Source: Streptomyces sp. ALI-76-A (GTDB taxonomy: Bacteria > Actinomycetota > Actinomycetes > Streptomycetales > Streptomycetaceae). From it: a stretch of DNA of 64,000 nucleotides. The notes under the pieces were generated by a model. It was not told the origin of the DNA. It saw nothing but the letters and a program-made list of their open reading frames with translations, and ran no database searches. Below are positions 1 through 64,000 of the stretch, in pieces (the stretch's first letter is position 1; the number at the start of each line of letters is the position of its first letter). Both the position numbers and the translations under genes were made by a program. Location: positions 6,200,001-6,264,000 of the forward strand of contig NZ_JASVWB010000002.1 in assembly GCF_030287445.1 (NCBI RefSeq), given 5' to 3'.

Positions 1-121
1 CCATGACGCCGTCGACATTCGTTGGGCGGCACTGCAGGGACTCGCCGGTTCACTCGGAGACGGCGAGAAGGACGAGATCAGCGGCGCCGAAGCTGGCGTC
101 GACGAGAAGCAGGAGAAGTAG
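1..121 (+). CDS. YceD/DUF177 family protein, C-terminal end (partial)
   Basis: Only the last 39 codons are in the window, ending in TAG at 119-121. The reading frame gives an acidic, lysine-rich tail after the residues [10 protein letters not shown], which is the usual C-terminal signature of DUF177 (YceD) proteins. Members are typically encoded directly before rpmF and are linked to ribosomal RNA or large-subunit accumulation. The L32 gene starts 3 bases after the stop, which supports the assignment. The N-terminal domain is outside the window, so nothing can be said about its start or promoter. Confidence 0.75.
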
Positions 122-123
122 CC

Positions 124-297
124 GTGGCTGTTCCGAAGCGGAAGATGTCGCGCAGCAACACGCGCCACCGCCGGTCGCAGTGGAAGGCTGCGGTCCCCAC
201 CCTGGTTGCGTGTGAGCGCTGCCACGAGCCCAAGCAGCAGCACATCGCGTGCCCGTCTTGCGGCACCTACAACAAGCGCCAGGTCCTCGAGGTCTGA
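124..297 (+). CDS. rpmF: 50S ribosomal protein L32
   Basis: The 57-residue product is a basic large-subunit ribosomal protein. The N-terminus [20 protein letters not shown] is the standard L32 opening. The C-terminal half carries two CxxC pairs (CERC and CPSC), so this is the zinc-binding (C+) form of L32. It starts with GTG 2 bases after the preceding DUF177 stop and is followed within about 20 bases by rnc, so the three are probably cotranscribed. In streptomycetes the zinc and non-zinc L32 paralogues are known to be exchanged under Zur control; here I see no Zur box. Confidence 0.95.
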
Positions 298-316
298 GCG
301 GCTGGTGAGAGGCACT

Positions 317-1165
317 GTGTCCACGCCCAAGAAGAACGCCGCCCGCGCCAGCGAGGGCGGCCCGGCGGACAACACGGCCTCGTCCCACACGCTGTTGGAA
401 GGGCGGCTCGGGTACACACTCGAGTCCGCCCTTCTGGTGCGTGCGCTGACCCACCGCTCGTACGCATACGAGAACGGCGGTCTGCCGACCAACGAGCGTC
501 TGGAGTTCCTCGGGGACTCCGTCCTCGGCCTCGTGGTCACGGACACGCTGTACCGCACCCACCCCGACCTGCCCGAAGGCCAGCTGGCCAAGTTGCGGGC
601 CGCGGTGGTCAACTCGCGTGCGCTGGCGGAGGTCGGCCGCGGCCTCGAACTCGGCTCCTTCATCCGGCTCGGCCGCGGTGAAGAGGGCACGGGTGGCCGG
701 GACAAGGCGTCCATCCTCGCCGACACCCTGGAAGCGGTGATCGGCGCGGTCTATCTCGACCAGGGGCTGGACTCGGCGGCGGAGCTCGTGCACCGTCTGT
801 TCGACCCGTTGATCGAGAAGTCCTCCAACCTCGGAGCCGGCCTGGACTGGAAGACCAGTCTCCAGGAGCTCACCGCGACCGAAGGGCTCGGTGTTCCCGA
901 GTACCTGGTCACGGAGACCGGCCCCGACCATGAGAAGACCTTCACTGCTGCCGCCCGCGTCGGAGGCGTCTCGTACGGCACCGGCACCGGCCGCAGCAAG
1001 AAGGAGGCGGAGCAGCAGGCCGCGGAATCCGCGTGGCGGTCCATCCGGGCCGCTGCGGACGAGCGCGCCGAGGCGGCGGTCGAGAAGGCCGCCGAGAAGG
1101 CTGCTGAGGAGGCCGTCGAGGCCCCCCAGGACGACGACGAGGGTCCGTCGTCCGTCTCCGCCTGA
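317..1165 (+). CDS. rnc: Ribonuclease III
   Basis: This is the double-strand-specific endoribonuclease that matures rRNA and cuts structured mRNAs; in Streptomyces coelicolor the orthologue is known as AbsB, a regulator of antibiotic production. The 282-residue product has the catalytic signature NERLEFLGD at about residues 59-67, a second acidic cluster ([14 protein letters not shown]) and a C-terminal dsRNA-binding domain (about 177-250). An Ala/Glu-rich tail of about 35 residues follows and is longer than in the E. coli enzyme. I chose GTG at 317 because GAGAGG precedes it; GTG at 305 in the same frame is an alternative that would add four residues. Confidence 0.93.
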
Positions 1166-1180
1166 CCGAACCAGCACATC

Positions 1181-1215
1181 CGAGCGCCCGTCCCCGCCGT
1201 GGGGCGGGCGCTCGG
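1181..1215 (+). terminator. Stem-loop between rnc and mutM
   Basis: An inverted repeat pairs CGAGCGCCCGTCCCC with GGGGCGGGCGCTCG around a 4-5 base loop, with one bulged base. No T-run follows, as is usual for streptomycete terminators. It separates rnc from mutM by about 45 bases, so it may attenuate rather than stop transcription. Confidence 0.6.
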
Positions 1216-1261
1216 CTCATCTTTCCGTGACAGGCTCAGAGGTCCGTGACAGGGGAGCCCC

Positions 1262-2122
1262 ATGCCCGAGTTGCCCGAGGTCGAGGTCGTCCGGCGCGGC
1301 CTGGAGCGGTGGGTCGCCCACCGCACGGTCGCCGAGGCCGAGGTCCTGCATCCGCGTGCCGTACGCCGTCATCCCGCCGGCGCCGACGACTTCACGCACC
1401 GGCTCAAGGGCCACCGCGTCGGCGTGCCCAGCCGCCGCGGCAAGTACCTGTGGCTGCCCCTGGAGGATACCGGCCAGGCGGTCCTGGCCCACCTCGGGAT
1501 GAGTGGCCAGCTGCTCGTCCAGCCGCACGCGGCGCCCGACGAGAAGCACCTGCGCGTCCGGGTCCGGTTCGCGGACGAGGTCGACACCGAACTCCGTTTC
1601 GTGGACCAACGCACCTTCGGCGGACTGTCGTTGCACGGCACCGCCTCCGACGGCCTGCCCGACGTGATCGCGCACATCGCCCGCGACCCCCTCGACCCGC
1701 TCTTCGACGACGAGGCGTTCCACCAGGCGTTGCGCCGCAAGCGCACCACCGTCAAACGGGCCCTGCTGGACCAGTCGTTGATCAGCGGCGTCGGCAACAT
1801 CTACGCCGACGAGGCGCTGTGGCGTGCCCGCATCCACTACGAACGCCCGACGGCCCACTTCACGCGTCCGCGCACCGCCGAACTCCTGGGCCACATCAGG
1901 GACGTGATGAACCAGGCCCTCGCGGTCGGCGGCACCAGCTTCGACAGCCTGTACGTCAACGTCAACGGGGAGTCGGGCTACTTCGACCGGTCCCTCGACG
2001 CGTACGGACGTGAGGGCCTGCCCTGCAACCGCTGCGCCACACCGATGCGCCGGCGCCCCTGGATGAACCGGTCCAGCTACTTCTGCCCGCGCTGTCAGCG
2101 CGCGCCGCGCGTCTCGTCGTAA
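1262..2122 (+). CDS. mutM: Formamidopyrimidine-DNA glycosylase
   Basis: This base-excision repair enzyme removes 8-oxoguanine and formamidopyrimidines, then cleaves the abasic site. The 286-residue protein begins [10 protein letters not shown], so Pro2 and Glu3 (the catalytic pair) are present. A helix-two-turn-helix region ([15 protein letters not shown]) lies near the middle, and a C-terminal zinc finger has the ligands in CNRC and CPRC. GGGGAG lies just before the ATG. Its last 28 bases overlap, convergently, the end of the HxlR-type regulator on the other strand. Confidence 0.95.
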
Positions 2123-2496
2123 CGCCGTCGCGCCTCCAGCACGTCGTCCATCCGGCCCTGCACGAAGTGGATGAGGCTCAGCAGGCGCTGGGCGACCTCG
2201 CGGCCGAGGGGGGTGAGCTCGTAGTCCACGCGAGGCGGGTTCGTCGGCTGGGCCTCGCGGTGCACCAGACCGTCGCGCTCCAGCGCGTGCAGGGTCTGGG
2301 ACAGCATCTTCTCGCTCACGCCGTCGACGCGGCGGCGCAGCTCGTTGAAGCGCAGCGAGCCCTCGTACAGGGCGCCCAGGGTGAGCGCGCCCCAGCGTCC
2401 GGTGACGTGCTCCAGCGTGCCCCGCGAGGGACAGGCTTTGGCGAACACGTCGTACGGAAGGTCCTGAGCCGCCGTGCGCTCCTCCAGGGTGTCCAT
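2095..2496 (-). CDS. HxlR-family winged-helix transcriptional regulator
   Basis: The 133-residue protein has the HxlR fold: a conserved cysteine near the N-terminus ([16 protein letters not shown]), the helix-turn-helix segment [21 protein letters not shown], and the wing with the ELTPLGREV motif. HxlR/MarR-like regulators of this type often respond to oxidative or electrophile stress through that cysteine. A perfect 9-bp palindrome lies 40-60 bases upstream of the start and is the likely operator, suggesting autoregulation. The ligand and other targets cannot be read from sequence. The gene converges on mutM and overlaps its end. Confidence 0.88.
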
Positions 2497-2502
2497 ACAC
2501 CA

Positions 2503-2508
2503 AGGCTA
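2503..2508 (-). promoter_or_regulatory. -10 hexamer of the HxlR gene (leaderless start)
   Basis: On the minus strand TAGCCT (TANNNT) occupies positions -12 to -7 relative to the ATG at 2496. This spacing puts the transcription start at or next to the A of the ATG. No Shine-Dalgarno sequence is visible, so a leaderless mRNA is likely. Confidence 0.5.
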
Positions 2509-2535
2509 CTCGAACACAGCGCTAACCATCAGGCT

Positions 2536-2556
2536 GCACTAACTCGAAGTTAGTGC
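2536..2556. promoter_or_regulatory. Perfect palindrome, likely HxlR operator
   Basis: GCACTAACT and AGTTAGTGC form 9-bp perfect arms around a 3-base centre (CGA). It is AT-richer than its surroundings and sits just upstream of where the -35 region of the HxlR gene should be. Binding by the adjacent regulator is inferred from position and symmetry. Confidence 0.6.
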
Positions 2557-2584
2557 CGTGGTGGTCGCGACCGTCACCAGGAGG

Positions 2585-2628
2585 CCGTCCACCGGCGCGT
2601 GGCGGTGACGGCGCGCTCCGGTGGACGG
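2585..2628 (-). terminator. Stem-loop after the CAP-domain gene
   Basis: CCGTCCACCGG and CCGGTGGACGG form a perfect 11-bp stem with a 22-base loop that can itself pair. It lies about 50 bases downstream of the stop of the minus-strand CAP-domain gene, with a further GC-rich hairpin between them. Confidence 0.6.
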
Positions 2629-2680
2629 GCAGGGCGGCCCGCGTGGTCATGCGGGCGGGCCACCCGTTCCGGCGCCGGGC

Positions 2681-3853
2681 CTAGTAGCCGAAGTCCTGCG
2701 TCCACCAAGGGCCGCCGGACCCGAGGTGCACGCCGACGCCCAGCGTCTTGAAGTCGCAGTTCAGGATGTTCGCCTTGTGGCCGGGACTGTCCATCCAGGC
2801 CTCCATCACCGCGGCGGCGTCGGCCTGGCCCCGGGCTATGTTCTCGCCGCCGAGGTTGGTGACCCCGGCCTGCGCCGCCCGGTCCCACGGTGTGGCGCCA
2901 CTCGGGTCGGTGTGGTCGAAGAAGCCCTGCGCGGCCATCGCGTCGCTGAAGTCCTCGGCCAGCTCCGCCAGCGCGCTGTTCGCGGACACGGCGTCGCAGC
3001 CGACCTTCGCCCGCTCCTCGTTGACGAGCCTGAGCACCTCGGCCGCGGCCTGCGTCTCGGCGGACACGGTCACGGGGGCTTCGGCTTCGGCTGCCTCCTT
3101 CTCCGGCGCCTTGGTGGCGGCACGCGAGGGAGTCGTCTCCGGCTTCTTGCTGGGTGTGGCCTTCGGCTTCTTCGACGGTGTCTTGGTCGGCGCCGCCGAC
3201 GACGTCGAGGGGGAGGGGGCGGGCGAGGCGGAGCGCTCGGCGTCGCGGCTGGTCGACGTGGAGCCTTCGCGGCTCTCGGCGCTGCCGGAGGTGCCGCCCT
3301 GCTCGGCGGGGCTGTTGGTCGGCGTGCCGGCGGCCTGTACGTTGCCGCCGCCACCGCCGCTGCTCTCGCCCCCGCCGATCCGGTAGTTGTCGAGGCCGGG
3401 CACGGCACCCGTGGCGACGGCGACCGTGCCGAGGGCGACCGCCGCGGAGACCCCGAGCAGACCCGACTTGACCGGCGTCGCGGTCCTCCTCCGACGACGG
3501 CGCGACCGTCCGCGCCGGCCCCCGTCGGGGGTGAAGCCGTCACCGCGCGCGGACCCGGTGTCGGGACCGAACACGGTGGCGTAGTCGGCTTCCGTCGCGA
3601 AGAGATAGGCGGCACTGCGTGCGGAGGTCTCGGCGTACCCCTCGGTGTTCAGATACGGGGCGGCGCCGTCCGTGGCCGGGCCGTCGGCGTACGACCCCTG
3701 GGGGCCGAGACCGTACGACCCCGGCACGTCGTGGTCGAAGCTGTACGAGTCCTGCGGATCACGGCTCCCCATGGAGGAGCCGCCCGTCGGTGTGATCCCC
3801 GTGGCGCGGCCCGTGGCGGCGCGGCCGGCGGCGGAGCGTCGGTGGCGTCCCAT
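2681..3853 (-). CDS. CAP (SCP-like) domain protein with a single membrane anchor
   Basis: The 390-residue protein has three parts: a cytoplasmic Gly/Tyr/Ser-rich N-terminus (about 1-120) followed by an arginine cluster (RRGRSRRRRRR), one hydrophobic segment (about 133-155), and an external Ser/Thr/Pro/Lys-rich linker. The last 125 residues are a CAP domain with NEERAKVGC, HTDPSGATPWDR, GENIARGQ and the terminal WWTQDFGY. CAP-domain proteins of this kind in actinobacteria are secreted or cell-surface proteins of uncertain enzymatic activity. GGAAGG sits 8 bases before the ATG. It may be controlled by the inverted repeat at 3911-3934. Confidence 0.85.
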   Translation of the reverse strand: MGRHRRSAAGRAATGRATGITPTGGSSMGSRDPQDSYSFDHDVPGSYGLGPQGSYADGPATDGAAPYLNTEGYAETSARSAAYLFATEADYATVFGPDTGSARGDGFTPDGGRRGRSRRRRRRTATPVKSGLLGVSAAVALGTVAVATGAVPGLDNYRIGGGESSGGGGGNVQAAGTPTNSPAEQGGTSGSAESREGSTSTSRDAERSASPAPSPSTSSAAPTKTPSKKPKATPSKKPETTPSRAATKAPEKEAAEAEAPVTVSAETQAAAEVLRLVNEERAKVGCDAVSANSALAELAEDFSDAMAAQGFFDHTDPSGATPWDRAAQAGVTNLGGENIARGQADAAAVMEAWMDSPGHKANILNCDFKTLGVGVHLGSGGPWWTQDFGY

Positions 3854-3910
3854 GTCCTTGCCTTCCTCGTCCTGGCGGTCGACGCGTCCCCCCGGTCAAC
3901 CAAGCTCACA

Positions 3911-3934
3911 AAACTCACACGATGGAGTGAGTTT
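3911..3934. promoter_or_regulatory. Inverted repeat upstream of the CAP-domain gene
   Basis: AAACTCAC and GTGAGTTT are perfect 8-bp arms separated by 8 bases. The repeat is in the divergent region between the CAP-domain gene and acyP, 58 bases from the CAP start codon. The centre-to-centre geometry is that of a dimeric repressor operator, but the binding protein is unknown. Confidence 0.4.
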
Positions 3935-4009
3935 CGTATGAGATTCATTGGGTGGGGACGGTACCGCATGGCGCGAGGGGAGGAAGTGTCCGGAGAGACA
4001 TTGCCCGGT

Positions 4010-4015
4010 TAGGTT
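4010..4015 (+). promoter_or_regulatory. -10 hexamer of acyP (leaderless start)
   Basis: TAGGTT lies at -12 to -7 relative to the acyP ATG. The nearest purine-rich run is more than 20 bases upstream, too far to act as a ribosome-binding site. A leaderless transcript is therefore likely. Confidence 0.45.
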
Positions 4016-4021
4016 GCACTC

Positions 4022-4303
4022 ATGAGCGAGGATGTGCGACTGGTCGCCTGGGTGCGTGGACGCGTCCAAGGTGTGGGTTTCCGCTGGTTCACGCGGGCCA
4101 AGGCGCTGGAGATCGGCGGCCTGAGTGGTTTTGCTCTCAATCTGGCCGATGGCCGGGTCCAGGTGGTGGCGGAGGGCCCGCGTCCGGGATGCCAGGGGCT
4201 CCTGGACTGGCTCCAGAGTGACGACACGCCCGGGCGCGTGGACGGCGTCACCGAGATCTGGGACACACCTCGCGGGGGTTACGACGGCTTCGCCATCCGC
4301 TGA
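4022..4303 (+). CDS. acyP: Acylphosphatase
   Basis: This small cytoplasmic enzyme hydrolyses carboxyl-phosphate bonds of acyl phosphates. At 93 residues it has the usual length. The phosphate-binding loop [11 protein letters not shown], with its catalytic arginine, and the asparagine of [16 protein letters not shown] are both present, matching the catalytic Arg and Asn of the family. It is transcribed away from the CAP-domain gene and stands alone. Many actinobacterial genomes place acyP between mutM and smc, as here. Confidence 0.92.
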
Positions 4304-4684
4304 CCCGATTCTGTGAATCCGTCCCGGCGGAAGCGGAGGGACATGCCACCGGCAGGTGCCCGGAGCAGAAAGTCCCTGGTGGTTGCCAAGAATCGCTTGC
4401 CGTGGCAGGCTCCGCGGGTAAGGATGATCGCCTCACCCTCAGCGCCCCGTGAGAGTCCCGGCGCCGCCGTTCCAGGCCGCGTGGACCCGGGTTGCCGCCA
4501 ATACGGGGTGTGATCGTGTTGACCGTCAAACTTTTTGGTGAGACGCTGAAAGCACCCCGAGCACCTTCGCTGTTTGGCATGGATGAACGGCAGCACAACT
4601 CAACAGTGCCAAGCATCGCGGGTGCGAAATCCCTCACGACCCACACCGCTTCGGTCGGTCACTCAGTGTGGAGGACCATCCATC
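4304..4684 (+). other. Intergenic region between acyP and the coiled-coil gene
   Basis: No convincing coding frame is present. A sequence GTTGACCGTCAAAC at about 4518-4531 combines a good -35 hexamer (TTGACC) with a near-palindrome, but the -10 expected 17 bases later (GACGCT) is poor. GGAGG at about 4672 serves the next gene. I see no tRNA or other recognisable RNA. Confidence 0.4.
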
Positions 4685-4888
4685 ATGGCAAAGGCGCTTC
4701 TCGGTTACGTCGGCGGCTCCGACCCTCGACTCCTCGCCGAGATGCGACGGCTCCAGCAGCGAGTCCAGGACCTGGAATCCGAGCTTGTACGGATCCAGGC
4801 GGAGAACGACTCGCTCGCGGCTGCCGCTTCTCACGACAGGATCATGGAGAGCATCGACGCACACCAGGCGGAGCCTGCGCTCACCTGA
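4685..4888 (+). CDS. Small coiled-coil protein of unknown function
   Basis: The 67-residue product begins MAKALLGYVGGSDPRLLAEM and then forms a heptad-rich helix (RRLQQRVQDLESELVRIQAE) before a short polar tail. It has no signal peptide or membrane segment. GGAGG is positioned well for the ATG. Small proteins with this opening are, to my recollection, widespread in streptomycetes next to smc, but no function is known to me. A strong terminator follows at 4962, so it is a single-gene unit with good expression signals. Confidence 0.8.
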   Translation: MAKALLGYVGGSDPRLLAEMRRLQQRVQDLESELVRIQAENDSLAAAASHDRIMESIDAHQAEPALT

Positions 4889-4961
4889 TCACTGCATCGC
4901 TCCACGACAGCTCACGCAGTGGTTGGGCAGCCCACATCAACCGCTAAGTTGTCAGAGTTGC

Positions 4962-4994
4962 AAGGGACGCTTCGGCGTCCCTTCTTTCTTTCCC
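4962..4994 (+). terminator. Strong intrinsic terminator
   Basis: AAGGGACGC, a TTCG tetraloop and GCGTCCCTT form a perfect 9-bp hairpin, followed by a pyrimidine run CTTTCTTTCCC. This is one of the few textbook T-tract terminators in the window. Confidence 0.9.
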
Positions 4995-5113
4995 CCGGCT
5001 TCTTTGCCCCCGCATCCTTTTACTCTCTTTAACGTCTGGTGTGCCCTGCACGTTCAGGGGTGAAACCGTGGGTTCATGGAGTGAGACATCGCCGGAAGGT
5101 AGAGTCCGGCGGC

Positions 5114-8100
5114 GTGCACCTCAAGGCCCTGACCCTCCGAGGGTTCAAATCGTTCGCCTCCGCGACCACTCTTCGGTTCGAACCGGGGATCACCTGTGTC
5201 GTCGGACCGAACGGTTCGGGCAAGTCCAACGTGGTGGACGCGCTCAGCTGGGTGATGGGCGAGCAGGGCGCGAAGTCGCTGCGTGGCGGCAAGATGGAGG
5301 ACGTCATCTTCGCCGGCACCACCGGCCGCCCGCCGCTGGGCCGCGCCGAGGTGTCCCTGACCATCGACAACTCCGACGGGGCCCTGCCCATCGAGTACGC
5401 CGAGGTCACCATCACGCGGATCATGTTCCGCAACGGCGGCAGCGAGTACCAGATCAACGGTGACACCTGCCGTCTCCTCGACATCCAGGAACTCCTCTCC
5501 GACTCCGGCATCGGCCGCGAGATGCACGTCATCGTCGGCCAGGGCCAGCTCGACTCCGTCCTGCACGCCGACCCCATGGGCCGGCGCGCCTTCATCGAGG
5601 AGGCCGCGGGCGTCCTCAAGCACCGCAAGCGCAAGGAGAAGGCGCTCAAGAAGCTGGACGCGATGCGGGCCAACCTCGCGCGCGTGCAGGACCTGACCGA
5701 CGAGCTGCGCCGGCAGCTCAAGCCGCTGGGCCGGCAGGCCGCGGTCGCGCGCCGGGCCGCCGTCATCCAGGCCGACCTGCGCGACGCCCGCCTCCGCCTC
5801 CTCGCCGACGATCTCGTCCGGCTGCGGGAGGCGCTGCGGGCCGAGGTCGCGGACGAGGCCGCCCTCAAGGAGCGCAAGGAAGCCGCCGAGCTGGAGCTGA
5901 GGAAGGCGCTCCAGCGCGAGGGACTCCTGGAGGACGAGGTGCGGCAGCTCACGCCCCGCCTCCAGCGGGCCCAGCAGACCTGGTACGAGCTCTCCCAGCT
6001 CGCCGAGCGGGTGCGCGGCACGATCTCGCTGGCCGACGCCCGGGTGAAGAGCGCCACCTCCGCGCCCCCCGAGGAACGGCGTGGGCGCGACCCCGAGGAC
6101 ATGGAGCGCGAGGCCGCCCGGATCCGGGAGCAGGAGGCCGAGCTCGAAGCGGCCCTGGAGGCGGCCGAGCGCGCCCTGGAGGACACGGTCGCCCACCGCG
6201 CCGACCTGGAACGCGAACTGGCCCACGAGGAACGGCGGCTGAAGGACGTCGCCCGCGCCATCGCGGACCGCCGTGAGGGCCTCGCCCGGCTGAACGGGCA
6301 GGTCAACGCGGCCCGCTCACGAGCGGCCTCCGCCCAGGCCGAGATCGACCGCCTGTCCGCCGCCCGGGACGAGGCCCAGGAGCGGGCCGTCACCGCGCAG
6401 GAGGAGTACGAGGCGCTGAAGGCCGAGGTCGACGGCCTCGACGCGGGCGACGCGGAACTCGGCGAGCGGCACGAGACGGCGAAGCGGCAACTGGCCGACG
6501 CGGAGGCCGCGCTCAGCGCGGCCCGGGAGGCGGTGACCGCGGCGGAGCGGAGACGGGCCGCGACCCAGGCCCGCCACGAGACCCTGGCACTGGGCCTGCG
6601 CCGCAAGGACGGTACGGGCGCGCTGCTCGCGGCGAAGGATCGTCTCAGCGGTCTGCTCGGCCCGGCCGCCGGGCTGCTGACCGTCACCCCGGGCCACGAG
6701 GTCGCCCTGGCCGCCGCCTTCGGTGCCGCCGCCGACGCCCTCGCGGTCACCACCCCGGCCGCCGCCGCCGACGCCATCCGGCTCCTGCGCAAGCAGGACG
6801 CGGGGCGGGCGGCACTGCTGCTGGCGGGAGCGCCGGAGGCCACGGACGCGCTGGCGGGAGCGCCGGAACAGGCCGGGGCGGGCAGCGTCCAGGACACGCG
6901 GTCGACGGACACCGGGGCCGACGGCGGCACCCCGTGGGCGGGGGCCGGGGCGACTCCCGGCGCCGTCGGCGATCTCGCGGTCGCCGGGTCCGCGGCGACC
7001 CCGGGGGGTGCCGCATCCGCCGTGGCCGGCGCCGTCTCGGAGCCGCGTCGCGACGGGCCTCCCTTCGCCGCCGACCTGGTCCGCGCCCCCTCCGACCTGA
7101 TGCCCGCCGTACGACGGCTGCTGCGCGGGATCGTCGTCGTCAGCACTCTTGAGGACGCCGAGGACCTCGTCTACGCGCGGCCCGATCTCACCGCCGTCAC
7201 CGCCGAGGGCGATCTGCTGGGCGCGCACTTCGCGCAGGGCGGGTCCGCCGGGGCGCCCAGCCTCCTCGAAGTGCAGGCCTCCGTGGACGAGGCGGCCGCC
7301 GAGCTGGAGGAACTGGCCGTGCGGTGCGAGGAGTTGGCCCAGGCGCAGCACGCGGCCGTCGAGCGGCGCACGGAGTGTGCGGCGCGGGTCGAGGAGCTGG
7401 GGGAGCGGCGCCGGGCCGCCGACCGGGAGAAGTCCGCGGTGGCCCAGCAGCTGGGGCGGCTGTCCGGACAGGCGCGGGGTGCCGCCGGGGAGGCCGAGCG
7501 GTCCGTCGCCGCCGCCGCGCGGGCACAGGACGCGCTCGACAAGGCCCTCCAGGACGTCGAGGAACTCGCGGAGCGGCTGGCCGTCGCCGAGGAGATGCCG
7601 GTCGAGGAGGAGCCCGACACCTCGGTACGGGACCGGCTCGCCGCCGACGGGGCCAACGCCCGGCAGACCGAGATGGAGGCCCGCCTCCAGGTCCGTACGC
7701 ACGAGGAACGGGTCAAGGGGCTCGCCGGACGGGCCGACTCGCTCGACCGGGCCGCCCGCGCGGAACGCGAGGCACGCGCGCGTGCCGAGGAGCGGCGGGC
7801 ACGGCTCAGGCACGAGGCGGCCGTCGCGGAGGCCGTCGCCCTGGGCGCCCGGCAGCTGCTCGCGCACGTCGAGGTCTCCCTCGCCCGGGCCGACGAGGAG
7901 CGCACCGCCGCCGACGCCGCCAAGGCCCGCCGTGAGCAGGAACTGGCCGCCGCCCGCACCGCAGGGCGCGATCTCAAGGCCGAACTCGACAAGTTGACGG
8001 ATTCAGTGCACCGGGGCGAGGTACTCGGCGCCGAGAAACGGCTGCGGATCGAGCAGCTGGAGACCAGGGCGCTGGAGGAACTCGGTGTGGAACCGGAGGG

Positions 8101-8857
8101 GCTCGTGGCCGAGTACGGTCCGCACCAGCTGGTGCCGCCCTCGCCCCCCGCCGACGGCGAGGAACTGCCGGAGGATCCGGAGCACCCGCGCAACCAGCCC
8201 AAGCAGTTCCACCGGGCCGAGCAGGAGAGGCGGCTGAAGGCCGCCGAGCGGGCGTACCAGCAGCTCGGCAAGGTGAATCCGCTGGCCCTGGAGGAGTTCG
8301 CGGCGCTGGAGGAACGCCACCAGTTCCTCAGCGAGCAGCTGGAGGACCTGAAGAAGACCCGCGCCGACCTGCTCCAGGTGGTCAAGGAGGTCGACGAGCG
8401 CGTCGAGCAGGTCTTCGCCGAGGCCTACCGGGACACGGCCCGTGAGTTCGAGGGCGTGTTCAGCCGGCTGTTCCCGGGCGGCGACGGACGGCTCGTGCTG
8501 ACCGACCCCGACAACATGCTCACCACGGGCGTGGACGTCGAGGCCCGGCCGCCGGGCAAGAAGGTCAAGCGGCTGTCCCTGCTGTCGGGCGGTGAGCGCT
8601 CGCTGACCGCCGTGGCGCTCCTGGTGTCGATCTTCAAGGCGCGGCCCAGCCCGTTCTACGTCATGGACGAGGTCGAGGCGGCGCTCGACGACACCAACCT
8701 CCAGCGGCTGATCCGGATCATGCAGGAGCTCCAGGAGGCCTCGCAGCTGATCGTGATCACGCACCAGAAGCGGACGATGGAGGTCGCCGACGCGTTGTAC
8801 GGCGTCTCCATGCAAGGCGACGGTGTGTCGAAGGTCATTTCGCAGCGACTGCGCTGA
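5114..8857 (+). CDS. smc: Chromosome segregation protein SMC
   Basis: SMC forms the condensin ring with ScpA/ScpB and compacts and resolves replicated chromosomes. The 1247-residue protein has the N-terminal Walker A GPNGSGKS at 31-38, long coiled-coil arms, a central hinge, and a C-terminal head with the ABC signature LSGGERSL near 1157 and a Walker B ending MDEVEAALDD. I chose the GTG at 5114 because the protein then begins LKALTLRGFKSF, the universal SMC start. The hinge holds an Ala/Gly-rich insertion of about 70 residues (about 571-645) that makes the protein longer than most bacterial SMCs. Confidence 0.96.
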   Translation: MHLKALTLRGFKSFASATTLRFEPGITCVVGPNGSGKSNVVDALSWVMGEQGAKSLRGGKMEDVIFAGTTGRPPLGRAEVSLTIDNSDGALPIEYAEVTITRIMFRNGGSEYQINGDTCRLLDIQELLSDSGIGREMHVIVGQGQLDSVLHADPMGRRAFIEEAAGVLKHRKRKEKALKKLDAMRANLARVQDLTDELRRQLKPLGRQAAVARRAAVIQADLRDARLRLLADDLVRLREALRAEVADEAALKERKEAAELELRKALQREGLLEDEVRQLTPRLQRAQQTWYELSQLAERVRGTISLADARVKSATSAPPEERRGRDPEDMEREAARIREQEAELEAALEAAERALEDTVAHRADLERELAHEERRLKDVARAIADRREGLARLNGQVNAARSRAASAQAEIDRLSAARDEAQERAVTAQEEYEALKAEVDGLDAGDAELGERHETAKRQLADAEAALSAAREAVTAAERRRAATQARHETLALGLRRKDGTGALLAAKDRLSGLLGPAAGLLTVTPGHEVALAAAFGAAADALAVTTPAAAADAIRLLRKQDAGRAALLLAGAPEATDALAGAPEQAGAGSVQDTRSTDTGADGGTPWAGAGATPGAVGDLAVAGSAATPGGAASAVAGAVSEPRRDGPPFAADLVRAPSDLMPAVRRLLRGIVVVSTLEDAEDLVYARPDLTAVTAEGDLLGAHFAQGGSAGAPSLLEVQASVDEAAAELEELAVRCEELAQAQHAAVERRTECAARVEELGERRRAADREKSAVAQQLGRLSGQARGAAGEAERSVAAAARAQDALDKALQDVEELAERLAVAEEMPVEEEPDTSVRDRLAADGANARQTEMEARLQVRTHEERVKGLAGRADSLDRAARAEREARARAEERRARLRHEAAVAEAVALGARQLLAHVEVSLARADEERTAADAAKARREQELAAARTAGRDLKAELDKLTDSVHRGEVLGAEKRLRIEQLETRALEELGVEPEGLVAEYGPHQLVPPSPPADGEELPEDPEHPRNQPKQFHRAEQERRLKAAERAYQQLGKVNPLALEEFAALEERHQFLSEQLEDLKKTRADLLQVVKEVDERVEQVFAEAYRDTAREFEGVFSRLFPGGDGRLVLTDPDNMLTTGVDVEARPPGKKVKRLSLLSGGERSLTAVALLVSIFKARPSPFYVMDEVEAALDDTNLQRLIRIMQELQEASQLIVITHQKRTMEVADALYGVSMQGDGVSKVISQRLR

Positions 8858-8928
8858 CCTCCTCCAATTCTTCAAGACTTGAACGCAACACTGCCACGTT
8901 CGGGGGTATAGGTCACAGGTGCCGCCTC

Positions 8929-8956
8929 TTGACTTCGAAAGTTGAAGTCTTAGTCT
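8929..8956 (+). promoter_or_regulatory. glcP promoter with overlapping palindrome
   Basis: TTGACT (8929-8934) and TAGTCT (8951-8956) are separated by 16 bases and fit a vegetative (HrdB-type) promoter. The palindrome GACTTC-N7-GAAGTC (8931-8949) lies across the -35 and spacer, the place a repressor would bind. A second small palindrome TTCAAG-A-CTTGAA is at 8871-8883. The regulator is not identifiable here; glucose induction of glcP is known from S. coelicolor. Confidence 0.55.
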
Positions 8957-9044
8957 CGGCAATGTCGCTTTTACCTTCAGGTACCACCTACCTCGAAGGG
9001 CCGATCCCCCGCCGGCAGCGTTGCCGGTGGCCCGAGGAGTACAC

Positions 9045-10463
9045 GTGACCAGCACAGCGCAGGCACCCAAGTCAGGAGCCGCTTCGGCTCACCCCGATCA
9101 TCTCGGGCACGTCATATTCATCGCGGCGGCGGCCGCGATGGGCGGTTTCCTCTTCGGCTACGACAGCTCCGTGATCAACGGCGCCGTCGAAGCCATCCGC
9201 GACCGTTACGACGTCGGATCGGCGGCCCTGGCGCAGGTCATCGCCATCGCCCTGATCGGCTGCGCCATCGGCGCGGCGACCGCCGGCCGCATCGCCGACC
9301 GCATCGGCCGGATCCGCTGCATGCAGATCGCCGCCGTCCTCTTCACCGTCAGCGCCGTCGGCTCGGCGCTTCCCTTCGCGCTGTACGACCTGGCCTTCTG
9401 GCGCGTGGTCGGCGGCTTCGCCATCGGCATGGCCTCCGTGATCGGCCCCGCCTACATCGCCGAGGTCGCCCCGCCGGCCTACCGCGGCCGGCTCGGCTCC
9501 TTCCAGCAGGCCGCGATCGTCGTCGGCATCGCCATCTCCCAGCTGGTCAACTGGGGCCTGCTGAACGCCGCCGGCGGCGACCAGCGCGGCGAGCTCATGG
9601 GTCTGGAGGCCTGGCAGGTCATGCTGGGCGTCATGGTGATCCCGGCCGTCCTCTACGGTCTGCTCTCCTTCGCGATCCCCGAGTCCCCCCGCTTCCTGAT
9701 CTCCGTGGGCAAGCACGAGCGGGCCCGCGAGATCCTCGAAGAGGTCGAGGGCAAGGAGATCGACCTGGACGCACGCGTCGCCGAGATCGAGCACGCGATG
9801 AGGAGCGAGCACAAGTCCACCTTCAAGGACCTGCTCGGCGGCTCCTTCTTCTTCAAGCCGATCGTGTGGATCGGCATCGGCCTGTCGGTCTTCCAGCAGT
9901 TCGTCGGCATCAACGTGGCGTTCTACTACTCCTCGACGCTGTGGCAGTCGGTCGGCGTCGACCCGACGGACTCGTTCTTCTACTCCTTCACGACGTCGAT
10001 CATCAACATCGTCGGCACCGTGATCGCCATGATCTTCGTGGACCGCGTCGGCCGCCGGCCGCTGGCCCTCATCGGTTCGGTCGGCATGGTGATCGGCCTC
10101 GCGCTGGAGGCCTGGGCGTTCTCCTTCGACCTGGTCGACGGCAAGCTGCCGGCCACCCAGGGCTGGATCGCCCTGATCGCCGCCCACGTGTTCGTCCTCT
10201 TCTTCGCCCTGTCCTGGGGTGTGGTGGTCTGGGTCTTCCTCGGCGAGATGTTCCCGAACCGGCTCCGCGCCGCCGCCCTGGGTGTGGCCGCCGCCGCGCA
10301 GTGGATCGCCAACTGGGCCATCACCGCGAGCTTCCCGTCGCTGGCCGACTGGAACCTCTCCGCGACCTACGTGATCTACACGGCCTTCGCCGCGCTCTCC
10401 ATCCCGTTCGTCCTCAAGTACGTCAAGGAGACGAAGGGCAAGTCCCTGGAGGAGATGGGCTGA
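9045..10463 (+). CDS. glcP: Glucose permease, major facilitator superfamily (sugar porter)
   Basis: This 472-residue proton symporter has 12 predicted membrane helices. It carries sugar-porter family motifs: RIADRIGRIRCM after helix 2, PESPRFL, the QQFVGINVAFYYS segment in helix 7, DRVGRRPL, and a terminal KETKGKSLEEMG. In sequence and length it matches GlcP, the main glucose transporter of S. coelicolor, which feeds glucose kinase and carbon catabolite control. The GTG at 9045 follows GAGGAG by 5 bases. A bidirectional terminator lies downstream. The assignment rests on my memory of GlcP and on family motifs, not on an alignment. Confidence 0.93.
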   Translation: MTSTAQAPKSGAASAHPDHLGHVIFIAAAAAMGGFLFGYDSSVINGAVEAIRDRYDVGSAALAQVIAIALIGCAIGAATAGRIADRIGRIRCMQIAAVLFTVSAVGSALPFALYDLAFWRVVGGFAIGMASVIGPAYIAEVAPPAYRGRLGSFQQAAIVVGIAISQLVNWGLLNAAGGDQRGELMGLEAWQVMLGVMVIPAVLYGLLSFAIPESPRFLISVGKHERAREILEEVEGKEIDLDARVAEIEHAMRSEHKSTFKDLLGGSFFFKPIVWIGIGLSVFQQFVGINVAFYYSSTLWQSVGVDPTDSFFYSFTTSIINIVGTVIAMIFVDRVGRRPLALIGSVGMVIGLALEAWAFSFDLVDGKLPATQGWIALIAAHVFVLFFALSWGVVVWVFLGEMFPNRLRAAALGVAAAAQWIANWAITASFPSLADWNLSATYVIYTAFAALSIPFVLKYVKETKGKSLEEMG

Positions 10464-10532
10464 GCCTCATCCCGAGGCACCCCGCGACTCGGGGAGAAGG
10501 GCCAGGTCCCCGCCGCCCCTCTCCTCGTACCT

Positions 10533-10575
10533 CCGCCGCCCCCGGCTCGGCCACTGCCCGAGCCGGGGGCGGCGG
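10533..10575. terminator. Bidirectional terminator between convergent genes
   Basis: A perfect 18-bp stem (CCGCCGCCCCCGGCTCGG with its complement) closes a 7-base loop. It lies between glcP on the plus strand and the convergent oxidoreductase on the minus strand and can serve both. Confidence 0.85.
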
Positions 10576-10676
10576 TCCTGGTGGGCCGCTCCGGATGACG
10601 ACGCCGTCGGCCCGCCGGGCGCCCGGCATCCCGATGTCCCGCGGCGGCACCGGCACCCCGGCGTCTCCCCGGGGCG

Positions 10677-11648
10677 TCAGCCCGCCAGCTCCGGCAGCAC
10701 CCGCTCCGCGAACAGCCGCAGACCGCGCCACCCCTCCTCCACCGGCATCCCGCCCGCCAGCGGGTGCAGGACCAGGTTGTCCAGGCCCAGCTCCAAGCAC
10801 TCGGCGGGCGTGACGATCCGGTACACGCCCTCCTCGCGCAGCTCGTCCACCGTGGTGGCCGCCGACCGTACCGCCGAGCGGATGTCGCCGGACTGCCAGG
10901 AGGCGTACGTCCGCGCCTCGTGCAGGAAGCAGGAACCGTAACGGCGCCACGCCTCGTCCGGGTCCTCGGCGAGGTGCAGCAGAGGGGTCTCGGCGGCCGG
11001 CATCATCGTCCAGCCCTCCGTGCCGTACTCGACGAGCCGCTCCTTGTAGTACGCCTCCAGCTCCGGCAGATGCGCGCTCGGGAAGAACGGCAGGCCGAGC
11101 CGGGCGGCCCGGCGGGCGGCGGCCTTCGAGGAGCCGCCGACCAGCAGCAGGGGGTGCGGGTCGGAGCAGGGACGCGGGGTGACCCGTACCGTACGGCCCC
11201 GGTATGTGAACTCCTCGCCGGTCCAGGCCTTCAGGAGCGTCTCCAGGACCTCGTCCTGGATCCTGCCGCGCCGCTGCCACTCCACGTCGAACAGCGCGTA
11301 CTCCTCGGGCCGGTACCCGATGCCGGCGACCGTGATCAGCCGCCCGCCGCTCAGCAGGTCCAGGACGGCGATGTCCTCGGCCAGGCGCAGCGGGTCGTGC
11401 AGCGGGCCGATCACCGCCGAGACCGTCACGGAGATCCGGCGTGTGGCCCCGAACACCGCGCCCGCGAAGGCGAACGGCGAGGGCAGCCAGTTGTTGTCCA
11501 CACCGTGGTGCTCCTCGGTCTGGACGGTGGTGATCCCGTGCTCGTCGGCGTACGCGGCCATCGCCAGCGCGGCCCGGTAGCGGGCGCTCAGCGAGGCGGG
11601 CGTGGCACCGGGCTCGACCAGGTTGAAACGGACGACCGTGACGGGCAT
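10677..11648 (-). CDS. LLM-class (luciferase-like) flavin or F420-dependent oxidoreductase
   Basis: The 323-residue protein has the bacterial-luciferase-like barrel pattern: TTVQTEEHHGVDNNWLPSPF near the N-terminus, ISVTVSAVIGPLHDPLRLAEDIAVLD in the middle and GGRLITVAGIGYRPEEY afterwards. Such enzymes use FMN or coenzyme F420; the sequence does not settle which, although F420 is common in streptomycetes. The ATG at 11648 is chosen because upstream codons in this frame overlap ftsY antisense and lack family similarity. It stands alone, convergent with glcP and divergent from ftsY. The substrate is unknown. Confidence 0.82.
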   Translation of the reverse strand: MPVTVVRFNLVEPGATPASLSARYRAALAMAAYADEHGITTVQTEEHHGVDNNWLPSPFAFAGAVFGATRRISVTVSAVIGPLHDPLRLAEDIAVLDLLSGGRLITVAGIGYRPEEYALFDVEWQRRGRIQDEVLETLLKAWTGEEFTYRGRTVRVTPRPCSDPHPLLLVGGSSKAAARRAARLGLPFFPSAHLPELEAYYKERLVEYGTEGWTMMPAAETPLLHLAEDPDEAWRRYGSCFLHEARTYASWQSGDIRSAVRSAATTVDELREEGVYRIVTPAECLELGLDNLVLHPLAGGMPVEEGWRGLRLFAERVLPELAG

Positions 11649-11796
11649 GGGAGCCCCCTTCGCCGGGTGGGTGGGGTGCCGGTGCCGGAGCAGATTAGCT
11701 GACGGTGCGTCAGGTAACCAGGGGTACGGCGTGCCCCCGTTCGCCGGGCGCCGGCGACGGACCCGGCGGGGAGAGGTCACGCATACTGGACGGGTT

Positions 11797-12999
11797 ATGG
11801 AAATCGTCATCCTTGCTGTAGTCATCGCCGTGGTCGTGCTCGGTGCGCTCGGCGGGCTCATCGTGGGCAGCCGGCGCCGGAAGCCGCTGCCCCCGCCGCC
11901 CCCCGCCGCGCCCGACATCACCGCCCCTCCGGCCGAGCCGCACGTCGGCGACGAGGCCGAGACGCCGCGCGACGAACCGCGCCGGACCATTGAGGAGGTG
12001 GATCTCCCGGACGGCTCGGCCCCGGTCGTCGTCGAGGAGCCCCCTGCCGTACCAGCCCCCGAGATCGAGATCCCCGAGCCGACGGCCGGGCGTCTCGTCC
12101 GCCTCCGTGCCCGGCTCTCCCGGTCGCAGAACGCGCTCGGCAAGGGGCTGCTCACCCTGCTGGCGCGCGAGCACCTCGACGAGGACACCTGGGAGGAGAT
12201 CGAGGAGATCCTCCTCACCGCCGACGTCGGCGTGCTGCCCACCCAGGAACTGGTCGAGGGGCTGCGCGAGCGGGTGCGGGTGCTCGGCACCCGCACCCCC
12301 GAGGAACTGCGCGCCCTGTTGCGCGAGGAACTGCTCAAGCTGGTCGGCGCCGACCTCGACCGGACGGTCCGGACCGAGCCGGAGACCGGCAAACCCGGCA
12401 TCGTGATGGTCGTCGGCGTCAACGGCACCGGCAAGACCACCACCACCGGCAAGCTCGCACGCGTCCTCGTGGCCGACGGGCGCAGTGTCGTCCTCGGTGC
12501 CGCCGACACCTTCCGGGCCGCCGCCGCCGACCAGCTGCAGACCTGGGGTGAGCGAGTCGGCGCGCACACCGTGCGCGGGCCCGAGGGCGGTGACCCGGCC
12601 TCCGTCGCGTTCGACGCGGTGAAGGAGGGCAAGGAGATGGGCGCGGACGTCGTGCTCATCGACACCGCGGGGCGGTTGCACACCAAGACCGGCCTGATGG
12701 ACGAGCTGGGCAAGGTGAAGCGGGTCGTCGAGAAGCACGCGCCGCTCGACGAGGTGCTGCTCGTCCTCGACGCGACCACCGGACAGAACGGCCTGGTCCA
12801 GGCCCGGGTGTTCGCCGAGGTCGTCGACATCACCGGCATCGTGCTGACCAAGCTGGACGGCACGGCCAAGGGCGGCATCGTGGTCGCCGTCCAGCGGGAG
12901 CTGGGTGTGCCGGTCAAGCTGGTCGGTCTCGGCGAGGGCGCGGACGACCTGGCGCCGTTCGAGCCGGAGGCGTTCGTCGACGCCCTGATCGGCGAGTGA
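11797..12999 (+). CDS. ftsY: Signal recognition particle receptor FtsY
   Basis: FtsY is the membrane-associated GTPase that receives ribosome-nascent-chain complexes from Ffh. The 400-residue protein starts with one hydrophobic helix (about 3-24), then a Pro/Glu-rich linker, the helical N domain, and the G domain with GVNGTGKT at 207-214, DTFRAAA, DTAGR and TKLDGTAKGG. Having an N-terminal transmembrane helix is usual in actinobacterial FtsY. No Shine-Dalgarno lies at a proper distance (GAGAGG is about 20 bases away), and ATACT lies close upstream, so translation may begin on a leaderless or very short leader mRNA. Confidence 0.96.
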   Translation: MEIVILAVVIAVVVLGALGGLIVGSRRRKPLPPPPPAAPDITAPPAEPHVGDEAETPRDEPRRTIEEVDLPDGSAPVVVEEPPAVPAPEIEIPEPTAGRLVRLRARLSRSQNALGKGLLTLLAREHLDEDTWEEIEEILLTADVGVLPTQELVEGLRERVRVLGTRTPEELRALLREELLKLVGADLDRTVRTEPETGKPGIVMVVGVNGTGKTTTTGKLARVLVADGRSVVLGAADTFRAAAADQLQTWGERVGAHTVRGPEGGDPASVAFDAVKEGKEMGADVVLIDTAGRLHTKTGLMDELGKVKRVVEKHAPLDEVLLVLDATTGQNGLVQARVFAEVVDITGIVLTKLDGTAKGGIVVAVQRELGVPVKLVGLGEGADDLAPFEPEAFVDALIGE

Positions 13000-13026
13000 C
13001 GTACTTACCGCGTCCGGCAGCCGCGA

Positions 13027-13064
13027 GAAGCGCCCGTCCCGAAGGTGGTGGGGACGGGCGCTTC
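13027..13064. terminator. Terminator after ftsY
   Basis: GAAGCGCCCGTCCC and GGGACGGGCGCTTC form a perfect 14-bp stem with a 10-base loop, 28 bases after the ftsY stop. It is symmetrical enough to work for the convergent gene as well. Confidence 0.85.
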
Positions 13065-13178
13065 GTCGCGGAGGGGTGGTACATGGCGACCGCTTCGTCG
13101 TGTCAGCCCGTTGGGAGGGGTGCTTGGTCACGTCGGGCTGTGGCCGTAACCGTGGCTGTGGCTGTGGCTGCGACCAGG

Positions 13179-13250
13179 CTCCGCGCGGGATCGGGAGCAG
13201 GGCTCCGCGCGGGACCGCGACTACGACTCCGCGCGGGACCGGTGGGCCAC
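13179..13250. repeat. Three copies of a 24-bp direct repeat
   Basis: Copies begin at 13179, 13203 and 13227. The first 15 bases (CTCCGCGCGGGA-T/C-CG) are conserved and the last 9 vary. The third copy falls in the last codons of the minus-strand primase-polymerase-like gene, so the array runs from its 3' end into the intergenic space. Three GTGGCT hexamers precede it at 13152-13169. Confidence 0.6.
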
Positions 13251-13883
13251 GTACGCCAGCGTCCCCAGCAGCAGTCCGGCCGCCGGCGGCTTGGTCGCCG
13301 TGTCCAGGGCCGGCGGGCGCAGCCAGCGCACCGGGCCCAGGCCGCCGCGGTCGGAGGGCGGGGCCGTGATGTGGGTGCCGCGGCCGAGGCCGCGCAGGTC
13401 CAGGGAGGTCGGGTCGTCCCAGCCCATGCGGTAGAGCAGCTGGGGGAGCTCGGCGGCGGCGCCGGGGGAGACGAGGAAGTGGGCGCGGCCCTGAGGGGTC
13501 GCGGCCACCGGGCCGAGGGGCAGGCCCATGCGCTCCAGCCGGACCAGGGCGCGGCGCCCGGCGGGCTCGGCCACCTCGATCACGTCGAACGCCCGGCCGA
13601 CCGGCAGCATCACCGCGGCACCGGGGAACTCCGACCAGGCCCGGGTCACCTCGTCGAGCGTGGCCCCGGCCGGGACCTGCGGCGCGAAGTCGAGGGGGTG
13701 GGCGCCGGGGGCGGCGCAGTCGGCGCGCCCGCACGAGCAGGCACCTGCCGCGGCCCGCGCGCCCGGGACGACGTCCCAGCCCCAGAGCCCGGTGAACTCG
13801 GCGACGGCGGTGCACTCCGACGAGCGGCCGCGCCGACGTGAACCGGAGCGGATCTCCCGGATACCGCCGATCGTGAAGCCCAT
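13221..13883 (-). CDS. Bifunctional DNA primase/polymerase (Prim-Pol) domain protein
   Basis: The 220-residue protein resembles the N-terminal Prim-Pol domain proteins that streptomycetes carry as stand-alone genes. It contains a Cys-rich loop (CSCGRADCAAPGAHP), a segment VIEVAEPAGRRAL in the position where a catalytic DxD would be expected, and RGLGRGTHITAPPS. The canonical DxD pair is not obvious: the strand reads FDVIEV, with D and E two residues apart. Activity is therefore uncertain and it may be a regulatory or degenerate relative. GGAGGGGG lies directly before the ATG. It faces away from nsdA. Confidence 0.65.
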   Translation of the reverse strand: MGFTIGGIREIRSGSRRRGRSSECTAVAEFTGLWGWDVVPGARAAAGACSCGRADCAAPGAHPLDFAPQVPAGATLDEVTRAWSEFPGAAVMLPVGRAFDVIEVAEPAGRRALVRLERMGLPLGPVAATPQGRAHFLVSPGAAAELPQLLYRMGWDDPTSLDLRGLGRGTHITAPPSDRGGLGPVRWLRPPALDTATKPPAAGLLLGTLAYVAHRSRAES

Positions 13884-14316
13884 ACCCCCTCCAACGGGTC
13901 CGACCTGCCGTAGTTACGCGACGAACGCGTACCGCGACGCTCCGTGGTCGCGTGCGGGCACTTTCGGCGCTCGGGGGCGCTCCAGGTGGTGCGCCGGACA
14001 GTGCGCGCCCCCAAGTGCATCGCTTCGTCCATTCCCGGTCGCCCTCTGTCAAGTGAATCGTGGGGAGGTCACCGATAGTTCATTCGAAGGGGTGGCGAAT
14101 GGTGGCGTTTCCGGGACCGCCGTGGCTGGACGCGTGATCGTGGGATTACGTTGAGTGCACGAGCCCTGGGGGCACATGCGCTCGTGGGTATGCCGGAGGC
14201 AACTCGGCTCCCCGTTCGAAGGATGACAACCGCCGGACGGGAGGCTCTATTTACCGGCATTCTGATAAGGCTTGGCGCACTCAGTGACAAGTGGTCTCAG
14301 GGATGGGGGCGTTCCA
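13884..14316. promoter_or_regulatory. Divergent promoter region of the Prim-Pol gene and nsdA
   Basis: This 433-base gap has no coding frame I would support. It is less GC-rich than the flanks, with several AT-containing stretches (about 14060-14090, 14240-14290) that could hold promoters for nsdA, and GGGGGC at about 14306-14311 as its ribosome-binding site. I could not fix a single -35/-10 pair with confidence. Confidence 0.4.
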
Positions 14317-15810
14317 GTGAGCGGCAACGGCGGTAGCGGGACGAACGCGGCGAGCGCAGCGCACGCGGACAGGCGCCCCAACGAGCTGCTCACCTCCTGG
14401 TTCGTGCGCAGCGGCTGGTCCAAGGGTGAGCTGGCGCGTCAAGTCAACCGCCGGGCCCGCCAGTTGGGTGCCAACCACATCTCCACCGACACCTCGCGGG
14501 TCCGCCGCTGGCTGGACGGCGAGAACCCCCGCGAACCCATTCCCAGGATCCTGTCCGAGCTGTTCTCCGAGCGGTTCGGCTGTGTCGTCTCCGTCGAGGA
14601 TCTCGGGCTGCGCACCGCCCGCCAGTCGCCCTCCGCGACCGGCGTCGACCTGCCCTGGACGGGCCCGCAGACCGTGGCCCTGCTCAGCGAGTTCTCGCGC
14701 AGCGACCTGATGCTGGCGCGGCGCGGCTTCCTCGGATCCTCGCTCGTCCTCTCCGCGGGCCCGTCCCTCATCGAACCCATGCAGCGCTGGCTGGTGCCCG
14801 CGCCGCCGGCCCCGCGCCGCGAGCCCGAGCCGGCGGCCTCCTCGGCCCGCCGCGGCCGGCTGTCCAGGCCTGAGCTGGACCTCCTGGAGTCGACCACGAT
14901 GATGTTCCGCCAGTGGGACGCCCAGTGCGGCGGCGGCCTGCGGCGCAAGGCGGTCGTCGGCCAGCTGCACGAGGTGACCGACCTCCTCCAGGAACCCCAG
15001 CCCGAGGCCACCACCAAGAAGCTGTTCAAGGTCGCCGCCGAGCTGGCGGAGCTGGCGGGCTGGATGTCGTACGACGTCGGCCTTCAGCCCACCGCGCAGA
15101 AGTACTTCGTGCTCGCCCTGCACGCGGCCAAGGAGGCGGGCGACAAGCCGCTCGGCTCGTACATCCTCTCCAGCATGAGCCGCCAGATGATCCACCTCGC
15201 GCGGCCCGAGGACGCCCTCGAACTGATCCACCTCGCGCAGTACGGCAGCCGGGACTGCGCCGGCCCGCGCACCCAGTCCATGCTGTATGCGATGGAGGCC
15301 CGCGCCTACGCCAACATGGGGCAGCCGGGGAAGTGCAAGAGGGCGGTCCGGATGGCCGAGGACACCTTCGCCGACGCCGACGAGTGGGACGAGCCGGACC
15401 CCGACTGGATCCGCTTCTTCTCGGAGGCCGAGCTGTACGGGGAGAACTCCCACTCCTACCGCGACCTCGCCTACGTGGCCGGCCGCAGCCCCACGTACGC
15501 CTCCCTCGCCGAGCCCCTGATGCAGCGTGCCGTGGAGCTCTTCGCGGACGACGACGAGCACCAGCGGTCGTACGCACTGAACCTCATCGGCATGGCGACC
15601 GTGCATCTGCTCCAGCGGGAGCCCGAGCAGAGCGCCGTGCTGGCCACACGGGCGATGCACATCGCCAAGAAGGTCCGCTCCGAACGCGTCAACACTCGTA
15701 TCCGAAAGACGGTCGACACGGCCGTACGCGATTTCGGTGATCTCGCCGAGGTCGTGGACCTCACCGACCAGCTCGCCATCGAGCTGCCCGAGACCGCCGA
15801 GGCGGTCTGA
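14317..15810 (+). CDS. nsdA: Developmental regulator NsdA
   Basis: In S. coelicolor NsdA is a negative regulator of sporulation and antibiotic synthesis, encoded between ftsY and amtB exactly as here. The 497-residue protein has an N-terminal DNA-binding-like region (LTSWFVRSGWSKGELARQVN, then RVRRWLDGENPREPIPR), resembling a helix-turn-helix fold. A long helical, TPR-like C-terminal part follows (about 200-480; for example KLFKVAAELAELAGWMSYD and ALNLIGMATVHLLQREPEQS). I chose GTG at 14317 because GGGGGC lies 6 bases upstream. The mechanism of its repression is not visible in sequence. Confidence 0.9.
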   Translation: MSGNGGSGTNAASAAHADRRPNELLTSWFVRSGWSKGELARQVNRRARQLGANHISTDTSRVRRWLDGENPREPIPRILSELFSERFGCVVSVEDLGLRTARQSPSATGVDLPWTGPQTVALLSEFSRSDLMLARRGFLGSSLVLSAGPSLIEPMQRWLVPAPPAPRREPEPAASSARRGRLSRPELDLLESTTMMFRQWDAQCGGGLRRKAVVGQLHEVTDLLQEPQPEATTKKLFKVAAELAELAGWMSYDVGLQPTAQKYFVLALHAAKEAGDKPLGSYILSSMSRQMIHLARPEDALELIHLAQYGSRDCAGPRTQSMLYAMEARAYANMGQPGKCKRAVRMAEDTFADADEWDEPDPDWIRFFSEAELYGENSHSYRDLAYVAGRSPTYASLAEPLMQRAVELFADDDEHQRSYALNLIGMATVHLLQREPEQSAVLATRAMHIAKKVRSERVNTRIRKTVDTAVRDFGDLAEVVDLTDQLAIELPETAEAV

Positions 15811-15835
15811 CGGCGCGGCCCGGTCCCAAACCCCG

Positions 15836-15906
15836 GCCGCGGCCGGCCTTCCCGAACTGCCCGACTCGGCTCCCCCGTGCCAGGTCACCGGAAGGCCGAC
15901 CGCGGC
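15836..15906 (+). terminator. Long-range stem-loop after nsdA
   Basis: GCCGCGGCCGGCCTTCC (15836-15852) pairs with GGAAGGCCGACCGCGGC (15890-15906), 16 of 17 positions, around a 37-base loop. It starts 26 bases after the nsdA stop and is the only candidate terminator before the amtB promoter. Confidence 0.55.
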
Positions 15907-16001
15907 CGGCCCGCTTCCCCCCGCCGAAGGTTGCGCCACGATAACGATCGACTCGGCCGATATCCGCCAGTTCATCTACGCGTAACACGCGGGGCGCCTT
16001 C

Positions 16002-16039
16002 GTCACGGCGGCGAAACAACGAGGGGCTTCCATCGAAAC
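16002..16039 (+). promoter_or_regulatory. Bipartite GlnR box upstream of amtB
   Basis: GTCAC-N6-GAAAC (16002-16017), then 6 bases, then GGGCT-N6-GAAAC (16024-16039). This matches the a-site/b-site layout of GlnR boxes in Streptomyces, with the usual weaker b-site left half. It lies about 97 bases before the amtB start. By analogy with S. coelicolor, GlnR should activate amtB-glnK-glnD under nitrogen limitation. Confidence 0.88.
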
Positions 16040-16122
16040 CGCGCTGCGTCAATCTCATGGCGCATAACCGGCCCACCCCTCATACCGCTCAGGCTTCGCC
16101 CGCACGGGGCCGTACCAATTGA

Positions 16123-17814
<1,692 letters not shown>

Positions 17815-17840
17815 CCGCAGAACAGAACAGGAGTCGCTGG

Positions 17841-20288
17841 GTGACGAGTACGGACGTGCGCAAGGATGCAGAGGACTCGGGACCCAGCGGCTATGCGGCG
17901 GCCCGGCTGCGCCTCCTCACGGAGGGCGCGCAGTCCGGGCCGCCGCGCCGTGCGGCCCTGTCCGAACTGACGGACGACTGGCTGACGGGGCTGTTCGCCG
18001 CGGGCGCCGAGGGACTGCGCGGGGTCTCCCTGATCGCGGTCGGCGGTTACGGCCGCGGCGAGCTGTCCCCGCGCAGCGACCTTGACCTGCTCCTGCTGCA
18101 CGACGGCAGCGACGCCGACGGGGTCGCCGCCCTGGCCGACCGCATCTGGTACCCGGTCTGGGACCTCGGCCTCGCCCTCGACCACTCGGTGCGCACACCC
18201 GCCGAGGCCCGCAAGACCGCGGGCGAGGACCTGAAGGTGCAGCTGGGCCTGCTGGACGCCCGTCACCTCGCGGGCGACCTGGGTCTGACGGCGGGACTGC
18301 GTACGGCGGTCCTGGCCGACTGGCGCAACCAGGCGCCGAAACGTCTCCCCGAACTCCAGGAACTGTGCGCGGAGCGCGCCGAGCGCCAGGGAGAACTGCA
18401 GTACCTGCTGGAACCGGACCTCAAGGAGGCCCGCGGCGGTCTGCGCGACGCCACCGCCCTGCGCGCCGTCGCCGCCTCCTGGCTGGCCGACGCCCCGCGC
18501 GAGGGCCTCGACGACGCCCGGCGCCGACTCCTCGACGTCCGTGACGCCCTGCATCTGACCACGGGCCGCGCGACCGACCGGCTCGCGCTCCAGGAACAGG
18601 ACCAGGTCGCGGCCGAACTCGGCCTGCTCGACGCAGACACACTGCTGCGGCAGGTCTACGAGGCGGCGCGGGTCATCTCGTACGCCAGTGATGTCACCTG
18701 GCGCGAAGTGGGGCGCGTGCTCAAGTCGCGCGCGGTGCGACCGCGGCTGCGCGCCATGCTCGGGGGCGGAAAGCCGGTCGCCGAACGCTCCCCCCTGGCG
18801 GAAGGGGTGGTGGAACAGGACGGCGAGGTCGTGCTCGCCCGCGCCGCACGCCCCGAGCGCGACCCCGTGCTCCCGCTGCGGGCCGCGGCCGCCGCCGCGC
18901 AGGCCGGGCTGCCCCTCTCCCTGCACGCGGTACGGCGCATGGCGACCGCGGTGCGCCCGCTGCCCACGCCCTGGCCCGCCGAGGCACGCGAACAGCTCGT
19001 CACCCTGCTCGGCTCCGGCCAGCCCACCATCGACGTGTGGGAGGCGCTGGAGGCCGAGGGGCTGATCACGCGCCTGCTGCCCGACTGGGAGCGGGTGCGC
19101 TGCCGCCCGCAGCGCAACGCCGTGCACGTGTGGACCGTCGACCGGCACCTGATCGAGACCGCCGTGCGCGCCTCCGAGTTCACCCGGCGCGTCCACCGTC
19201 CCGACCTGCTCCTGGTCGCCGCGCTGCTGCACGACATCGGCAAGGGCTGGCCCGGCGACCACTCGGTGGCCGGCGAGATCATCGCCAAGGACGTGGCCGC
19301 CCGCATCGGCTTCGACCGCGCCGACGTGGCCGTCCTCTCCACCCTGGTCCGCCATCACCTGCTGCTCATCGACACGGCCACCCGGCGCGATCTGGAGGAC
19401 CCGGCCACCGTGCGTTCGGTCGCCGAGGCCGTCGGCTCGCAGAGCACGCTGGAGCTGCTGCACGCGCTCACCGAGGCGGACGCGCTGGCCACCGGCCCGG
19501 CCGCCTGGTCGTCCTGGCGCGGCTCGCTCGTCGCCGACCTGGTCAAGCGGGTCGACGCCGTGCTGGCCGGGGACGTCCCGGAGGACCCCGGGTCCGTCGC
19601 GCCCACCGCCGAGCAGGAGCGGCTCGCCATCGAGGCGGTCGCGACCGGCAGCCCCGTGCTGTCGCTGCGCGCGCAGACCGAGCCGCCGACGGAGGAGCAG
19701 CCGTCCGGCGACCCGGAGCCGCTCGGCGTGGAACTCCTCATCGCCGTACCGGACCAGGCGGGCGTGCTGCCCGCGGTGGCCGGCGTCCTCGCCATGCACC
19801 GCCTCACCGTCCGCACGGCCGAACTGCGCGCCCTGGACCTGCCGGACGGCGTCGAGGGCTCCGTCCTGCTGCTGAACTGGCGGGTCGCGGCCGAGTACGG
19901 CTCCCTGCCGCAGGCCGCCCGGCTGCGCGCCGACCTCGTACGTGCGCTGGACGGGTCCCTGGACATCGCCGGCCGGCTCGCCGAGCGGGACGCCGCCTAT
20001 CCGCGCCGCCGGGGCGTCGTGGCGCCCCCTGCGCGGGTGACGGTCGCCCCGGCCGCCTCACGGCTGGCGACGGTGATCGAGGTCCGCGCCCATGACGCGC
20101 CCGGCCTGCTGCACCGGATCGGACGGGCGCTGGACGAGGCGAAACTGCGGGTGCGGAGCATGCACGTGTCGACGCTGGGCGCCAACGCCGTGGACGCCTT
20201 CTACGTGACCGGCCCCGCGGGGGCGCCGCTGCCGGGGGACGAGGCGTCCGCGGTGGCGCGCAAGCTGGAGGAGACGTTGCGGGGCTGA
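17841..20288 (+). CDS. glnD: PII nucleotidyltransferase GlnD
   Basis: GlnD modifies and demodifies GlnK; in S. coelicolor it acts as an adenylyltransferase. The 815-residue protein has the nucleotidyltransferase motif GGYGRGELSPRSDLDLLLLHD (within about 70-95), an HD domain with LLHDIGKGWPGDHS near 465, and two C-terminal ACT domains starting near 627 (VPDQAGVLPAVAG) and 743 (APGLLHRIGRAL), which sense glutamine in the family. GTG follows AGGAG. It ends the amtB operon, and the 798-base repeat-rich gap follows. Confidence 0.94.
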   Translation: MTSTDVRKDAEDSGPSGYAAARLRLLTEGAQSGPPRRAALSELTDDWLTGLFAAGAEGLRGVSLIAVGGYGRGELSPRSDLDLLLLHDGSDADGVAALADRIWYPVWDLGLALDHSVRTPAEARKTAGEDLKVQLGLLDARHLAGDLGLTAGLRTAVLADWRNQAPKRLPELQELCAERAERQGELQYLLEPDLKEARGGLRDATALRAVAASWLADAPREGLDDARRRLLDVRDALHLTTGRATDRLALQEQDQVAAELGLLDADTLLRQVYEAARVISYASDVTWREVGRVLKSRAVRPRLRAMLGGGKPVAERSPLAEGVVEQDGEVVLARAARPERDPVLPLRAAAAAAQAGLPLSLHAVRRMATAVRPLPTPWPAEAREQLVTLLGSGQPTIDVWEALEAEGLITRLLPDWERVRCRPQRNAVHVWTVDRHLIETAVRASEFTRRVHRPDLLLVAALLHDIGKGWPGDHSVAGEIIAKDVAARIGFDRADVAVLSTLVRHHLLLIDTATRRDLEDPATVRSVAEAVGSQSTLELLHALTEADALATGPAAWSSWRGSLVADLVKRVDAVLAGDVPEDPGSVAPTAEQERLAIEAVATGSPVLSLRAQTEPPTEEQPSGDPEPLGVELLIAVPDQAGVLPAVAGVLAMHRLTVRTAELRALDLPDGVEGSVLLLNWRVAAEYGSLPQAARLRADLVRALDGSLDIAGRLAERDAAYPRRRGVVAPPARVTVAPAASRLATVIEVRAHDAPGLLHRIGRALDEAKLRVRSMHVSTLGANAVDAFYVTGPAGAPLPGDEASAVARKLEETLRG

Positions 20289-20290
20289 CC

Positions 20291-20350
20291 CGGGCGTGCC
20301 ACCGGGGCGGGGCCGGGCTCCGGGCGTGCCACCGGGGCGGGACCGGGCTC
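20291..20350 (+). repeat. Two tandem copies of a 30-bp unit
   Basis: Positions 20291-20320 and 20321-20350 are the same 30-bp sequence with a single G/A difference. They begin 2 bases after the glnD stop and open a 798-base stretch without a gene. Confidence 0.9.
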
Positions 20351-20483
20351 CGGGTGATCGTGGTTCGGTCTCCGGCCGACCGGGCTCCGGGGCTCCGGCT
20401 GGTGGCGCTTCGGTTTTCGGCCGACCGGGCTCCGGATTCCGAATCCGAACTCGGCTGCTCTGCTTCGGCTTAGGCCGATCCTG

Positions 20484-20588
20484 CTGCGGTCTGCGGTCTG
20501 CGGTCTGCGGTCTGCGGTCTGCGGTCTGCGGTCTGCGGTCTGCGGTCTGTGGTCTGCGGTCTGTGGTCCGCCGTCTGAGGTCCGCCGC
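20484..20588 (+). repeat. Heptanucleotide microsatellite (CTGCGGT)n
   Basis: Twelve units of CTGCGGT run from 20484 to 20567 (ten exact, two CTGTGGT), followed by three degenerate units to 20588. A 7-bp period is not a multiple of three, so the array would shift reading frame with every change in copy number. This argues against coding and for a slipped-strand origin. Confidence 0.95.
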
Positions 20589-20918
20589 TCCGGTCGGCTT
20601 CGTTCCGGTGTGGCGACCGCCTCGCCCGGCGCCCGCCGACCACGTTCCGGTCGACGGCTTCCGGTCGGCCGGACTCCGCTGCCGGGGGTGCGATCGTGCC
20701 GCCGCTTCCGGCTCACCGGCCGACTGTGGCCCGGCTCGCGGCCGACCGGTGTCCGGCCCGCGACCGTGCTCGGCCTCCGGCGCCGATCGTGCTCCGGCTT
20801 GTGGTGGACCGGGGCCCGTTCCACGGGCCGGCCACGGCTCGGGCTCCGGTCGACAGGGTCCCGAAGGCGGGGCTGACGCGCTCCGGCCGCACAGGCCGAC
20901 CGACCGCCGGTGCCCGAT

Positions 20919-21024
20919 CGACCGTGCCCCGGTCTCCGTCCGACCGTGCCCCGGTCTCCGTCCGACCGTGCCCCGGTCTCCGTCCGACCGTGCCCCGGTC
21001 TCCGTCCGACCGTGACCCGGTCTT
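20919..21024 (+). repeat. 22-bp minisatellite before ffh
   Basis: Four perfect copies of a 22-bp unit (starting CGACCGTGCCCCGG) run at 20919, 20941, 20963 and 20985, with a fifth partial copy at 21007. The array ends about 60 bases before the ffh start. Between it and the heptamer array (20589-20918) many loose relatives of CGACCG-N-GCTCCGG occur, so the whole gap looks like decayed repeat DNA. The ffh promoter must lie in or next to it. Confidence 0.93.
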
Positions 21025-21086
21025 GTGGAGCCGGGATACCCTGGAAGACGCTCACACTGCCCCCGACTCCGAGGACCGACGCCGCC

Positions 21087-22640
<1,554 letters not shown>

Positions 22641-22672
22641 CGGCTCGTCCGGTCCTGCGCGCACCTCGTACA

Positions 22673-22716
22673 CGTCGCTGGGGGCGCCCCTCTTGGGAGG
22701 GGCGCCCCCAGCGACG
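22673..22716. terminator. Perfect 20-bp terminator between ffh and the methyltransferase gene
   Basis: The arms 22673-22692 and 22697-22716 pair over 20 bases without mismatch around a TTGG loop. They lie between two convergent genes and can stop both transcripts. Confidence 0.92.
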
Positions 22717-22750
22717 TTGCTTTCCGGCCAATCCGTTGCCCGGCCGCGGC

Positions 22751-23608
22751 CTAGGGGACGCGCGCGATCAGGTACCGGAACACGTTCGGCATCCACACCG
22801 TGCCGTCCCGGCGCTGATGCGGATGCAGGGCCTCCGCCAGCTCCTTGTCCACCTGAGCCTGATCCGTCGCGTGGATCGCCGCGTCGAAGAGCCCCGTCGA
22901 CAACAGTCCGCGTACGGCGCTGTCGACATCGGCGTACCCGAACGGGCAGGCGACCCGGCCCGAGCCGTCCGGCCGGAGGCCGGCCCGCTGGGCGACCTCC
23001 TCCAGGTCGTCGCGGTAGGCCGGGCGCCAACGGCCCGACCTGCGCGGCGGATCCGCCAGCTTGGCGGCCACCCGCAGTACCGACGACGTGGCGCACCGCT
23101 CCGGTGGACCCCAGCCGGCCAGCACCACCGGCGTCCCCCGCTCGGCCAGCGGCGTCGCCGACGCGAGCAGTGAACCGAGGCCCTCCGCGTCGCCCCCGAG
23201 GCACCCGATGGGCTCGAAGGCGGTCACCAGGGTGTACGCGGACGCCCTGGCGTCGACCGCGTCCTCGGGCGTTCCGTCGACGAGCCGCGTCGCGCCACGC
23301 GCGCGTGCCTCCCATCCCCGCGGCACCAGCCGCTCGCGCGCGAGGGCGAGCCGCTCGGGCGAGGAGTCGTCGACACCGGTGACCGCGGCGCCTCTGGAGG
23401 CCGCCATCAACAGGGCCAGCCCGGAGCCGCAGCCGAGGCCCAGCACCCGTGTCCGCGGGCCCACGTCGAGTCGCTCGTAGACGGCTTCGTAGAGCGGCAC
23501 CAGCATCCGCTCCTGGATCTCGGACCAGTCACGCGCGCGTGCACCGAGGTCAAGGCGGGGTGGGTGCCCCGCGTCGGTCCGGTGCTGCCGCACGAGTGTA
23601 GGTGTCAT
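22751..23608 (-). CDS. Class I SAM-dependent methyltransferase
   Basis: The 285-residue protein has the SAM-binding glycine motif in RVLGLGCGSGLALLMAAS and the following acidic residue in VTGVDDSSPERL, then a TAFEPIGCLGG segment in place of motif II. No substrate-specific feature is recognisable. The ATG at 23608 is chosen because GGGG lies about 10 bases before it and upstream residues in frame lack similarity. It diverges from the prolyl-tRNA synthetase gene with a 200-base shared control region. Confidence 0.75.
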   Translation of the reverse strand: MTPTLVRQHRTDAGHPPRLDLGARARDWSEIQERMLVPLYEAVYERLDVGPRTRVLGLGCGSGLALLMAASRGAAVTGVDDSSPERLALARERLVPRGWEARARGATRLVDGTPEDAVDARASAYTLVTAFEPIGCLGGDAEGLGSLLASATPLAERGTPVVLAGWGPPERCATSSVLRVAAKLADPPRRSGRWRPAYRDDLEEVAQRAGLRPDGSGRVACPFGYADVDSAVRGLLSTGLFDAAIHATDQAQVDKELAEALHPHQRRDGTVWMPNVFRYLIARVP

Positions 23609-23796
23609 AGGTAAGCGCCCCAATCCGCCGAGAGTTGCCCTTGTGCCTGTTTTCTGTGGCCCCCGTGCAGTGCGCTCGCACTTCCCCCGTATGCCAGGTA
23701 ACTCCGCACTAGAGCGCGCGTCCAGGGGTTGTCGGGTCCCGCTTGTGAGTCGCACATGCCTGTGGCGAGATTTCACATTCCGGCAACCTGGGCCCG

Positions 23797-23802
23797 TACC
23801 AT
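23797..23802 (+). promoter_or_regulatory. -10 hexamer of the prolyl-tRNA synthetase gene (leaderless start)
   Basis: TACCAT is at -12 to -7 from the ATG at 23809, with no purine-rich ribosome-binding site between. This is the standard arrangement of leaderless actinobacterial genes. I see no T-box (no conserved TGGxACC with antiterminator) in the upstream 200 bases. Confidence 0.5.
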
Positions 23803-23808
23803 CGCGCC

Positions 23809-25224
23809 ATGGCAAAGGCACCCGTTCTCACCCCGCGGGCGGACGACTTCCCGCGCTGGTACCAGGATCTGATCGCCAAGGCGGAACTGGCCGACAACGG
23901 ACCGGTGCGCGGCACCATGGTGATCCGACCGTACGGCTACGGGCTGTGGGAGCGGATGCAGGCCGAGATGGACACCCGCATCAAGGAGACGGGCACCCAG
24001 AACGCGTACTTCCCGCTGCTGATCCCGCAGTCCTACCTCACGCGCGAGGCGGACCACGTCGAGGGCTTCGCACCGGAACTCGCGGTCGTCACCCACGGCG
24101 GCGGCAAGGAACTGGAGGAGCCGGCGGTCGTCCGGCCCACCTCCGAGATGATCGTCAACGACTACTTCGCCAAGTGGGTGCAGAGCTACCGGGATCTGCC
24201 CCTGCTGATCAACCAGTGGGCGAACGTGGTCCGTTGGGAGCTGCGGCCGCGCCTGTTCCTGCGCACGACCGAGTTCCTGTGGCAGGAGGGCCACACGGCG
24301 CACGCCACCTACGAGGAAGCCCGCGCCTTCGCCTCCCGCATCCACCGCGAGGTCTACGAGGACTTCATGGTGAACGTCCTCGCGATGGACGTCGTCCCCG
24401 GCCGCAAGACCGTCCGGGAGCGGTTCGCCGGCGCCGTCAACACCCTCACGCTCGAAGGCATGATGGGCGACGGCAAGGCCCTGCAGATGGCCACCAGCCA
24501 CGAACTGGGCCAGAACTTCGCCAAGGCCTTCAACACCCGGTACCTGTCGCGGGAGGGCACGCAGGAACTGGTGTGGCAGACCTCCTGGGGCTCCACCACC
24601 CGCATGATCGGCGCCCTGGTGATGATGCACGGCGACGACCACGGCCTGCGCGTGCCGCCGCGCCTGGCGCAGACCCAGGTGGTGGTTCTGGCCATCAAGG
24701 GCGACGACGCGGTTCTGGCCAAGGTCCGCGAGGTCGGCGATCAGCTGAGGGCGGCCGGTCTGCGGGTCCACGTCGACGACCGCACCGACACCCCGTTCGG
24801 CCGCCGCGCCGTCGACTGGGAGCTCAAGGGTGTGCCGGTACGGGTCGAGGTCGGGCCCCGTGACCTGGAGCACGGCACGGCGATGCTGGCACGCCGCATT
24901 CCGGGCGGCAAGGAACCGGTGTCCCTGGACGCGCTGGCGGGACTGCTGCCGGCGCTCCTCGAGGAGGACCAGGCGCTGCTGCTGAGGCAGTCCCGCGAGC
25001 GCCGCGAGTCCCGTACGTCCGACGTGTCGACGATCGAGGAGGCCGTCGAGGTGGCCGGCGCCGGCGGCTGGGCGCGCGTGCCCTGGGCGGTGCTCGGCGA
25101 GGAAGGCGAGGCCAGGCTGGGCGAGCAGGCGGTGACTGTACGGTGTCTGGTCGCCGAGGACGGGTCGGTGCCGGACGCCGACGACGCGCCCGGTAACGTC
25201 GCGATCGTCGCGCGCGCCTACTGA
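23809..25224 (+). CDS. proS: Prolyl-tRNA synthetase, archaeal/eukaryotic (ProS type 3) form
   Basis: The enzyme charges tRNA-Pro. The 471-residue protein is class II with motif 2 in WANVVRWELRPRLFLRTTEF and motif 3 in HGDDHGLRVPPRLA. It lacks the editing insertion that gives the usual bacterial enzyme about 570 residues, and it ends in ARAY, as type 3 enzymes end in a C-terminal tyrosine. The zinc cysteines normally present in the C-terminal domain are missing (one Cys remains). Streptomycetes have a standard ProRS elsewhere (in S. coelicolor near nusA), so this is probably a second copy, perhaps for stress or inhibitor tolerance; that role is inference. Confidence 0.88.
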   Translation: MAKAPVLTPRADDFPRWYQDLIAKAELADNGPVRGTMVIRPYGYGLWERMQAEMDTRIKETGTQNAYFPLLIPQSYLTREADHVEGFAPELAVVTHGGGKELEEPAVVRPTSEMIVNDYFAKWVQSYRDLPLLINQWANVVRWELRPRLFLRTTEFLWQEGHTAHATYEEARAFASRIHREVYEDFMVNVLAMDVVPGRKTVRERFAGAVNTLTLEGMMGDGKALQMATSHELGQNFAKAFNTRYLSREGTQELVWQTSWGSTTRMIGALVMMHGDDHGLRVPPRLAQTQVVVLAIKGDDAVLAKVREVGDQLRAAGLRVHVDDRTDTPFGRRAVDWELKGVPVRVEVGPRDLEHGTAMLARRIPGGKEPVSLDALAGLLPALLEEDQALLLRQSRERRESRTSDVSTIEEAVEVAGAGGWARVPWAVLGEEGEARLGEQAVTVRCLVAEDGSVPDADDAPGNVAIVARAY

Positions 25225-25286
25225 GGCGGCGCCCTCCGGCGCGAGAGCGGCCGAAACGCCCCTTGCGCCCGCGCGGACCCCAGCCA

Positions 25287-25319
25287 CCCCGGCGCGTGGA
25301 CACGATCTACACGCCGGGG
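25287..25319 (+). terminator. Stem-loop after proS
   Basis: CCCCGGCG and CGCCGGGG form an 8-bp perfect stem extended by GTG/CAC pairs with a bulge. It is about 63 bases after the proS stop. Confidence 0.55.
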
Positions 25320-25484
25320 CGTACGTCAGGCTACGCACCACATTGGTACGAGCTGTGAGGCTTCTCCGCAGATCAGCGCACCCGCCCTCGTCCGGACGCA
25401 TCAGTGCCAACTGACGGGTACGTGCAAATTATTTGGGATGCCCCGGAATAGGAACACGCGGGCACCCTGGCTCGTTGTCATTAC

Positions 25485-26087
25485 GTGAGCACGACACAGA
25501 CACCACCTGTTCTCGCCGCAGAGCTGGCACAGGCGTGGGCCGACATTCAGCGGTACCACCCCGAGCTGCCCGATCTTGCCGCGCCAGAGTCCCTGATCGG
25601 GGAGTCGTCGTCCGCGTGCGGTCACGAGCTCTCCTTCGAGCGACTGCTTCACGAGGCAGTCCATGGCATCGCCGCCTCGCGCGGTATCCGCGACACCTCC
25701 CGTGCCGGCCGCTACCACAACCGCAGATTCCTCGCGATCGCCGAGGAGATGGGCCTGGACCACCCCGAGGAGCCGCACCCCAGCAGCGGCTTCTCCCTGG
25801 TCATGCTCACCCCCGAGGCGAAGCGCCGCTACCGCCCGACCATCGAGCGCCTCCAGCGCGCTCTCAAGGCCCACACGGCCGCGACCAACGCCGACACCTC
25901 CCGCACGTTCCGCGGACCGGCCGCCCGCCACGGCTCCTCCGGCGGCGGAGTCCGCGTCAAGGCCGTCTGCGACTGCGGGCGCAACGTCCGCGTCGTCCCG
26001 TCGGTCCTGGCGCAGGCCCCGATCGTCTGCGGCGGCTGCGGCAAGCCCTTCAGGATCCCGGAGGTCGTGGGCGCGGCGGCCGGCTGA
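25485..26087 (+). CDS. SprT-like putative zinc metallopeptidase with zinc ribbon
   Basis: The 200-residue protein has an HExxH motif (LLHEAVHGIAAS) followed by RAGRYHNRRFLAIAEEMGL, the arrangement of SprT-like and phage-type minimal metallopeptidases. A linker with basic and Ser/Gly residues follows. The C-terminal zinc ribbon uses CDCG and CGGCG pairs. There is no signal peptide, so it should be cytoplasmic. It lies alone between proS and rpsP. The N-terminal half is intact and the key residues are present, so it may be active. Substrate unknown; DNA-protein crosslink repair (as in SprT/Spartan) is only a family-level possibility. Confidence 0.7.
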   Translation: MSTTQTPPVLAAELAQAWADIQRYHPELPDLAAPESLIGESSSACGHELSFERLLHEAVHGIAASRGIRDTSRAGRYHNRRFLAIAEEMGLDHPEEPHPSSGFSLVMLTPEAKRRYRPTIERLQRALKAHTAATNADTSRTFRGPAARHGSSGGGVRVKAVCDCGRNVRVVPSVLAQAPIVCGGCGKPFRIPEVVGAAAG

Positions 26088-26384
26088 CTGCCTTTCCCGG
26101 CATCTCGTGGGTGCCGGTCGAGCAGGCGGCGTGAGCGCGGGGTGCCGACGCGGTCGTAGCGGCGGCATCCCGCAGTGCGCCGGGTGCGGGTCCCGCCTGG
26201 CGGCACCGCACGCCCTCGGTCCGGAACGACTCGCCGCGTATGGCACAATGGCTAGCTGTACTCGACAGCCGCACAGGAACCCTCTCGCCTCCGGCTGACG
26301 CGTCCATCGGGCACTCGGGTACCGCAACCCCACGCGGCCATCTCGCCGTGCCCAACCACGTCAAAACCAGGAGAACCAACTCCC

Positions 26385-26804
26385 GTGGCAGTCAAGATCA
26401 AGCTGAAGCGTCTGGGCAAGATCCGTGCGCCTCACTACCGCATCGTCGTCGCCGACTCCCGTACCCGCCGTGACGGCCGGGCCATCGAGGAGATCGGTCT
26501 GTACCACCCGGTGCAGAACCCCTCGCGCATCGAGGTCGACGCCGACCGCGTGGCGTACTGGCTCTCCGTCGGCGCTCAGCCGACCGAGCCCGTGCTCGCC
26601 ATCCTGAAGAAGACCGGCGACTGGCAGAAGTTCAAGGGCGAGCCCGCCCCGGCTCCGCTGCTCCAGCCGGCCGAGAAGGCCGCGCGTCCGTCGTTCGAGG
26701 CTCTCGGCGGCGACGACGAGGGCAAGGGTGAGGCGATCACCCAGAAGAAGAAGGCTGAGAAGAAGGACGAGGCTCCCGCCGAGTCCGCATCCACCGAGGC
26801 CTGA
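26385..26804 (+). CDS. rpsP: 30S ribosomal protein S16
   Basis: S16 is a small-subunit assembly protein. The core (about residues 1-85) starts [20 protein letters not shown] and contains [14 protein letters not shown] charged Lys/Glu/Ala tail of about 50 residues extends it beyond the E. coli length, as in other streptomycetes. AGGAG lies 12 bases before the GTG. The 297-base upstream gap holds the operon promoter: -10-like sequences CACAAT and TAGCTG occur at about 26244-26258, leaving a leader of about 120 bases. It heads an operon with khpA, rimM, trmD and rplS. Confidence 0.96.
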
Positions 26805-26809
26805 GCAGC

Positions 26810-27049
26810 ATGCTCGAAGAGGCGCTTGAGCACCTCGTGAAGGGCATCGTCGACAACCCTGACGACGTGCAGGTCGCCTCGCGTGACCTGCGTCGTGGGC
26901 GCGTGCTCGAGGTCCGGGTCCACCCGGACGACCTCGGCAAGGTGATCGGCCGCAACGGCCGCACCGCCCGCGCCCTGCGTACCGTCGTGGGCGCCATCGG
27001 CGGCCGCGGTGTCCGCGTCGACCTCGTCGACGTGGACCACGTCCGCTGA
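26810..27049 (+). CDS. khpA: KH-domain RNA-binding protein KhpA
   Basis: The 79-residue protein is one KH domain with the GxxG loop IGRNGRTARALR. KhpA-type proteins bind RNA, often together with KhpB/Jag, and influence cell elongation and translation in other Gram-positives. It begins 5 bases after the rpsP stop and sits in the conserved rpsP-khpA-rimM-trmD order, which supports the call. Confidence 0.93.
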   Translation: MLEEALEHLVKGIVDNPDDVQVASRDLRRGRVLEVRVHPDDLGKVIGRNGRTARALRTVVGAIGGRGVRVDLVDVDHVR

Positions 27050-27158
27050 CGCGATCGCAGCACCGGCTCGGGCCGGGGAGGGCCTCTGGGCCGTCCCCGG
27101 CCCGTAGTCGTACGAGCCGATCCCGGCTCACCGTCGTTCCGACAGGAGAGCAAGCACA

Positions 27159-27716
27159 GTGCAGCTGGTAGTCGCACGGGTCGGCCGCGCCCACGGCATC
27201 AAGGGCGAGGTCACCGTCGAGGTACGTACCGACGAGCCGGAACTCAGGCTCGCCCCCGGCGCCGTCCTGGCCACGGACCCGGCCTCCACCGGACCGCTGA
27301 CCATCGAGACGGGCCGTGTCCACAGTGGCCGTCTGCTGCTGCGCTTCGAGGGCGTCCACGACCGCACCGCCGCCGAAGCCCTGCGCAACACCCTCCTGAT
27401 CGCCGAGATCGACCCGGAGGAACTGCCCGAGGGCGAGGACGAGTACTACGACCACCAGCTGATGGACCTGGACGTCGTCACCGAGGACGGTGTGGAGGTC
27501 GGCCGGATCACCGAGATCTCGCACCTGCCCTCCCAGGACCTCTTCGTCGTGGAGCGGCCCGACGGCAGCGAGGTGCTGATCCCCTTCGTCGAGGAGATCG
27601 TCGCCGAGATCGACCTGGAGGAGCAGCGCGCGGTCATCACCCCGCCGCCCGGCCTGATCGACGACCGGGCCGAGGTCGTGTCCTCGCGGGACTCCGCCGA
27701 GGACGACAGCGCATGA
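27159..27716 (+). CDS. rimM: Ribosome maturation factor RimM
   Basis: RimM binds S19 and helps mature the 30S head. The 185-residue protein starts [21 protein letters not shown], the RimM barrel signature, and has the PRC-barrel half with [16 protein letters not shown] and [15 protein letters not shown] precedes the GTG. Its stop overlaps the trmD start (ATGA), so the two are translationally coupled. Confidence 0.96.
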
Positions 27717-28546
27717 GGCTCGACGTCGTCACGATCTTCCCCGAGTACCTCGACCCCCTGAACGTCTCCCTCGTCGGCAAGGCACGCGCGCGTGGACAGC
27801 TGGACGTGCACGTGCACGACCTGCGCTCCTGGACGTACGACCGGCACAACACCGTCGACGACACGCCGTACGGCGGCGGTCCGGGCATGGTCATGAAGAC
27901 CGAGCCCTGGGGTGAGGCCCTCGACGCGGTCCTGGCGGACGGCTACGAGACGGGTGCCCGCCGGCCCACGCTGATCGTCCCCACGCCCAGCGGCCGCCCC
28001 TTCACCCAGGAACTCGCCGTGGAGCTCTCCGAGCGCCCTTGGCTGGTCTTCACGCCCGCCCGCTACGAGGGCATCGACCGCCGTGTCATCGACGAGTACG
28101 CGACCCGGATGCCCGTCCACGAGGTCTCCATCGGCGACTACGTCCTGGCCGGCGGGGAGGCGGCCGTACTGGTCGTCACGGAGGCCGTGGCGCGGCTGCT
28201 GCCCGGGGTCCTGGGCAACGCCGAGTCGCACCGGGACGACTCCTTCGCGCCCGGAACGATGGCCAACCTGCTGGAGGGTCCCGTCTACACCAAGCCGCCG
28301 CAGTGGCGCGGGCACGGGATCCCGGACGTGCTGCTCAGCGGCCACCACGGCAGGATCGCCCGCTGGCGCCGCGACGAGGCCCTCAGGCGTACGGCCGCCC
28401 ACCGGCCCGATCTCATCGAGCGCTGCGACCCCGAGGTCTTCGACAAGAAGGACCGCGAGACGCTCTCCATCCTGGGCTGGGTCCCGGACCCGGCGGGGGA
28501 GCCGTACGGCCGATTTTGGCGCAGGCCCGAGGGCGTGGAAGAATAG
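27713..28546 (+). CDS. trmD: tRNA (guanine-N1)-methyltransferase TrmD
   Basis: TrmD makes m1G37 in tRNAs with a G at 36 and prevents frameshifting. The 277-residue protein has the SPOUT trefoil-knot motifs: [43 protein letters not shown] and [17 protein letters not shown]. It overlaps rimM by 4 bases. About 130 bases separate it from rplS, and these include a purine-rich ribosome-binding site but no clear terminator. Confidence 0.97.
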
Positions 28547-28680
28547 GCCGCTGCTGTGCGCCGTCCGGTGGGCGCCCCTGCCACAGGGGGACACGACGCC
28601 CGCCCCGATGCGCACGGCTCTCCTTCAGAACTCCTAGTTTCCGTTGATGACCTGTGGCATCAGCGAGGAAAGCAGACGAA

Positions 28681-29031
28681 ATGTCTCACCTGCTCGACTC
28701 CGTCGACTCCGCGTCGCTGCGCAGCGACATCCCGGCCTTCCGCCCGGGTGACACCGTCAACGTCCACGTCCGCGTCATCGAGGGCAACCGCTCCCGTGTG
28801 CAGCAGTTCAAGGGCGTAGTCATCCGTCGCCAGGGTGCCGGTGTCCGCGAGACCTTCACGGTCCGCAAGGTCTCCTTCTCCGTCGGCGTCGAGCGCACGT
28901 TCCCGGTGCACACCCCGATCGTCGAGAAGATCGAGCTCGTCACCCGCGGTGACGTGCGCCGCGCGAAGCTGTACTACCTGCGCGAGCTGCGCGGCAAGGC
29001 CGCGAAGATCAAGGAGAAGCGCGACAACTGA
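28681..29031 (+). CDS. rplS: 50S ribosomal protein L19
   Basis: L19 sits at the 30S-50S interface. The 116-residue protein has [47 protein letters not shown] and the basic C-terminus [13 protein letters not shown]. The ATG at 28681 is preceded by GGAAA and gives the standard L19 length; an in-frame start at 28654 would add nine unconserved residues. It is the last gene of the rpsP block and is followed closely by the signal peptidase genes. Confidence 0.96.
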
Positions 29032-29076
29032 GCGCTTTCCGGACGTCACAGCGGGGCCGGATAGCATCTGGCCCCG

Positions 29077-29820
29077 ATGGACACCGAAGCACAGCCGACG
29101 GAGCGCGACCGCTCCTCCCGCCCTTCCGTTGCCGAGGAGAACTCGGACACCGGAGCGCCGGAGGAACGGTCGCGTTTCGCGTTGGTGTCCCGGGCCGCCG
29201 ACTGGCTGCCCGGCGGGCGGATCACCCTGACCCTGCTGGCCTGCCTCGTTTTCCTGCTGCTGCTCAGCACGTTCGTGGTGCAGCCGTTCCAGATCCCCAG
29301 CGGATCCATGGAGCGTGGATTGAGGATCGGGGACCGGGTTCTCGTAAATAAGTTGGCGTACCGTTTCGGTGCCGAGCCGCAGCGCGGCGATGTCGTCGTG
29401 TTCGACGGCACCGGGTACTTCGGGGACGCGGACTACATCAAACGCGTTGTGGGCGTGGGGGGAGACCACGTGGTCTGCTGTGACAAGGAGGGGAGGATCG
29501 AGGTGAACTCCCGGTCCGTCGACGAGACGACGTTCCTGTATCCCGGCGACAGCCCGTCCACGGTGCCCTTCGACGTCGTCGTGCCCCGGGGCACCCTCTT
29601 CGTCCTCGGTGACCACCGCAGCGACTCCAGCGACTCCCGCGACCACCTGGGCTCACCGGGCGGCGGCATGATCCCCGTCGACCTCGTGATCGGCCGGGCC
29701 GACTGGGTCCTGTGGCCCGCCGGCCACTTCGCCCGCCTGCACCGCCCCGACGCGTACGCGCGCGTGCCCGCCGCCGAAGGGGCCGGCGAACCGACCACCG
29801 CGGCGGGCGCCCATGGGTAA
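29077..29820 (+). CDS. sipW: Type I signal peptidase (SipW-like)
   Basis: This membrane serine-lysine protease removes signal peptides from exported proteins. The 247-residue protein has one N-terminal transmembrane segment (about 49-70), the catalytic serine in IPSGSMERG and the catalytic lysine in DYIKRVVGVGGD. Box E is GDHRSDSSDSRDH. There is no C-terminal membrane helix, which in S. lividans distinguishes SipW from its three neighbours. A -10-like TAGCAT lies 15 bases before the ATG. First of four tandem paralogues; the symbol is by order and topology. Confidence 0.88.
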   Translation: MDTEAQPTERDRSSRPSVAEENSDTGAPEERSRFALVSRAADWLPGGRITLTLLACLVFLLLLSTFVVQPFQIPSGSMERGLRIGDRVLVNKLAYRFGAEPQRGDVVVFDGTGYFGDADYIKRVVGVGGDHVVCCDKEGRIEVNSRSVDETTFLYPGDSPSTVPFDVVVPRGTLFVLGDHRSDSSDSRDHLGSPGGGMIPVDLVIGRADWVLWPAGHFARLHRPDAYARVPAAEGAGEPTTAAGAHG

Positions 29821-30910
29821 CCGCGGTAAACCGCGCGGGATGTCGGGCAGCGCGGCCGACAACCTGCTGCCCACCGGCTCCCGGCGCGCCTTCGCCGGCG
29901 CGGCCTCCGGGCGCAGCCGTGCCGAGCGGCGCAAGCTCCAGCGCAAGGTCAAGCGGCGCCGCAGGCGCTCCGCGATCAAGGAGATCCCCCTCCTGGTCGG
30001 CGTCGCCGTCCTCATCGCCCTCGTCCTGAAGACGTTCCTCGTCCAGGCGTTCGTGATCCCGTCCGGCTCGATGGAGCAGACGATCCAGATCGGCGACCGG
30101 GTTCTCGTGGACAAGTTCACCCCGTGGTTCGGCTCCAGGCCGCAGCGCGGGGACGTCGTCGTCTTCAAGGACCCCGGTGGCTGGCTCCAGGACGAGCAGC
30201 CCACCACGACGAAGGAGGATCCCATCGTCGTCAAGCAGGTCAAGGAGGGGCTCACCTTCATCGGCCTGCTGCCGTCCGAGAACGAGAAGGACCTCATCAA
30301 GCGGGTCGTCGGCGTCGGCGGCGACCGTGTCACGTGCTGTGACGCCCAGGGAAGGGTCACCGTCAACGGAGTTCCCCTGAACGAGGACTACCTGTACCCC
30401 GGCAACGTCCCGTCCACGACACAGTTCGACATCACCGTGCCGCAGGGACGGCTGTGGGTGATGGGCGACCACCGGGACAACTCCGCGGACTCCCGCGCGC
30501 ACCAGGACACCGACTACGGGGGCACGGTCTCCGAGGACTCGGTGGTGGGACGGGCCATGGTCATCGCCTGGCCCTTCGGCCACTGGAGCAAGCTGGAGGA
30601 GCCGAAAACCTATGCCTCCGTGTCCGACTCGGTCTCCGGGTCGACCGCGGCCGCCGCGCCGTCGCTTAGGGTTGCACCCGACGATCCGAACGGATCGGTC
30701 CAGCTCCCGAGCCCTGCGGAACTCCCGCTCGTTATGGGAGTGGTGGGCCTGCGCCGTGTATGGGGCAGGCAGCGGCGGCACAGAGTAAGGAGTTGGCGTG
30801 GGGGATGTGGCGGTTGGCGCACGGTCCGGACACGACGGCGAGGAGCACCGCGGGCGTCCCGCGGAGACAGCCGTCCCGGCCGCGGACAGCGCCGTGACCC
30901 CCGGGAATGA
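29813..30910 (+). CDS. sipX: Type I signal peptidase (SipX-like) with long basic tail
   Basis: The 365-residue protein begins with a very basic cytoplasmic part (RKLQRKVKRRRRRSAIKE), then one transmembrane segment, the catalytic serine in IPSGSMEQT, the lysine in DLIKRVVGVGGD and GDHRDNSADSRAH. It overlaps sipW by 8 bases. After a short hydrophobic stretch (LPLVMGVVGL) the frame continues about 40 Arg/Gly-rich residues and overlaps sipY by 113 bases. That tail is unlike a normal signal peptidase end and may reflect a shifted or eroded C-terminus. Confidence 0.85.
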   Translation: MGNRGKPRGMSGSAADNLLPTGSRRAFAGAASGRSRAERRKLQRKVKRRRRRSAIKEIPLLVGVAVLIALVLKTFLVQAFVIPSGSMEQTIQIGDRVLVDKFTPWFGSRPQRGDVVVFKDPGGWLQDEQPTTTKEDPIVVKQVKEGLTFIGLLPSENEKDLIKRVVGVGGDRVTCCDAQGRVTVNGVPLNEDYLYPGNVPSTTQFDITVPQGRLWVMGDHRDNSADSRAHQDTDYGGTVSEDSVVGRAMVIAWPFGHWSKLEEPKTYASVSDSVSGSTAAAAPSLRVAPDDPNGSVQLPSPAELPLVMGVVGLRRVWGRQRRHRVRSWRGGCGGWRTVRTRRRGAPRASRGDSRPGRGQRRDPRE

Positions 30911-31775
30911 CTCCGGGGCGGCCGAGGACGGCACGGTGACCGAGCGGACAGGGACGGACGGCCAGGGACCCGGTGAGCCGGGCTCGCAGGGGAAGAAGCC
31001 CCGCTCCTTCTGGAAGGAGCTGCCCATCCTGATCGGTATCGCGCTGGTGCTGGCGCTGCTGATCAAGACCTTCCTGGTGCAGGCGTTCTCCATCCCGTCC
31101 GACTCGATGCAGAACACCCTCCAGGAGGGCGACCGGGTTCTGGTCGACAAGCTCACCCCGTGGTTCGGCTCCGAGCCGGAGCGCGGCGAGGTCGTGGTCT
31201 TCCACGACCCCGACAAGTGGCTGGCGGGCGAGCCGACGACGGACCCGAACGCGGTGCAGACGTTCCTCAGCTGGATCGGCCTGATGCCGTCCGCCGAGGA
31301 GAAGGACCTCATCAAGCGCGTCGTCGGCGTGGGCGGCGACACCGTCTCGTGCAAGAACAGCGGCCCGCTCACGGTCAACGGCAAGGCGCTGAACGAGCCG
31401 TACGTGTACCCGGGCAACACCCCGTGCAGTGTCGACGACCAGGGCGGTCAGTTCACGGTGAAGGTGCCCGAGGGCTTCATCTGGGTGATGGGCGACCACC
31501 GGCAGAACTCGCGGGACTCGCGCTACAACCGGAACGACCGGAACAAGGGCATGGTGCCGGTGGACGAGGTCGTCGGGCGGGCCGTGGTGAAGGCCTGGCC
31601 GATCAACCGCTGGGGCACCCTGCCGGTCCCGGACACGTTCGACCAGGACGGGCTGAAGGCCCAGTCGGTGTCCTCCGCCACCCTCGCCATCGCCCCGAAC
31701 GGGATCGCCCTCGTCGGCGTTCTGCCGGTGGCCCTGTGGCGCCGCCGGAAGACCGCCGCCGCCCAGACCCGCTGA
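30798..31775 (+). CDS. sipY: Type I signal peptidase (SipY-like)
   Basis: The 325-residue protein has a 75-residue acidic, disordered cytoplasmic N-terminus, a transmembrane segment, the catalytic serine in IPSDSMQNT, the lysine in DLIKRVVGVGGD, and GDHRQNSRDSRYN. A second hydrophobic segment near the C-terminus (IAPNGIALVGVLPVALW) ends in a basic cluster, giving the two-anchor topology reported for S. lividans SipY, the major signal peptidase there. AAGGAG lies 5 bases before the GTG at 30798, which supports this start despite the overlap with sipX. Confidence 0.88.
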   Translation: MGDVAVGARSGHDGEEHRGRPAETAVPAADSAVTPGNDSGAAEDGTVTERTGTDGQGPGEPGSQGKKPRSFWKELPILIGIALVLALLIKTFLVQAFSIPSDSMQNTLQEGDRVLVDKLTPWFGSEPERGEVVVFHDPDKWLAGEPTTDPNAVQTFLSWIGLMPSAEEKDLIKRVVGVGGDTVSCKNSGPLTVNGKALNEPYVYPGNTPCSVDDQGGQFTVKVPEGFIWVMGDHRQNSRDSRYNRNDRNKGMVPVDEVVGRAVVKAWPINRWGTLPVPDTFDQDGLKAQSVSSATLAIAPNGIALVGVLPVALWRRRKTAAAQTR

Positions 31776-31889
31776 CGGAGCCGCCGCACCACGCGGTGGC
31801 TCCCGGGCCGTACGGACGGGACGTTCCGGTCGTACGGCCGCGGCGCCTCACGCCCTCGCGCGCTGGTGACCTTGGTCGGGCCGGAGGGG

Positions 31890-31919
31890 CTGACCGGGTC
31901 AGGTACCGCCGGGTAGGGT
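31890..31919 (+). promoter_or_regulatory. Promoter of sipZ
   Basis: CTGACC (31890-31895) and TAGGGT (31914-31919) are separated by 18 bases. The expected start of transcription falls 1-2 bases before the sipZ ATG at 31928 and no ribosome-binding site is visible. sipZ therefore probably has its own promoter and a near-leaderless message. Confidence 0.5.
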
Positions 31920-31927
31920 GCGGACCC

Positions 31928-32704
31928 ATGGGTGGCGAGAGCACGACACGTACGGTCCCGCGCGGCGGTGGCGCGGACACGGGCCCGGTGGGCAGCCGGA
32001 CCGGACAGCGACTGTCCGGACTGGCCGTCGCACTGGGCCTTGTGCTGTTCCTCGGCGGGTTCGCCTGGGGAGCGGTGGTCTACCGGCCCTACACCGTGCC
32101 CACCAGCTCGATGACGCCGACGATCGACGCCGGCGAGCGGATCCTGGCCGAGCGCGTGGACGGTGACGAGGTACGCCGCGGTGACGTCGTCGTCTTCAAG
32201 GACACGGCCTGGGTGACCAACGCCCTCGTGGTCAAGCGGGTGGTCGCGGTCGGCGGGGACACCGTGGCCTGCTGCACGAACGGCAAGCTGACCGTCAACG
32301 GCAAGCAGATCGACGAACCGTATCTGCCCGCGGGCAGCCTCGCCGAGGACACGGCCTTCCCGGCCGTGACCGTGCCGAAGGGCCGGCTCTTCCTGCTCGG
32401 TGACGAGCGCCAGGGCTCGCTGGACTCCACGGCCCACCTCACCGACGCGGCGAGCGGCACCGTGGCGCGGGACGCCGTCACGGCCCGCGTGGACGCCGTC
32501 GTGTGGCCCATGGACGGCATGCTGAAGCGGCCGGCCGGCTTCGAGGCGCTCGGTGCGCTGTCCACACCCGGGCCGCTGAGTACGATCGGCGTCCTGATCG
32601 TCGTCGGCGCGGTGCTCGTCCTGGGCGGCGGAGCGTACGGACCGGTCGCCAAGCTGCTGGGCGGGCGCTCCCGGAGCCGGACGGGGCCCGCCGGTGCCCA
32701 CTGA
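31928..32704 (+). CDS. sipZ: Type I signal peptidase (SipZ-like)
   Basis: The 258-residue protein has an N-terminal transmembrane segment (about 31-52), catalytic serine in VPTSSMTPT, catalytic lysine in VVKRVVAVGGD, and GDERQGSLDS in place of the usual GDNRxxSxDSR, so the box E His/Asn is changed to Glu. A second transmembrane segment (IGVLIVVGAVLVLGGGAYG) lies near the C-terminus. It is the most divergent of the four paralogues and appears to have its own promoter. The Nudix gene starts inside its last codons. Confidence 0.87.
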   Translation: MGGESTTRTVPRGGGADTGPVGSRTGQRLSGLAVALGLVLFLGGFAWGAVVYRPYTVPTSSMTPTIDAGERILAERVDGDEVRRGDVVVFKDTAWVTNALVVKRVVAVGGDTVACCTNGKLTVNGKQIDEPYLPAGSLAEDTAFPAVTVPKGRLFLLGDERQGSLDSTAHLTDAASGTVARDAVTARVDAVVWPMDGMLKRPAGFEALGALSTPGPLSTIGVLIVVGAVLVLGGGAYGPVAKLLGGRSRSRTGPAGAH

Positions 32705-33218
32705 GGCGGCGGACCCCGGCGCGGACACGTACGACGGCGGGCTGCGCAGGGTCGCCCGGGTGGTGCTGCTCGACCCGCGCGACCGCATCCTGCTCCTGCA
32801 CGGCCACGAGCCGGACGATCCGGCCGACGACTGGTGGTTCACGCCCGGTGGTGGTCTGGAGGGCGACGAGACTCGTGAAGAGGCCGCGCTCAGGGAACTC
32901 GCGGAGGAGACCGGCATCACCGAGGTCGAACTCGGCCCGATGCTGTGGCGGCGGACGTGCTCGTTCCCGTTCGCGGGCCGCCGCTGGGACCAGGACGAGT
33001 GGTACTACCTGGCCCGGACCACCCAGACGGCGACCCGGGCGCTGGGCCTGACCGAACTGGAGCGGCGCAGCGTCGCAGGAGCGCGCTGGTGGACCTGTCA
33101 GGAACTGACCCGGGCACATGAGACGGTGTATCCGACCAGACTCGCCGAGCTGCTCCAGAGGCTGCTCGACGAAGGTCCCCCGGCCGGGCCCGTGACCCTG
33201 GACACCGAAATCGTCTAG
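32694..33218 (+). CDS. Nudix hydrolase
   Basis: The 174-residue protein contains a complete Nudix box, GGGLEGDETREEAALRELAEETG, compressed here as G-x5-E-x7-REL-x-EE-x-G, in residues about 48-70. Nudix enzymes hydrolyse nucleoside diphosphates linked to another group; the specific substrate cannot be read. GTG at 32694 overlaps sipZ by 11 bases, so the two are coupled. Linking a Nudix gene to the signal peptidase cluster is common in streptomycetes as far as I recall. Confidence 0.88.
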   Translation: MPTEAADPGADTYDGGLRRVARVVLLDPRDRILLLHGHEPDDPADDWWFTPGGGLEGDETREEAALRELAEETGITEVELGPMLWRRTCSFPFAGRRWDQDEWYYLARTTQTATRALGLTELERRSVAGARWWTCQELTRAHETVYPTRLAELLQRLLDEGPPAGPVTLDTEIV

Positions 33219-33274
33219 GGGCTCGCGGGACTGGCGCACAATGGTGGGATCGCACGGCTGAAGGGGAACATGCC

Positions 33275-33583
33275 ATGAGCGCCGAGGACCTCGAGAAGTA
33301 CGAGACCGAGATGGAGCTCAAGCTCTACCGGGAGTACCGCGATGTCGTCGGTCTGTTCAAGTACGTGATCGAGACCGAGCGACGTTTCTACCTCACCAAC
33401 GACTACGAGATGCAGGTGCACTCGGTCCAGGGCGAGGTGTTCTTCGAGGTGTCCATGGCGGATGCCTGGGTGTGGGACATGTACCGGCCGGCCCGGTTCG
33501 TGAAGCAGGTGCGGGTCCTCACGTTCAAGGACGTGAACATCGAGGAGCTGAACAAGAACGACCTCGAGCTGCCGAGCGGATGA
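33275..33583 (+). CDS. DUF2469 family protein
   Basis: The 102-residue acidic protein starts SAEDLEKYETEMELKLYREY and contains FKYVIETERRFYLTNDYEMQ. It belongs to a highly conserved actinobacterial family (DUF2469) found between the signal peptidase or rnhB region and yraN. No catalytic motif, signal peptide or membrane segment is visible; function unknown. Purine-rich GAAGGGGAA precedes the ATG. Confidence 0.88.
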   Translation: MSAEDLEKYETEMELKLYREYRDVVGLFKYVIETERRFYLTNDYEMQVHSVQGEVFFEVSMADAWVWDMYRPARFVKQVRVLTFKDVNIEELNKNDLELPSG

Positions 33584-33725
33584 CGGTTCCCCCTCGCTGG
33601 AGGTCGGTCCCGGTCGAGGACACCCCTGGTGGGTGACCGAGTTTTCCACAACCGGTGAGTAGTCCACCAAGATCCACTCGGGTGGGCCCGCGTGCGTGAC
33701 GGTTGGCGCCGGAGGTGGTGCCGAC

Positions 33726-34088
33726 ATGAACGCACGAAGCGCACTCGGCAAGTACGGCGAGACCCTGGCCGCCCGGCGACTGGCGGAGGCCGGGATGACG
33801 GTCCTGGAGCGCAACTGGCGCTGCGGCAGGACCGGAGAGATCGACATCGTGGCGCGGGACGGCGACGTCCTGGTCGTCTGCGAGGTCAAGACCCGGCGAG
33901 CGGGGCCCTTCGGGCACCCGATGGCCGCGGTGACCCCCGACAAGGCGCGGCGCCTGCGTGGCCTCGCCGAACGCTGGATCCACGCCCATGGAGGAGCGCC
34001 ACCGGGAGGCGTCCGCATCGACCTGGTGGGCGTCGTCCTGCCCCGCCGCGGCGCGCCCGTCGTCGAGCACGCGCGGGGGGTGGCCTGA
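33726..34088 (+). CDS. YraN family (UPF0102) putative nuclease
   Basis: The 120-residue protein has a PD-(D/E)xK-like nuclease core: [28 protein letters not shown] and VVCEVKTRR, giving the E-D-ExK arrangement. It starts at ATG 33726, preceded by GGAGGTGG. It lies one base before the ComM-like gene, followed by dprA, an order conserved across bacteria that suggests a role in handling DNA. A TTTTCCACA sequence resembling a DnaA box lies upstream at 33642-33650. Confidence 0.9.
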
Positions 34089-34089
34089 C

Positions 34090-35715
34090 ATGGGGTTCGC
34101 ACGGACCTGCTCGGTGGCGCTGGTGGGCGTCGAGGGCGTGGTGGTCGAGGTGCAGGCCGACCTCGAACCAGGGGTGGCGGCGTTCACGCTGGTGGGGCTG
34201 CCGGACAAGAGCCTGACGGAGAGCCGGGACCGCGTTCGGGCCGCGGTGGTCAACTCGGGGGCCGAATGGCCGCAGAAGAAGCTCACCGTGGGGCTCAGCC
34301 CGGCATCGGTGCCCAAGGGCGGGTCCGGCTTCGACCTCGCCGTCGCCTGCGCGGTGCTCGGGGCCGGCGAGCGGATCGACCCCCGGGTGCTCGCCGACAT
34401 CGTGATGATCGGCGAGCTGGGCCTGGACGGGCGGGTGCGGCCGGTCCGGGGCATCCTGCCGGCGGTCCTGGCCGCGGCGGACGCCGGCTACGAGCAGGTC
34501 GTCGTGCCGGAGTGCGCCGCCGCCGAGGCCTCACTGGTGCCGGGCGTCTCCGTCCTGGGAGTGCGCACCCTGCGGCAGCTGATCGCCGTCCTCGCGGACG
34601 AGCCCGTGCCCGACGAGGAGCCGGACGAGACGGGCCGCCCCGACCCGCTGCTCGCCGGACTGCGGATGCCCGGCACGGGCGCGGCCACCGGCATGCACAG
34701 CATGGGCGCCGCCCAGCTCGACCTCGGCCGCGACCTGGCCGACGTCGTGGGCCAGGTGTCGGCCCGTACGGCGGTGGAGGTCTCCGCCGCGGGCGGGCAC
34801 CACCTGTTCCTCGAGGGGCCGCCCGGGGCCGGCAAGACGATGCTCGCGGAGCGGCTGCCCGCCATCCTGCCCCGGCTCAGCCGGCAGGAATCGCTGGAGG
34901 TCACGGCGGTGCACTCGGTGGCGGGGCTGCTGCCCGCGGGCAGGCCCCTGGTCGACGTCGCCCCCTACTGCGCCCCGCACCACTCGGCGACCATGCAGGC
35001 ACTGGTCGGCGGCGGCAACGGCATCGCGCGGCCCGGGGCGGTCTCGCTCTCCCACCGTGGCGTCCTGTTCCTGGACGAGACCCCGGAGTTCAGCAGCCGG
35101 GCCCTGGACGCCCTCCGGCAGCCGCTGGAGGCGGGGCACGTCGTGATCGCGCGCAGTGCGGGCGTCGTGCGCTTCCCGGCGAAGTTCCTGATGGTGCTCG
35201 CGGCCAACCCGTGCCCGTGCGGACGCTTCACCCGGACCGGCGACCTGTGCGAGTGCCCGCCCTCCGCGATCCGCCGCTACCAGTCCAGGCTGTCCGGCTC
35301 GCTGCTCGACCGGGTCGACCTGCGCGTCGAGGTGGACCACGTCAGCCGCTCCGAACTGACCGGGAGCGGGACGCGGGGCGACTCGACGGCGACCGTGGCC
35401 GACCGGGTCCGCGAGGCCCGGGCACGCGCGCTGGCCCGTCTGACCGGCACACCCTGGCGCACCAACAGCGAGGTGCCCGGACGCGAACTGCGCAGCCGCT
35501 GGTACGCGGTGCGCGGCGCCATGGACGAGGCGGAGCGGAGTCTGGAGCGGGGTGTCCTGACCGCTCGGGGGCTCGACCGCGTCCTGCGGGTGGCCTGGAC
35601 CGTCGCGGACCTCGTCGGCCACGACCGGCCCGACGCGACGGACGTCGCCCTGGCCCTGCAACTGCGTACCGGCGTGCCCCGCGGTGTGCCCATGGCCCTC
35701 GGGGCGCTGACATGA
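34090..35715 (+). CDS. comM: YifB/ComM-like Mg-chelatase-family AAA+ ATPase
   Basis: The 541-residue protein has the ChlI-like layout: an N-terminal Lon-protease-like domain (ARTCSVALVGVEGVVVEV), then the AAA+ core with GPPGAGKT, the segment GVLFLDETPEFS (Walker B) and the cysteine cluster NPCPCGRFTRTGDLCECP near the middle, and a C-terminal helical domain. ComM is a hexameric branch-migration helicase in natural transformation; streptomycetes are not known to be naturally competent, so here a recombination role is inferred. It overlaps dprA by 4 bases. Confidence 0.9.
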   Translation: MGFARTCSVALVGVEGVVVEVQADLEPGVAAFTLVGLPDKSLTESRDRVRAAVVNSGAEWPQKKLTVGLSPASVPKGGSGFDLAVACAVLGAGERIDPRVLADIVMIGELGLDGRVRPVRGILPAVLAAADAGYEQVVVPECAAAEASLVPGVSVLGVRTLRQLIAVLADEPVPDEEPDETGRPDPLLAGLRMPGTGAATGMHSMGAAQLDLGRDLADVVGQVSARTAVEVSAAGGHHLFLEGPPGAGKTMLAERLPAILPRLSRQESLEVTAVHSVAGLLPAGRPLVDVAPYCAPHHSATMQALVGGGNGIARPGAVSLSHRGVLFLDETPEFSSRALDALRQPLEAGHVVIARSAGVVRFPAKFLMVLAANPCPCGRFTRTGDLCECPPSAIRRYQSRLSGSLLDRVDLRVEVDHVSRSELTGSGTRGDSTATVADRVREARARALARLTGTPWRTNSEVPGRELRSRWYAVRGAMDEAERSLERGVLTARGLDRVLRVAWTVADLVGHDRPDATDVALALQLRTGVPRGVPMALGALT

Positions 35716-36872
35716 ACGCCGCCGACGAAGAAGGCCGCGGTCTGCTCGACCGTGTCTTCCTCACCCGGGTCGTCGAGCCCGGGGACGAGGCCGCCGGGCG
35801 CTGGGTGCGCGAGCTCGGTGCGGAGGCGGTGGCGCGGCGGTTGCGGGCGGGCGGGCCGCCCCTTCCCGGGGTGAGCGGGAAACGCTGGGCGGGGCTGCTG
35901 GGGCGGGCCGGGCAGGCCGAGCCGGGGCGGGACCTCGCCGTCGCCCGGGAGGCCGGGGTGCGGTTCGTGGCGCCGGGTGACGCCGAGTGGCCGGGGCAGC
36001 TCGACGATCTCGGTGACGCGCGGCCCCTCGGGCTGTGGGTCCGGGGCCGGGCCAGCCTGCGGATGTGGGCGCTGAGGTCGGTGGCCGTGGTCGGCGCCCG
36101 CGCCTGCACCGAGTACGGCGCGCACATGGCGGCCACCCTCGCCGCCGGTCTCGCCGAGCGCGGCTGGGTCGTGGTGTCCGGCGGGGCCTACGGGGTCGAC
36201 GGTGCCGCCCACCGCGGTGCCCTCGGCGCGGGCGGCGCCACCGTCGCCGTGCTGGCCTGCGGTGTCGACCGGCCCTACCCGCGCGGACATGCCCAGTTGA
36301 TCAGCAGGATCGCCGAACAGGGCCTGGTGTTGGGGGAGTTGCCGCCCGGCGACCATCCGACGCCGAGCAGATTCGTGCTGCGGAACCGGGTGATCGCCGC
36401 GCTCACCCGGGGCACCGTCATCGTCGAGGCCGCCTACCGGAGCGGTTCCCTGGTCACGGCACGGGCGGCCCGGAGGCTGGGCCGCCACACCATGGGCGTG
36501 CCGGGGCCCGCCACCAGCGGCCTGTCCGCCGGTGTGCACGAGCTGCTGCGCCAGGACGCGGTACTGGTCACCGACGCCGCCGAAGTCGTGGAACTCGTCG
36601 GCGACATGGGCGAACTGGCCCCGGACCGGCGTGGGCCGGTACTGCCGCGCGACCTCCTCGACGCCGCCGCCCGGCGGGTCCTGGCCGCGCTGCCCGGGCG
36701 CGGCACGGCGCCCCCCGAGGAGATCGCGCGCGGCGCCCAGACCACCCCGGACGACGCGGTCGCGAGGCTGTACGAACTCCGATCACTCGGTTACGTCGAA
36801 CGACACGGCGACGGCTGGAAGTTGACACGCCAGTCGATGACGGCCGTACGAGGTGGGCGACGTGGGTGCTGA
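35712..36872 (+). CDS. dprA: DNA-processing protein DprA
   Basis: DprA loads RecA onto single-stranded DNA. The 386-residue protein has an N-terminal helical part, a Rossmann-like DprA domain with VVGARACTEYGAHMA, VVSGGAYGVDGAAHRGAL and PSRFVLRNRVIAALT, and a C-terminal winged-helix domain (about 320-380). ATG at 35712 overlaps the comM stop. whiG follows after 270 bases. Confidence 0.93.
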   Translation: MNAADEEGRGLLDRVFLTRVVEPGDEAAGRWVRELGAEAVARRLRAGGPPLPGVSGKRWAGLLGRAGQAEPGRDLAVAREAGVRFVAPGDAEWPGQLDDLGDARPLGLWVRGRASLRMWALRSVAVVGARACTEYGAHMAATLAAGLAERGWVVVSGGAYGVDGAAHRGALGAGGATVAVLACGVDRPYPRGHAQLISRIAEQGLVLGELPPGDHPTPSRFVLRNRVIAALTRGTVIVEAAYRSGSLVTARAARRLGRHTMGVPGPATSGLSAGVHELLRQDAVLVTDAAEVVELVGDMGELAPDRRGPVLPRDLLDAAARRVLAALPGRGTAPPEEIARGAQTTPDDAVARLYELRSLGYVERHGDGWKLTRQSMTAVRGGRRGC

Positions 36873-37142
36873 CGGTGCGTGTTCGGCCGTCCGGGGGAAC
36901 CTGACACCCTTGCGGATTCCCGCAGTTGACCTGGTCCCTTGATCACACAGAGCGATCGGCCGGACGCCGCGGGACGTCCGGCGGAACGGGTCCGCGCGCG
37001 CCGCGGACGACGCCGTTCGCGCACTGCGACGCCTCAGTCACGCTACGCTCACGAGGATTCCGACGCGGACAGGCAACTCGGCATCAGACCGACAGCTCAC
37101 CCAGACAGCACCACTTCACGGCAGAACGGCACAAGGCGACGA

Positions 37143-37985
37143 ATGCCCCAGCACACCTCCGGGTCCGACCGGGCGGCGATCCCCCCAGCCGCCCGCGAGG
37201 GTGGCAGCGTACGGCCGCCCGCTCCCTCGACCGTCGACGAGCTGTGGCGGTCGTACAAGGCGACAGGAGACGAGCGGCTGCGCGAGCAGCTGATCCTGCA
37301 CTACTCGCCGCTGGTCAAGTACGTGGCGGGGCGGGTGAGCGTGGGCCTGCCGCCCAACGTGGAACAGGCGGACTTCGTGTCCTCCGGGGTCTTCGGGCTG
37401 ATCGACGCGATCGAGAAGTTCGACGTCGACCGGGAGATCAAGTTCGAGACGTACGCCATCACCCGGATCCGCGGCGCGATGATCGACGAGCTGCGCGCGC
37501 TGGACTGGATCCCCCGGTCGGTGCGGCAGAAGGCACGCAACGTGGAGCGGGCGTACGCGACGTTGGAGGCGCGCCTGAGACGGACCCCGTCGGAGGGGGA
37601 GGTGGCCGCCGAGATGGGCATCGCGGTCGAAGAACTCCACGCGGTGTTCAGCCAGTTGTCGCTGGCCAACGTGGTGGCGCTGGAGGAGCTGCTGCACGTC
37701 GGGGGTGAGGGCGGGGACGGGCTCAGCGTCATGGACACGCTGGAGGACACCGCCGCGGACAACCCGGTCGAGGTGGCCGAGGACCGGGAGCTGCGGCGGT
37801 TCCTGGCGCGGGCGATCAACACGCTGCCCGAGCGGGAGAAGACCGTCGTGACGCTGTACTACTACGAGGGACTCACGCTCGCCGAGATCGGGAACGTGCT
37901 GGGGGTGACCGAGAGCCGGGTGAGTCAGATCCACACCAAGTCCGTGCTCCAGTTGCGTGCGAAGCTGGCGAGCTTCGGCCGTTGA
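37143..37985 (+). CDS. whiG: Sporulation sigma factor WhiG
   Basis: WhiG is the FliA-type sigma factor that starts aerial hyphae on the path to sporulation. The 280-residue length matches S. coelicolor, and the N-terminus [17 protein letters not shown] fits my memory of that protein, so I chose the ATG at 37143 and not an upstream start at 36939. Region 2 ([35 protein letters not shown]) and region 4 ([20 protein letters not shown]) are clear. In the 270-base upstream gap a half-site TCACGCT at 37038-37044 followed by GCTCAC is a possible BldD site. The RsiG anti-sigma is not in the window. Confidence 0.95.
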
Positions 37986-38042
37986 CCTGGCCGGATGAAG
38001 TCCGGTCGGGCGCAGTGACTCCCGTCCGGGACGGTCCGTCCG

Positions 38043-38048
38043 TACAGT
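38043..38048 (+). promoter_or_regulatory. -10 hexamer of the TetR gene (leaderless start)
   Basis: TACAGT is at -13 to -8 relative to GTG 38056. No ribosome-binding site lies between, so the transcript probably begins at or 1-2 bases before the start codon. Confidence 0.45.
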
Positions 38049-38055
38049 GGTCGGC

Positions 38056-38637
38056 GTGCCAAGGATTCGAGCGGCCTCCGTGGCCGAGCACCGGTCGATG
38101 CAGCGAGCCGCCCTGCTGGACGCGGCTCGTTCCCTGTTGTCCGAAGGCGGGACGGAGGCGCTGACCTTCCCCGCCCTCGCCGAGCGGACGGGCCTCGCGC
38201 GCTCGTCGGTGTACGAGTACTTCCGCTCGCGGGCCGCCGTGGTCGAGGAGCTGTGCGAGGCCGACTTTCCCGTCTGGGCGGCGGAGGTGTCGGCGGCGAT
38301 GGAGCGGGCCGGGACACCCGAGGGCAAGGTCGAGGCGTACGTCCGGCAGCAGCTGGCCCTGGTCGGGGACCGGCGCCACCGGGCCGTGGTGGCGATCTCC
38401 GCGAGTGAGCTGGACGCGAGAGCCCGGGAGAAGATCCGGGCCGCCCACGGGGGGCTGGTCGCGATGATCGTCGAGGCGTTGGCGGAGATGGGACACGCGC
38501 AGCCCCGGATGGCGGCCATGCTGCTGCAGGGGGTCGTGGACGCGGCCGTGCGGCGGATCGAGCTGGGGGCGGCGGAGGAGCCGACGGTGATCACCGAGGC
38601 GGCGGTCTGCATGGCCCTGCGGGGCGTGCGGGGCTGA
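38056..38637 (+). CDS. TetR/AcrR-family transcriptional regulator
   Basis: The 193-residue protein has the N-terminal helix-turn-helix (RAALLDAARSLLSEGG, ALTFPALAERTGLARSSVYEYF) and an all-helical ligand-binding half without recognisable specificity. GTG 38056 is chosen over 38047 because the -10 hexamer overlaps the latter. It follows whiG by 70 bases on the same strand, but the -10 suggests an independent promoter. The repeat-rich gap follows. Confidence 0.85.
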   Translation: MPRIRAASVAEHRSMQRAALLDAARSLLSEGGTEALTFPALAERTGLARSSVYEYFRSRAAVVEELCEADFPVWAAEVSAAMERAGTPEGKVEAYVRQQLALVGDRRHRAVVAISASELDARAREKIRAAHGGLVAMIVEALAEMGHAQPRMAAMLLQGVVDAAVRRIELGAAEEPTVITEAAVCMALRGVRG

Positions 38638-39198
38638 GACGGGCGGTGCCGGCGGGCGGTGGAGCGGTCCGGGGTCGAGCGGTCCCGGCCGCGCGGTGCG
38701 GCGCATGTGGGCGCTGTCTCCGGGCGGGGCGCTGTCCGCCCGGGCGAGGTGTTGTACCTCCGTGTGGAGTGGTGTCTGTCGGGGCGCGCTCCCGTCTCCC
38801 TCCGGATGGAAGCCGTCCGTCTGAGCTGGGGCGCCGTCTCGCCGGGCAGGACTCCGTCCTCCTCCGGGCGGAGGCGTCTTCCAGTTCGGGGGGACGGCAC
38901 GCCGGCCGGAGGAAAGGCAGTAAGCCCGGAGGAACGGCAGTCGGCCCGGAGGAAAGGCAGTAAGCCCGGAGGAAAGGCAGTCGGCCCGGAGGAAAGGCAG
39001 TAAGCCCGGAGGAACGGCAGTCGGCCCGGAGGAAGGGCAGTCGGCCCGGAGGACGGCTTTCCCCGGGGAAGGAGAGCACCCCACCCGGAAGGCCGCCTTT
39101 CGCCCGGCGGAGGACGGCGCCCTGTCCCGGGAAGCAGCCTCCCCAGGGCACCGCTCCAGCGGCCGGACTTCCACGGTCACCATGACCCGACCCGGCGG
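38638..39198. other. Gene-free convergent region between tetR and the M23 gene
   Basis: No coding frame is credible over 561 bases. Reading frames here are open on both strands only because of the high GC content and the 20-bp repeat. Purine-rich clusters (GGAGG) on the plus strand occur in each repeat unit. I see no clear terminator hairpin for either flanking gene. Confidence 0.6.
38901..39057. repeat. 20-bp tandem repeat array
   Basis: Seven full units and a partial eighth run in perfect 20-bp register from 38901. The core CCCGGAGGAA-N-GGCAG is fixed; the first four bases alternate TAAG and TCGG from 38921 to 39020 and then become TCGG twice, giving a higher-order 40-bp period. The period is not divisible by three, and one unit has lost bases at the 3' end. 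On the minus strand it reads as CTGCC-N-TTCCTCCGGG. Confidence 0.93.
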
Positions 39199-39786
39199 CT
39201 ACGAGGGCAGGGGGACGCCGATCACCGGCAGCAGTCGTGACGGCCCGCGGCGCAGGAGCCAGGGCGGCAGCAGCGACAGCGGGTCCAGGTAGGCCTCGCC
39301 TCTGCGCAGGCCCCAGTGGACGCACGGAGCCGCGCAGTGGGAGCCCGTCGGTTCCACCGTGCCCAGGGCCTCGCCCGCCGCCACCTCGTCGCCCTTGCGC
39401 ACCGACGCACGTACCGGCTCGTACGTCGTGCGCAGTGGGGGATCGCCGGTTCCCGTGAGCTGCACCGCGACGACGCCCCGGCCCGCCACCCGGCCCGCGA
39501 AGGAGACCCGGCCCGCCGCCACCGCCCGTACCGGGGTGCCGGGAGCGGCCGCCAGGTCGACGCCCCGGTGGCCGCGGCCGTAGACCGTCGCCGGGGGGAG
39601 CCAGCCGCGCAGGACCGGGGGACGGGTGCCCACGGGCCAGCCGCGGCCGAGGGGCGGGACAGAGGCGTCCGTGGCCGCGGGGGCGAGGGTGACCGCCCGG
39701 CCGCCCGGTCCGGCCGGGGAGGTCAGCACCGCTGCCAGGAGCAGCAGTGCCACTGCCCACGTCGCCACGCATCGATTCGCTCGCAT
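39199..39786 (-). CDS. M23-family (LytM-like) peptidase-domain protein, degenerate active site
   Basis: The 195-residue protein has an N-terminal signal or anchor segment ([18 protein letters not shown]) and an M23 domain with GHRGVDLAA (zinc-ligand His and Asp) and [16 protein letters not shown]. In active LytM the last motif is HxH; here the first histidine is replaced by cysteine. This suggests a non-peptidase or altered enzyme, perhaps one that activates amidases, as EnvC/NlpD-type proteins do. ATG 39786 was chosen to begin at MRANRCVA just before the signal segment. It diverges from rpsB. Confidence 0.8.
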
Positions 39787-40058
39787 GCCGGAACCGTCCC
39801 GCATCCGGCGCGAGCACGACCGCGGCCTGTGGACCACTCCCCGGTTGTGGACAGTGGCGTCACCCGGTGCCTCGCGGGTCCCGTACACTTTCTTTGGCGA
39901 TCCGGGTCACCGGGTCGACTTCGCACGCCCCGACATCTGGCCGTCAAACAGCCGGTGTCAGCGCCTCTCGGTCCCTAGCGGCAAGGCGCATCGCGGGCGT
40001 CAGGCGCGAGTGCCATCCGGCGCGCGCGGCACAACCGAGAACACCAAGGAGTACGGCC

Positions 40059-40997
40059 ATGGCCGTCGTCACGATGCGGGAGCTGCTGGAAAGCGGCGTC
40101 CACTTCGGTCACCAGACCCGTCGTTGGAACCCGAAGATGAAGCGGTTCATCTTCACGGAGCGCAACGGCATCTACATCATCGACCTGCTCCAGTCGCTGT
40201 CGTACATCGACCGCGCCTACGAGTTCGTCAAGGAGACCGTCGCCCACGGCGGCACGGTCATGTTCGTCGGCACGAAGAAGCAGGCGCAGGAGGCCATCGC
40301 CGAGCAGGCCACCCGCGTCGGCATGCCCTACGTCAACCAGCGCTGGCTGGGCGGCATGCTCACCAACTTCTCGACCGTCTACAAGCGTCTGCAGCGCCTC
40401 AAGGAGCTCGAGCAGATCGACTTCGACGACGTCGCCGCGTCCGGTCTGACCAAGAAGGAGCTTCTCGTGCTCTCGCGCGAGAAGGCCAAGCTGGAGAAGA
40501 CCCTCGGTGGTATCCGCGAGATGTCCAAGGTGCCCAGCGCCGTCTGGATCGTGGACACCAAGAAGGAGCACATCGCGGTCGGCGAGGCCCGGAAGCTCAA
40601 CATCCCGGTCGTCGCCATCCTCGACACCAACTGCGACCCCGACGAGGTCGACTACAAGATCCCCGGCAACGACGACGCGATCCGCTCCGTCACGCTGCTC
40701 ACCCGTGTGATCGCGGACGCGGTCGCCGAGGGCCTCATCTCCCGCTCCGGTGTCGCCACCGAGGGCAAGGGCGACAAGGCCGCGGGCGAGCCGCTGGCCG
40801 CGTGGGAGCGCGACCTGCTCGAGGGCGAGAAGAAGGCGGACGAGGCCGAGGCCCCTGCCGCCGAGGCGCCCGCCGCCGAGGCTCCGGCCGCTGAGGAGGC
40901 GCCGGCCGCCGAGGCCGCCGCCGACGAGGCTCCCGCCGCCGAGGCCCCGGCCGAGGCTGCCGCCGAGGCCCCTGCCGCGGACGCCGAGCAGGCCTGA
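40059..40997 (+). CDS. rpsB: 30S ribosomal protein S2
   Basis: S2 is a late-assembling small-subunit protein. The 312-residue protein has the S2 signatures [21 protein letters not shown] and the [12 protein letters not shown] segment. A C-terminal extension of about 55 residues repeats EAPAAE-type units, Ala/Pro/Glu-rich. AAGGAG lies before the ATG. The leader is 272 bases from the M23 start; TACACT at 39894-39899 could be the -10. DnaA-box-like TGTGGACCA and TGTGGACAG lie at 39828 and 39846. Confidence 0.96.
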
Positions 40998-41020
40998 CCC
41001 CTCACCCCTTCGGGTACTGG

Positions 41021-41049
41021 ACGGCGGGGGCCCACGAAGCCCCCGCCGT
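41021..41049 (+). terminator. Hairpin between rpsB and tsf
   Basis: ACGGCGGGGGC and GCCCCCGCCGT form a perfect 11-bp stem with a 7-base loop. It starts 24 bases after the rpsB stop and ends 43 bases before tsf, so it probably acts as an attenuator or processing signal inside the operon. Confidence 0.75.
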
Positions 41050-41092
41050 TCGGCCCGTAGATCTTCGGACTTCGAGAGAGATTCCAGAAATC

Positions 41093-41929
41093 ATGGCGAA
41101 CTACACCGCCGCCGACGTCAAGAAGCTCCGTGAGCTCACGGGCGCCGGCATGATGGACTGCAAGAAGGCGCTGGACGAGGCCGAGGGCAACGTCGAGAAG
41201 GCTGTCGAGGCGCTCCGCATCAAGGGCCAGAAGGGCGTCGCCAAGCGCGAGGGCCGCTCCGCCGAGAACGGCGCCGTGGTCTCGATCATCGCCGACGACA
41301 ACTCCTCCGGTGTCCTCGTCGAGCTGAAGTGCGAGACGGACTTCGTCGCCAAGGGTGACAAGTTCCAGGCCGTCGCCAACACGATCGCCGAGCACGTCGC
41401 CAAGAGCTCCCCGGCCGACCTGGAGGCGCTGCTCGCCTCCGAGATCGAGCCCGGCAAGACCGTCCAGGCGTTCGTGGACGAGGCCAACGCCAACCTGGGC
41501 GAGAAGATCGTCCTGGACCGCTTCTCGCAGTTCTCCGACGGCTTCGTGACGGCGTACATGCACCGCACGATGCCCGACCTGCCGCCGCAGATCGGTGTCC
41601 TCGTCGAGCTCGACAAGCCCAACGCCGAGATCGCCAAGGGCGTCGCCCAGCACATCGCCGCCTTCGCGCCGAAGTACCTCTCCAAGGAGGACGTGCCGGC
41701 CGAGGTCGTCGAGTCCGAGCGCCGCGTCGCCGAGGAGACCACCCGCGCCGAGGGCAAGCCCGAGGCCGCCCTGCCGAAGATCGTCGAGGGTCGCCTCAAC
41801 GGCTTCTTCAAGGACGCCACGCTCCTGGGCCAGCCGTACGCGCTCGACAACAAGAAGTCGGTCCAGAAGGTTCTGGACGAGGCCGGTGTCACCCTGAAGC
41901 GCTTCACGCGCATCAAGGTCGGCATCTGA
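41093..41929 (+). CDS. tsf: Elongation factor Ts
   Basis: EF-Ts recharges EF-Tu by exchanging GDP for GTP. The 278-residue protein starts [26 protein letters not shown] and contains the [10 protein letters not shown] core motif. It follows rpsB after the hairpin at 41021-41049, so both can be read from the rpsB promoter. Ribosome-binding site GAGAGA precedes the ATG by about 12 bases. Confidence 0.97.
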
Positions 41930-42112
41930 GTCCGTACCGCGATCGACGCGCGACCCGGATAGGGTCGGCAGCAGTCGTCCGCGTACGCCGTCACGTGTGT
42001 GGCGGACGACAGCAGATCTGACGAGGAGGCCATTGCCGCGCATGGGTTGCGAACGACACCCCATCGGCAGTGGCCTTCTTCGTATGTGCGACACGTGAAA
42101 GAAGAGAACGCC

Positions 42113-42871
42113 ATGACCACCAAGGCCCACAAGAGCGACGACGGCAAAGTACGCGGGCGGTTTCTGCTGAAGCTGTCCGGAGAGGCGTTCGCCGGTGGCG
42201 GGGGCCTGGGTGTCGACCCCGACGTGGTGCACAAGATCGCGCGGGAGATCGCGGCGGTCGTGCGGGACGGCGCGGAGATCGCGGTCGTCATCGGCGGCGG
42301 CAACTTCTTCCGTGGCGCCGAACTCCAGCAGCGCGGCATGGACCGGGCCCGCTCCGACTACATGGGCATGCTCGGCACCGTCATGAACTGCCTCGCCCTC
42401 CAGGACTTCCTGGAGAAGGAGGGCATCGACAGCCGGGTGCAGACCGCCATCACCATGGGCCAGGTCGCCGAGCCGTACATCCCGCTGCGGGCCGTGCGCC
42501 ACCTGGAGAAGGGCCGCGTGGTCATCTTCGGCGCCGGGATGGGCATGCCGTACTTCTCCACCGACACCACCGCCGCCCAGCGGGCCCTGGAGATCGACGC
42601 CGAGGCGCTGCTCATGGGCAAGAACGGCGTGGACGGGGTCTACGACTCCGACCCGAAGACCAACCGGGACGCGGTCAAGTTCGACTCCCTCGGCTACGGC
42701 GAGGTCATCACCCGCGACCTCAAGGTCGCCGACATGACCGCGATCACCCTGTGCCGCGACAACAAGCTCCCGATCCTGGTCTTCGAACTCCTGGCCGAGG
42801 GCAATATCGCCCGCGCCGTCAAGGGTGAGAAGATCGGCACGCTGGTGGGTGACCAGGGCAGTCGGGACTGA
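42113..42871 (+). CDS. pyrH: UMP kinase
   Basis: This hexameric enzyme of the amino-acid-kinase fold phosphorylates UMP in pyrimidine supply. The 252-residue protein has [42 protein letters not shown] and [17 protein letters not shown] chose the ATG at 42113 because GAAGAGAA lies upstream and the product has the family length; an open frame extends upstream to 41999 without conservation. Confidence 0.96.
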
Positions 42872-43040
42872 CGACCCGGGGCACCACCCCGTCCGGGGGA
42901 CGGACGGGTCGGACCCCGACCGGGGGATGGACAATGTTTCGCCGGTCGGGAACCGTGCAGGAAGAAGACGCGACGCAGCCGGCCGCCGCCTCCGTCAAGG
43001 AACCGCAGCCGGGCCTACTCAAGACACGCAGGAGCAAGTG

Positions 43041-43598
43041 GTGATCGAAGAGACCCTCCTCGAGGCCGAGGAGAAGATGGAGAAGGCCGTCGTGGTCGCC
43101 AAGGAGGACTTCGCCGCGATCCGCACCGGGCGTGCGCACCCGGCGATGTTCAACAAGATCGTGGCCGACTACTACGGTGCGCCGACGCCGATCAACCAGC
43201 TGGCTTCGTTCTCCGTGCCGGAGCCGCGCATGGCGGTCGTGACCCCGTTCGACAAGAGCGCGCTGCGCAACATCGAGCAGGCGATCCGCGACTCCGACCT
43301 GGGCGTCAACCCGAGCAACGACGGCAACATCATCCGAGTGGTGTTCCCCGAGCTCACCGAGGAGCGCCGCCGCGACTACATCAAGGTCGCCCGGAGCAAG
43401 GCCGAGGACAGCAAGGTCTCCATCCGCGCGGTGCGCCGCAAGGCCAAGGACGCGATCGACAAGCTCGTCAAGGACGGCGAGGTCGGCGAGGACGAGGGCC
43501 GTCGTGCGGAGAAGGACCTCGACGACACCACCCACAAGTACGTCGCCCAGGTGGACGAACTCCTCAAGCACAAGGAAGCGGAGCTGCTCGAGGTCTGA
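43041..43598 (+). CDS. frr: Ribosome recycling factor
   Basis: RRF splits post-termination ribosomes together with EF-G. The 185-residue protein is the standard length. Family motifs [32 protein letters not shown] and [16 protein letters not shown] are present. GGAG is 6 bases upstream of GTG 43041; the adjacent GTG at 43038 is possible. The stop overlaps the cdsA start (TGATG). Confidence 0.96.
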
Positions 43599-44839
43599 TG
43601 AACGACTCTTCCTGGGGAGCGCCGCCACCCGCCGGGTACTGGGGGCCGTCGGACCAGGGGCCTGTCCAGGGGGCTGCCCCGGCGGGTCCCGCGTACGATG
43701 CGCATGACGCGCAGCACACTCGCCCCATGCCCATCGTGCCCGAGGTACCCGCGTACGGCGGAGACCAGGATGACGACCGGGGGGCCGCTCGGCTGAGCGG
43801 CCCCTTGTTCCGCGAGGAGACGCCGCACACGCAGTCGTACGACGCCCCGCGGACTCCGCAGCTTTACGACACGCCGCGGGCCGCCGCCCACGGGCCGTAC
43901 GACACGCCGCAGGCCTCCGCCCACGGGCGGTACGACACGCCGCAGGCGCGGCCCTCCGGGGCGGTGCCGCAGAATCCGGAGCCCATGCCCGACGCCCCGC
44001 AGCCGGCGTCCGCGCCGCAGAAGAAGAGCGCGGGTCGTGACCTGGGTGCGGCCATAGGGGTCGGCGTCGGACTCGGCGTGGTGATCGTCGCGTCCCTGTT
44101 CGTCGTCAAGGCCGCGTTCGTCGGCGTGGTCGCGGTCGCCGTCGTGGTGGGCCTGTGGGAGCTGACCCGGCGGCTGGAGGAGCGCAAGGGCATCAGGGCG
44201 CCCCTCGTTCCGCTGGCGGTCGGCGGTGCGGCCATGGTGGTCTCCGGGTACGTCCGGGGCGCCGAGGGCGCGTGGGTGGCGATGGCGCTCACCGCGCTGG
44301 CCGTCCTGGTCTGGCGGATGACCGAACCACCTGAGGGCTACCTCAAGGACGTCACGGCGGGCGTCTTCGCCGCGTTCTACGTCCCGTTCCTGGCCACCTT
44401 CGTCGCCATGATGCTCACGGCCGACGACGGGCCGCGTCGCGTGCTGACGTTCCTGCTGCTGACCGTCGTCAGCGACACCGGTGCTTACGCCGTCGGCTGG
44501 CGCTTCGGCAAGCACAAGCTCGCCCCGCGCATCAGCCCCGGCAAGACCCGCGAGGGCCTGCTCGGCGCGGTGTCGTTCGCGATGGTCGCGGGCGCGCTGT
44601 GCATGCACTTCCTGATCGACGACGGCACCTGGTGGCAGGGCCTGGTGCTGGGGTTCGCGGTCGCGGCCAGCGCCACGCTGGGTGACCTCGGCGAGTCGAT
44701 GATCAAGCGGGACCTCGGCATCAAGGACATGGGCACGCTGCTGCCGGGGCACGGCGGCATCATGGACCGGCTGGACTCCTTGCTGCCGACGGCACCGGTG
44801 GTGTGGCTGCTGCTGGTGCTCTTCGTCGGATCCGGCTGA
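43598..44839 (+). CDS. cdsA: Phosphatidate cytidylyltransferase with long N-terminal extension
   Basis: CdsA makes CDP-diacylglycerol, the precursor of anionic phospholipids. The 413-residue protein has about eight membrane helices and the C-terminal signature SMIKRDLGIKDMGTLLPGHGG. Its first 140 residues are hydrophilic and Pro/Tyr/Asp-rich, with tandem YDTP repeats, and precede the first helix; they have no counterpart in E. coli CdsA. ATG overlaps the frr stop, indicating coupling. The tail VVWLLLVLFVGSG ends in the membrane. Confidence 0.93.
   Translation: MNDSSWGAPPPAGYWGPSDQGPVQGAAPAGPAYDAHDAQHTRPMPIVPEVPAYGGDQDDDRGAARLSGPLFREETPHTQSYDAPRTPQLYDTPRAAAHGPYDTPQASAHGRYDTPQARPSGAVPQNPEPMPDAPQPASAPQKKSAGRDLGAAIGVGVGLGVVIVASLFVVKAAFVGVVAVAVVVGLWELTRRLEERKGIRAPLVPLAVGGAAMVVSGYVRGAEGAWVAMALTALAVLVWRMTEPPEGYLKDVTAGVFAAFYVPFLATFVAMMLTADDGPRRVLTFLLLTVVSDTGAYAVGWRFGKHKLAPRISPGKTREGLLGAVSFAMVAGALCMHFLIDDGTWWQGLVLGFAVAASATLGDLGESMIKRDLGIKDMGTLLPGHGGIMDRLDSLLPTAPVVWLLLVLFVGSG
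43838..43951 (+). repeat. 33-bp in-frame repeats in the cdsA N-terminal region
   Basis: Copies start at 43865, 43898 and 43931, with a shorter diverged copy at 43838. The unit length is a multiple of three and encodes variants of YDTPxxxAHGx. Because the repeat is inside the cdsA frame, copy-number change would lengthen or shorten the extension without breaking the gene. Confidence 0.8.
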
Positions 44840-44857
44840 CGGTCGCACGTCGTCCCG

Positions 44858-44885
44858 GTGGGCCCCCGTTTCGGCGGGGGCCCAC
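44858..44885 (+). terminator. Terminator after cdsA
   Basis: GTGGGCCCCCG and the complementary GGGGGCCCAC form a 10-bp stem with a short loop, 19 bases after the cdsA stop. It closes the rpsB-cdsA block. Confidence 0.8.
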
Positions 44886-44967
44886 GTCGTGGCGGGCGGG
44901 GGCGTTGCCGACCGTCCGGCGGGGGAGTCCTGGACCGCCGCGGAATCGGCTCGTGACAGTCCGGATC

Positions 44968-45115
44968 ATGGGGAGAGCGCGTCCGGGAGACGACGGCCGG
45001 TGTCGCGGTGATCTGCCGTGTCGTCGGTGCACGACACTCATCGACCGGGGCGGACGGCGCAAGCCGCGCCTGTACTGCCGGACGTCCCACCGGTGGGAAG
45101 CATCACGGGGCGTGG
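44968..45115 (+). pseudogene. Possible zinc-finger gene fragment before rlmN
   Basis: From ATG 44968 a frame gives about 47 residues with CRRC and YCRTSHR separated by a basic linker, resembling the N-terminal zinc-binding segment found in many small streptomycete proteins. Beyond it the frame degenerates into Arg-rich filler. No plausible ribosome-binding site exists. It may be a remnant; the rest of the 359-base gap between cdsA and rlmN shows nothing else I can name. Confidence 0.25.
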
Positions 45116-45244
45116 GTCGCCACGGTGGCCGGCGGCGTCTTCCGACGCGCTCCCGGGCCCTTCGGAGGCGGTGGCGGAGCCGGTCCGGTGCCCGGATTCC
45201 GGCGGCCCGGGTCACTGCTGTGGATCTGCGACACTGGATGGGTT

Positions 45245-46351
45245 ATGCCTGCACCCGGAGAACTCACTTTCGTCGCCCCGCGCGGAGCCCAGAAGCCGCC
45301 GCGGCATCTCGCCGATCTCACGCCCGCCGAGCGCAAAGAGGCGGTTGCCGCGGTCGGTGAGAAACCGTTCCGTGCCAAGCAGCTCTCGCAGCACTACTTC
45401 GCGCGGTACGCGCACGATCCGCAGGAGTGGACCGACATCCCGGCCGGGTCCCGCGGCCGGCTCCAGGAGGCGTTGCTTCCCGAGCTGATGACGGTCGTGC
45501 GGCACCTGTCGACCGACCAGGACACCACCCGCAAGACGCTGTGGCGGCTGTTCGACGGGACGCTGGTCGAGTCGGTGCTCATGCGCTACCCGGACCGGGT
45601 GACCATGTGCATCAGTTCCCAGGCGGGCTGCGGGATGAACTGCCCGTTCTGCGCGACCGGGCAGGCCGGCCTGGACCGGAACCTGTCCACCGCCGAGATC
45701 GTGCACCAGATCGTGGACGGGATGCGGGCGCTCAGGGACGGCGAGATCCCCGGTGGTCCGGCGCGGCTGAGCAACATCGTGTTCATGGGCATGGGCGAGC
45801 CGCTGGCCAACTACAACCGGGTCGTCGGGGCCATCCGGCGGCTCACCGACCCCGAACCGGACGGGCTCGGGCTGTCGCAGCGCGGGATCACCGTCTCGAC
45901 GGTCGGTCTCGTTCCGGCGATCAACCGCTTCACCGACGAGGGCTTCAAGTGCCGGCTCGCCATCTCCCTGCACGCCCCCGACGACGAGCTGCGCGACACC
46001 CTCGTCCCCGTGAACACGCGGTGGAAGGTGCGCGAGGTCCTGGACGCCGGCTTCGCGTACACGGAGCGGTCCGGGCGCCGGCTGTCCATCGAGTACGCGC
46101 TGATCCGGGACATCAACGACCAGGCCTGGCGTGGTGACCGGCTCGGGCGGCTGCTCAGGGGCAAGCCCGTACACGTCAACCTGATCCCGCTGAACCCGAC
46201 GCCGGGGTCGAAGTGGACCGCATCCCGCCCCGAGGACGAGAAGGCGTTCGTCGAGGCCATCGCCGCCCACGGTGTGCCGGTGACCGTCCGGGACACCCGT
46301 GGACAGGAGATCGACGGGGCGTGTGGTCAGCTCGCGGCCACCGAGAGGTAG
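45245..46351 (+). CDS. rlmN: Dual-specificity RNA methyltransferase RlmN (radical SAM)
   Basis: RlmN methylates C2 of A2503 in 23S rRNA and of A37 in some tRNAs. The 368-residue protein has the radical-SAM cysteines C129, C133 and C136 in [12 protein letters not shown], then [12 protein letters not shown] and [17 protein letters not shown]. The catalytic C-terminal cysteine (GACGQL) is also present. GTTATG is preceded by ACACTGGATGGG, similar to the region before ftsY, and no standard ribosome-binding site is at normal distance. Confidence 0.95.
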
Positions 46352-46412
46352 TCTGACCGGCGTCAGTACATTGTCATATGGTCCACGTACATCTTCGTAC
46401 ATCTTCATATTC

Positions 46413-46503
46413 CGACAGGGGAGCGCCACAGCGCTGAGAGTGCGGCACCGGCCGCAGACCCTCTGAACCTCGCCCAGGTCATTCTGGGTAGGAAGTTCGG
46501 TCA
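46413..46503 (+). ncRNA. TPP riboswitch (THI element)
   Basis: The two hallmark segments are both present: GCGCTGAGAGTGCGG at about 46431-46445, and ACCCTCTGAACCT with CATTCTGGGTAGGAAG further on, framed by GGGGAGCGC at the 5' side. The region ends about 97 bases before thiB. The riboswitch should reduce thiBPQ expression when thiamine pyrophosphate is plentiful. The direct repeats of GTACATCTTC just upstream (46387-46408) lie in the promoter region. Confidence 0.95.
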
Positions 46504-46599
46504 TCACTCGAGCTGTTGCGCCCTGCCCGGGAGCCGCCGGATTCCCTGACGGCCCCAGGCAGGGCCGCGTCTCTTCCTGGTCACCCCAGGAGGAATTCA

Positions 46600-47676
46600 G
46601 TGAGCATCACCCAGAAGGCCACCGTCCTGATCGTGGGGCTCGGCCTGGTCACACTGTCCGCGTGCGGATCGTCCGACAGCGGGAGCGGCGGCGACTCCAC
46701 GACCGTGACCCTCGTCAGCCACAACTCGTGGGCCGTGTCGAAGAACGTCCTCGCGGACTTCGAGAAGCAGTCCGGCTACAAGGTCAGGGTCCTCAAGGAC
46801 GGCGACGCCGGGCAGGCCGTCAACAAGGCCATCCTCACCAAGGACAACCCGCAGGGCGACGTCTTCTTCGGCGTCGACAACACCCTGCTGTCCCGGGCCC
46901 TGGACAACGGGCTGTTCCAGTCGTACGAGGCGAAGGGCTCCGACCTGGTCCTGCCCGAGTACCGGGCCGACCAGGACAAGCACCGGGTCACGCCCGTCGA
47001 CACCGGTGACATCTGCGTCAACTACGACAAGGCGTACTTCGAGGAGCGCGAGCTGGCCCCGCCGGCCTCCTTCGACGACCTGGTCAAGCCGGCGTACAAG
47101 GACCTCCTCGTCACCGAGAACGCCTCCACCTCCTCCCCGGGGCTCGGCTTCCTGCTCGGCACCGTCGCCAGGTACGGCGACGAGGGCTGGACGGACTACT
47201 GGGAGAAGCTCAAGGCCAACGGCGTGAAGGTGGTCGACGGCTGGGAGCAGGCCTACAACGAGGAGTTCTCCGGGTCCGCGGGCGGCAAGCAGGCCAAGGC
47301 CGACCGGCCGCTCGTCGTCTCGTACGCCTCCTCGCCGCCCGCCGAGGTGATCTACGCCGACCCGAAGCCGACGACCGCGCCCACGGGCGTCGCCACCGGC
47401 ACCTGCTTCCGGCAGGTCGAGTACGCGGGCCTGCTCAGCAACGCCGCCAACGCCGAGGGCGGAAAGGCGTTGCTGGACTTCCTGCTGTCCAAGCCGTTCC
47501 AGGACGACATGCCGCTGAACATGTTCGTCTACCCGGTGCGGGAGGGCGCGCAGGTGCCGCCGGAGTTCGTGAAGTTCGGACCGCAGGCCAAGGACCCCGA
47601 GACCCTGGAGCCGGCCGAGATCGCCGACCACCGCGACCAGTGGGTCAAGTCGTGGACCTCGCTCGTACTGAAGTGA
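46600..47676 (+). CDS. thiB: Thiamine ABC transporter substrate-binding lipoprotein
   Basis: The protein binds thiamine outside the membrane and hands it to ThiP. The 358-residue precursor has a lipoprotein signal peptide with lipobox LSAC and lipidated Cys22. The mature region has VTLVSHNSWAVSKNVLADFE and FGVDNTLLSRAL, family features of ThiB. GGAGGAA lies before the GTG at 46600. Position downstream of the TPP riboswitch supports thiamine as substrate. The thiP start overlaps its stop (GTGA). Confidence 0.93.
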   Translation: MSITQKATVLIVGLGLVTLSACGSSDSGSGGDSTTVTLVSHNSWAVSKNVLADFEKQSGYKVRVLKDGDAGQAVNKAILTKDNPQGDVFFGVDNTLLSRALDNGLFQSYEAKGSDLVLPEYRADQDKHRVTPVDTGDICVNYDKAYFEERELAPPASFDDLVKPAYKDLLVTENASTSSPGLGFLLGTVARYGDEGWTDYWEKLKANGVKVVDGWEQAYNEEFSGSAGGKQAKADRPLVVSYASSPPAEVIYADPKPTTAPTGVATGTCFRQVEYAGLLSNAANAEGGKALLDFLLSKPFQDDMPLNMFVYPVREGAQVPPEFVKFGPQAKDPETLEPAEIADHRDQWVKSWTSLVLK

Positions 47677-49328
47677 CCCTGCGCGCCAAGGGGAACGCCC
47701 GGGGGAACGCGGCGCGGCTCGGGCTCATCGCCGTGCCCGTCGCGTTCCTCGCGGTCTTCTTCGCCTACCCCGTCGCCGCGATCGTCGCGCGCGGCCTGCG
47801 GACCGACGGGGTCTGGCAGCCCGGGCGGATCGTGGACGTACTCGGGCAGTCGGACGTCCGGCACGTCCTGTGGTTCACCACCTGGCAGGCGCTCGCCTCC
47901 ACCGCGCTCACGCTGCTGGTCGCGCTGCCCGGCGCGTACGTGTTCGCCCGCTTCCACTTCCCCGGCAAGCAGGTGCTGCGGGCCGTGGTGACGGTCCCGT
48001 TCGTGCTGCCGACGGTCGTCGTCGGGACGGCGTTCCTGGCGCTCGTCGGCCGGGGCGGGCTCCTGGACGAGCTGTGGGGCGTACGGCTGGACACCACCGT
48101 GTGGGCGATCCTGCTCGCGCATGTCTTCTTCAACTACGCGGTCGTCGTACGGACCGTCGGCGGGCTCTGGGCACAGCTCGACCCGCGTCAGGAGGAGGCC
48201 GCGCGGATGCTCGGCGCGTCCCGGTCGCGGGCCTGGCGCGCGGTCACGCTGCCCGCGCTCGCACCCGCCGTGGCCGCCGCCGCGCTGATGGTCTTCCTGT
48301 TCACCTTCACGTCGTTCGGCGTGGTGCAGATCCTGGGCGGGCCGGGCTTCTCGACCCTCGAAGTCGAGATCTACCGGCAGACCTCCGAGATCTTCGACCT
48401 GTCCACGGCCGCCGTGCTGACCCTCATCCAGTTCGTGGCGGTGGGAGCGGTCCTCGCGGTGCACGCCTGGACGGTTCGGCGGCGGGAGAGCACGCTGCGG
48501 CTGGTGGACGCGTCGGCGAGCGCGCGGCGGCCGCACGGGGCGGGGCAGTGGGCGCTGCTGGGCGGCGTCCTCGCCTCGATCGTCGTCCTGCTCCTGCTGC
48601 CGCTGGCCGTGCTGGTGCGACGGTCCCTGGACGCGCCCGGCTTCGGCTACTACCGGGCGCTGACCCGCGACGACGGCGGGCTCTTCCTGGTCCCGCCGAT
48701 CGAGGCGATCGGCAACTCGCTGCGCTACGCCGTCGCCGCGACCGCCATCGCCGTGCTGATCGGCGGGCTGGCCGCGGCCGCGCTGACCCGCCGGGACGCG
48801 GGCCGGTTCGTCCGGGGGTTCGACGCGCTGCTGATGCTGCCGCTCGGGGTGTCCGCGGTGACCGTCGGGTTCGGGTTCCTGATCGCGCTGGACGAGCCGC
48901 CGCTGGATCTGCGGTCCTCGTGGATCCTGGTGCCGCTCGCGCAGGCTCTGGTCGGCGTGCCCTTCGTCGTACGGACCATGCTGCCCGTGTTGCGGGCGGT
49001 GGACGTACGGCTGCGGGAGGCGGCGGCGGTGCTCGGGGCCTCGCCGTGGCGGGTGTGGCGTGAGGTGGATCTGCCGATGGTGCGGCGGGCGCTGCTGATC
49101 GCGGCCGGGTTCGCGTTCGCGGTGTCGCTGGGGGAGTTCGGGGCGACGGTGTTCATCGCGCGGCCGGACAGTCCCACGCTGCCGGTCGCGGTGGCGCGGC
49201 TGCTCGGGCGGGCGGGCGAGGTCAACTACGGGCAGGCGATGGCCCTTTCGACGATCCTGATGATCGTGTGCGCGGTGGCGCTGCTGGTGCTGGAGCGGCT
49301 GCGGACCGACCGGACCGGGGAGTTCTAG
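47673..49328 (+). CDS. thiP: Thiamine ABC transporter permease
   Basis: This membrane subunit has about 12 helices in two fused halves, with two EAA-type cytoplasmic loops (EEAARMLGASRSRAWRAVTLP and REAAAVLGASPWRVWREVDLP). The 551-residue length fits a duplicated ThiP-type permease. GTG 47673 overlaps the end of thiB and is preferred over 47640 because of the coupling. thiQ follows 17 bases later. Confidence 0.92.
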   Translation: MTLRAKGNARGNAARLGLIAVPVAFLAVFFAYPVAAIVARGLRTDGVWQPGRIVDVLGQSDVRHVLWFTTWQALASTALTLLVALPGAYVFARFHFPGKQVLRAVVTVPFVLPTVVVGTAFLALVGRGGLLDELWGVRLDTTVWAILLAHVFFNYAVVVRTVGGLWAQLDPRQEEAARMLGASRSRAWRAVTLPALAPAVAAAALMVFLFTFTSFGVVQILGGPGFSTLEVEIYRQTSEIFDLSTAAVLTLIQFVAVGAVLAVHAWTVRRRESTLRLVDASASARRPHGAGQWALLGGVLASIVVLLLLPLAVLVRRSLDAPGFGYYRALTRDDGGLFLVPPIEAIGNSLRYAVAATAIAVLIGGLAAAALTRRDAGRFVRGFDALLMLPLGVSAVTVGFGFLIALDEPPLDLRSSWILVPLAQALVGVPFVVRTMLPVLRAVDVRLREAAAVLGASPWRVWREVDLPMVRRALLIAAGFAFAVSLGEFGATVFIARPDSPTLPVAVARLLGRAGEVNYGQAMALSTILMIVCAVALLVLERLRTDRTGEF

Positions 49329-49345
49329 ATGCCGGGGAGTACTGG

Positions 49346-50368
49346 ATGCTGCTGAAGCTTGAGGACGCGACCGTACGGTTCGGCGGGCGGGCCGTGCTGG
49401 ACGGGGTGGACCTCGGTGTCGCCGAGCACGGGATCGTGTGCGTGCTCGGGCCGAGCGGGAGCGGCAAGTCGACGTTGCTGCGGGCGGTGGCCGGGCTGCA
49501 ACCTCTCGACGGCGGACGGGTGTTGCTCGACGGGCGGGACCAGGCGGGGGTGCCCGCGCACCAGCGGGGGGTCGGGTTGATGTTCCAGGACCACCAGCTG
49601 TTCCCGCAGCGGGACGTGGGCGGGAACGTGGCCTTCGGGCTGCGGATGCACGGTGTCTCACGTGGGCAACGGGACGAGCGGGTACGGGAGTTGCTGGAGC
49701 TGGTCGGGTTGCCGGGCGCCGTGGGTCGGGCGGTGGGCGCGCTGTCCGGGGGCGAGCAGCAGCGGGTGGCGCTGGCGCGGGCGCTCGCCCCCAGGCCACG
49801 GCTGCTGATGCTGGACGAGCCGCTCGGCCAGCTGGACCGGACGCTGCGGGAGCGGCTGGTCGTCGAACTGCGGGAGTTGTTCGGGCGGTTGGGGACGACG
49901 GTGCTGGCCGTGACGCACGACCAGGGGGAGGCGTTCGCGCTGGCCGACCGGGTCGTGGTCATGCGGGACGGGCGCATCGCCCAGTCCGGCACGCCACTTG
50001 AGGTGTGGCTGCGGCCGGCGGACGAGTTCGTGGCCCGCTTCCTCGGCTTCGAGAACGTGGTCGCCGGGACGGTCACCGGGGAGGCGGCGGACACGCCGTG
50101 GGGGAAGGTGCCGGTGCCCGCGGGCGCCGCGCAGGGGGAACGCCGGGTGCTGGTGCGGCCCGCGGGGGTGCGGCTCGTGGGCGCGGACGAAGGGCTGCGG
50201 TGCGCGGTGGCCGCGCGGACGTTCAAGGGCACCCATGTCGCCGTACACCTGCTGCCGGAGGGGGACGGGCCGCGGCTGGAGGCGGCGTGCGCGCTGCGGG
50301 CGGCGCCGGAGGCCGGAGACGTGGTCGGGGTGGAGTTCGACGCGGCCGAAGTCGTGGTGCTCGGCTGA
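49346..50368 (+). CDS. thiQ: Thiamine ABC transporter ATP-binding protein
   Basis: The 340-residue ATPase powers thiamine uptake. It has Walker A (GPSGSGKST), Q-loop (FQDHQLFPQ), signature (ALSGGEQQR), Walker B (LLMLDEPLGQLD) and H-loop (VTHDQGEA). A C-terminal TOBE-like regulatory domain of about 110 residues follows, longer than in E. coli ThiQ. GGGGAG precedes the ATG. It completes the thiBPQ operon. Confidence 0.93.
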   Translation: MLLKLEDATVRFGGRAVLDGVDLGVAEHGIVCVLGPSGSGKSTLLRAVAGLQPLDGGRVLLDGRDQAGVPAHQRGVGLMFQDHQLFPQRDVGGNVAFGLRMHGVSRGQRDERVRELLELVGLPGAVGRAVGALSGGEQQRVALARALAPRPRLLMLDEPLGQLDRTLRERLVVELRELFGRLGTTVLAVTHDQGEAFALADRVVVMRDGRIAQSGTPLEVWLRPADEFVARFLGFENVVAGTVTGEAADTPWGKVPVPAGAAQGERRVLVRPAGVRLVGADEGLRCAVAARTFKGTHVAVHLLPEGDGPRLEAACALRAAPEAGDVVGVEFDAAEVVVLG

Positions 50369-50398
50369 CCGGAGGAGCCTGGGGTACGGGGCATCACG

Positions 50399-50549
50399 TT
50401 GCTCGGACATGATCGCTACTGCGCCGAGATCGCCCGTCAGGTGGACCTGTCGAGAGCGGTGGTCACCTCCGGGTCCGACCTGTCCGCTACCGTGCCGACC
50501 TGCCCGGGAACTGCTGGAGTTCTGGCTGGAGCGGGCGACCTTCGGGTGA
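50399..50549 (+). pseudogene. Remnant of a maleylpyruvate-isomerase-like (mycothiol-dependent) gene
   Basis: From about 50399 a frame reads HDRYCAEIARQVDL and SATVPTCPG, which resembles the N-terminus of the streptomycete mycothiol-dependent maleylpyruvate isomerase family. Within 10 bases of the CPG codons the meaningful frame switches, and the last residues (RELLEFWLERATFG, stop at 50549) resemble the family C-terminus. So most of the gene was lost by an internal deletion with a frameshift at about 50507-50515. The family call is from memory of such proteins, not a search. Confidence 0.5.
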
Positions 50550-50556
50550 CACGGAG

Positions 50557-50597
50557 GTGGCCCGCCCCCGCAGTCCTGCGTGCGGGGACGGGCCACC
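50557..50597. terminator. Stem-loop between the remnant and the LAETG gene
   Basis: GGTGGCCCG and CGGGCCACC form a perfect 9-bp outer stem, and inner CCCCGCA/TGCGGGG pairs extend it. It lies 19 bases before the stop of the convergent LAETG protein gene and can end both transcripts. Confidence 0.8.
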
Positions 50598-50615
50598 GTG
50601 CGTGCGGCAGGGGCG

Positions 50616-51326
50616 TCAGCGGTTGCCGCTCGCCCCACGGCGGCGCAGGCCGTAGAAGATCGCGCCGCCGCCGATCGCGACCAGGGCGACCGCGACCCCG
50701 GCGATGACGCCGGTGCTGGAGCTCGCGCCGGTCTCGGCGAGGTTGGACTCACCGACCGCGGGGGACGGGGCGTTGCTGGCGGTGCCCGCCGGGGCGGTGC
50801 TCTCGCTCCGCGAGGCCGACGGGACCGGGGTGATGGTCTCCTCGGCCGGGGCCGACGCGGAGTCCGACGGCGTCGCGGTGGGCGTCGGGGTCGGGGTCGG
50901 TACCGGGGTGTCCTCGGCCTTGCAGGCCGTGGCCGGGGTGATCAGGTTGGGCTTGATGTCCTCGTCGACGTAGCTCTCGGCCCTGACGTGGATCCGGTAC
51001 TCGGCGTTCGGCGCCCAGTCCTCCTCGAAGGTGATGGTGACGCCCTCGCGCGAGCCCTTGACCACCTGCTCGCCGACCTTCTTCACGTCGGCGCCGTTGT
51101 TCTCGAGGAACACGGAGACGGTCGCCGGGATACCGGCGGGGTCCACGTCGGTGACGGTGATGACACCCTTCGCGCCGTCACACTTTGCTTCGGCGGAGAA
51201 CTCGGAGATGTCGCAGGCGAGCGCGTTGCCCGCGGCGCCGAGCGCGAGCGCGGCCGAGGCGGAGGCCACACCGAGGATGCGCGCGGTGCGTGCGACGGTA
51301 CGACGGGATAGGGACAGGACTGCCAC
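50616..51326 (-). CDS. LAXTG-anchored cell-wall surface protein
   Basis: The 236-residue protein has an N-terminal signal peptide (ending near NALA), an external domain with two or three cysteines and a long Thr/Pro/Ser/Ala linker (about 140-190). The cell-wall sorting signal has LAETG at 196-200, a hydrophobic segment ([20 protein letters not shown]) and the basic tail [15 protein letters not shown] is the pentapeptide used by sortase E in Streptomyces. GAAGGA precedes the GTG. The sortase gene is not in this window. The external fold is unrecognised. Confidence 0.88.
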
Positions 51327-51484
51327 GTTTGTCCTTCACGGGATGCGCGAATGCGGGGGGTGGAAGGGGTGGAGAGGTGATGCGGGCATCACCACGCCGT
51401 CCCCTTGAGGCTCACAGGTCTATAAGCGCTGCATAAGTAGTGTCAATGCATATGCAGGTTACAGGCGTTGGCTTTGCCGTCTTA

Positions 51485-52609
51485 TTAACCACCGAGACGT
51501 TTCAACGCCCCGGCGGCCTCCTCGATCCGGTCGACCAGGGCGATACGGTCCTCCATCGACCGCTCCCGCGCGAGCGCCCGCAACAACGGCCAGGCCGGCA
51601 GTTTCTCCGTCCAGTGCGCGCGGTTCACGAGCACCATCGGCGTCGGCTCGCCGCGGGACTCGTAGTAGTTCGGCGTCGCGTTGTCGAAGACCTCCTGTAC
51701 GGTCCCGGCGGCGCCCGGCAGGAAGACCACCCCCGCGGTGCACCGGGCCAGCAGGCCGTCCTCGCGGGTGGCGTTGGCGAAGTACTTGGCGATGTGCGCG
51801 GCGAACACGTTCGGCGGCTCGTGGCCGTAGAACCAGGTCGGGATGCCCACCGAGGTCCCGCCGCCGGGCCAGCGCTCACGCACCTCGAACGCGACGCGTG
51901 CCCAGTCGGTGATCGACGGTGTGAAGGAGGGGGCCTTGGCGACAAGGTGCAGCGCCTCGTTGAGCATGCCGTCGTCGAACGGCGCCGCGTACGCGCCCAG
52001 GTTCGCCGCCTCCATCGCGCCCGGACCGCCGCCGGTGGCCACCGTGAAGCCCGCGCGGGCCAGTTCCCGGCCCAGCCGCGCGGCACCGGCGTACTTCTGA
52101 GTGCCGCGCGCCATCGCGTGGCCGCCCATGACGCCCACCACCCGGGCGCCGACGAGGAGTTCGTCGAGGGCGTCGGAGACGGCGTCGTCGTGGACCGCGC
52201 GGAGCATGGACGAGAACACGTCACCGTCGGCCTTGGTCCGCTGGAACCAGGCGTAGGCGAGGGCGTCCGGCGTGGACTCGTACCCCTGGCCGAGGGAGTC
52301 GAACAACTCGTCCGGGGAGTAGACGAACCCGCGGTACGGGTCGAAGGGCAGGCCCGGCACGGGCGGGAAGACCAGGGCCCCGGAGGTCCGCACCTGGGCG
52401 GCGGCCTCGGGGTCCATCGGGCAGCCGAGGAAGACGGCGCCCGCGCAGTCCACGGAACGCAGGGCGTCCGTACGCTCCGTCAGGTCGACGGCCTGGACGC
52501 GGTAGTGGGCGAGGGAGCCGTGTGTCGAGAGGACCTCGTCGAACTCGGCCAGCGACTCGATCTCGCGGTCGTGGGAGGCATGGTGGGGTTGGGCGGGTGT
52601 CGGGTGCAC
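51485..52609 (-). CDS. LOG family protein (lysine-decarboxylase-like Rossmann fold)
   Basis: The 374-residue protein has the LOG-type motifs GGGPGAMEAAN and a PGAAGTVQEVFD variant of PGGxGTxxE. In plants and some bacteria these proteins activate cytokinin nucleotides as phosphoribohydrolases, but many bacterial relatives have unknown roles. It has an extra N-terminal part of about 160 residues compared with small LOG proteins, so it is the long subtype. The GTG at 52609 is the upstream start in frame. Confidence 0.75.
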   Translation of the reverse strand: MHPTPAQPHHASHDREIESLAEFDEVLSTHGSLAHYRVQAVDLTERTDALRSVDCAGAVFLGCPMDPEAAAQVRTSGALVFPPVPGLPFDPYRGFVYSPDELFDSLGQGYESTPDALAYAWFQRTKADGDVFSSMLRAVHDDAVSDALDELLVGARVVGVMGGHAMARGTQKYAGAARLGRELARAGFTVATGGGPGAMEAANLGAYAAPFDDGMLNEALHLVAKAPSFTPSITDWARVAFEVRERWPGGGTSVGIPTWFYGHEPPNVFAAHIAKYFANATREDGLLARCTAGVVFLPGAAGTVQEVFDNATPNYYESRGEPTPMVLVNRAHWTEKLPAWPLLRALARERSMEDRIALVDRIEEAAGALKRLGG

Positions 52610-52662
52610 CCGCCCATGCTAGGCAGCACCGCCCGGTACCGGCTCGGCCTTCCGGTATCGGC

Positions 52663-53079
52663 TCAGCCTTCCACCGCCGACGGGTCCATCCACACGACCT
52701 CCCAGGTGTGGCCGTCGGGGTCGTCGAAGGAGCGGCCGTACATGAAGCCGTGGTCCTGCGTCTCGCCCGCCGGGGAGCCGCCCGCCGCCAGCGCCTTGTC
52801 GACCAGTTCGTCGACCTTCTCGCGGCTCTCGGCGCTCAGCGCGATCAGCACCTCGCTGGTCTTCGTGGCGTCCGCGATCTCCTTCTTGGTGAAGGTGGAG
52901 TAGAACGACTTGGTGAGCAGCATCGCGACGACGGTGTCGCTGATCACCACGGAGGCGGCGTTCTCGTCGCTGAACTGAGGGTTGATCGCGTAGCCCAGGT
53001 CCGTGAAGAACTTCTTCGAGGTGTCGAGGTCGTCCACGGGCAGGTTCACGAAGATCATCTGCTGGTACGTCGCGGTCAT
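52663..53079 (-). CDS. VOC-family (glyoxalase/bleomycin-resistance-like) protein
   Basis: The 138-residue protein has the beta-alpha-beta-beta-beta pattern of VOC proteins: FVNLPVDDLDTSKKFFTDLGY, then the central strand IALSAESREKVDELVD and the end HTWEVVWMDPSAVEG. It resembles members described as lactoylglutathione-lyase-related, but substrate and metal are not determined. ATG 53079 follows GGGAGAGA. A 106-base gap separates it from the next minus-strand gene. Confidence 0.8.
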   Translation of the reverse strand: MTATYQQMIFVNLPVDDLDTSKKFFTDLGYAINPQFSDENAASVVISDTVVAMLLTKSFYSTFTKKEIADATKTSEVLIALSAESREKVDELVDKALAAGGSPAGETQDHGFMYGRSFDDPDGHTWEVVWMDPSAVEG

Positions 53080-53185
53080 CGGTCTCTCCCATCGGGTGTG
53101 TGCTGTTCGATGAGTTAGACGGCGTGCCCGCACGAAAGTCATCGGCCGCCGAAGATTTTTTTCGCGTGATCGTCCGTGCGCGCCC

Positions 53186-54634
53186 TCAGGGGGCCAGGGG
53201 GAGGACTGCCAACTCGGCCACGACGAGGGTCAGCGGGCCGAACACCGCCAGCACGGCACCGGCGCGCAGGGCCGCGGCGCCGCGCAGCACCGTGGCCGGC
53301 GCGCCGATCCTGAGCAGGGCGGCCGTGGTGTCGGCGCGGGCCTGCCTGGCCTCCACGGCCGCGGTCAGCAGGGTCGCCACCGTGCACCCGGTGACCAGGA
53401 GCAGCCCGAGGGTGCTCAGCGGACCGAAGGAGGGGTCCGCCGTGTCGTACAGCGTGACCATGGCGTACGCGCCGGACGCGACCGCGCAGACCACGCCGAG
53501 GGGGCGGCCGATGCGGCCCGCCTCCGTCATGAGGACGCGGCCGGCCAGCAGGCGGAGGGCGCCGGGGCGGGCCGTCTGCAGCAGGCGCCCGCACAGGTGG
53601 GTGAGTCCGGGACCGGCGAGGGCCAGGCCGAGGGCGGTGAGGATCCAGCCGGCGAGTACGGAGGAGGCCCCGCCGACGCCGCCGGGCAGGGGGGTGTCCG
53701 AGGCGGCCCCGGAGCGGTTCGCGTACGCCTCCACGGCGAGGCCCGCGGCGAGGACGGCGATGCCCCAGGGCAGGCCGCCCGGCGCTTCCCGGGGCTCCGG
53801 TGGCAGGGAGCCGGGGTCCGGGTCGGCACGCGGGGCGACGGAGGCGTGGGAGGGCGCGGCCTCCGGGAGGACGGGAGCGTCGGCCGGGTCGGCCTCCTGG
53901 GCCGTGGCCGTGGCCGGCGCCGGAGGGCTGGTGGCGTCCGTCAGGGCAGGCGGGGTGTCGTCGCCGGTCCTCGGGCCGGGAGCCGCTCCGGGGACCCGGA
54001 CGCGCGCGGCCGGGCGGGCACGGAAACGGCCGTACGCCCCGAACGTCTCCCGCGAGCCCCCGCTCCCGTACGCGCCGAAGCGGCCGTAGGACCGGATCCC
54101 CGGCCGCGCCGACGCCGGCCTGTCGTCCCGCGGCCGCAGGACCCACGCCACCGCCACCGACGCGACGGCCGGGACCAGCGCCAGCAGGGTCAGTGCCGCC
54201 GGCAGGGGCAACGGCTGTCCCGCCGCCAGGAAGTCCGCCGCCGCCCCGTCGAAGGGCAGGCCGGTCAGGTCGCCGCGCAGGTACAGGAAGAAGAGCAGGG
54301 CGAGCATCGAGCCCAGGGCGCAGGACAGGACCGTCGTGGCCGCCGACACGGCCATCAGGCGCGCCGGGCCCAGACCGATCGCCGAGAGGCCGGGGCGGGG
54401 TCTGGTGGCGGGGTCGGTGCGGGCCACCGCGACCGCGAAGTACACCGTCGCGGCCAGCGGGGTCGCGCACCAGGCCAGGCGCAGGAGCGCGGCGCCGGGA
54501 TCCTCCGGGTGGCTCATCGCGTGGCCGAGCGTGCACAGCAGGAGGAAGCCCGTGCCCGCCGAGGCCGCCGCCACCAGCAGACGGCGGAGCTGGACGGCCG
54601 GGTGGGCGCCGCGGGTCAGGCGGAGAGCGAGCAC
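53186..54634 (-). CDS. ABC transporter permease, FtsX-like, with disordered insert
   Basis: The 482-residue membrane protein has about 8 helices in two groups. Between them, around residues 155-285, lies a Gly/Pro/Ala/Ser-rich stretch with no predicted structure. The substrate is unknown. GTG 54634 overlaps the end of the ATPase gene by 19 bases, so the two are translationally coupled and form one exporter. Confidence 0.72.
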   Translation of the reverse strand: MLALRLTRGAHPAVQLRRLLVAAASAGTGFLLLCTLGHAMSHPEDPGAALLRLAWCATPLAATVYFAVAVARTDPATRPRPGLSAIGLGPARLMAVSAATTVLSCALGSMLALLFFLYLRGDLTGLPFDGAAADFLAAGQPLPLPAALTLLALVPAVASVAVAWVLRPRDDRPASARPGIRSYGRFGAYGSGGSRETFGAYGRFRARPAARVRVPGAAPGPRTGDDTPPALTDATSPPAPATATAQEADPADAPVLPEAAPSHASVAPRADPDPGSLPPEPREAPGGLPWGIAVLAAGLAVEAYANRSGAASDTPLPGGVGGASSVLAGWILTALGLALAGPGLTHLCGRLLQTARPGALRLLAGRVLMTEAGRIGRPLGVVCAVASGAYAMVTLYDTADPSFGPLSTLGLLLVTGCTVATLLTAAVEARQARADTTAALLRIGAPATVLRGAAALRAGAVLAVFGPLTLVVAELAVLPLAP

Positions 54635-55356
54635 GTGGCCCGGCCTTCCGTCTCGGGGACCGGGGGCAGGTGCACGGTGCGTACGCGCCGCCCGTCCAGC
54701 AGCGACACCGTGCGGTCCGCGAGGGCGGCGGTGTCCGGGTCGTGGGTGGCCAGCACCACCGTGATGCCGTGCGAGCGGGCCGCCGTGGTCAGCGTGCGCA
54801 GGACCTGGGCGCGGTCGGCGCGGTGCAGGGGAGCCGTCGGCTCGTCGGCGAACAGCACCCTGGGGGCCGGGGCCAGGGCCCGCGCGATGCAGACGCGCTG
54901 CCGTTCGGACTGGCGCAGTTCGTGCGGGCGACTGCGGGCGCGGTCGCCGATGTCCAGGCGCTCCAGCCACTCCAGCGCGGCGACCTTGGCGCGGCGGCGG
55001 CTGGTGCCCCGCAACATCAGCGGCAGCGCGGCGTTCTCCCAGACGTTCAGCTCCGGGACGAGCACCGGAGCCGGGTCGATCCAGCCGAAGCGGTCGCGGC
55101 GCAGGCGCGCCCGGGCCTTCGGACCCAGGGTGTGCACGGGCGCGCTGTTGAACCAGACCTCGCCGCGGCTCACCGGGTCCAGGCCGGACAGGCACCGCAG
55201 CAGGGTCGTCTTGCCGCTGCCGCGCGGGCCGCTGACGGCGAGGATCTCGCTCTCGCGGACGCCCAGTGACACGCCGGCCAGCGCGGGCGAGCCGTCGGGG
55301 TGGGTGAAGTGCAGGGCGCGTGCCCACAGCACGTCGTTGTCCGGCGGGGCCTCCAT
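54616..55356 (-). CDS. ABC transporter ATP-binding protein with altered signature motif
   Basis: The 246-residue ATPase has Walker A SGPRGSGKTT, Walker B RVLFADEPTAPL and H-loop VVLATHDPD. The signature loop is ELRQSERQRV instead of LSGGQxQRV: the second Gly/Gly pair is gone. This is likely to weaken ATP hydrolysis or make it asymmetric. I chose ATG 55356 because GAGGTG lies just upstream; an ATG at 55395 is a weaker alternative. Its partner is the permease gene. Confidence 0.8.
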   Translation of the reverse strand: MEAPPDNDVLWARALHFTHPDGSPALAGVSLGVRESEILAVSGPRGSGKTTLLRCLSGLDPVSRGEVWFNSAPVHTLGPKARARLRRDRFGWIDPAPVLVPELNVWENAALPLMLRGTSRRRAKVAALEWLERLDIGDRARSRPHELRQSERQRVCIARALAPAPRVLFADEPTAPLHRADRAQVLRTLTTAARSHGITVVLATHDPDTAALADRTVSLLDGRRVRTVHLPPVPETEGRATCSLSA

Positions 55357-55473
55357 GGCGTACACCTCGTTCTGATCCGTATTCCCTACCGACATCCCCC
55401 GTGCGGGGGAACGAAGGCAGGGCCGATCGGTCACTGGCACGCTAGGCAGCCACGGCCGGGAGCCTGGACAGCA

Positions 55474-55547
55474 CACGGCCCCGGGCCGCCGTTTCTCACT
55501 CGGACGGACGGCACCGGGGCCGTGACTGATCGTCCTTGAGGACGATC
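55474..55547 (-). terminator. Composite terminator after the aminotransferase gene
   Basis: Two hairpins occur: CACGGCCCCGG (55474-55484) with CCGGGGCCGTG (55514-55524), and a perfect GATCGTCC-TTGA-GGACGATC at 55528-55547. The second begins 7 bases from the minus-strand aminotransferase stop at 55554. Together they should end transcription before the ABC genes. Confidence 0.82.
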
Positions 55548-55553
55548 ACAGCT

Positions 55554-56933
55554 TCACAGCTTCGTCCACGCCTCCGTCAGCGTCGCGCGCAGGATCTGCT
55601 CGATCTCGTCGAACGTGCCCTGGTCGGAGATCAGCGGCGGGGCGAGCTGGACGACCGGGTCGCCGCGGTCGTCGGCACGGCAGTACAGGCCGTTGTCGAA
55701 CAGGGCCTTGGAGAGGAAGCCGTAGAGGATCCGCTCGGTCTCCTCCTCGTCGAAGGACTCCCGGGTCGTCTTGTCCTTCACCAGCTCGATGCCGTAGAAG
55801 AAGCCGTTGCCGCGGACGTCGCCGACGATCGGCAGGTCGTGCAGCTTCTCCAGGGTGGAGCGGAAGGCGCCCTCGTTGTCGAGGACGTGCTGGTTGAGGT
55901 TCTCGCGCTCGAACAGGTCGAGGTTGGCGAGGCCGACCGCGGCGGAGACCGGGTGGCCGCCGAAGGTGTAGCCGTGCAGGAAGGTGTTGTCGCCCTTGTA
56001 GAACGGCTCGGCCAGGCGGTCGGAGATGACGCAGGCGCCGATCGGGGAGTAGCCCGAGGTCATGCCCTTGGCGCAGGTGATCATGTCCGGCACGTAGTCG
56101 AACTTGTCGCAGGCGAACATCGTGCCCAGGCGGCCGAAGGCGCAGATGACCTCGTCCGAGACCAGGAGGACGTCGTACGTGTCGCAGATCTCGCGCACCC
56201 GCTGGAAGTAGCCGGGCGGGGGCGGGAAGCAGCCGCCCGCGTTCTGCACCGGCTCCAGGAAGACCGCGGCGACCGTGTCCGCGCCCTCCATGAGGATCTG
56301 CTGCTCGATCTGGTCGGCGGCCCAGCGGCCGAACGCCACGGGGTCGTCGCCGAAGAGCGGGGCGCGGTAGATGTTGGTGTTCGGGACCTTGTGCGCGCCC
56401 GGGACCAGCGGCTCGAAGGGGGCCTTGAGGGCCGGCAGACCGGTGATGGACAGAGCGCCCTGCGGGGTGCCGTGGTAGGCGACCGCACGCGAGATGACCT
56501 TGTGCTTGGTGGGCTTGCCGGTCAGCTTGAAGTACTGCTTGGCGAGCTTCCAGGCGGTCTCCACCGCCTCGCCGCCGCCGGTGGTGAAGAAGACCTTGTT
56601 CAGGTCGCCCGGCGCGTGGTGGGCCAGGCGTTCCGCCAGCTCCACGGCCTTGGGGTGGGCGTAGGACCACACCGGGAAGAACGCCAGCTCCTGCGCCTGC
56701 TTGAAGGCGGTCTCGGCCAGCTCCGTGCGGCCGTGTCCGGCCTGGACCACGAACAGGCCCGCGAGACCGTCGAGGTAGCGCCGGCCCTTGTCGTCGTAGA
56801 TGTAGGTGCCCTCACCCCGGACGATCGTCGGGACGGGGGCGTTCTCGTACGAGGACATGCGGGTGAAGTGCATCCACAGATGGTCGTACGCGGTCCTGCT
56901 GAGGTCCTTGGGGCTGTCGGTGCTCACGGTCAT
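55554..56933 (-). CDS. Class III aminotransferase (GABA or polyamine type)
   Basis: The 459-residue PLP enzyme has GEAVETAWKLAKQY, SDEVICAFGRLG and the PLP lysine (K289) in CAKGMTSGYSPIGA. It belongs to the omega-aminotransferase group that acts on GABA, putrescine or beta-alanine; its pairing with an aldehyde dehydrogenase and Lrp regulator points to diamine or GABA breakdown. The ATG at 56933 overlaps the stop of the Lrp gene (ATGA), so both are one unit. The exact substrate is not resolved. Confidence 0.85.
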   Translation of the reverse strand: MTVSTDSPKDLSRTAYDHLWMHFTRMSSYENAPVPTIVRGEGTYIYDDKGRRYLDGLAGLFVVQAGHGRTELAETAFKQAQELAFFPVWSYAHPKAVELAERLAHHAPGDLNKVFFTTGGGEAVETAWKLAKQYFKLTGKPTKHKVISRAVAYHGTPQGALSITGLPALKAPFEPLVPGAHKVPNTNIYRAPLFGDDPVAFGRWAADQIEQQILMEGADTVAAVFLEPVQNAGGCFPPPPGYFQRVREICDTYDVLLVSDEVICAFGRLGTMFACDKFDYVPDMITCAKGMTSGYSPIGACVISDRLAEPFYKGDNTFLHGYTFGGHPVSAAVGLANLDLFERENLNQHVLDNEGAFRSTLEKLHDLPIVGDVRGNGFFYGIELVKDKTTRESFDEEETERILYGFLSKALFDNGLYCRADDRGDPVVQLAPPLISDQGTFDEIEQILRATLTEAWTKL

Positions 56934-57457
56934 CGGGTTCCCCACATGTAGGTCTGCTTCTTCAGCTTGAGGTAGACGAAGCTCTCGGTGGAGCGCACTC
57001 CGGGGATGGCTCGCATGCGCTTGTTGATGACGTCCAGGAGGTGGTCGTCGTCCTCGCAGACGATCTCCACCATCAGGTCGAAGGAGCCCGCGGTCATCAC
57101 CACGTACTCGCACTCGTCCATGGCGGTCAGGGCGTCGGCCACCGACTCCGCGTCCCCTTCGACCCGGACGCCGACCATCGCCTGCCGGCGGAAGCCCACG
57201 GTGAGCGGGTCCGTGACGGCGACGATCTGCATCACGCCCTGGTCGAGCAGCTTCTGGACGCGCTGGCGCACGGCCGCCTCGGACAGGCCCACGGCCTTGC
57301 CGATGGCGGCGTACGGCCGGCGGCCGTCCTCCTGGAGCTGTTCGATGATGGCGAGGGAGACGGCATCCGGATGCGGGGTGGTGCCGTTCCTGGACTCGCG
57401 GCTCTCCCGCGGGTCCCTGGGGTCTGCGCTTCGACTGGCCACCAGGTCACTCTGCAC
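56930..57457 (-). CDS. Lrp/AsnC-family transcriptional regulator
   Basis: The 175-residue protein has an N-terminal winged helix (SLAIIEQLQEDGRRPYAAIGKAVGLS) and an effector-binding RAM domain (VMTAGSFDLMVEIVCEDDDHLLD). It is divergent from the aldehyde dehydrogenase gene, with a 180-base shared control region, and cotranscribed with the aminotransferase. This arrangement suggests local regulation by an amino compound. GTG 57457 is chosen because residues before it are unconserved; TTG 57478 is also in frame. Confidence 0.82.
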   Translation of the reverse strand: MQSDLVASRSADPRDPRESRESRNGTTPHPDAVSLAIIEQLQEDGRRPYAAIGKAVGLSEAAVRQRVQKLLDQGVMQIVAVTDPLTVGFRRQAMVGVRVEGDAESVADALTAMDECEYVVMTAGSFDLMVEIVCEDDDHLLDVINKRMRAIPGVRSTESFVYLKLKKQTYMWGTR

Positions 57458-57517
57458 GACGTATCGACAGTTCCGCAAGGCCGTATCGATGAAATTCGTT
57501 GTTTACGTAACTGAAGT

Positions 57518-57580
57518 CTGCGGATTTCGCAGTCATGGTGGGATCAGGGGTGTTGAAAACGCGGGCACGCGGATTAGGGT
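57518..57580 (+). promoter_or_regulatory. Aldehyde dehydrogenase promoter and adjacent palindrome
   Basis: TTGAAA (57553-57558) and TAGGGT (57575-57580) with a 16-base spacer form a vegetative promoter for the dehydrogenase gene. CTGCG-GATTT-CGCAG (57518-57532) lies 20 bases upstream and is AT-centred, a form typical of Lrp-family operators. The local Lrp regulator is the obvious candidate to bind it. Confidence 0.55.
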
Positions 57581-57637
57581 GGTGTCTCAGCAGATGGACA
57601 GTCACAACGGGTTGAGAAACCTGACAGGAGGCCGGCA

Positions 57638-59086
57638 GTGAGCACCGAGCTGCGTGGGCTGCGCACACTTCGTAACTACATCGCCGGTGAGTTCCGGGAC
57701 GCCGCCGACGGACGGACCACCGAGGTGGTCAACCCCGCCACGGGTGAGGCGTACGCGACCGCGCCGCTGTCCGGAGCGGCGGACGTGGACGCCGCCATGG
57801 CGGCCGCCGCCGCGGCCTTCCCGGCCTGGCGCGACACGACCCCCGCCGAGCGTCAGAAGGCCCTCCTGAAGATCGCGGACGCGTTCGAGGAGCGCGCCGA
57901 GGAACTCATCGCGGCCGAGGTGGAGAACACTGGCAAGCCGATCGGGCTGACCCGCACCGAGGAGATCCCGCCGATGGTCGACCAGATCCGCTTCTTCGCG
58001 GGCGCGGCCCGGATGCTGGAGGGGCGCTCGGCCGGCGAGTACATGGAGGGGCTGACCTCGATCGTCCGCCGGGAGCCGGTCGGCGTCTGCGCGCAGGTCG
58101 CGCCGTGGAACTACCCGATGATGATGGCCGTGTGGAAGTTCGCGCCGGCGATCGCCGCGGGCAACACGGTCGTGCTCAAGCCGTCGGACACCACCCCGGC
58201 GTCCACGGTCCTGATCGCCGACATCATCGGCTCGATCCTGCCCAAGGGCGTCTTCAACGTCCTGTGCGGCGACCGGGACACCGGCCGCCTGATGGTCGAG
58301 CACCCCACCCCGGCGATGGCCTCCATCACCGGTTCGGTGCGCGCGGGCATGTCGGTCGCGGAGTCCGCGGCGAAGGACGTCAAGCGGGTCCACCTGGAGC
58401 TCGGCGGCAAGGCGCCGGTCGTCGTCTTCGACGACACCGACATCGCCAAGGCCGTCGAGGACATCTCGGTCGCGGGCTTCTTCAACGCCGGTCAGGACTG
58501 TACGGCCGCCACCCGCGTCCTGGTCCAGGAGGCCATCCACGACGAGTTCGTGGCCGCGCTGGCGAAGGCCGCCGCCGCGACGAAGACCGGACAGCCGGAC
58601 GACGAGGACGTGCTGTACGGGCCGCTGAACAACCCGAACCAGCTCCAGCAGGTCTCCGGCTTCATCGAGCGGCTGCCCGCGCACGCGCGGGTGGAGACCG
58701 GCGGCAAGCGCGTCGGCGACAAGGGGTACTTCTTCGCCCCGACCGTCGTCTCCGGGCTCAAGCAGGACGACGAGATCATCCAGAAGGAGGTCTTCGGCCC
58801 GGTCATCACCGTCCAGTCCTTCGCCGGCGAGGACCAGGCGGTGGAGTGGGCCAACGGCGTCGAGTACGCCCTCGCCTCCTCCGTGTGGACCAAGGACCAC
58901 GGCCGTGCGATGCGGATGTCCAAGAAGCTCGACTTCGGCTGCGTGTGGATCAACACCCACATCCCGCTGGTCGCCGAGATGCCGCACGGCGGCTTCAAGA
59001 AGTCCGGCTACGGCAAGGACCTCTCGGGCTACGGCTTCGACGACTACACGCGGATCAAGCACGTGATGACGTCGCTGGACGGGTGA
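57638..59086 (+). CDS. Aldehyde dehydrogenase, aminobutyraldehyde type
   Basis: The NAD(P)-dependent enzyme oxidises an aldehyde to acid. The 482-residue protein has the catalytic Cys288 in FFNAGQDCTAATR, the catalytic Glu in HLELGGKAP and VAPWNYPMMMAVWK at the cofactor site. Overall pattern is that of gamma-aminobutyraldehyde dehydrogenases (PatD/KauB type). Together with the aminotransferase it could convert putrescine to GABA. AGGAG lies before the GTG. Confidence 0.88.
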   Translation: MSTELRGLRTLRNYIAGEFRDAADGRTTEVVNPATGEAYATAPLSGAADVDAAMAAAAAAFPAWRDTTPAERQKALLKIADAFEERAEELIAAEVENTGKPIGLTRTEEIPPMVDQIRFFAGAARMLEGRSAGEYMEGLTSIVRREPVGVCAQVAPWNYPMMMAVWKFAPAIAAGNTVVLKPSDTTPASTVLIADIIGSILPKGVFNVLCGDRDTGRLMVEHPTPAMASITGSVRAGMSVAESAAKDVKRVHLELGGKAPVVVFDDTDIAKAVEDISVAGFFNAGQDCTAATRVLVQEAIHDEFVAALAKAAAATKTGQPDDEDVLYGPLNNPNQLQQVSGFIERLPAHARVETGGKRVGDKGYFFAPTVVSGLKQDDEIIQKEVFGPVITVQSFAGEDQAVEWANGVEYALASSVWTKDHGRAMRMSKKLDFGCVWINTHIPLVAEMPHGGFKKSGYGKDLSGYGFDDYTRIKHVMTSLDG

Positions 59087-59116
59087 CTCGCGCAGCCCGC
59101 GGATCCACCGGGCGCA

Positions 59117-59153
59117 CGCGGCCCCGGACGGGGAGTGACCGTCCGGGGCCGCG
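59117..59153. terminator. Terminator after the aldehyde dehydrogenase
   Basis: CGCGGCCCCGGACGG pairs perfectly with CCGTCCGGGGCCGCG around a 7-base loop, 31 bases after the dehydrogenase stop and about 178 before the convergent hydrolase stop. The remaining 180 bases hold nothing I recognise. Confidence 0.88.
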
Positions 59154-59330
59154 CGTGCCCGCGCCGGGATCGTCCCGCTCGCGCTGATCCGCGGCCCGAT
59201 CCGGGGGATCCCCTTCCGGCGGACCGTGATCGACTGTCGTTCGGTGTCTTCGGGACGGTCGCGCTGTACGTCGAACGCCGGAGGACCGAGCGTCCGGAGG
59301 CCGTCACCCCGTACTCGCCGCACGCCCTCG

Positions 59331-60494
59331 CTACCGGAGGGCGGCCCGCGCGATCCGCTCCGTCACCGGGTTCATGCCCTCGCTCTTGGCGTCCGTCGCG
59401 CCGACGGACACCACGAGGGTGCGCGACAGGTTCCGGGTCGCGGCGACCAGCGTGCCGTAGCCGTACCGCGCGCCCGACTTCAGCCAGTAGACCCGGCCCT
59501 CGAACTCGAAGCGCTCCAGACCGGCGCTCATGGTGGCGCCCTCGATGTGCCTCGGGACCGTGAACATCTCCCGCAGTTGCGGGCGGGGCACCAGGTCGCC
59601 CCGGTAGAGGCGGTTCACCAGCCGTTCCAGGTCCGCGGTCGTGGAGATCATGTCGCCGGCCGCCCACCGGTCCGCCTGGTTCCAGTCCGTCACGTCCACG
59701 AGGTCCGTGGTGCCGTCGGCCCGCTTCACCGCCTGGTAGCCCGCGTTGTGCGGGCCCAGGACCCTCGGGTCCGTGCCGGGGAAGTACGTGTCCCGCATCC
59801 CGGCGGGCAGCAGCACGCGCCGGGTTGCCTCCGAGGCGTAGGAGTTCCCCGTCACCTTCTCGATCAGCATGCCGAGGACCGTGTAGTTGATGTTCAGGTA
59901 GTGCTGACGCTCGCCCGGGCGGAACTCCGGGCCCTTCGCCACCGCCGACGCCACCACCTCCTGGGGGGTCAGCGTGTCGAAACGGTGCGCGTACGCCTCC
60001 TCGAAGGTGGTCCCGAGACCGTCGCCGGGCTGGATGCCGCTGGTGTGGTTCAGCAGCTGCCGTACAGTGATCGGCCGGAAGTCCCTGGTCAGCAGGCCCG
60101 GAAGGTAGCGCTGTACGGGCGCGTTCAGATCGATCCGCCGCTGAGCCGCCAGGTCCAGCACGACGGCCGCCGTCACCACCTTCGTCGTCGAGCCCGCCCG
60201 GAACCGGGCGTCCGGGTCCGCCGCGGCCCCGCTCCGCAGGTCCCGCACGCCCGCGCTGCCGCGCCAGGTGCCGTCCCTGCCGCCGACCCGTACCAGGGCG
60301 AACGTCGCGTTCCGGTCCGGGAGGTTCTGGAGCGCGGTGTTCAGCGCGGCGGTGTCCGGGCCGCCGGTCGTCGTGCCGTGCGCGGCGGCCGGGGCGGGCG
60401 CGGACGCGGCGAACGCGGGGGCGGCCAGCGGGCCGGCGCCCAGGGCGAGAACGACGGAGGCGGCGAGGGCGGTCGTGCGTCGGCGGACGCGCAT
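59331..60494 (-). CDS. Serine hydrolase (beta-lactamase/D-Ala-D-Ala carboxypeptidase family)
   Basis: The 387-residue secreted protein has a signal peptide (cleavage near AFAASAPA). The mature part holds the SxxK active site (AGSTTKVVTA) and a YxN motif (HYLNINYTVLG), followed by a KSG-like LKSGARYGYG. This matches class C beta-lactamase-like peptidases; the natural substrate, peptidoglycan or a small ester, is unknown. It is divergent from the sigma factor gene. Confidence 0.87.
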   Translation of the reverse strand: MRVRRRTTALAASVVLALGAGPLAAPAFAASAPAPAAAHGTTTGGPDTAALNTALQNLPDRNATFALVRVGGRDGTWRGSAGVRDLRSGAAADPDARFRAGSTTKVVTAAVVLDLAAQRRIDLNAPVQRYLPGLLTRDFRPITVRQLLNHTSGIQPGDGLGTTFEEAYAHRFDTLTPQEVVASAVAKGPEFRPGERQHYLNINYTVLGMLIEKVTGNSYASEATRRVLLPAGMRDTYFPGTDPRVLGPHNAGYQAVKRADGTTDLVDVTDWNQADRWAAGDMISTTADLERLVNRLYRGDLVPRPQLREMFTVPRHIEGATMSAGLERFEFEGRVYWLKSGARYGYGTLVAATRNLSRTLVVSVGATDAKSEGMNPVTERIARAALR

Positions 60495-60651
60495 GCGGCT
60501 GCTCCAGAGGTCGACGGAAGGTGCCTGTGATCATCTTCCGGTCGTGCGCATCTCCCCGGATCGTCTGCGAGGAGGGCAGCGCACCCTGGCCGAACCCCGA
60601 GCAAGTGCCGTGCCGCGCATGGGTGTTGTGGGGGAGCACCCCTAGGGGCAG

Positions 60652-60678
60652 GGAAAAACTGTTATCGCGGACGCCGTC
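60652..60678 (+). promoter_or_regulatory. Possible ECF-type promoter upstream of the sigma factor gene
   Basis: GGAAAA (60652-60657) and CGTC (60675-60678) with a 17-base spacer resemble ECF promoters (GGAAC-N16/17-CGT). It is 122 bases before the sigma factor start, so autoregulation is possible. The palindrome CCCCTAGGGG at 60639-60648 lies just upstream. The 305-base gap has no coding content. Confidence 0.35.
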
Positions 60679-60799
60679 ACGCCGTCTCCACGCTGTGATC
60701 CCCGGCATAACCACCACCCCGTGCCCGCCTGAGAGGGTGCGTGCAGGGACGCGGTGACCTCACCGGGGACAGCGGCCTTCGACCCTCGGAGAGGACGAC

Positions 60800-62509
60800 G
60801 TGGACACGCGGGACTGGCGCGACACCATCGCGGCGGCGCAGGCCGGCGACCGGCGGGCGCTGGACGAGCTGGTCGCGGGCTGGCTCCCGCTGGTCTACAA
60901 CATCGTGGGCCGGGCGCTGAACGGCCACGCCGACGTCGACGACGTCGTGCAGGAGACCATGCTGCGAGCCGTCGACCACCTCGGCTCGCTGCGCGACCCG
61001 GACAGCTTCCGGTCCTGGCTGGTGGCGATCGCCATGCGGCAGATCCGGGACCGCGCCCGCCGCCGGACCCCGGCCCGGCTGGACGAGTCGGCCCCGCGGG
61101 ACGCCGCCGACTTCGCCGAGCTGACCGTCCTCAGGCTCCAGCTGGAGGGCCAGCGGCGCGAGGTCGCGGAGGCGGTGCGCTGGCTCGACGACGAGGACCG
61201 GCAACTGCTGTCGCTGTGGTGGCTGGAGGTCGCCGGCGAACTCACCCGGCGGGACCTCGCGGCGGCCGTCGGCATCAGCCGGCAGCACGCCGCCGTACGC
61301 GTCCAGCGGATGAAGGAACGCCTGGAGACCTCGCGCGGCATCGTGCGGGCCCTGGACGGCGCCTGCCCCGGCCTGCGCGACCTGACCGGCCGCTGGGACG
61401 GCTCCCCGGACTCGGTCTGGCGCAAGCGGCTGGCCCGGCACATCCGGGGCTGCGGCTACTGCGGCGACGCCCGCGCGTCGGTCGTACCGGCGGAGCGTCT
61501 GCTCGTCGGGATCGCGCTCGTCCCGGTGCCGGTCGGCTTCACGCTCTCGCTGGCCCTCGGCGGCAAGACGGCCGTCGCCGCGACCGCCGTCGGCGCGTCT
61601 CTCGGCACCTCCGCCGGCTGGTCCGCCAAGGTGCTGAGCGCGCTGACCCAACCGCTGGTCGCCGTGACGGCGGGCGCGACCATGGTCGCGGGCGGCGCCT
61701 ACGTCGTCACGCGGACCCCGGACGCCCCGCCCCCGCGCGCCGCCGTCACCTCCCCGGGCCCGACCGCCACATCCGCCCAGGCGCCCCCGACCGTCGCCTC
61801 CCCTTCGCCCTCCCCTTCCCCTTCCTCTTCCTCTTCCCCCTCGCCCTCCCGGTCGCAGCCCCGGCCGCGCCCGGCCGACGCCTACGGCAGCGTCGTCGAC
61901 GGTGTCGACCGGGCACCCGACCCGGACGCCGTGCCCGCGGCCCTGCCGCACCGGCCCGAGCCCGGGATCACCAGCACCGGCGGCGCGCACGCCGTGCTGA
62001 ACCACCGTGGCGACGGCGTCACGCTCACCGGGCGGGGCTATGTCCTCGTCCGCTGGCAGATCTCCCCCAAGTACCGGCCCGGCGGCCTGGTGATGCCCGC
62101 CTGGACCGGCCTCAGGGGCCGGCTCTTCCACGTGGCCTCGGGCGGCGGCCGCCGCATGGACGACCCGCTCCCCGGCACCCCCGACGGCTACGCCACCGGC
62201 ATGGGCGGACCGGACATCGGCTACGCCGTCCTGCCGGACGGCACCCAGCAGATGTGGCAGAACGAGTACTTCTACGTCGACGGCGACGTCACCCTCACGG
62301 TGAACGAGCGGGGCGCCGACTACGGCGTCAGCGTCTTCCCGACGACCTGGGACGCGGTGACCGAGGACATCACGACCGGCCCCGCCCAGGGTGTGATCCG
62401 CCACGGCCTGGTCCGTGACACCGGCACGGACGCGGCGCCGGTGCCGCAGTACGTCACCCGCGCGAACCCGGCCGATCCGGCGACCGTCCCTCAGGACTCC
62501 CGCGTGTGA
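60800..62509 (+). CDS. Membrane-anchored ECF sigma factor with C-terminal sensor extension
   Basis: The 569-residue protein begins as an ECF sigma factor: region 2 (DVDDVVQETMLRAVDHLGSLRDP) and region 4 (LTRRDLAAAVGISRQHAAVRVQRM). H214, C218 and C221 form HxxxCxxC, the zinc motif of anti-sigma factors. Hydrophobic segments follow (about 233-253, 258-273, 287-304), then a Ser/Pro linker (about 325-360) and an external domain of about 200 residues with no recognised fold. No separate anti-sigma gene adjoins it. The layout suggests a sigma factor released or exposed by an external signal. Confidence 0.82.
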   Translation: MDTRDWRDTIAAAQAGDRRALDELVAGWLPLVYNIVGRALNGHADVDDVVQETMLRAVDHLGSLRDPDSFRSWLVAIAMRQIRDRARRRTPARLDESAPRDAADFAELTVLRLQLEGQRREVAEAVRWLDDEDRQLLSLWWLEVAGELTRRDLAAAVGISRQHAAVRVQRMKERLETSRGIVRALDGACPGLRDLTGRWDGSPDSVWRKRLARHIRGCGYCGDARASVVPAERLLVGIALVPVPVGFTLSLALGGKTAVAATAVGASLGTSAGWSAKVLSALTQPLVAVTAGATMVAGGAYVVTRTPDAPPPRAAVTSPGPTATSAQAPPTVASPSPSPSPSSSSSPSPSRSQPRPRPADAYGSVVDGVDRAPDPDAVPAALPHRPEPGITSTGGAHAVLNHRGDGVTLTGRGYVLVRWQISPKYRPGGLVMPAWTGLRGRLFHVASGGGRRMDDPLPGTPDGYATGMGGPDIGYAVLPDGTQQMWQNEYFYVDGDVTLTVNERGADYGVSVFPTTWDAVTEDITTGPAQGVIRHGLVRDTGTDAAPVPQYVTRANPADPATVPQDSRV

Positions 62510-62560
62510 CGGTCCCGCGCCTCCATCACCTCGACGCCGTGCTCGAAGGCCCACGCGCCG

Positions 62561-62830
62561 AAGGCGTTCTGCCCTGTCGACGTCTGGCGGCTGCCCCCGC
62601 CGGTCCTCCACGGCCGCCCCCTCGCGGTTCCCTGTGCGGGGGACGACGAACCGGCGCTGTCCGTCGTCCGGCGACTCGTGCGCGACCACGGCTGCCGCCC
62701 GCTGAACGCCGGGGGACCGGACCGCGCCCCGCTGCTGGAGGCGACGGCGGCGCTGCTGACGGGGCTGTGCGTGGGGCAGGGGGCGGACGCACAGGCGATC
62801 GCACCGCCCGTGGAGTTCGCGGGACCGCGG
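62561..62830 (+). pseudogene. C-terminal fragment of a NAD(P)-binding (F420-reductase-like) protein
   Basis: In one frame (62561-62830) the sequence reads AFCPVDVWRLPPPVLHGRPL, AVPCAGDDEPALSVVRRLVR, CRPLNAGG and LLEATAALLTGL, then ADAQAIAPP. This resembles the C-terminal half of NAD(P)-binding, F420H2:NADP reductase-like proteins. The N-terminal Rossmann half is missing: upstream lies the sigma factor gene stop. The 3' end runs straight into the palindromic element at 62831. The family call is from recollection; it is a decayed piece, not a gene. Confidence 0.45.
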
Positions 62831-62999
62831 CTAGTGCCGCGGCAGGCAACGTTCGCCCGTCAAGGAGCGGCGTCCGGTGCGTGCTCTCGGCGTGCCGGCC
62901 GGAAGCCCTCGTACTGGATGTACTTGGGCTTTCGGCCGGTGCGGCGAGAGGGCGTGCCGGGCGTCGCGACGGGGCGAACGTTGCCTGCCACGGCACTAG
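62831..62999. mobile_element. 169-bp palindromic MITE-like element
   Basis: The outer 28 bases on each side are inverted repeats with one mismatch (62831-62858 and 62972-62999), each starting CTAGTGCCG-C/T-GGCAGGCAA. Inside, further complementary segments (CTCTCGGCG with CGGCGAGAG; GGCCGGAAGCCC with GGGCTTTCGGCC) make almost the whole element one palindrome around an apex at about 62912-62922. There is no transposase frame. CTAG at both ends could be a target duplication. It lies between a pseudogene fragment and the GDPD gene, whose stop codon is inside the right end. Confidence 0.75.
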
Positions 63000-63787
63000 C
63001 TCCCGCCCTGGGCGCCGCGTCCGGTGATTCCGGTGTGCCCCGTGGCCACGGGGCGGTTCGCGGGCAGGGGCCGGCCGGTGCCGGTGCCGCCGCTGTTGTC
63101 GCAGTCGCTGTCGCGCAGGGCGCACAGGGTGTCGATGCGGTTGGTGGTGATCGAGTCGACGCCCAGGGCGAGCAGGCGGCGCATGGAGCGGCGGGTGTCG
63201 GGGGTCCAGACGGAGAGCAGGTGGCCGTCGGCGTGCACGCGGTCGGCGAGGGCGCGGTCCACCAGCCCGAAGCGGTAGTTGAGCCAGCGCGGCCGTACCG
63301 CCGCCAGCAACGCGGGCCGGGGCGGCGCCAGCGTCGTCCAGGTCAGCGCGATCTCCGCGGCCGCGTCGGCGGCGCGGACCGCGAGCATGGCCGGGGCGCC
63401 CGCGCAGTAGTAGACGCGGTCCTGTGCCCCGCGCTCGCGGACGACGTCCACGATCCGGCGGGCCACCCGCACGTCGGGGGTGCCCGGCAGGTCGAGCATC
63501 ACCCGGCTGCCGTCGGTCGCGTCGAGGGCCTCCGCGAGCGTCGGCACCCTGCCGTCCGTGAGCCCGCGCACCTCGTCGGCGGACAGCGCGAGCAGCGGCC
63601 GGTCGTGCTCCCACAGCCGCTTCAACGTGTGGTCGTGCAGCAGGACGGGGACGCCGTCCCGGGTGAGCCGTACGTCGATCTCGACCGCGTCCGCGCCCCG
63701 CCGGAGCGCGGAACGCAGTGAGTCGACGGTGTTCTCACGGACCCGGTAGGGGTCGCCGCGGTGGGCCACGGCGGTCAGCTTCTGCAT
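62996..63787 (-). CDS. Glycerophosphodiester phosphodiesterase
   Basis: The 263-residue GDPD-fold enzyme has the catalytic HRG (AHRGDPYRVRENTV), the metal site EIDVRLT and HDHTL; it hydrolyses glycerophosphodiesters to glycerol-3-phosphate. There is no signal peptide, so it is cytoplasmic. On the minus strand CACAAT lies at -12 to -7 of the ATG at 63787, suggesting a leaderless transcript. The C-terminus ends at a TAG that belongs to the MITE-like element, so the last residues (about GAQGGS) may be altered. Confidence 0.85.
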   Translation of the reverse strand: MQKLTAVAHRGDPYRVRENTVDSLRSALRRGADAVEIDVRLTRDGVPVLLHDHTLKRLWEHDRPLLALSADEVRGLTDGRVPTLAEALDATDGSRVMLDLPGTPDVRVARRIVDVVRERGAQDRVYYCAGAPAMLAVRAADAAAEIALTWTTLAPPRPALLAAVRPRWLNYRFGLVDRALADRVHADGHLLSVWTPDTRRSMRRLLALGVDSITTNRIDTLCALRDSDCDNSGGTGTGRPLPANRPVATGHTGITGRGAQGGS

Positions 63788-63875
63788 GGGTCCATTGTGG
63801 TGGGCGCCGGGCGGTGCCGGACGGGTCGCCGGGGTGGCCGCGCGAGCTCGCACCGGCCGCGGCTGAGGTCGTGCC

Positions 63876-64000
63876 TCAGGAGGCGAGCCAGGCAGCGGTG
63901 TACGCGTCGATCTCGTCCTTGATCCGGGTCCGGCCGGCCGCGTCCAGGAACGACGCCTCGACCGCGTTCTTCGCCAGCTCGGCCACGCCCCGCTCGTCGA
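63876..64000 (-). CDS. Adenosine deaminase, C-terminal end (partial)
   Basis: The last 40 codons on the minus strand read DERGVAELAKNAVEASFLDAAGRTRIKDEI and end YTAAWLAS, the typical C-terminal helix region of adenosine deaminase. The enzyme converts adenosine to inosine in purine salvage. The 5' part is beyond the right edge. The stop at 63876-63878 lies 88 bases upstream of the GDPD start; no hairpin is obvious between them. Confidence 0.7.
   Translation of the reverse strand, partial: DERGVAELAKNAVEASFLDAAGRTRIKDEIDAYTAAWLAS

What the first reader, a model, noticed from the sequence alone, without database searches (positions are those of the whole stretch)
62831..62999. A 169-bp near-complete palindrome with terminal inverted repeats, probably an uncharacterised MITE
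Seen: 28-bp terminal inverted repeats with one mismatch, internal complementary segments covering most of the remainder, CTAG at both ends, no transposase. The terminal repeat itself contains small palindromes (TGCCGCGGCA, AACGTT). Inference: a non-autonomous mobile element mobilised by an unknown transposase, or a structured RNA or DNA element. Its right end supplies the stop codon of the neighbouring GDPD gene and its left end abuts a pseudogene fragment.
Basis: partly seen in the sequence, partly recalled or inferred. Interest (0 to 1): 0.72.

Follow-up and report, generated by a model that had tools for sequence, protein, structure and literature searches.

The report
Streptomyces mini-transposon with shared RNA-like core
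This is one of about fifty recent copies of a 169-base mini-transposon that borrows an ordinary bacterial transposase and usually lands on gene stop codons; unusually, the hairpin in its middle is also carried by other mini-transposons whose ends belong to a different transposase.

Summary
The palindrome is real (z -12.8) and mobile. The genome holds at least 40 copies at 98-100% identity and 126 terminal-repeat sites. Four other genomes have the empty site, a single CTAG that is the GDPD stop codon. The likely helper is an IS630-family element in the same genome with nearly the same terminal repeat; another strain carries such an IS and the mini-transposon on one plasmid. It is therefore an IS630-type MITE at TA within CTAG; 46 of 57 fetched copies sit on a coding TAG stop.

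Unexpectedly, the inner ~102 bp is a separate module. Cores 94-98% identical occur between unlike termini, including termini identical over 20 of 20 bases to one end of an IS5-family element. The core shows strong covariation, and its wobble pairs are almost all G·U on one strand (624 G·U against 29 A·C cells). Recent mutations give no clear strand bias in C>T. This favours selection on a strand-specific, RNA-like fold. Its function (terminator or RNase III-type hairpin) is inferred, not shown.

The parts
62831..62999 (+). whole MITE, 169 bp; + is the strand on which the core has G·U (not A·C) pairs
62831..62834 (.). left CTAG (target; duplicated TA inside); TAG is the stop of the truncated left gene
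62996..62999 (.). right CTAG; TAG on the minus strand is the GDPD stop codon
62831..62858 (+). left terminal inverted repeat; 26 of 28 letters as in the IS630-family element L164
62972..62999 (-). right terminal inverted repeat; 25 of 28 letters as in L164
62867..62968 (+). conserved hairpin core (element positions 37-138) shared with MITEs that have other termini
62911..62923 (+). central GTAC-TGGAT-GTAC hairpin; the GG of the loop is invariant in the 35 diverse cores aligned
62569..62834 (+). 3' remnant of an F420-dependent NADP oxidoreductase-like gene ending in the left CTAG
62996..63787 (-). GDPD gene (PF03009; start codon chosen by eye) whose TAG stop lies in the right CTAG

Best explanation
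A non-autonomous IS630-family transposon (MITE). A transposase of the IS630/Tc1-mariner family, supplied by a full IS with nearly the same ends, cuts it out and inserts it at TA within CTAG, leaving CTAG at both ends (the step in trans is inferred from shared ends, target and empty sites). CTAG is rare in the window and often overlaps TAG stop codons, so most copies lie exactly at a gene's stop, and the duplicated CTAG gives each neighbour a stop again. Inside the ends sits a ~102-bp hairpin module that recurs between seven groups of termini (grouped by hand), IS630-like and IS5-like among them, so it has been kept while the ends were exchanged. Its pairs covary, and its wobble pairs are almost only G·U on one strand, as expected if it is selected as RNA of that strand. 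My most likely role, inferred only: when a gene is read through, the 3'-end hairpin stops or processes the transcript (terminator or RNase III-type), which makes insertion at gene ends tolerable. My estimates: MITE 0.97; IS630 transposition 0.92; shared core with exchanged ends 0.9; RNA-level selection 0.6; terminator or processing role 0.35.
For: Copies. Empty site (single CTAG) in 4 genomes. Helper IS and shared ends. IS630 preference for TA in CTAG is printed as a title (Tenzen and Ohtsubo 1991) in the reference list of PMC2170065, whose abstract states TA duplication for ISY100 (passages seen). Core with other ends. IS5-family termini. Covariation: (23 pairs with changes on both sides against 11.5 in shuffles; 105 cells against 28; 0 of 500). 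G·U over A·C: (48 against 18 inferred changes, p 0.0003 if independent). Recent changes: (C>T 11, G>A 9). Stop codons: (46 of 57 copies, against 4 of 11 other CTAG sites of the window, p 0.005).
Against: No transposition was observed. Four 107-bp and two ~60-bp derivatives with part or none of the core are also in the genome, so the core is not strictly needed for mobility. In tandem gene contexts the core faces with the genes 11 times and against them 6 times, which shows no clear tie to transcription. Recent changes in the own genome give W-C to G·U 6 and to A·C 4, too few to show present selection; T>C 10 against A>G 4 in the same count leaves some strand asymmetry open. Parsimony also gives 35 changes from W-C to other mismatches. 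The tree behind the counts rests on ~100 sites, and the terminus groups were set by hand.
Confidence: 0.8

Rival explanations
1. The core is kept at DNA level only: the palindrome extrudes or becomes single-stranded in replication, and repair between the arms keeps them complementary; the mismatches merely stop the palindrome from being lethal.
For: Arm-to-arm repair would also give changes on both sides. In the own genome 36 of the 48 cores on contig C2 point towards dnaA (p 0.0007; 8 cores on other contigs left out), which by my reasoning puts the weaker-folding strand on the lagging template.
Against: Repair should erase G·T mismatches, yet eight positions are G·U in most of 80 cores and A·C is rare. 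The orientation bias is not evident in the places listed for G012 or G038, where oriC is unknown (by eye).
Confidence: 0.3
2. The core is a passive ancestral filler and the ends diverged slowly from one ancestor, with no exchange between transposase families.
For: Terminus groups cluster on the core tree more than shuffled labels do (15 changes against 27.7). Most termini begin with CTAG.
Against: Cores are 94-98% identical between groups whose ends do not resemble each other, and both ends differ together. The ends match ISs of two families.
Confidence: 0.08
3. The element is moved by an IS701-family transposase, which also sits in CTAG.
For: Many IS701-like (PF13546) elements in the genus begin with CTAG.
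Against: Their ends read CTAGTAGTGCTT or CTAGTACTCCAGC and do not match, in the 42 loci tested (6 own, 30 of the genus, 6 on plasmids).
Confidence: 0.03

Closest known systems
RUP elements of Streptococcus pneumoniae (107 bp by recall), proposed to be moved by IS630-Spn1
   Same: short multi-copy MITE, hypothesised to be moved in trans by an IS630 element, foldable as RNA (PMC3049150, passages seen)
   Different: the Streptomyces element is a GC-rich nested palindrome with a CTAG/stop-codon habit and a core shared with MITEs of other families
BOX elements of S. pneumoniae and S. suis
   Same: modular; in S. suis two sets of end modules (A/C and E/F) surround the same boxB modules (PMC3049150 section 7 read)
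   Different: here one compact hairpin core recurs between termini that match ISs of two different transposase families
SPRITE repeats of S. pneumoniae
   Same: hairpin repeat enriched near 3' ends of genes; its authors suggest co-option as terminators (passages seen)
   Different: in that paper SPRITE has no matching IS ends and no established target duplication
IS630-family element L164, with a glyoxalase-like passenger gene
   Same: terminal repeat (26 of 28 at the left end) and CTAG flanks
   Different: encodes its transposase, 1566 bp; a plain ~1.24 kb version occurs on three of the four plasmids checked

Membership tests
IS630-type MITE | no transposase gene, well under 600 bp | tested here: met
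   169 bp; the listed ORFs only read through it
IS630-type MITE | multi-copy, dispersed, recent | tested here: met
IS630-type MITE | terminal repeat shared with an IS630-family IS | tested here: met
   L164 26 of 28 at the left end; L401 right end 1 mismatch in 27, left end 3; NCBIfam transpos_IS630 156.9 bits, cut-off 100
IS630-type MITE | TA target duplication | tested here: met
   single CTAG at the empty site in L176, L192, L193, L247, CTAG at both ends here; CTAG at both ends in 52 of 57 copies; TA and CTAG duplication cannot be told apart
IS630-type MITE | mobilised in trans by that transposase | not testable with these tools
   needs an excision assay
Rfam structured RNA family | match above the gathering score | tested here: not met
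   only mir-3158 (28.7 bits on +, 18.9 on -, 97 needed)
REP/RAYT (Y1 transposase) palindromes (features recalled) | no terminal inverted repeat with target duplication | tested here: not met
   this element has terminal inverted repeats and a CTAG/TA duplication
REP/RAYT (Y1 transposase) palindromes (features recalled) | Y1 transposase partner | not tested
   Y1 genes were not searched
IS701 MITE | terminal repeat of an IS701 element | tested here: not met
   (42 loci)

The most novel reading that the evidence does not exclude
The ~102-bp core is itself the selfish unit: a strand-specific RNA hairpin that persists in Streptomyces genomes by being refitted with the ends of whichever CTAG-targeting transposon (IS630 or IS5 family) is active. 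It would be an RNA module that outlives its vehicles and gives them, or their hosts, a benefit at gene 3' ends.
Probability: 0.35. Interest if true: 0.85.

Novelty: new variant of a known kind. Interest (0 to 1): 0.6.

Why it matters
Bacterial MITEs are usually read as internal deletions of one IS. Here the inside is more conserved than the ends and is shared between MITEs that appear to use transposases of two families. That suggests the inside is under selection, and makes it testable what a MITE core does. Lying on stop codons without breaking the gene would explain how dozens of copies can be tolerated in a dense genome.

Tried and rejected
IS701 (PF13546) as helper: ends do not match in 42 loci tested. 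DDE_Tnp_1 (PF01609) elements of the own genome: none of the 29 loci shows the 169-bp element's ends on an IS, but two have the ends of another terminus group. Phages: no match at E 1e-5; viral contigs: no exact match of a 23-base TIR pattern. Coding core: changes spread evenly over codon positions (230, 262, 268) and 9 of 80 cores have a frame-changing net indel. Composite transposon at C2:4232690-4234129: the two copies simply flank a 1.1-kb stretch that reads through as a murQ-like gene (name from memory, not searched). Orientation towards oriC: clear in the own genome, not evident in the G012 and G038 listings (by eye). IS helpers for the other termini: among the loci held, the strings for groups B, C, F, G and two of the D strings found none; other D strings and H found only IS ends with 3-4 mismatches in 18; E/K matched with 1-3. 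My first stop-codon count (41 of 55; 40 of 56 in a variant) had misplaced edges in the four 107-bp copies; one search replaces it. A CsrA-like GGA loop was considered; the CsrA motif is recalled from memory and no search was made for it.

Full report
OBSERVATION. The 169-bp palindrome is at 62831-62999 as described. As DNA it folds at -93.9 kcal/mol against -50.6 for shuffles, z -12.8, with 0 of 200 shuffles as good. No Rfam family reaches its gathering score; the best is mir-3158 at 28.7 bits of 97 needed.

COPIES. In the own genome (9.69 Mb, 5 contigs) 40 of 168 candidates were scored and give 40 places at 98-100% identity, 37 of them over all 169 positions. The terminal repeat has 126 sites with up to 3 mismatches, the reversed control 0. 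The core centre has 56 sites with up to 3 mismatches, control 0. Forty-nine 169-bp copies among the loci I had fetched differ from their consensus by 2.8 bases on average, one outlier of 26 included. Among 100 genomes (own included) 58 have a match at E 0.001. By my count of that table, a best E of 1e-20 or lower occurs in 20 of the 60 other genomes of the genus and in none of the 39 genomes outside it. An exact core pattern is found in 2 of 396 genomes drawn over the phylum, the own one and one more of the genus (12 of the 396 are of the genus, own included); that second genome also has one control hit. Plasmids of Embleya and Kitasatospora carry relatives. No phage record matches at E 1e-5.

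EMPTY SITE. Of 80 GDPD-related loci in named genomes (best 80 of 280 kept) only one, L199, shows similarity to the element at blastn E 1e-5. I read 11 of the 80 closely, chosen for their flanks. In L176 (S. cyaneus), L192, L193 and L247 the two flanks meet in a single CTAG that contains the GDPD TAG stop; L196 looks alike by eye. In S. cyaneus the convergent neighbour (F420_oxidored, PF03807) ends in the same CTAG on the other strand. The insertion has given each gene its own CTAG; in the window the left gene lacks most of its length. L199 and L186 carry other palindromic elements at this same stop codon (by eye; L199 has a partial core). L178 has CTAA there and no element; L172, L232 and L240 have other spacers or no CTAG at the junction.

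HELPER. Of 19 IS630-type (DDE_3) places in the own genome, one, L164 (C2:1174703), is a 1566-bp element with CTAGTGCCGCATCAGGCAACGTTCGCCC at both ends, 26 of 28 as in the left end of the MITE and 25 of 28 in the right. It encodes a 379-aa transposase (Pfam DDE_3 and helix-turn-helix domains; NCBIfam IS630 family, 156.9 bits against a cut-off of 100) and a 110-aa glyoxalase-like protein. Named plasmids carry the same unit: 6 of 138 matching records hold at least 80% of it. NZ_CP109481 carries a 1237-bp version whose right end differs from the MITE end at 1 of 27 positions and whose left end differs at 3, and also carries the MITE at 97.6%. IS630 preference for TA in CTAG is the title of Tenzen and Ohtsubo 1991 as printed in the references of PMC2170065; TA duplication is in that paper's abstract (passages only).

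STOP CODONS. The window has 13 CTAG (two of them the element's) against about 166 expected from base composition. With both edges placed, 46 of 57 fetched copies lie on a coding TAG stop, against 4 of 11 other CTAG sites of the window, p 0.005 (frame-based gene calls). A first count with misplaced edges in four copies gave 41 of 55. CTAG is intact at both ends in 52 of 57. An annotated case is S. cadmiisoli, where a gene ends inside the right CTAG. Of the 45 copies with a gene called on both sides, 27 lie between convergent genes, 17 between tandem genes and 1 between divergent ones.

SHARED CORE. In relatives the region 37-138 occurs with other ends. For 92 distinct elements I looked for paired ends: 12 had none by my rule, 28 were further own-genome copies that I left out, 3 had no recognised group, and 49 went into a tree. 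The seven terminus groups, which I set by hand (one holds a single element), change 15 times on it, against 27.7 on average for shuffled labels (minimum 23 of 500). Cores are up to 98% identical between an IS630-type and an IS5-like group, 97% between groups A and B, 96% between A and F. In the 98% and 97% pairs an outer end of the second copy is decayed; with clean ends, L027 (group B) is 96% identical to the window core. In G134 the core is 96 of 102 identical to the window's, while both ends read CTAGGGCGTGTTGCGAAAGT. That is identical over 20 bases to one end of L099/L100, elements of the own genome; their other end differs at 2 of the 20. The L100 transposase scores as IS5 family in NCBIfam (130 bits, cut-off 110). 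Groups B, C, F and G, and part of D, have no IS partner yet.

STRUCTURE. On 35 diverse cores 94.9% of cells pair; 23 pairs change on both sides (shuffles 11.5); 105 cells do (28.0); 0 of 500 shuffles reach any of the five measures. On 80 distinct cores the + strand gives 624 G·U, 29 A·C and 93 other non-pairing cells. The + strand folds better than the - strand in 80 of 80, with RNA parameters and with DNA parameters. Parsimony gives 48 changes from Watson-Crick to G·U, 18 to A·C and 35 to other mismatches; 48 against 18 has p 0.0003 if changes are independent. Recent own-genome changes show C>T 11 and G>A 9, so biased C-to-T change is not the obvious cause, although T>C 10 against A>G 4 leaves some asymmetry. 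This is why I favour selection on an RNA-like fold. Sequences are related, so the shuffle figures are not probabilities.

AGAINST. The core is missing or cut in 107-bp and ~60-bp derivatives that are also present in the genome. In tandem contexts it faces with the genes 11 times and against them 6 times. The orientation bias towards dnaA (36 of 48 cores on contig C2, p 0.0007) would fit a DNA-level effect, but it is not evident in G012 or G038 (by eye).

LITERATURE. Searches listed no paper on such a Streptomyces element. One search listed 25 of 462 papers, mostly on arachnid mites, so it says little. Most subscription papers are not held. The closest precedents I saw are RUP, SPRITE and BOX; S. 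suis BOX shares boxB between two sets of ends (PMC3049150, section 7 read; other passages).

VERDICT. Ordinary in its mobility (an IS630 MITE), new in its anatomy (a conserved, apparently RNA-selected core with exchanged ends).

Noticed in passing
L164:1354-2921 (G000:C2 near 1174703): IS630-family element with a glyoxalase-like passenger gene; six plasmid records hold at least 80% of the same unit.
   Followed up: partly
window 62569-62834: 3' remnant of an F420-dependent oxidoreductase-like gene; in S. cyaneus the longer gene is convergent with GDPD and shares its CTAG stop.
   Followed up: yes
G000:C2, 48 core sites: 36 of 48 cores point towards dnaA at 4.63 Mb; the 10 listed copies of the ...GTACTCGGGC variant below 3.4 Mb are on the + strand.
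   Followed up: partly
L251, L252, L254, L255 (107 bp); L253, L285 (~60 bp): Shortened elements with the same ends; the 107-bp form lacks 62 bp between short direct repeats and occurs at four places.
   Followed up: partly
L186 and L199: Other palindromic elements inserted at the same GDPD stop codon in two other strains (by eye).
   Followed up: partly
L140:993-1005: An IS701-type element abuts an IS630-type terminal repeat at a shared CTAG, so CTAG inside MITE ends may itself be a target.
   Followed up: no
L099/L100 (own genome): IS5-family element whose termini recur on a core-bearing MITE of another genome (G134, L384); it also holds a 149-aa ORF beside the transposase.
   Followed up: partly
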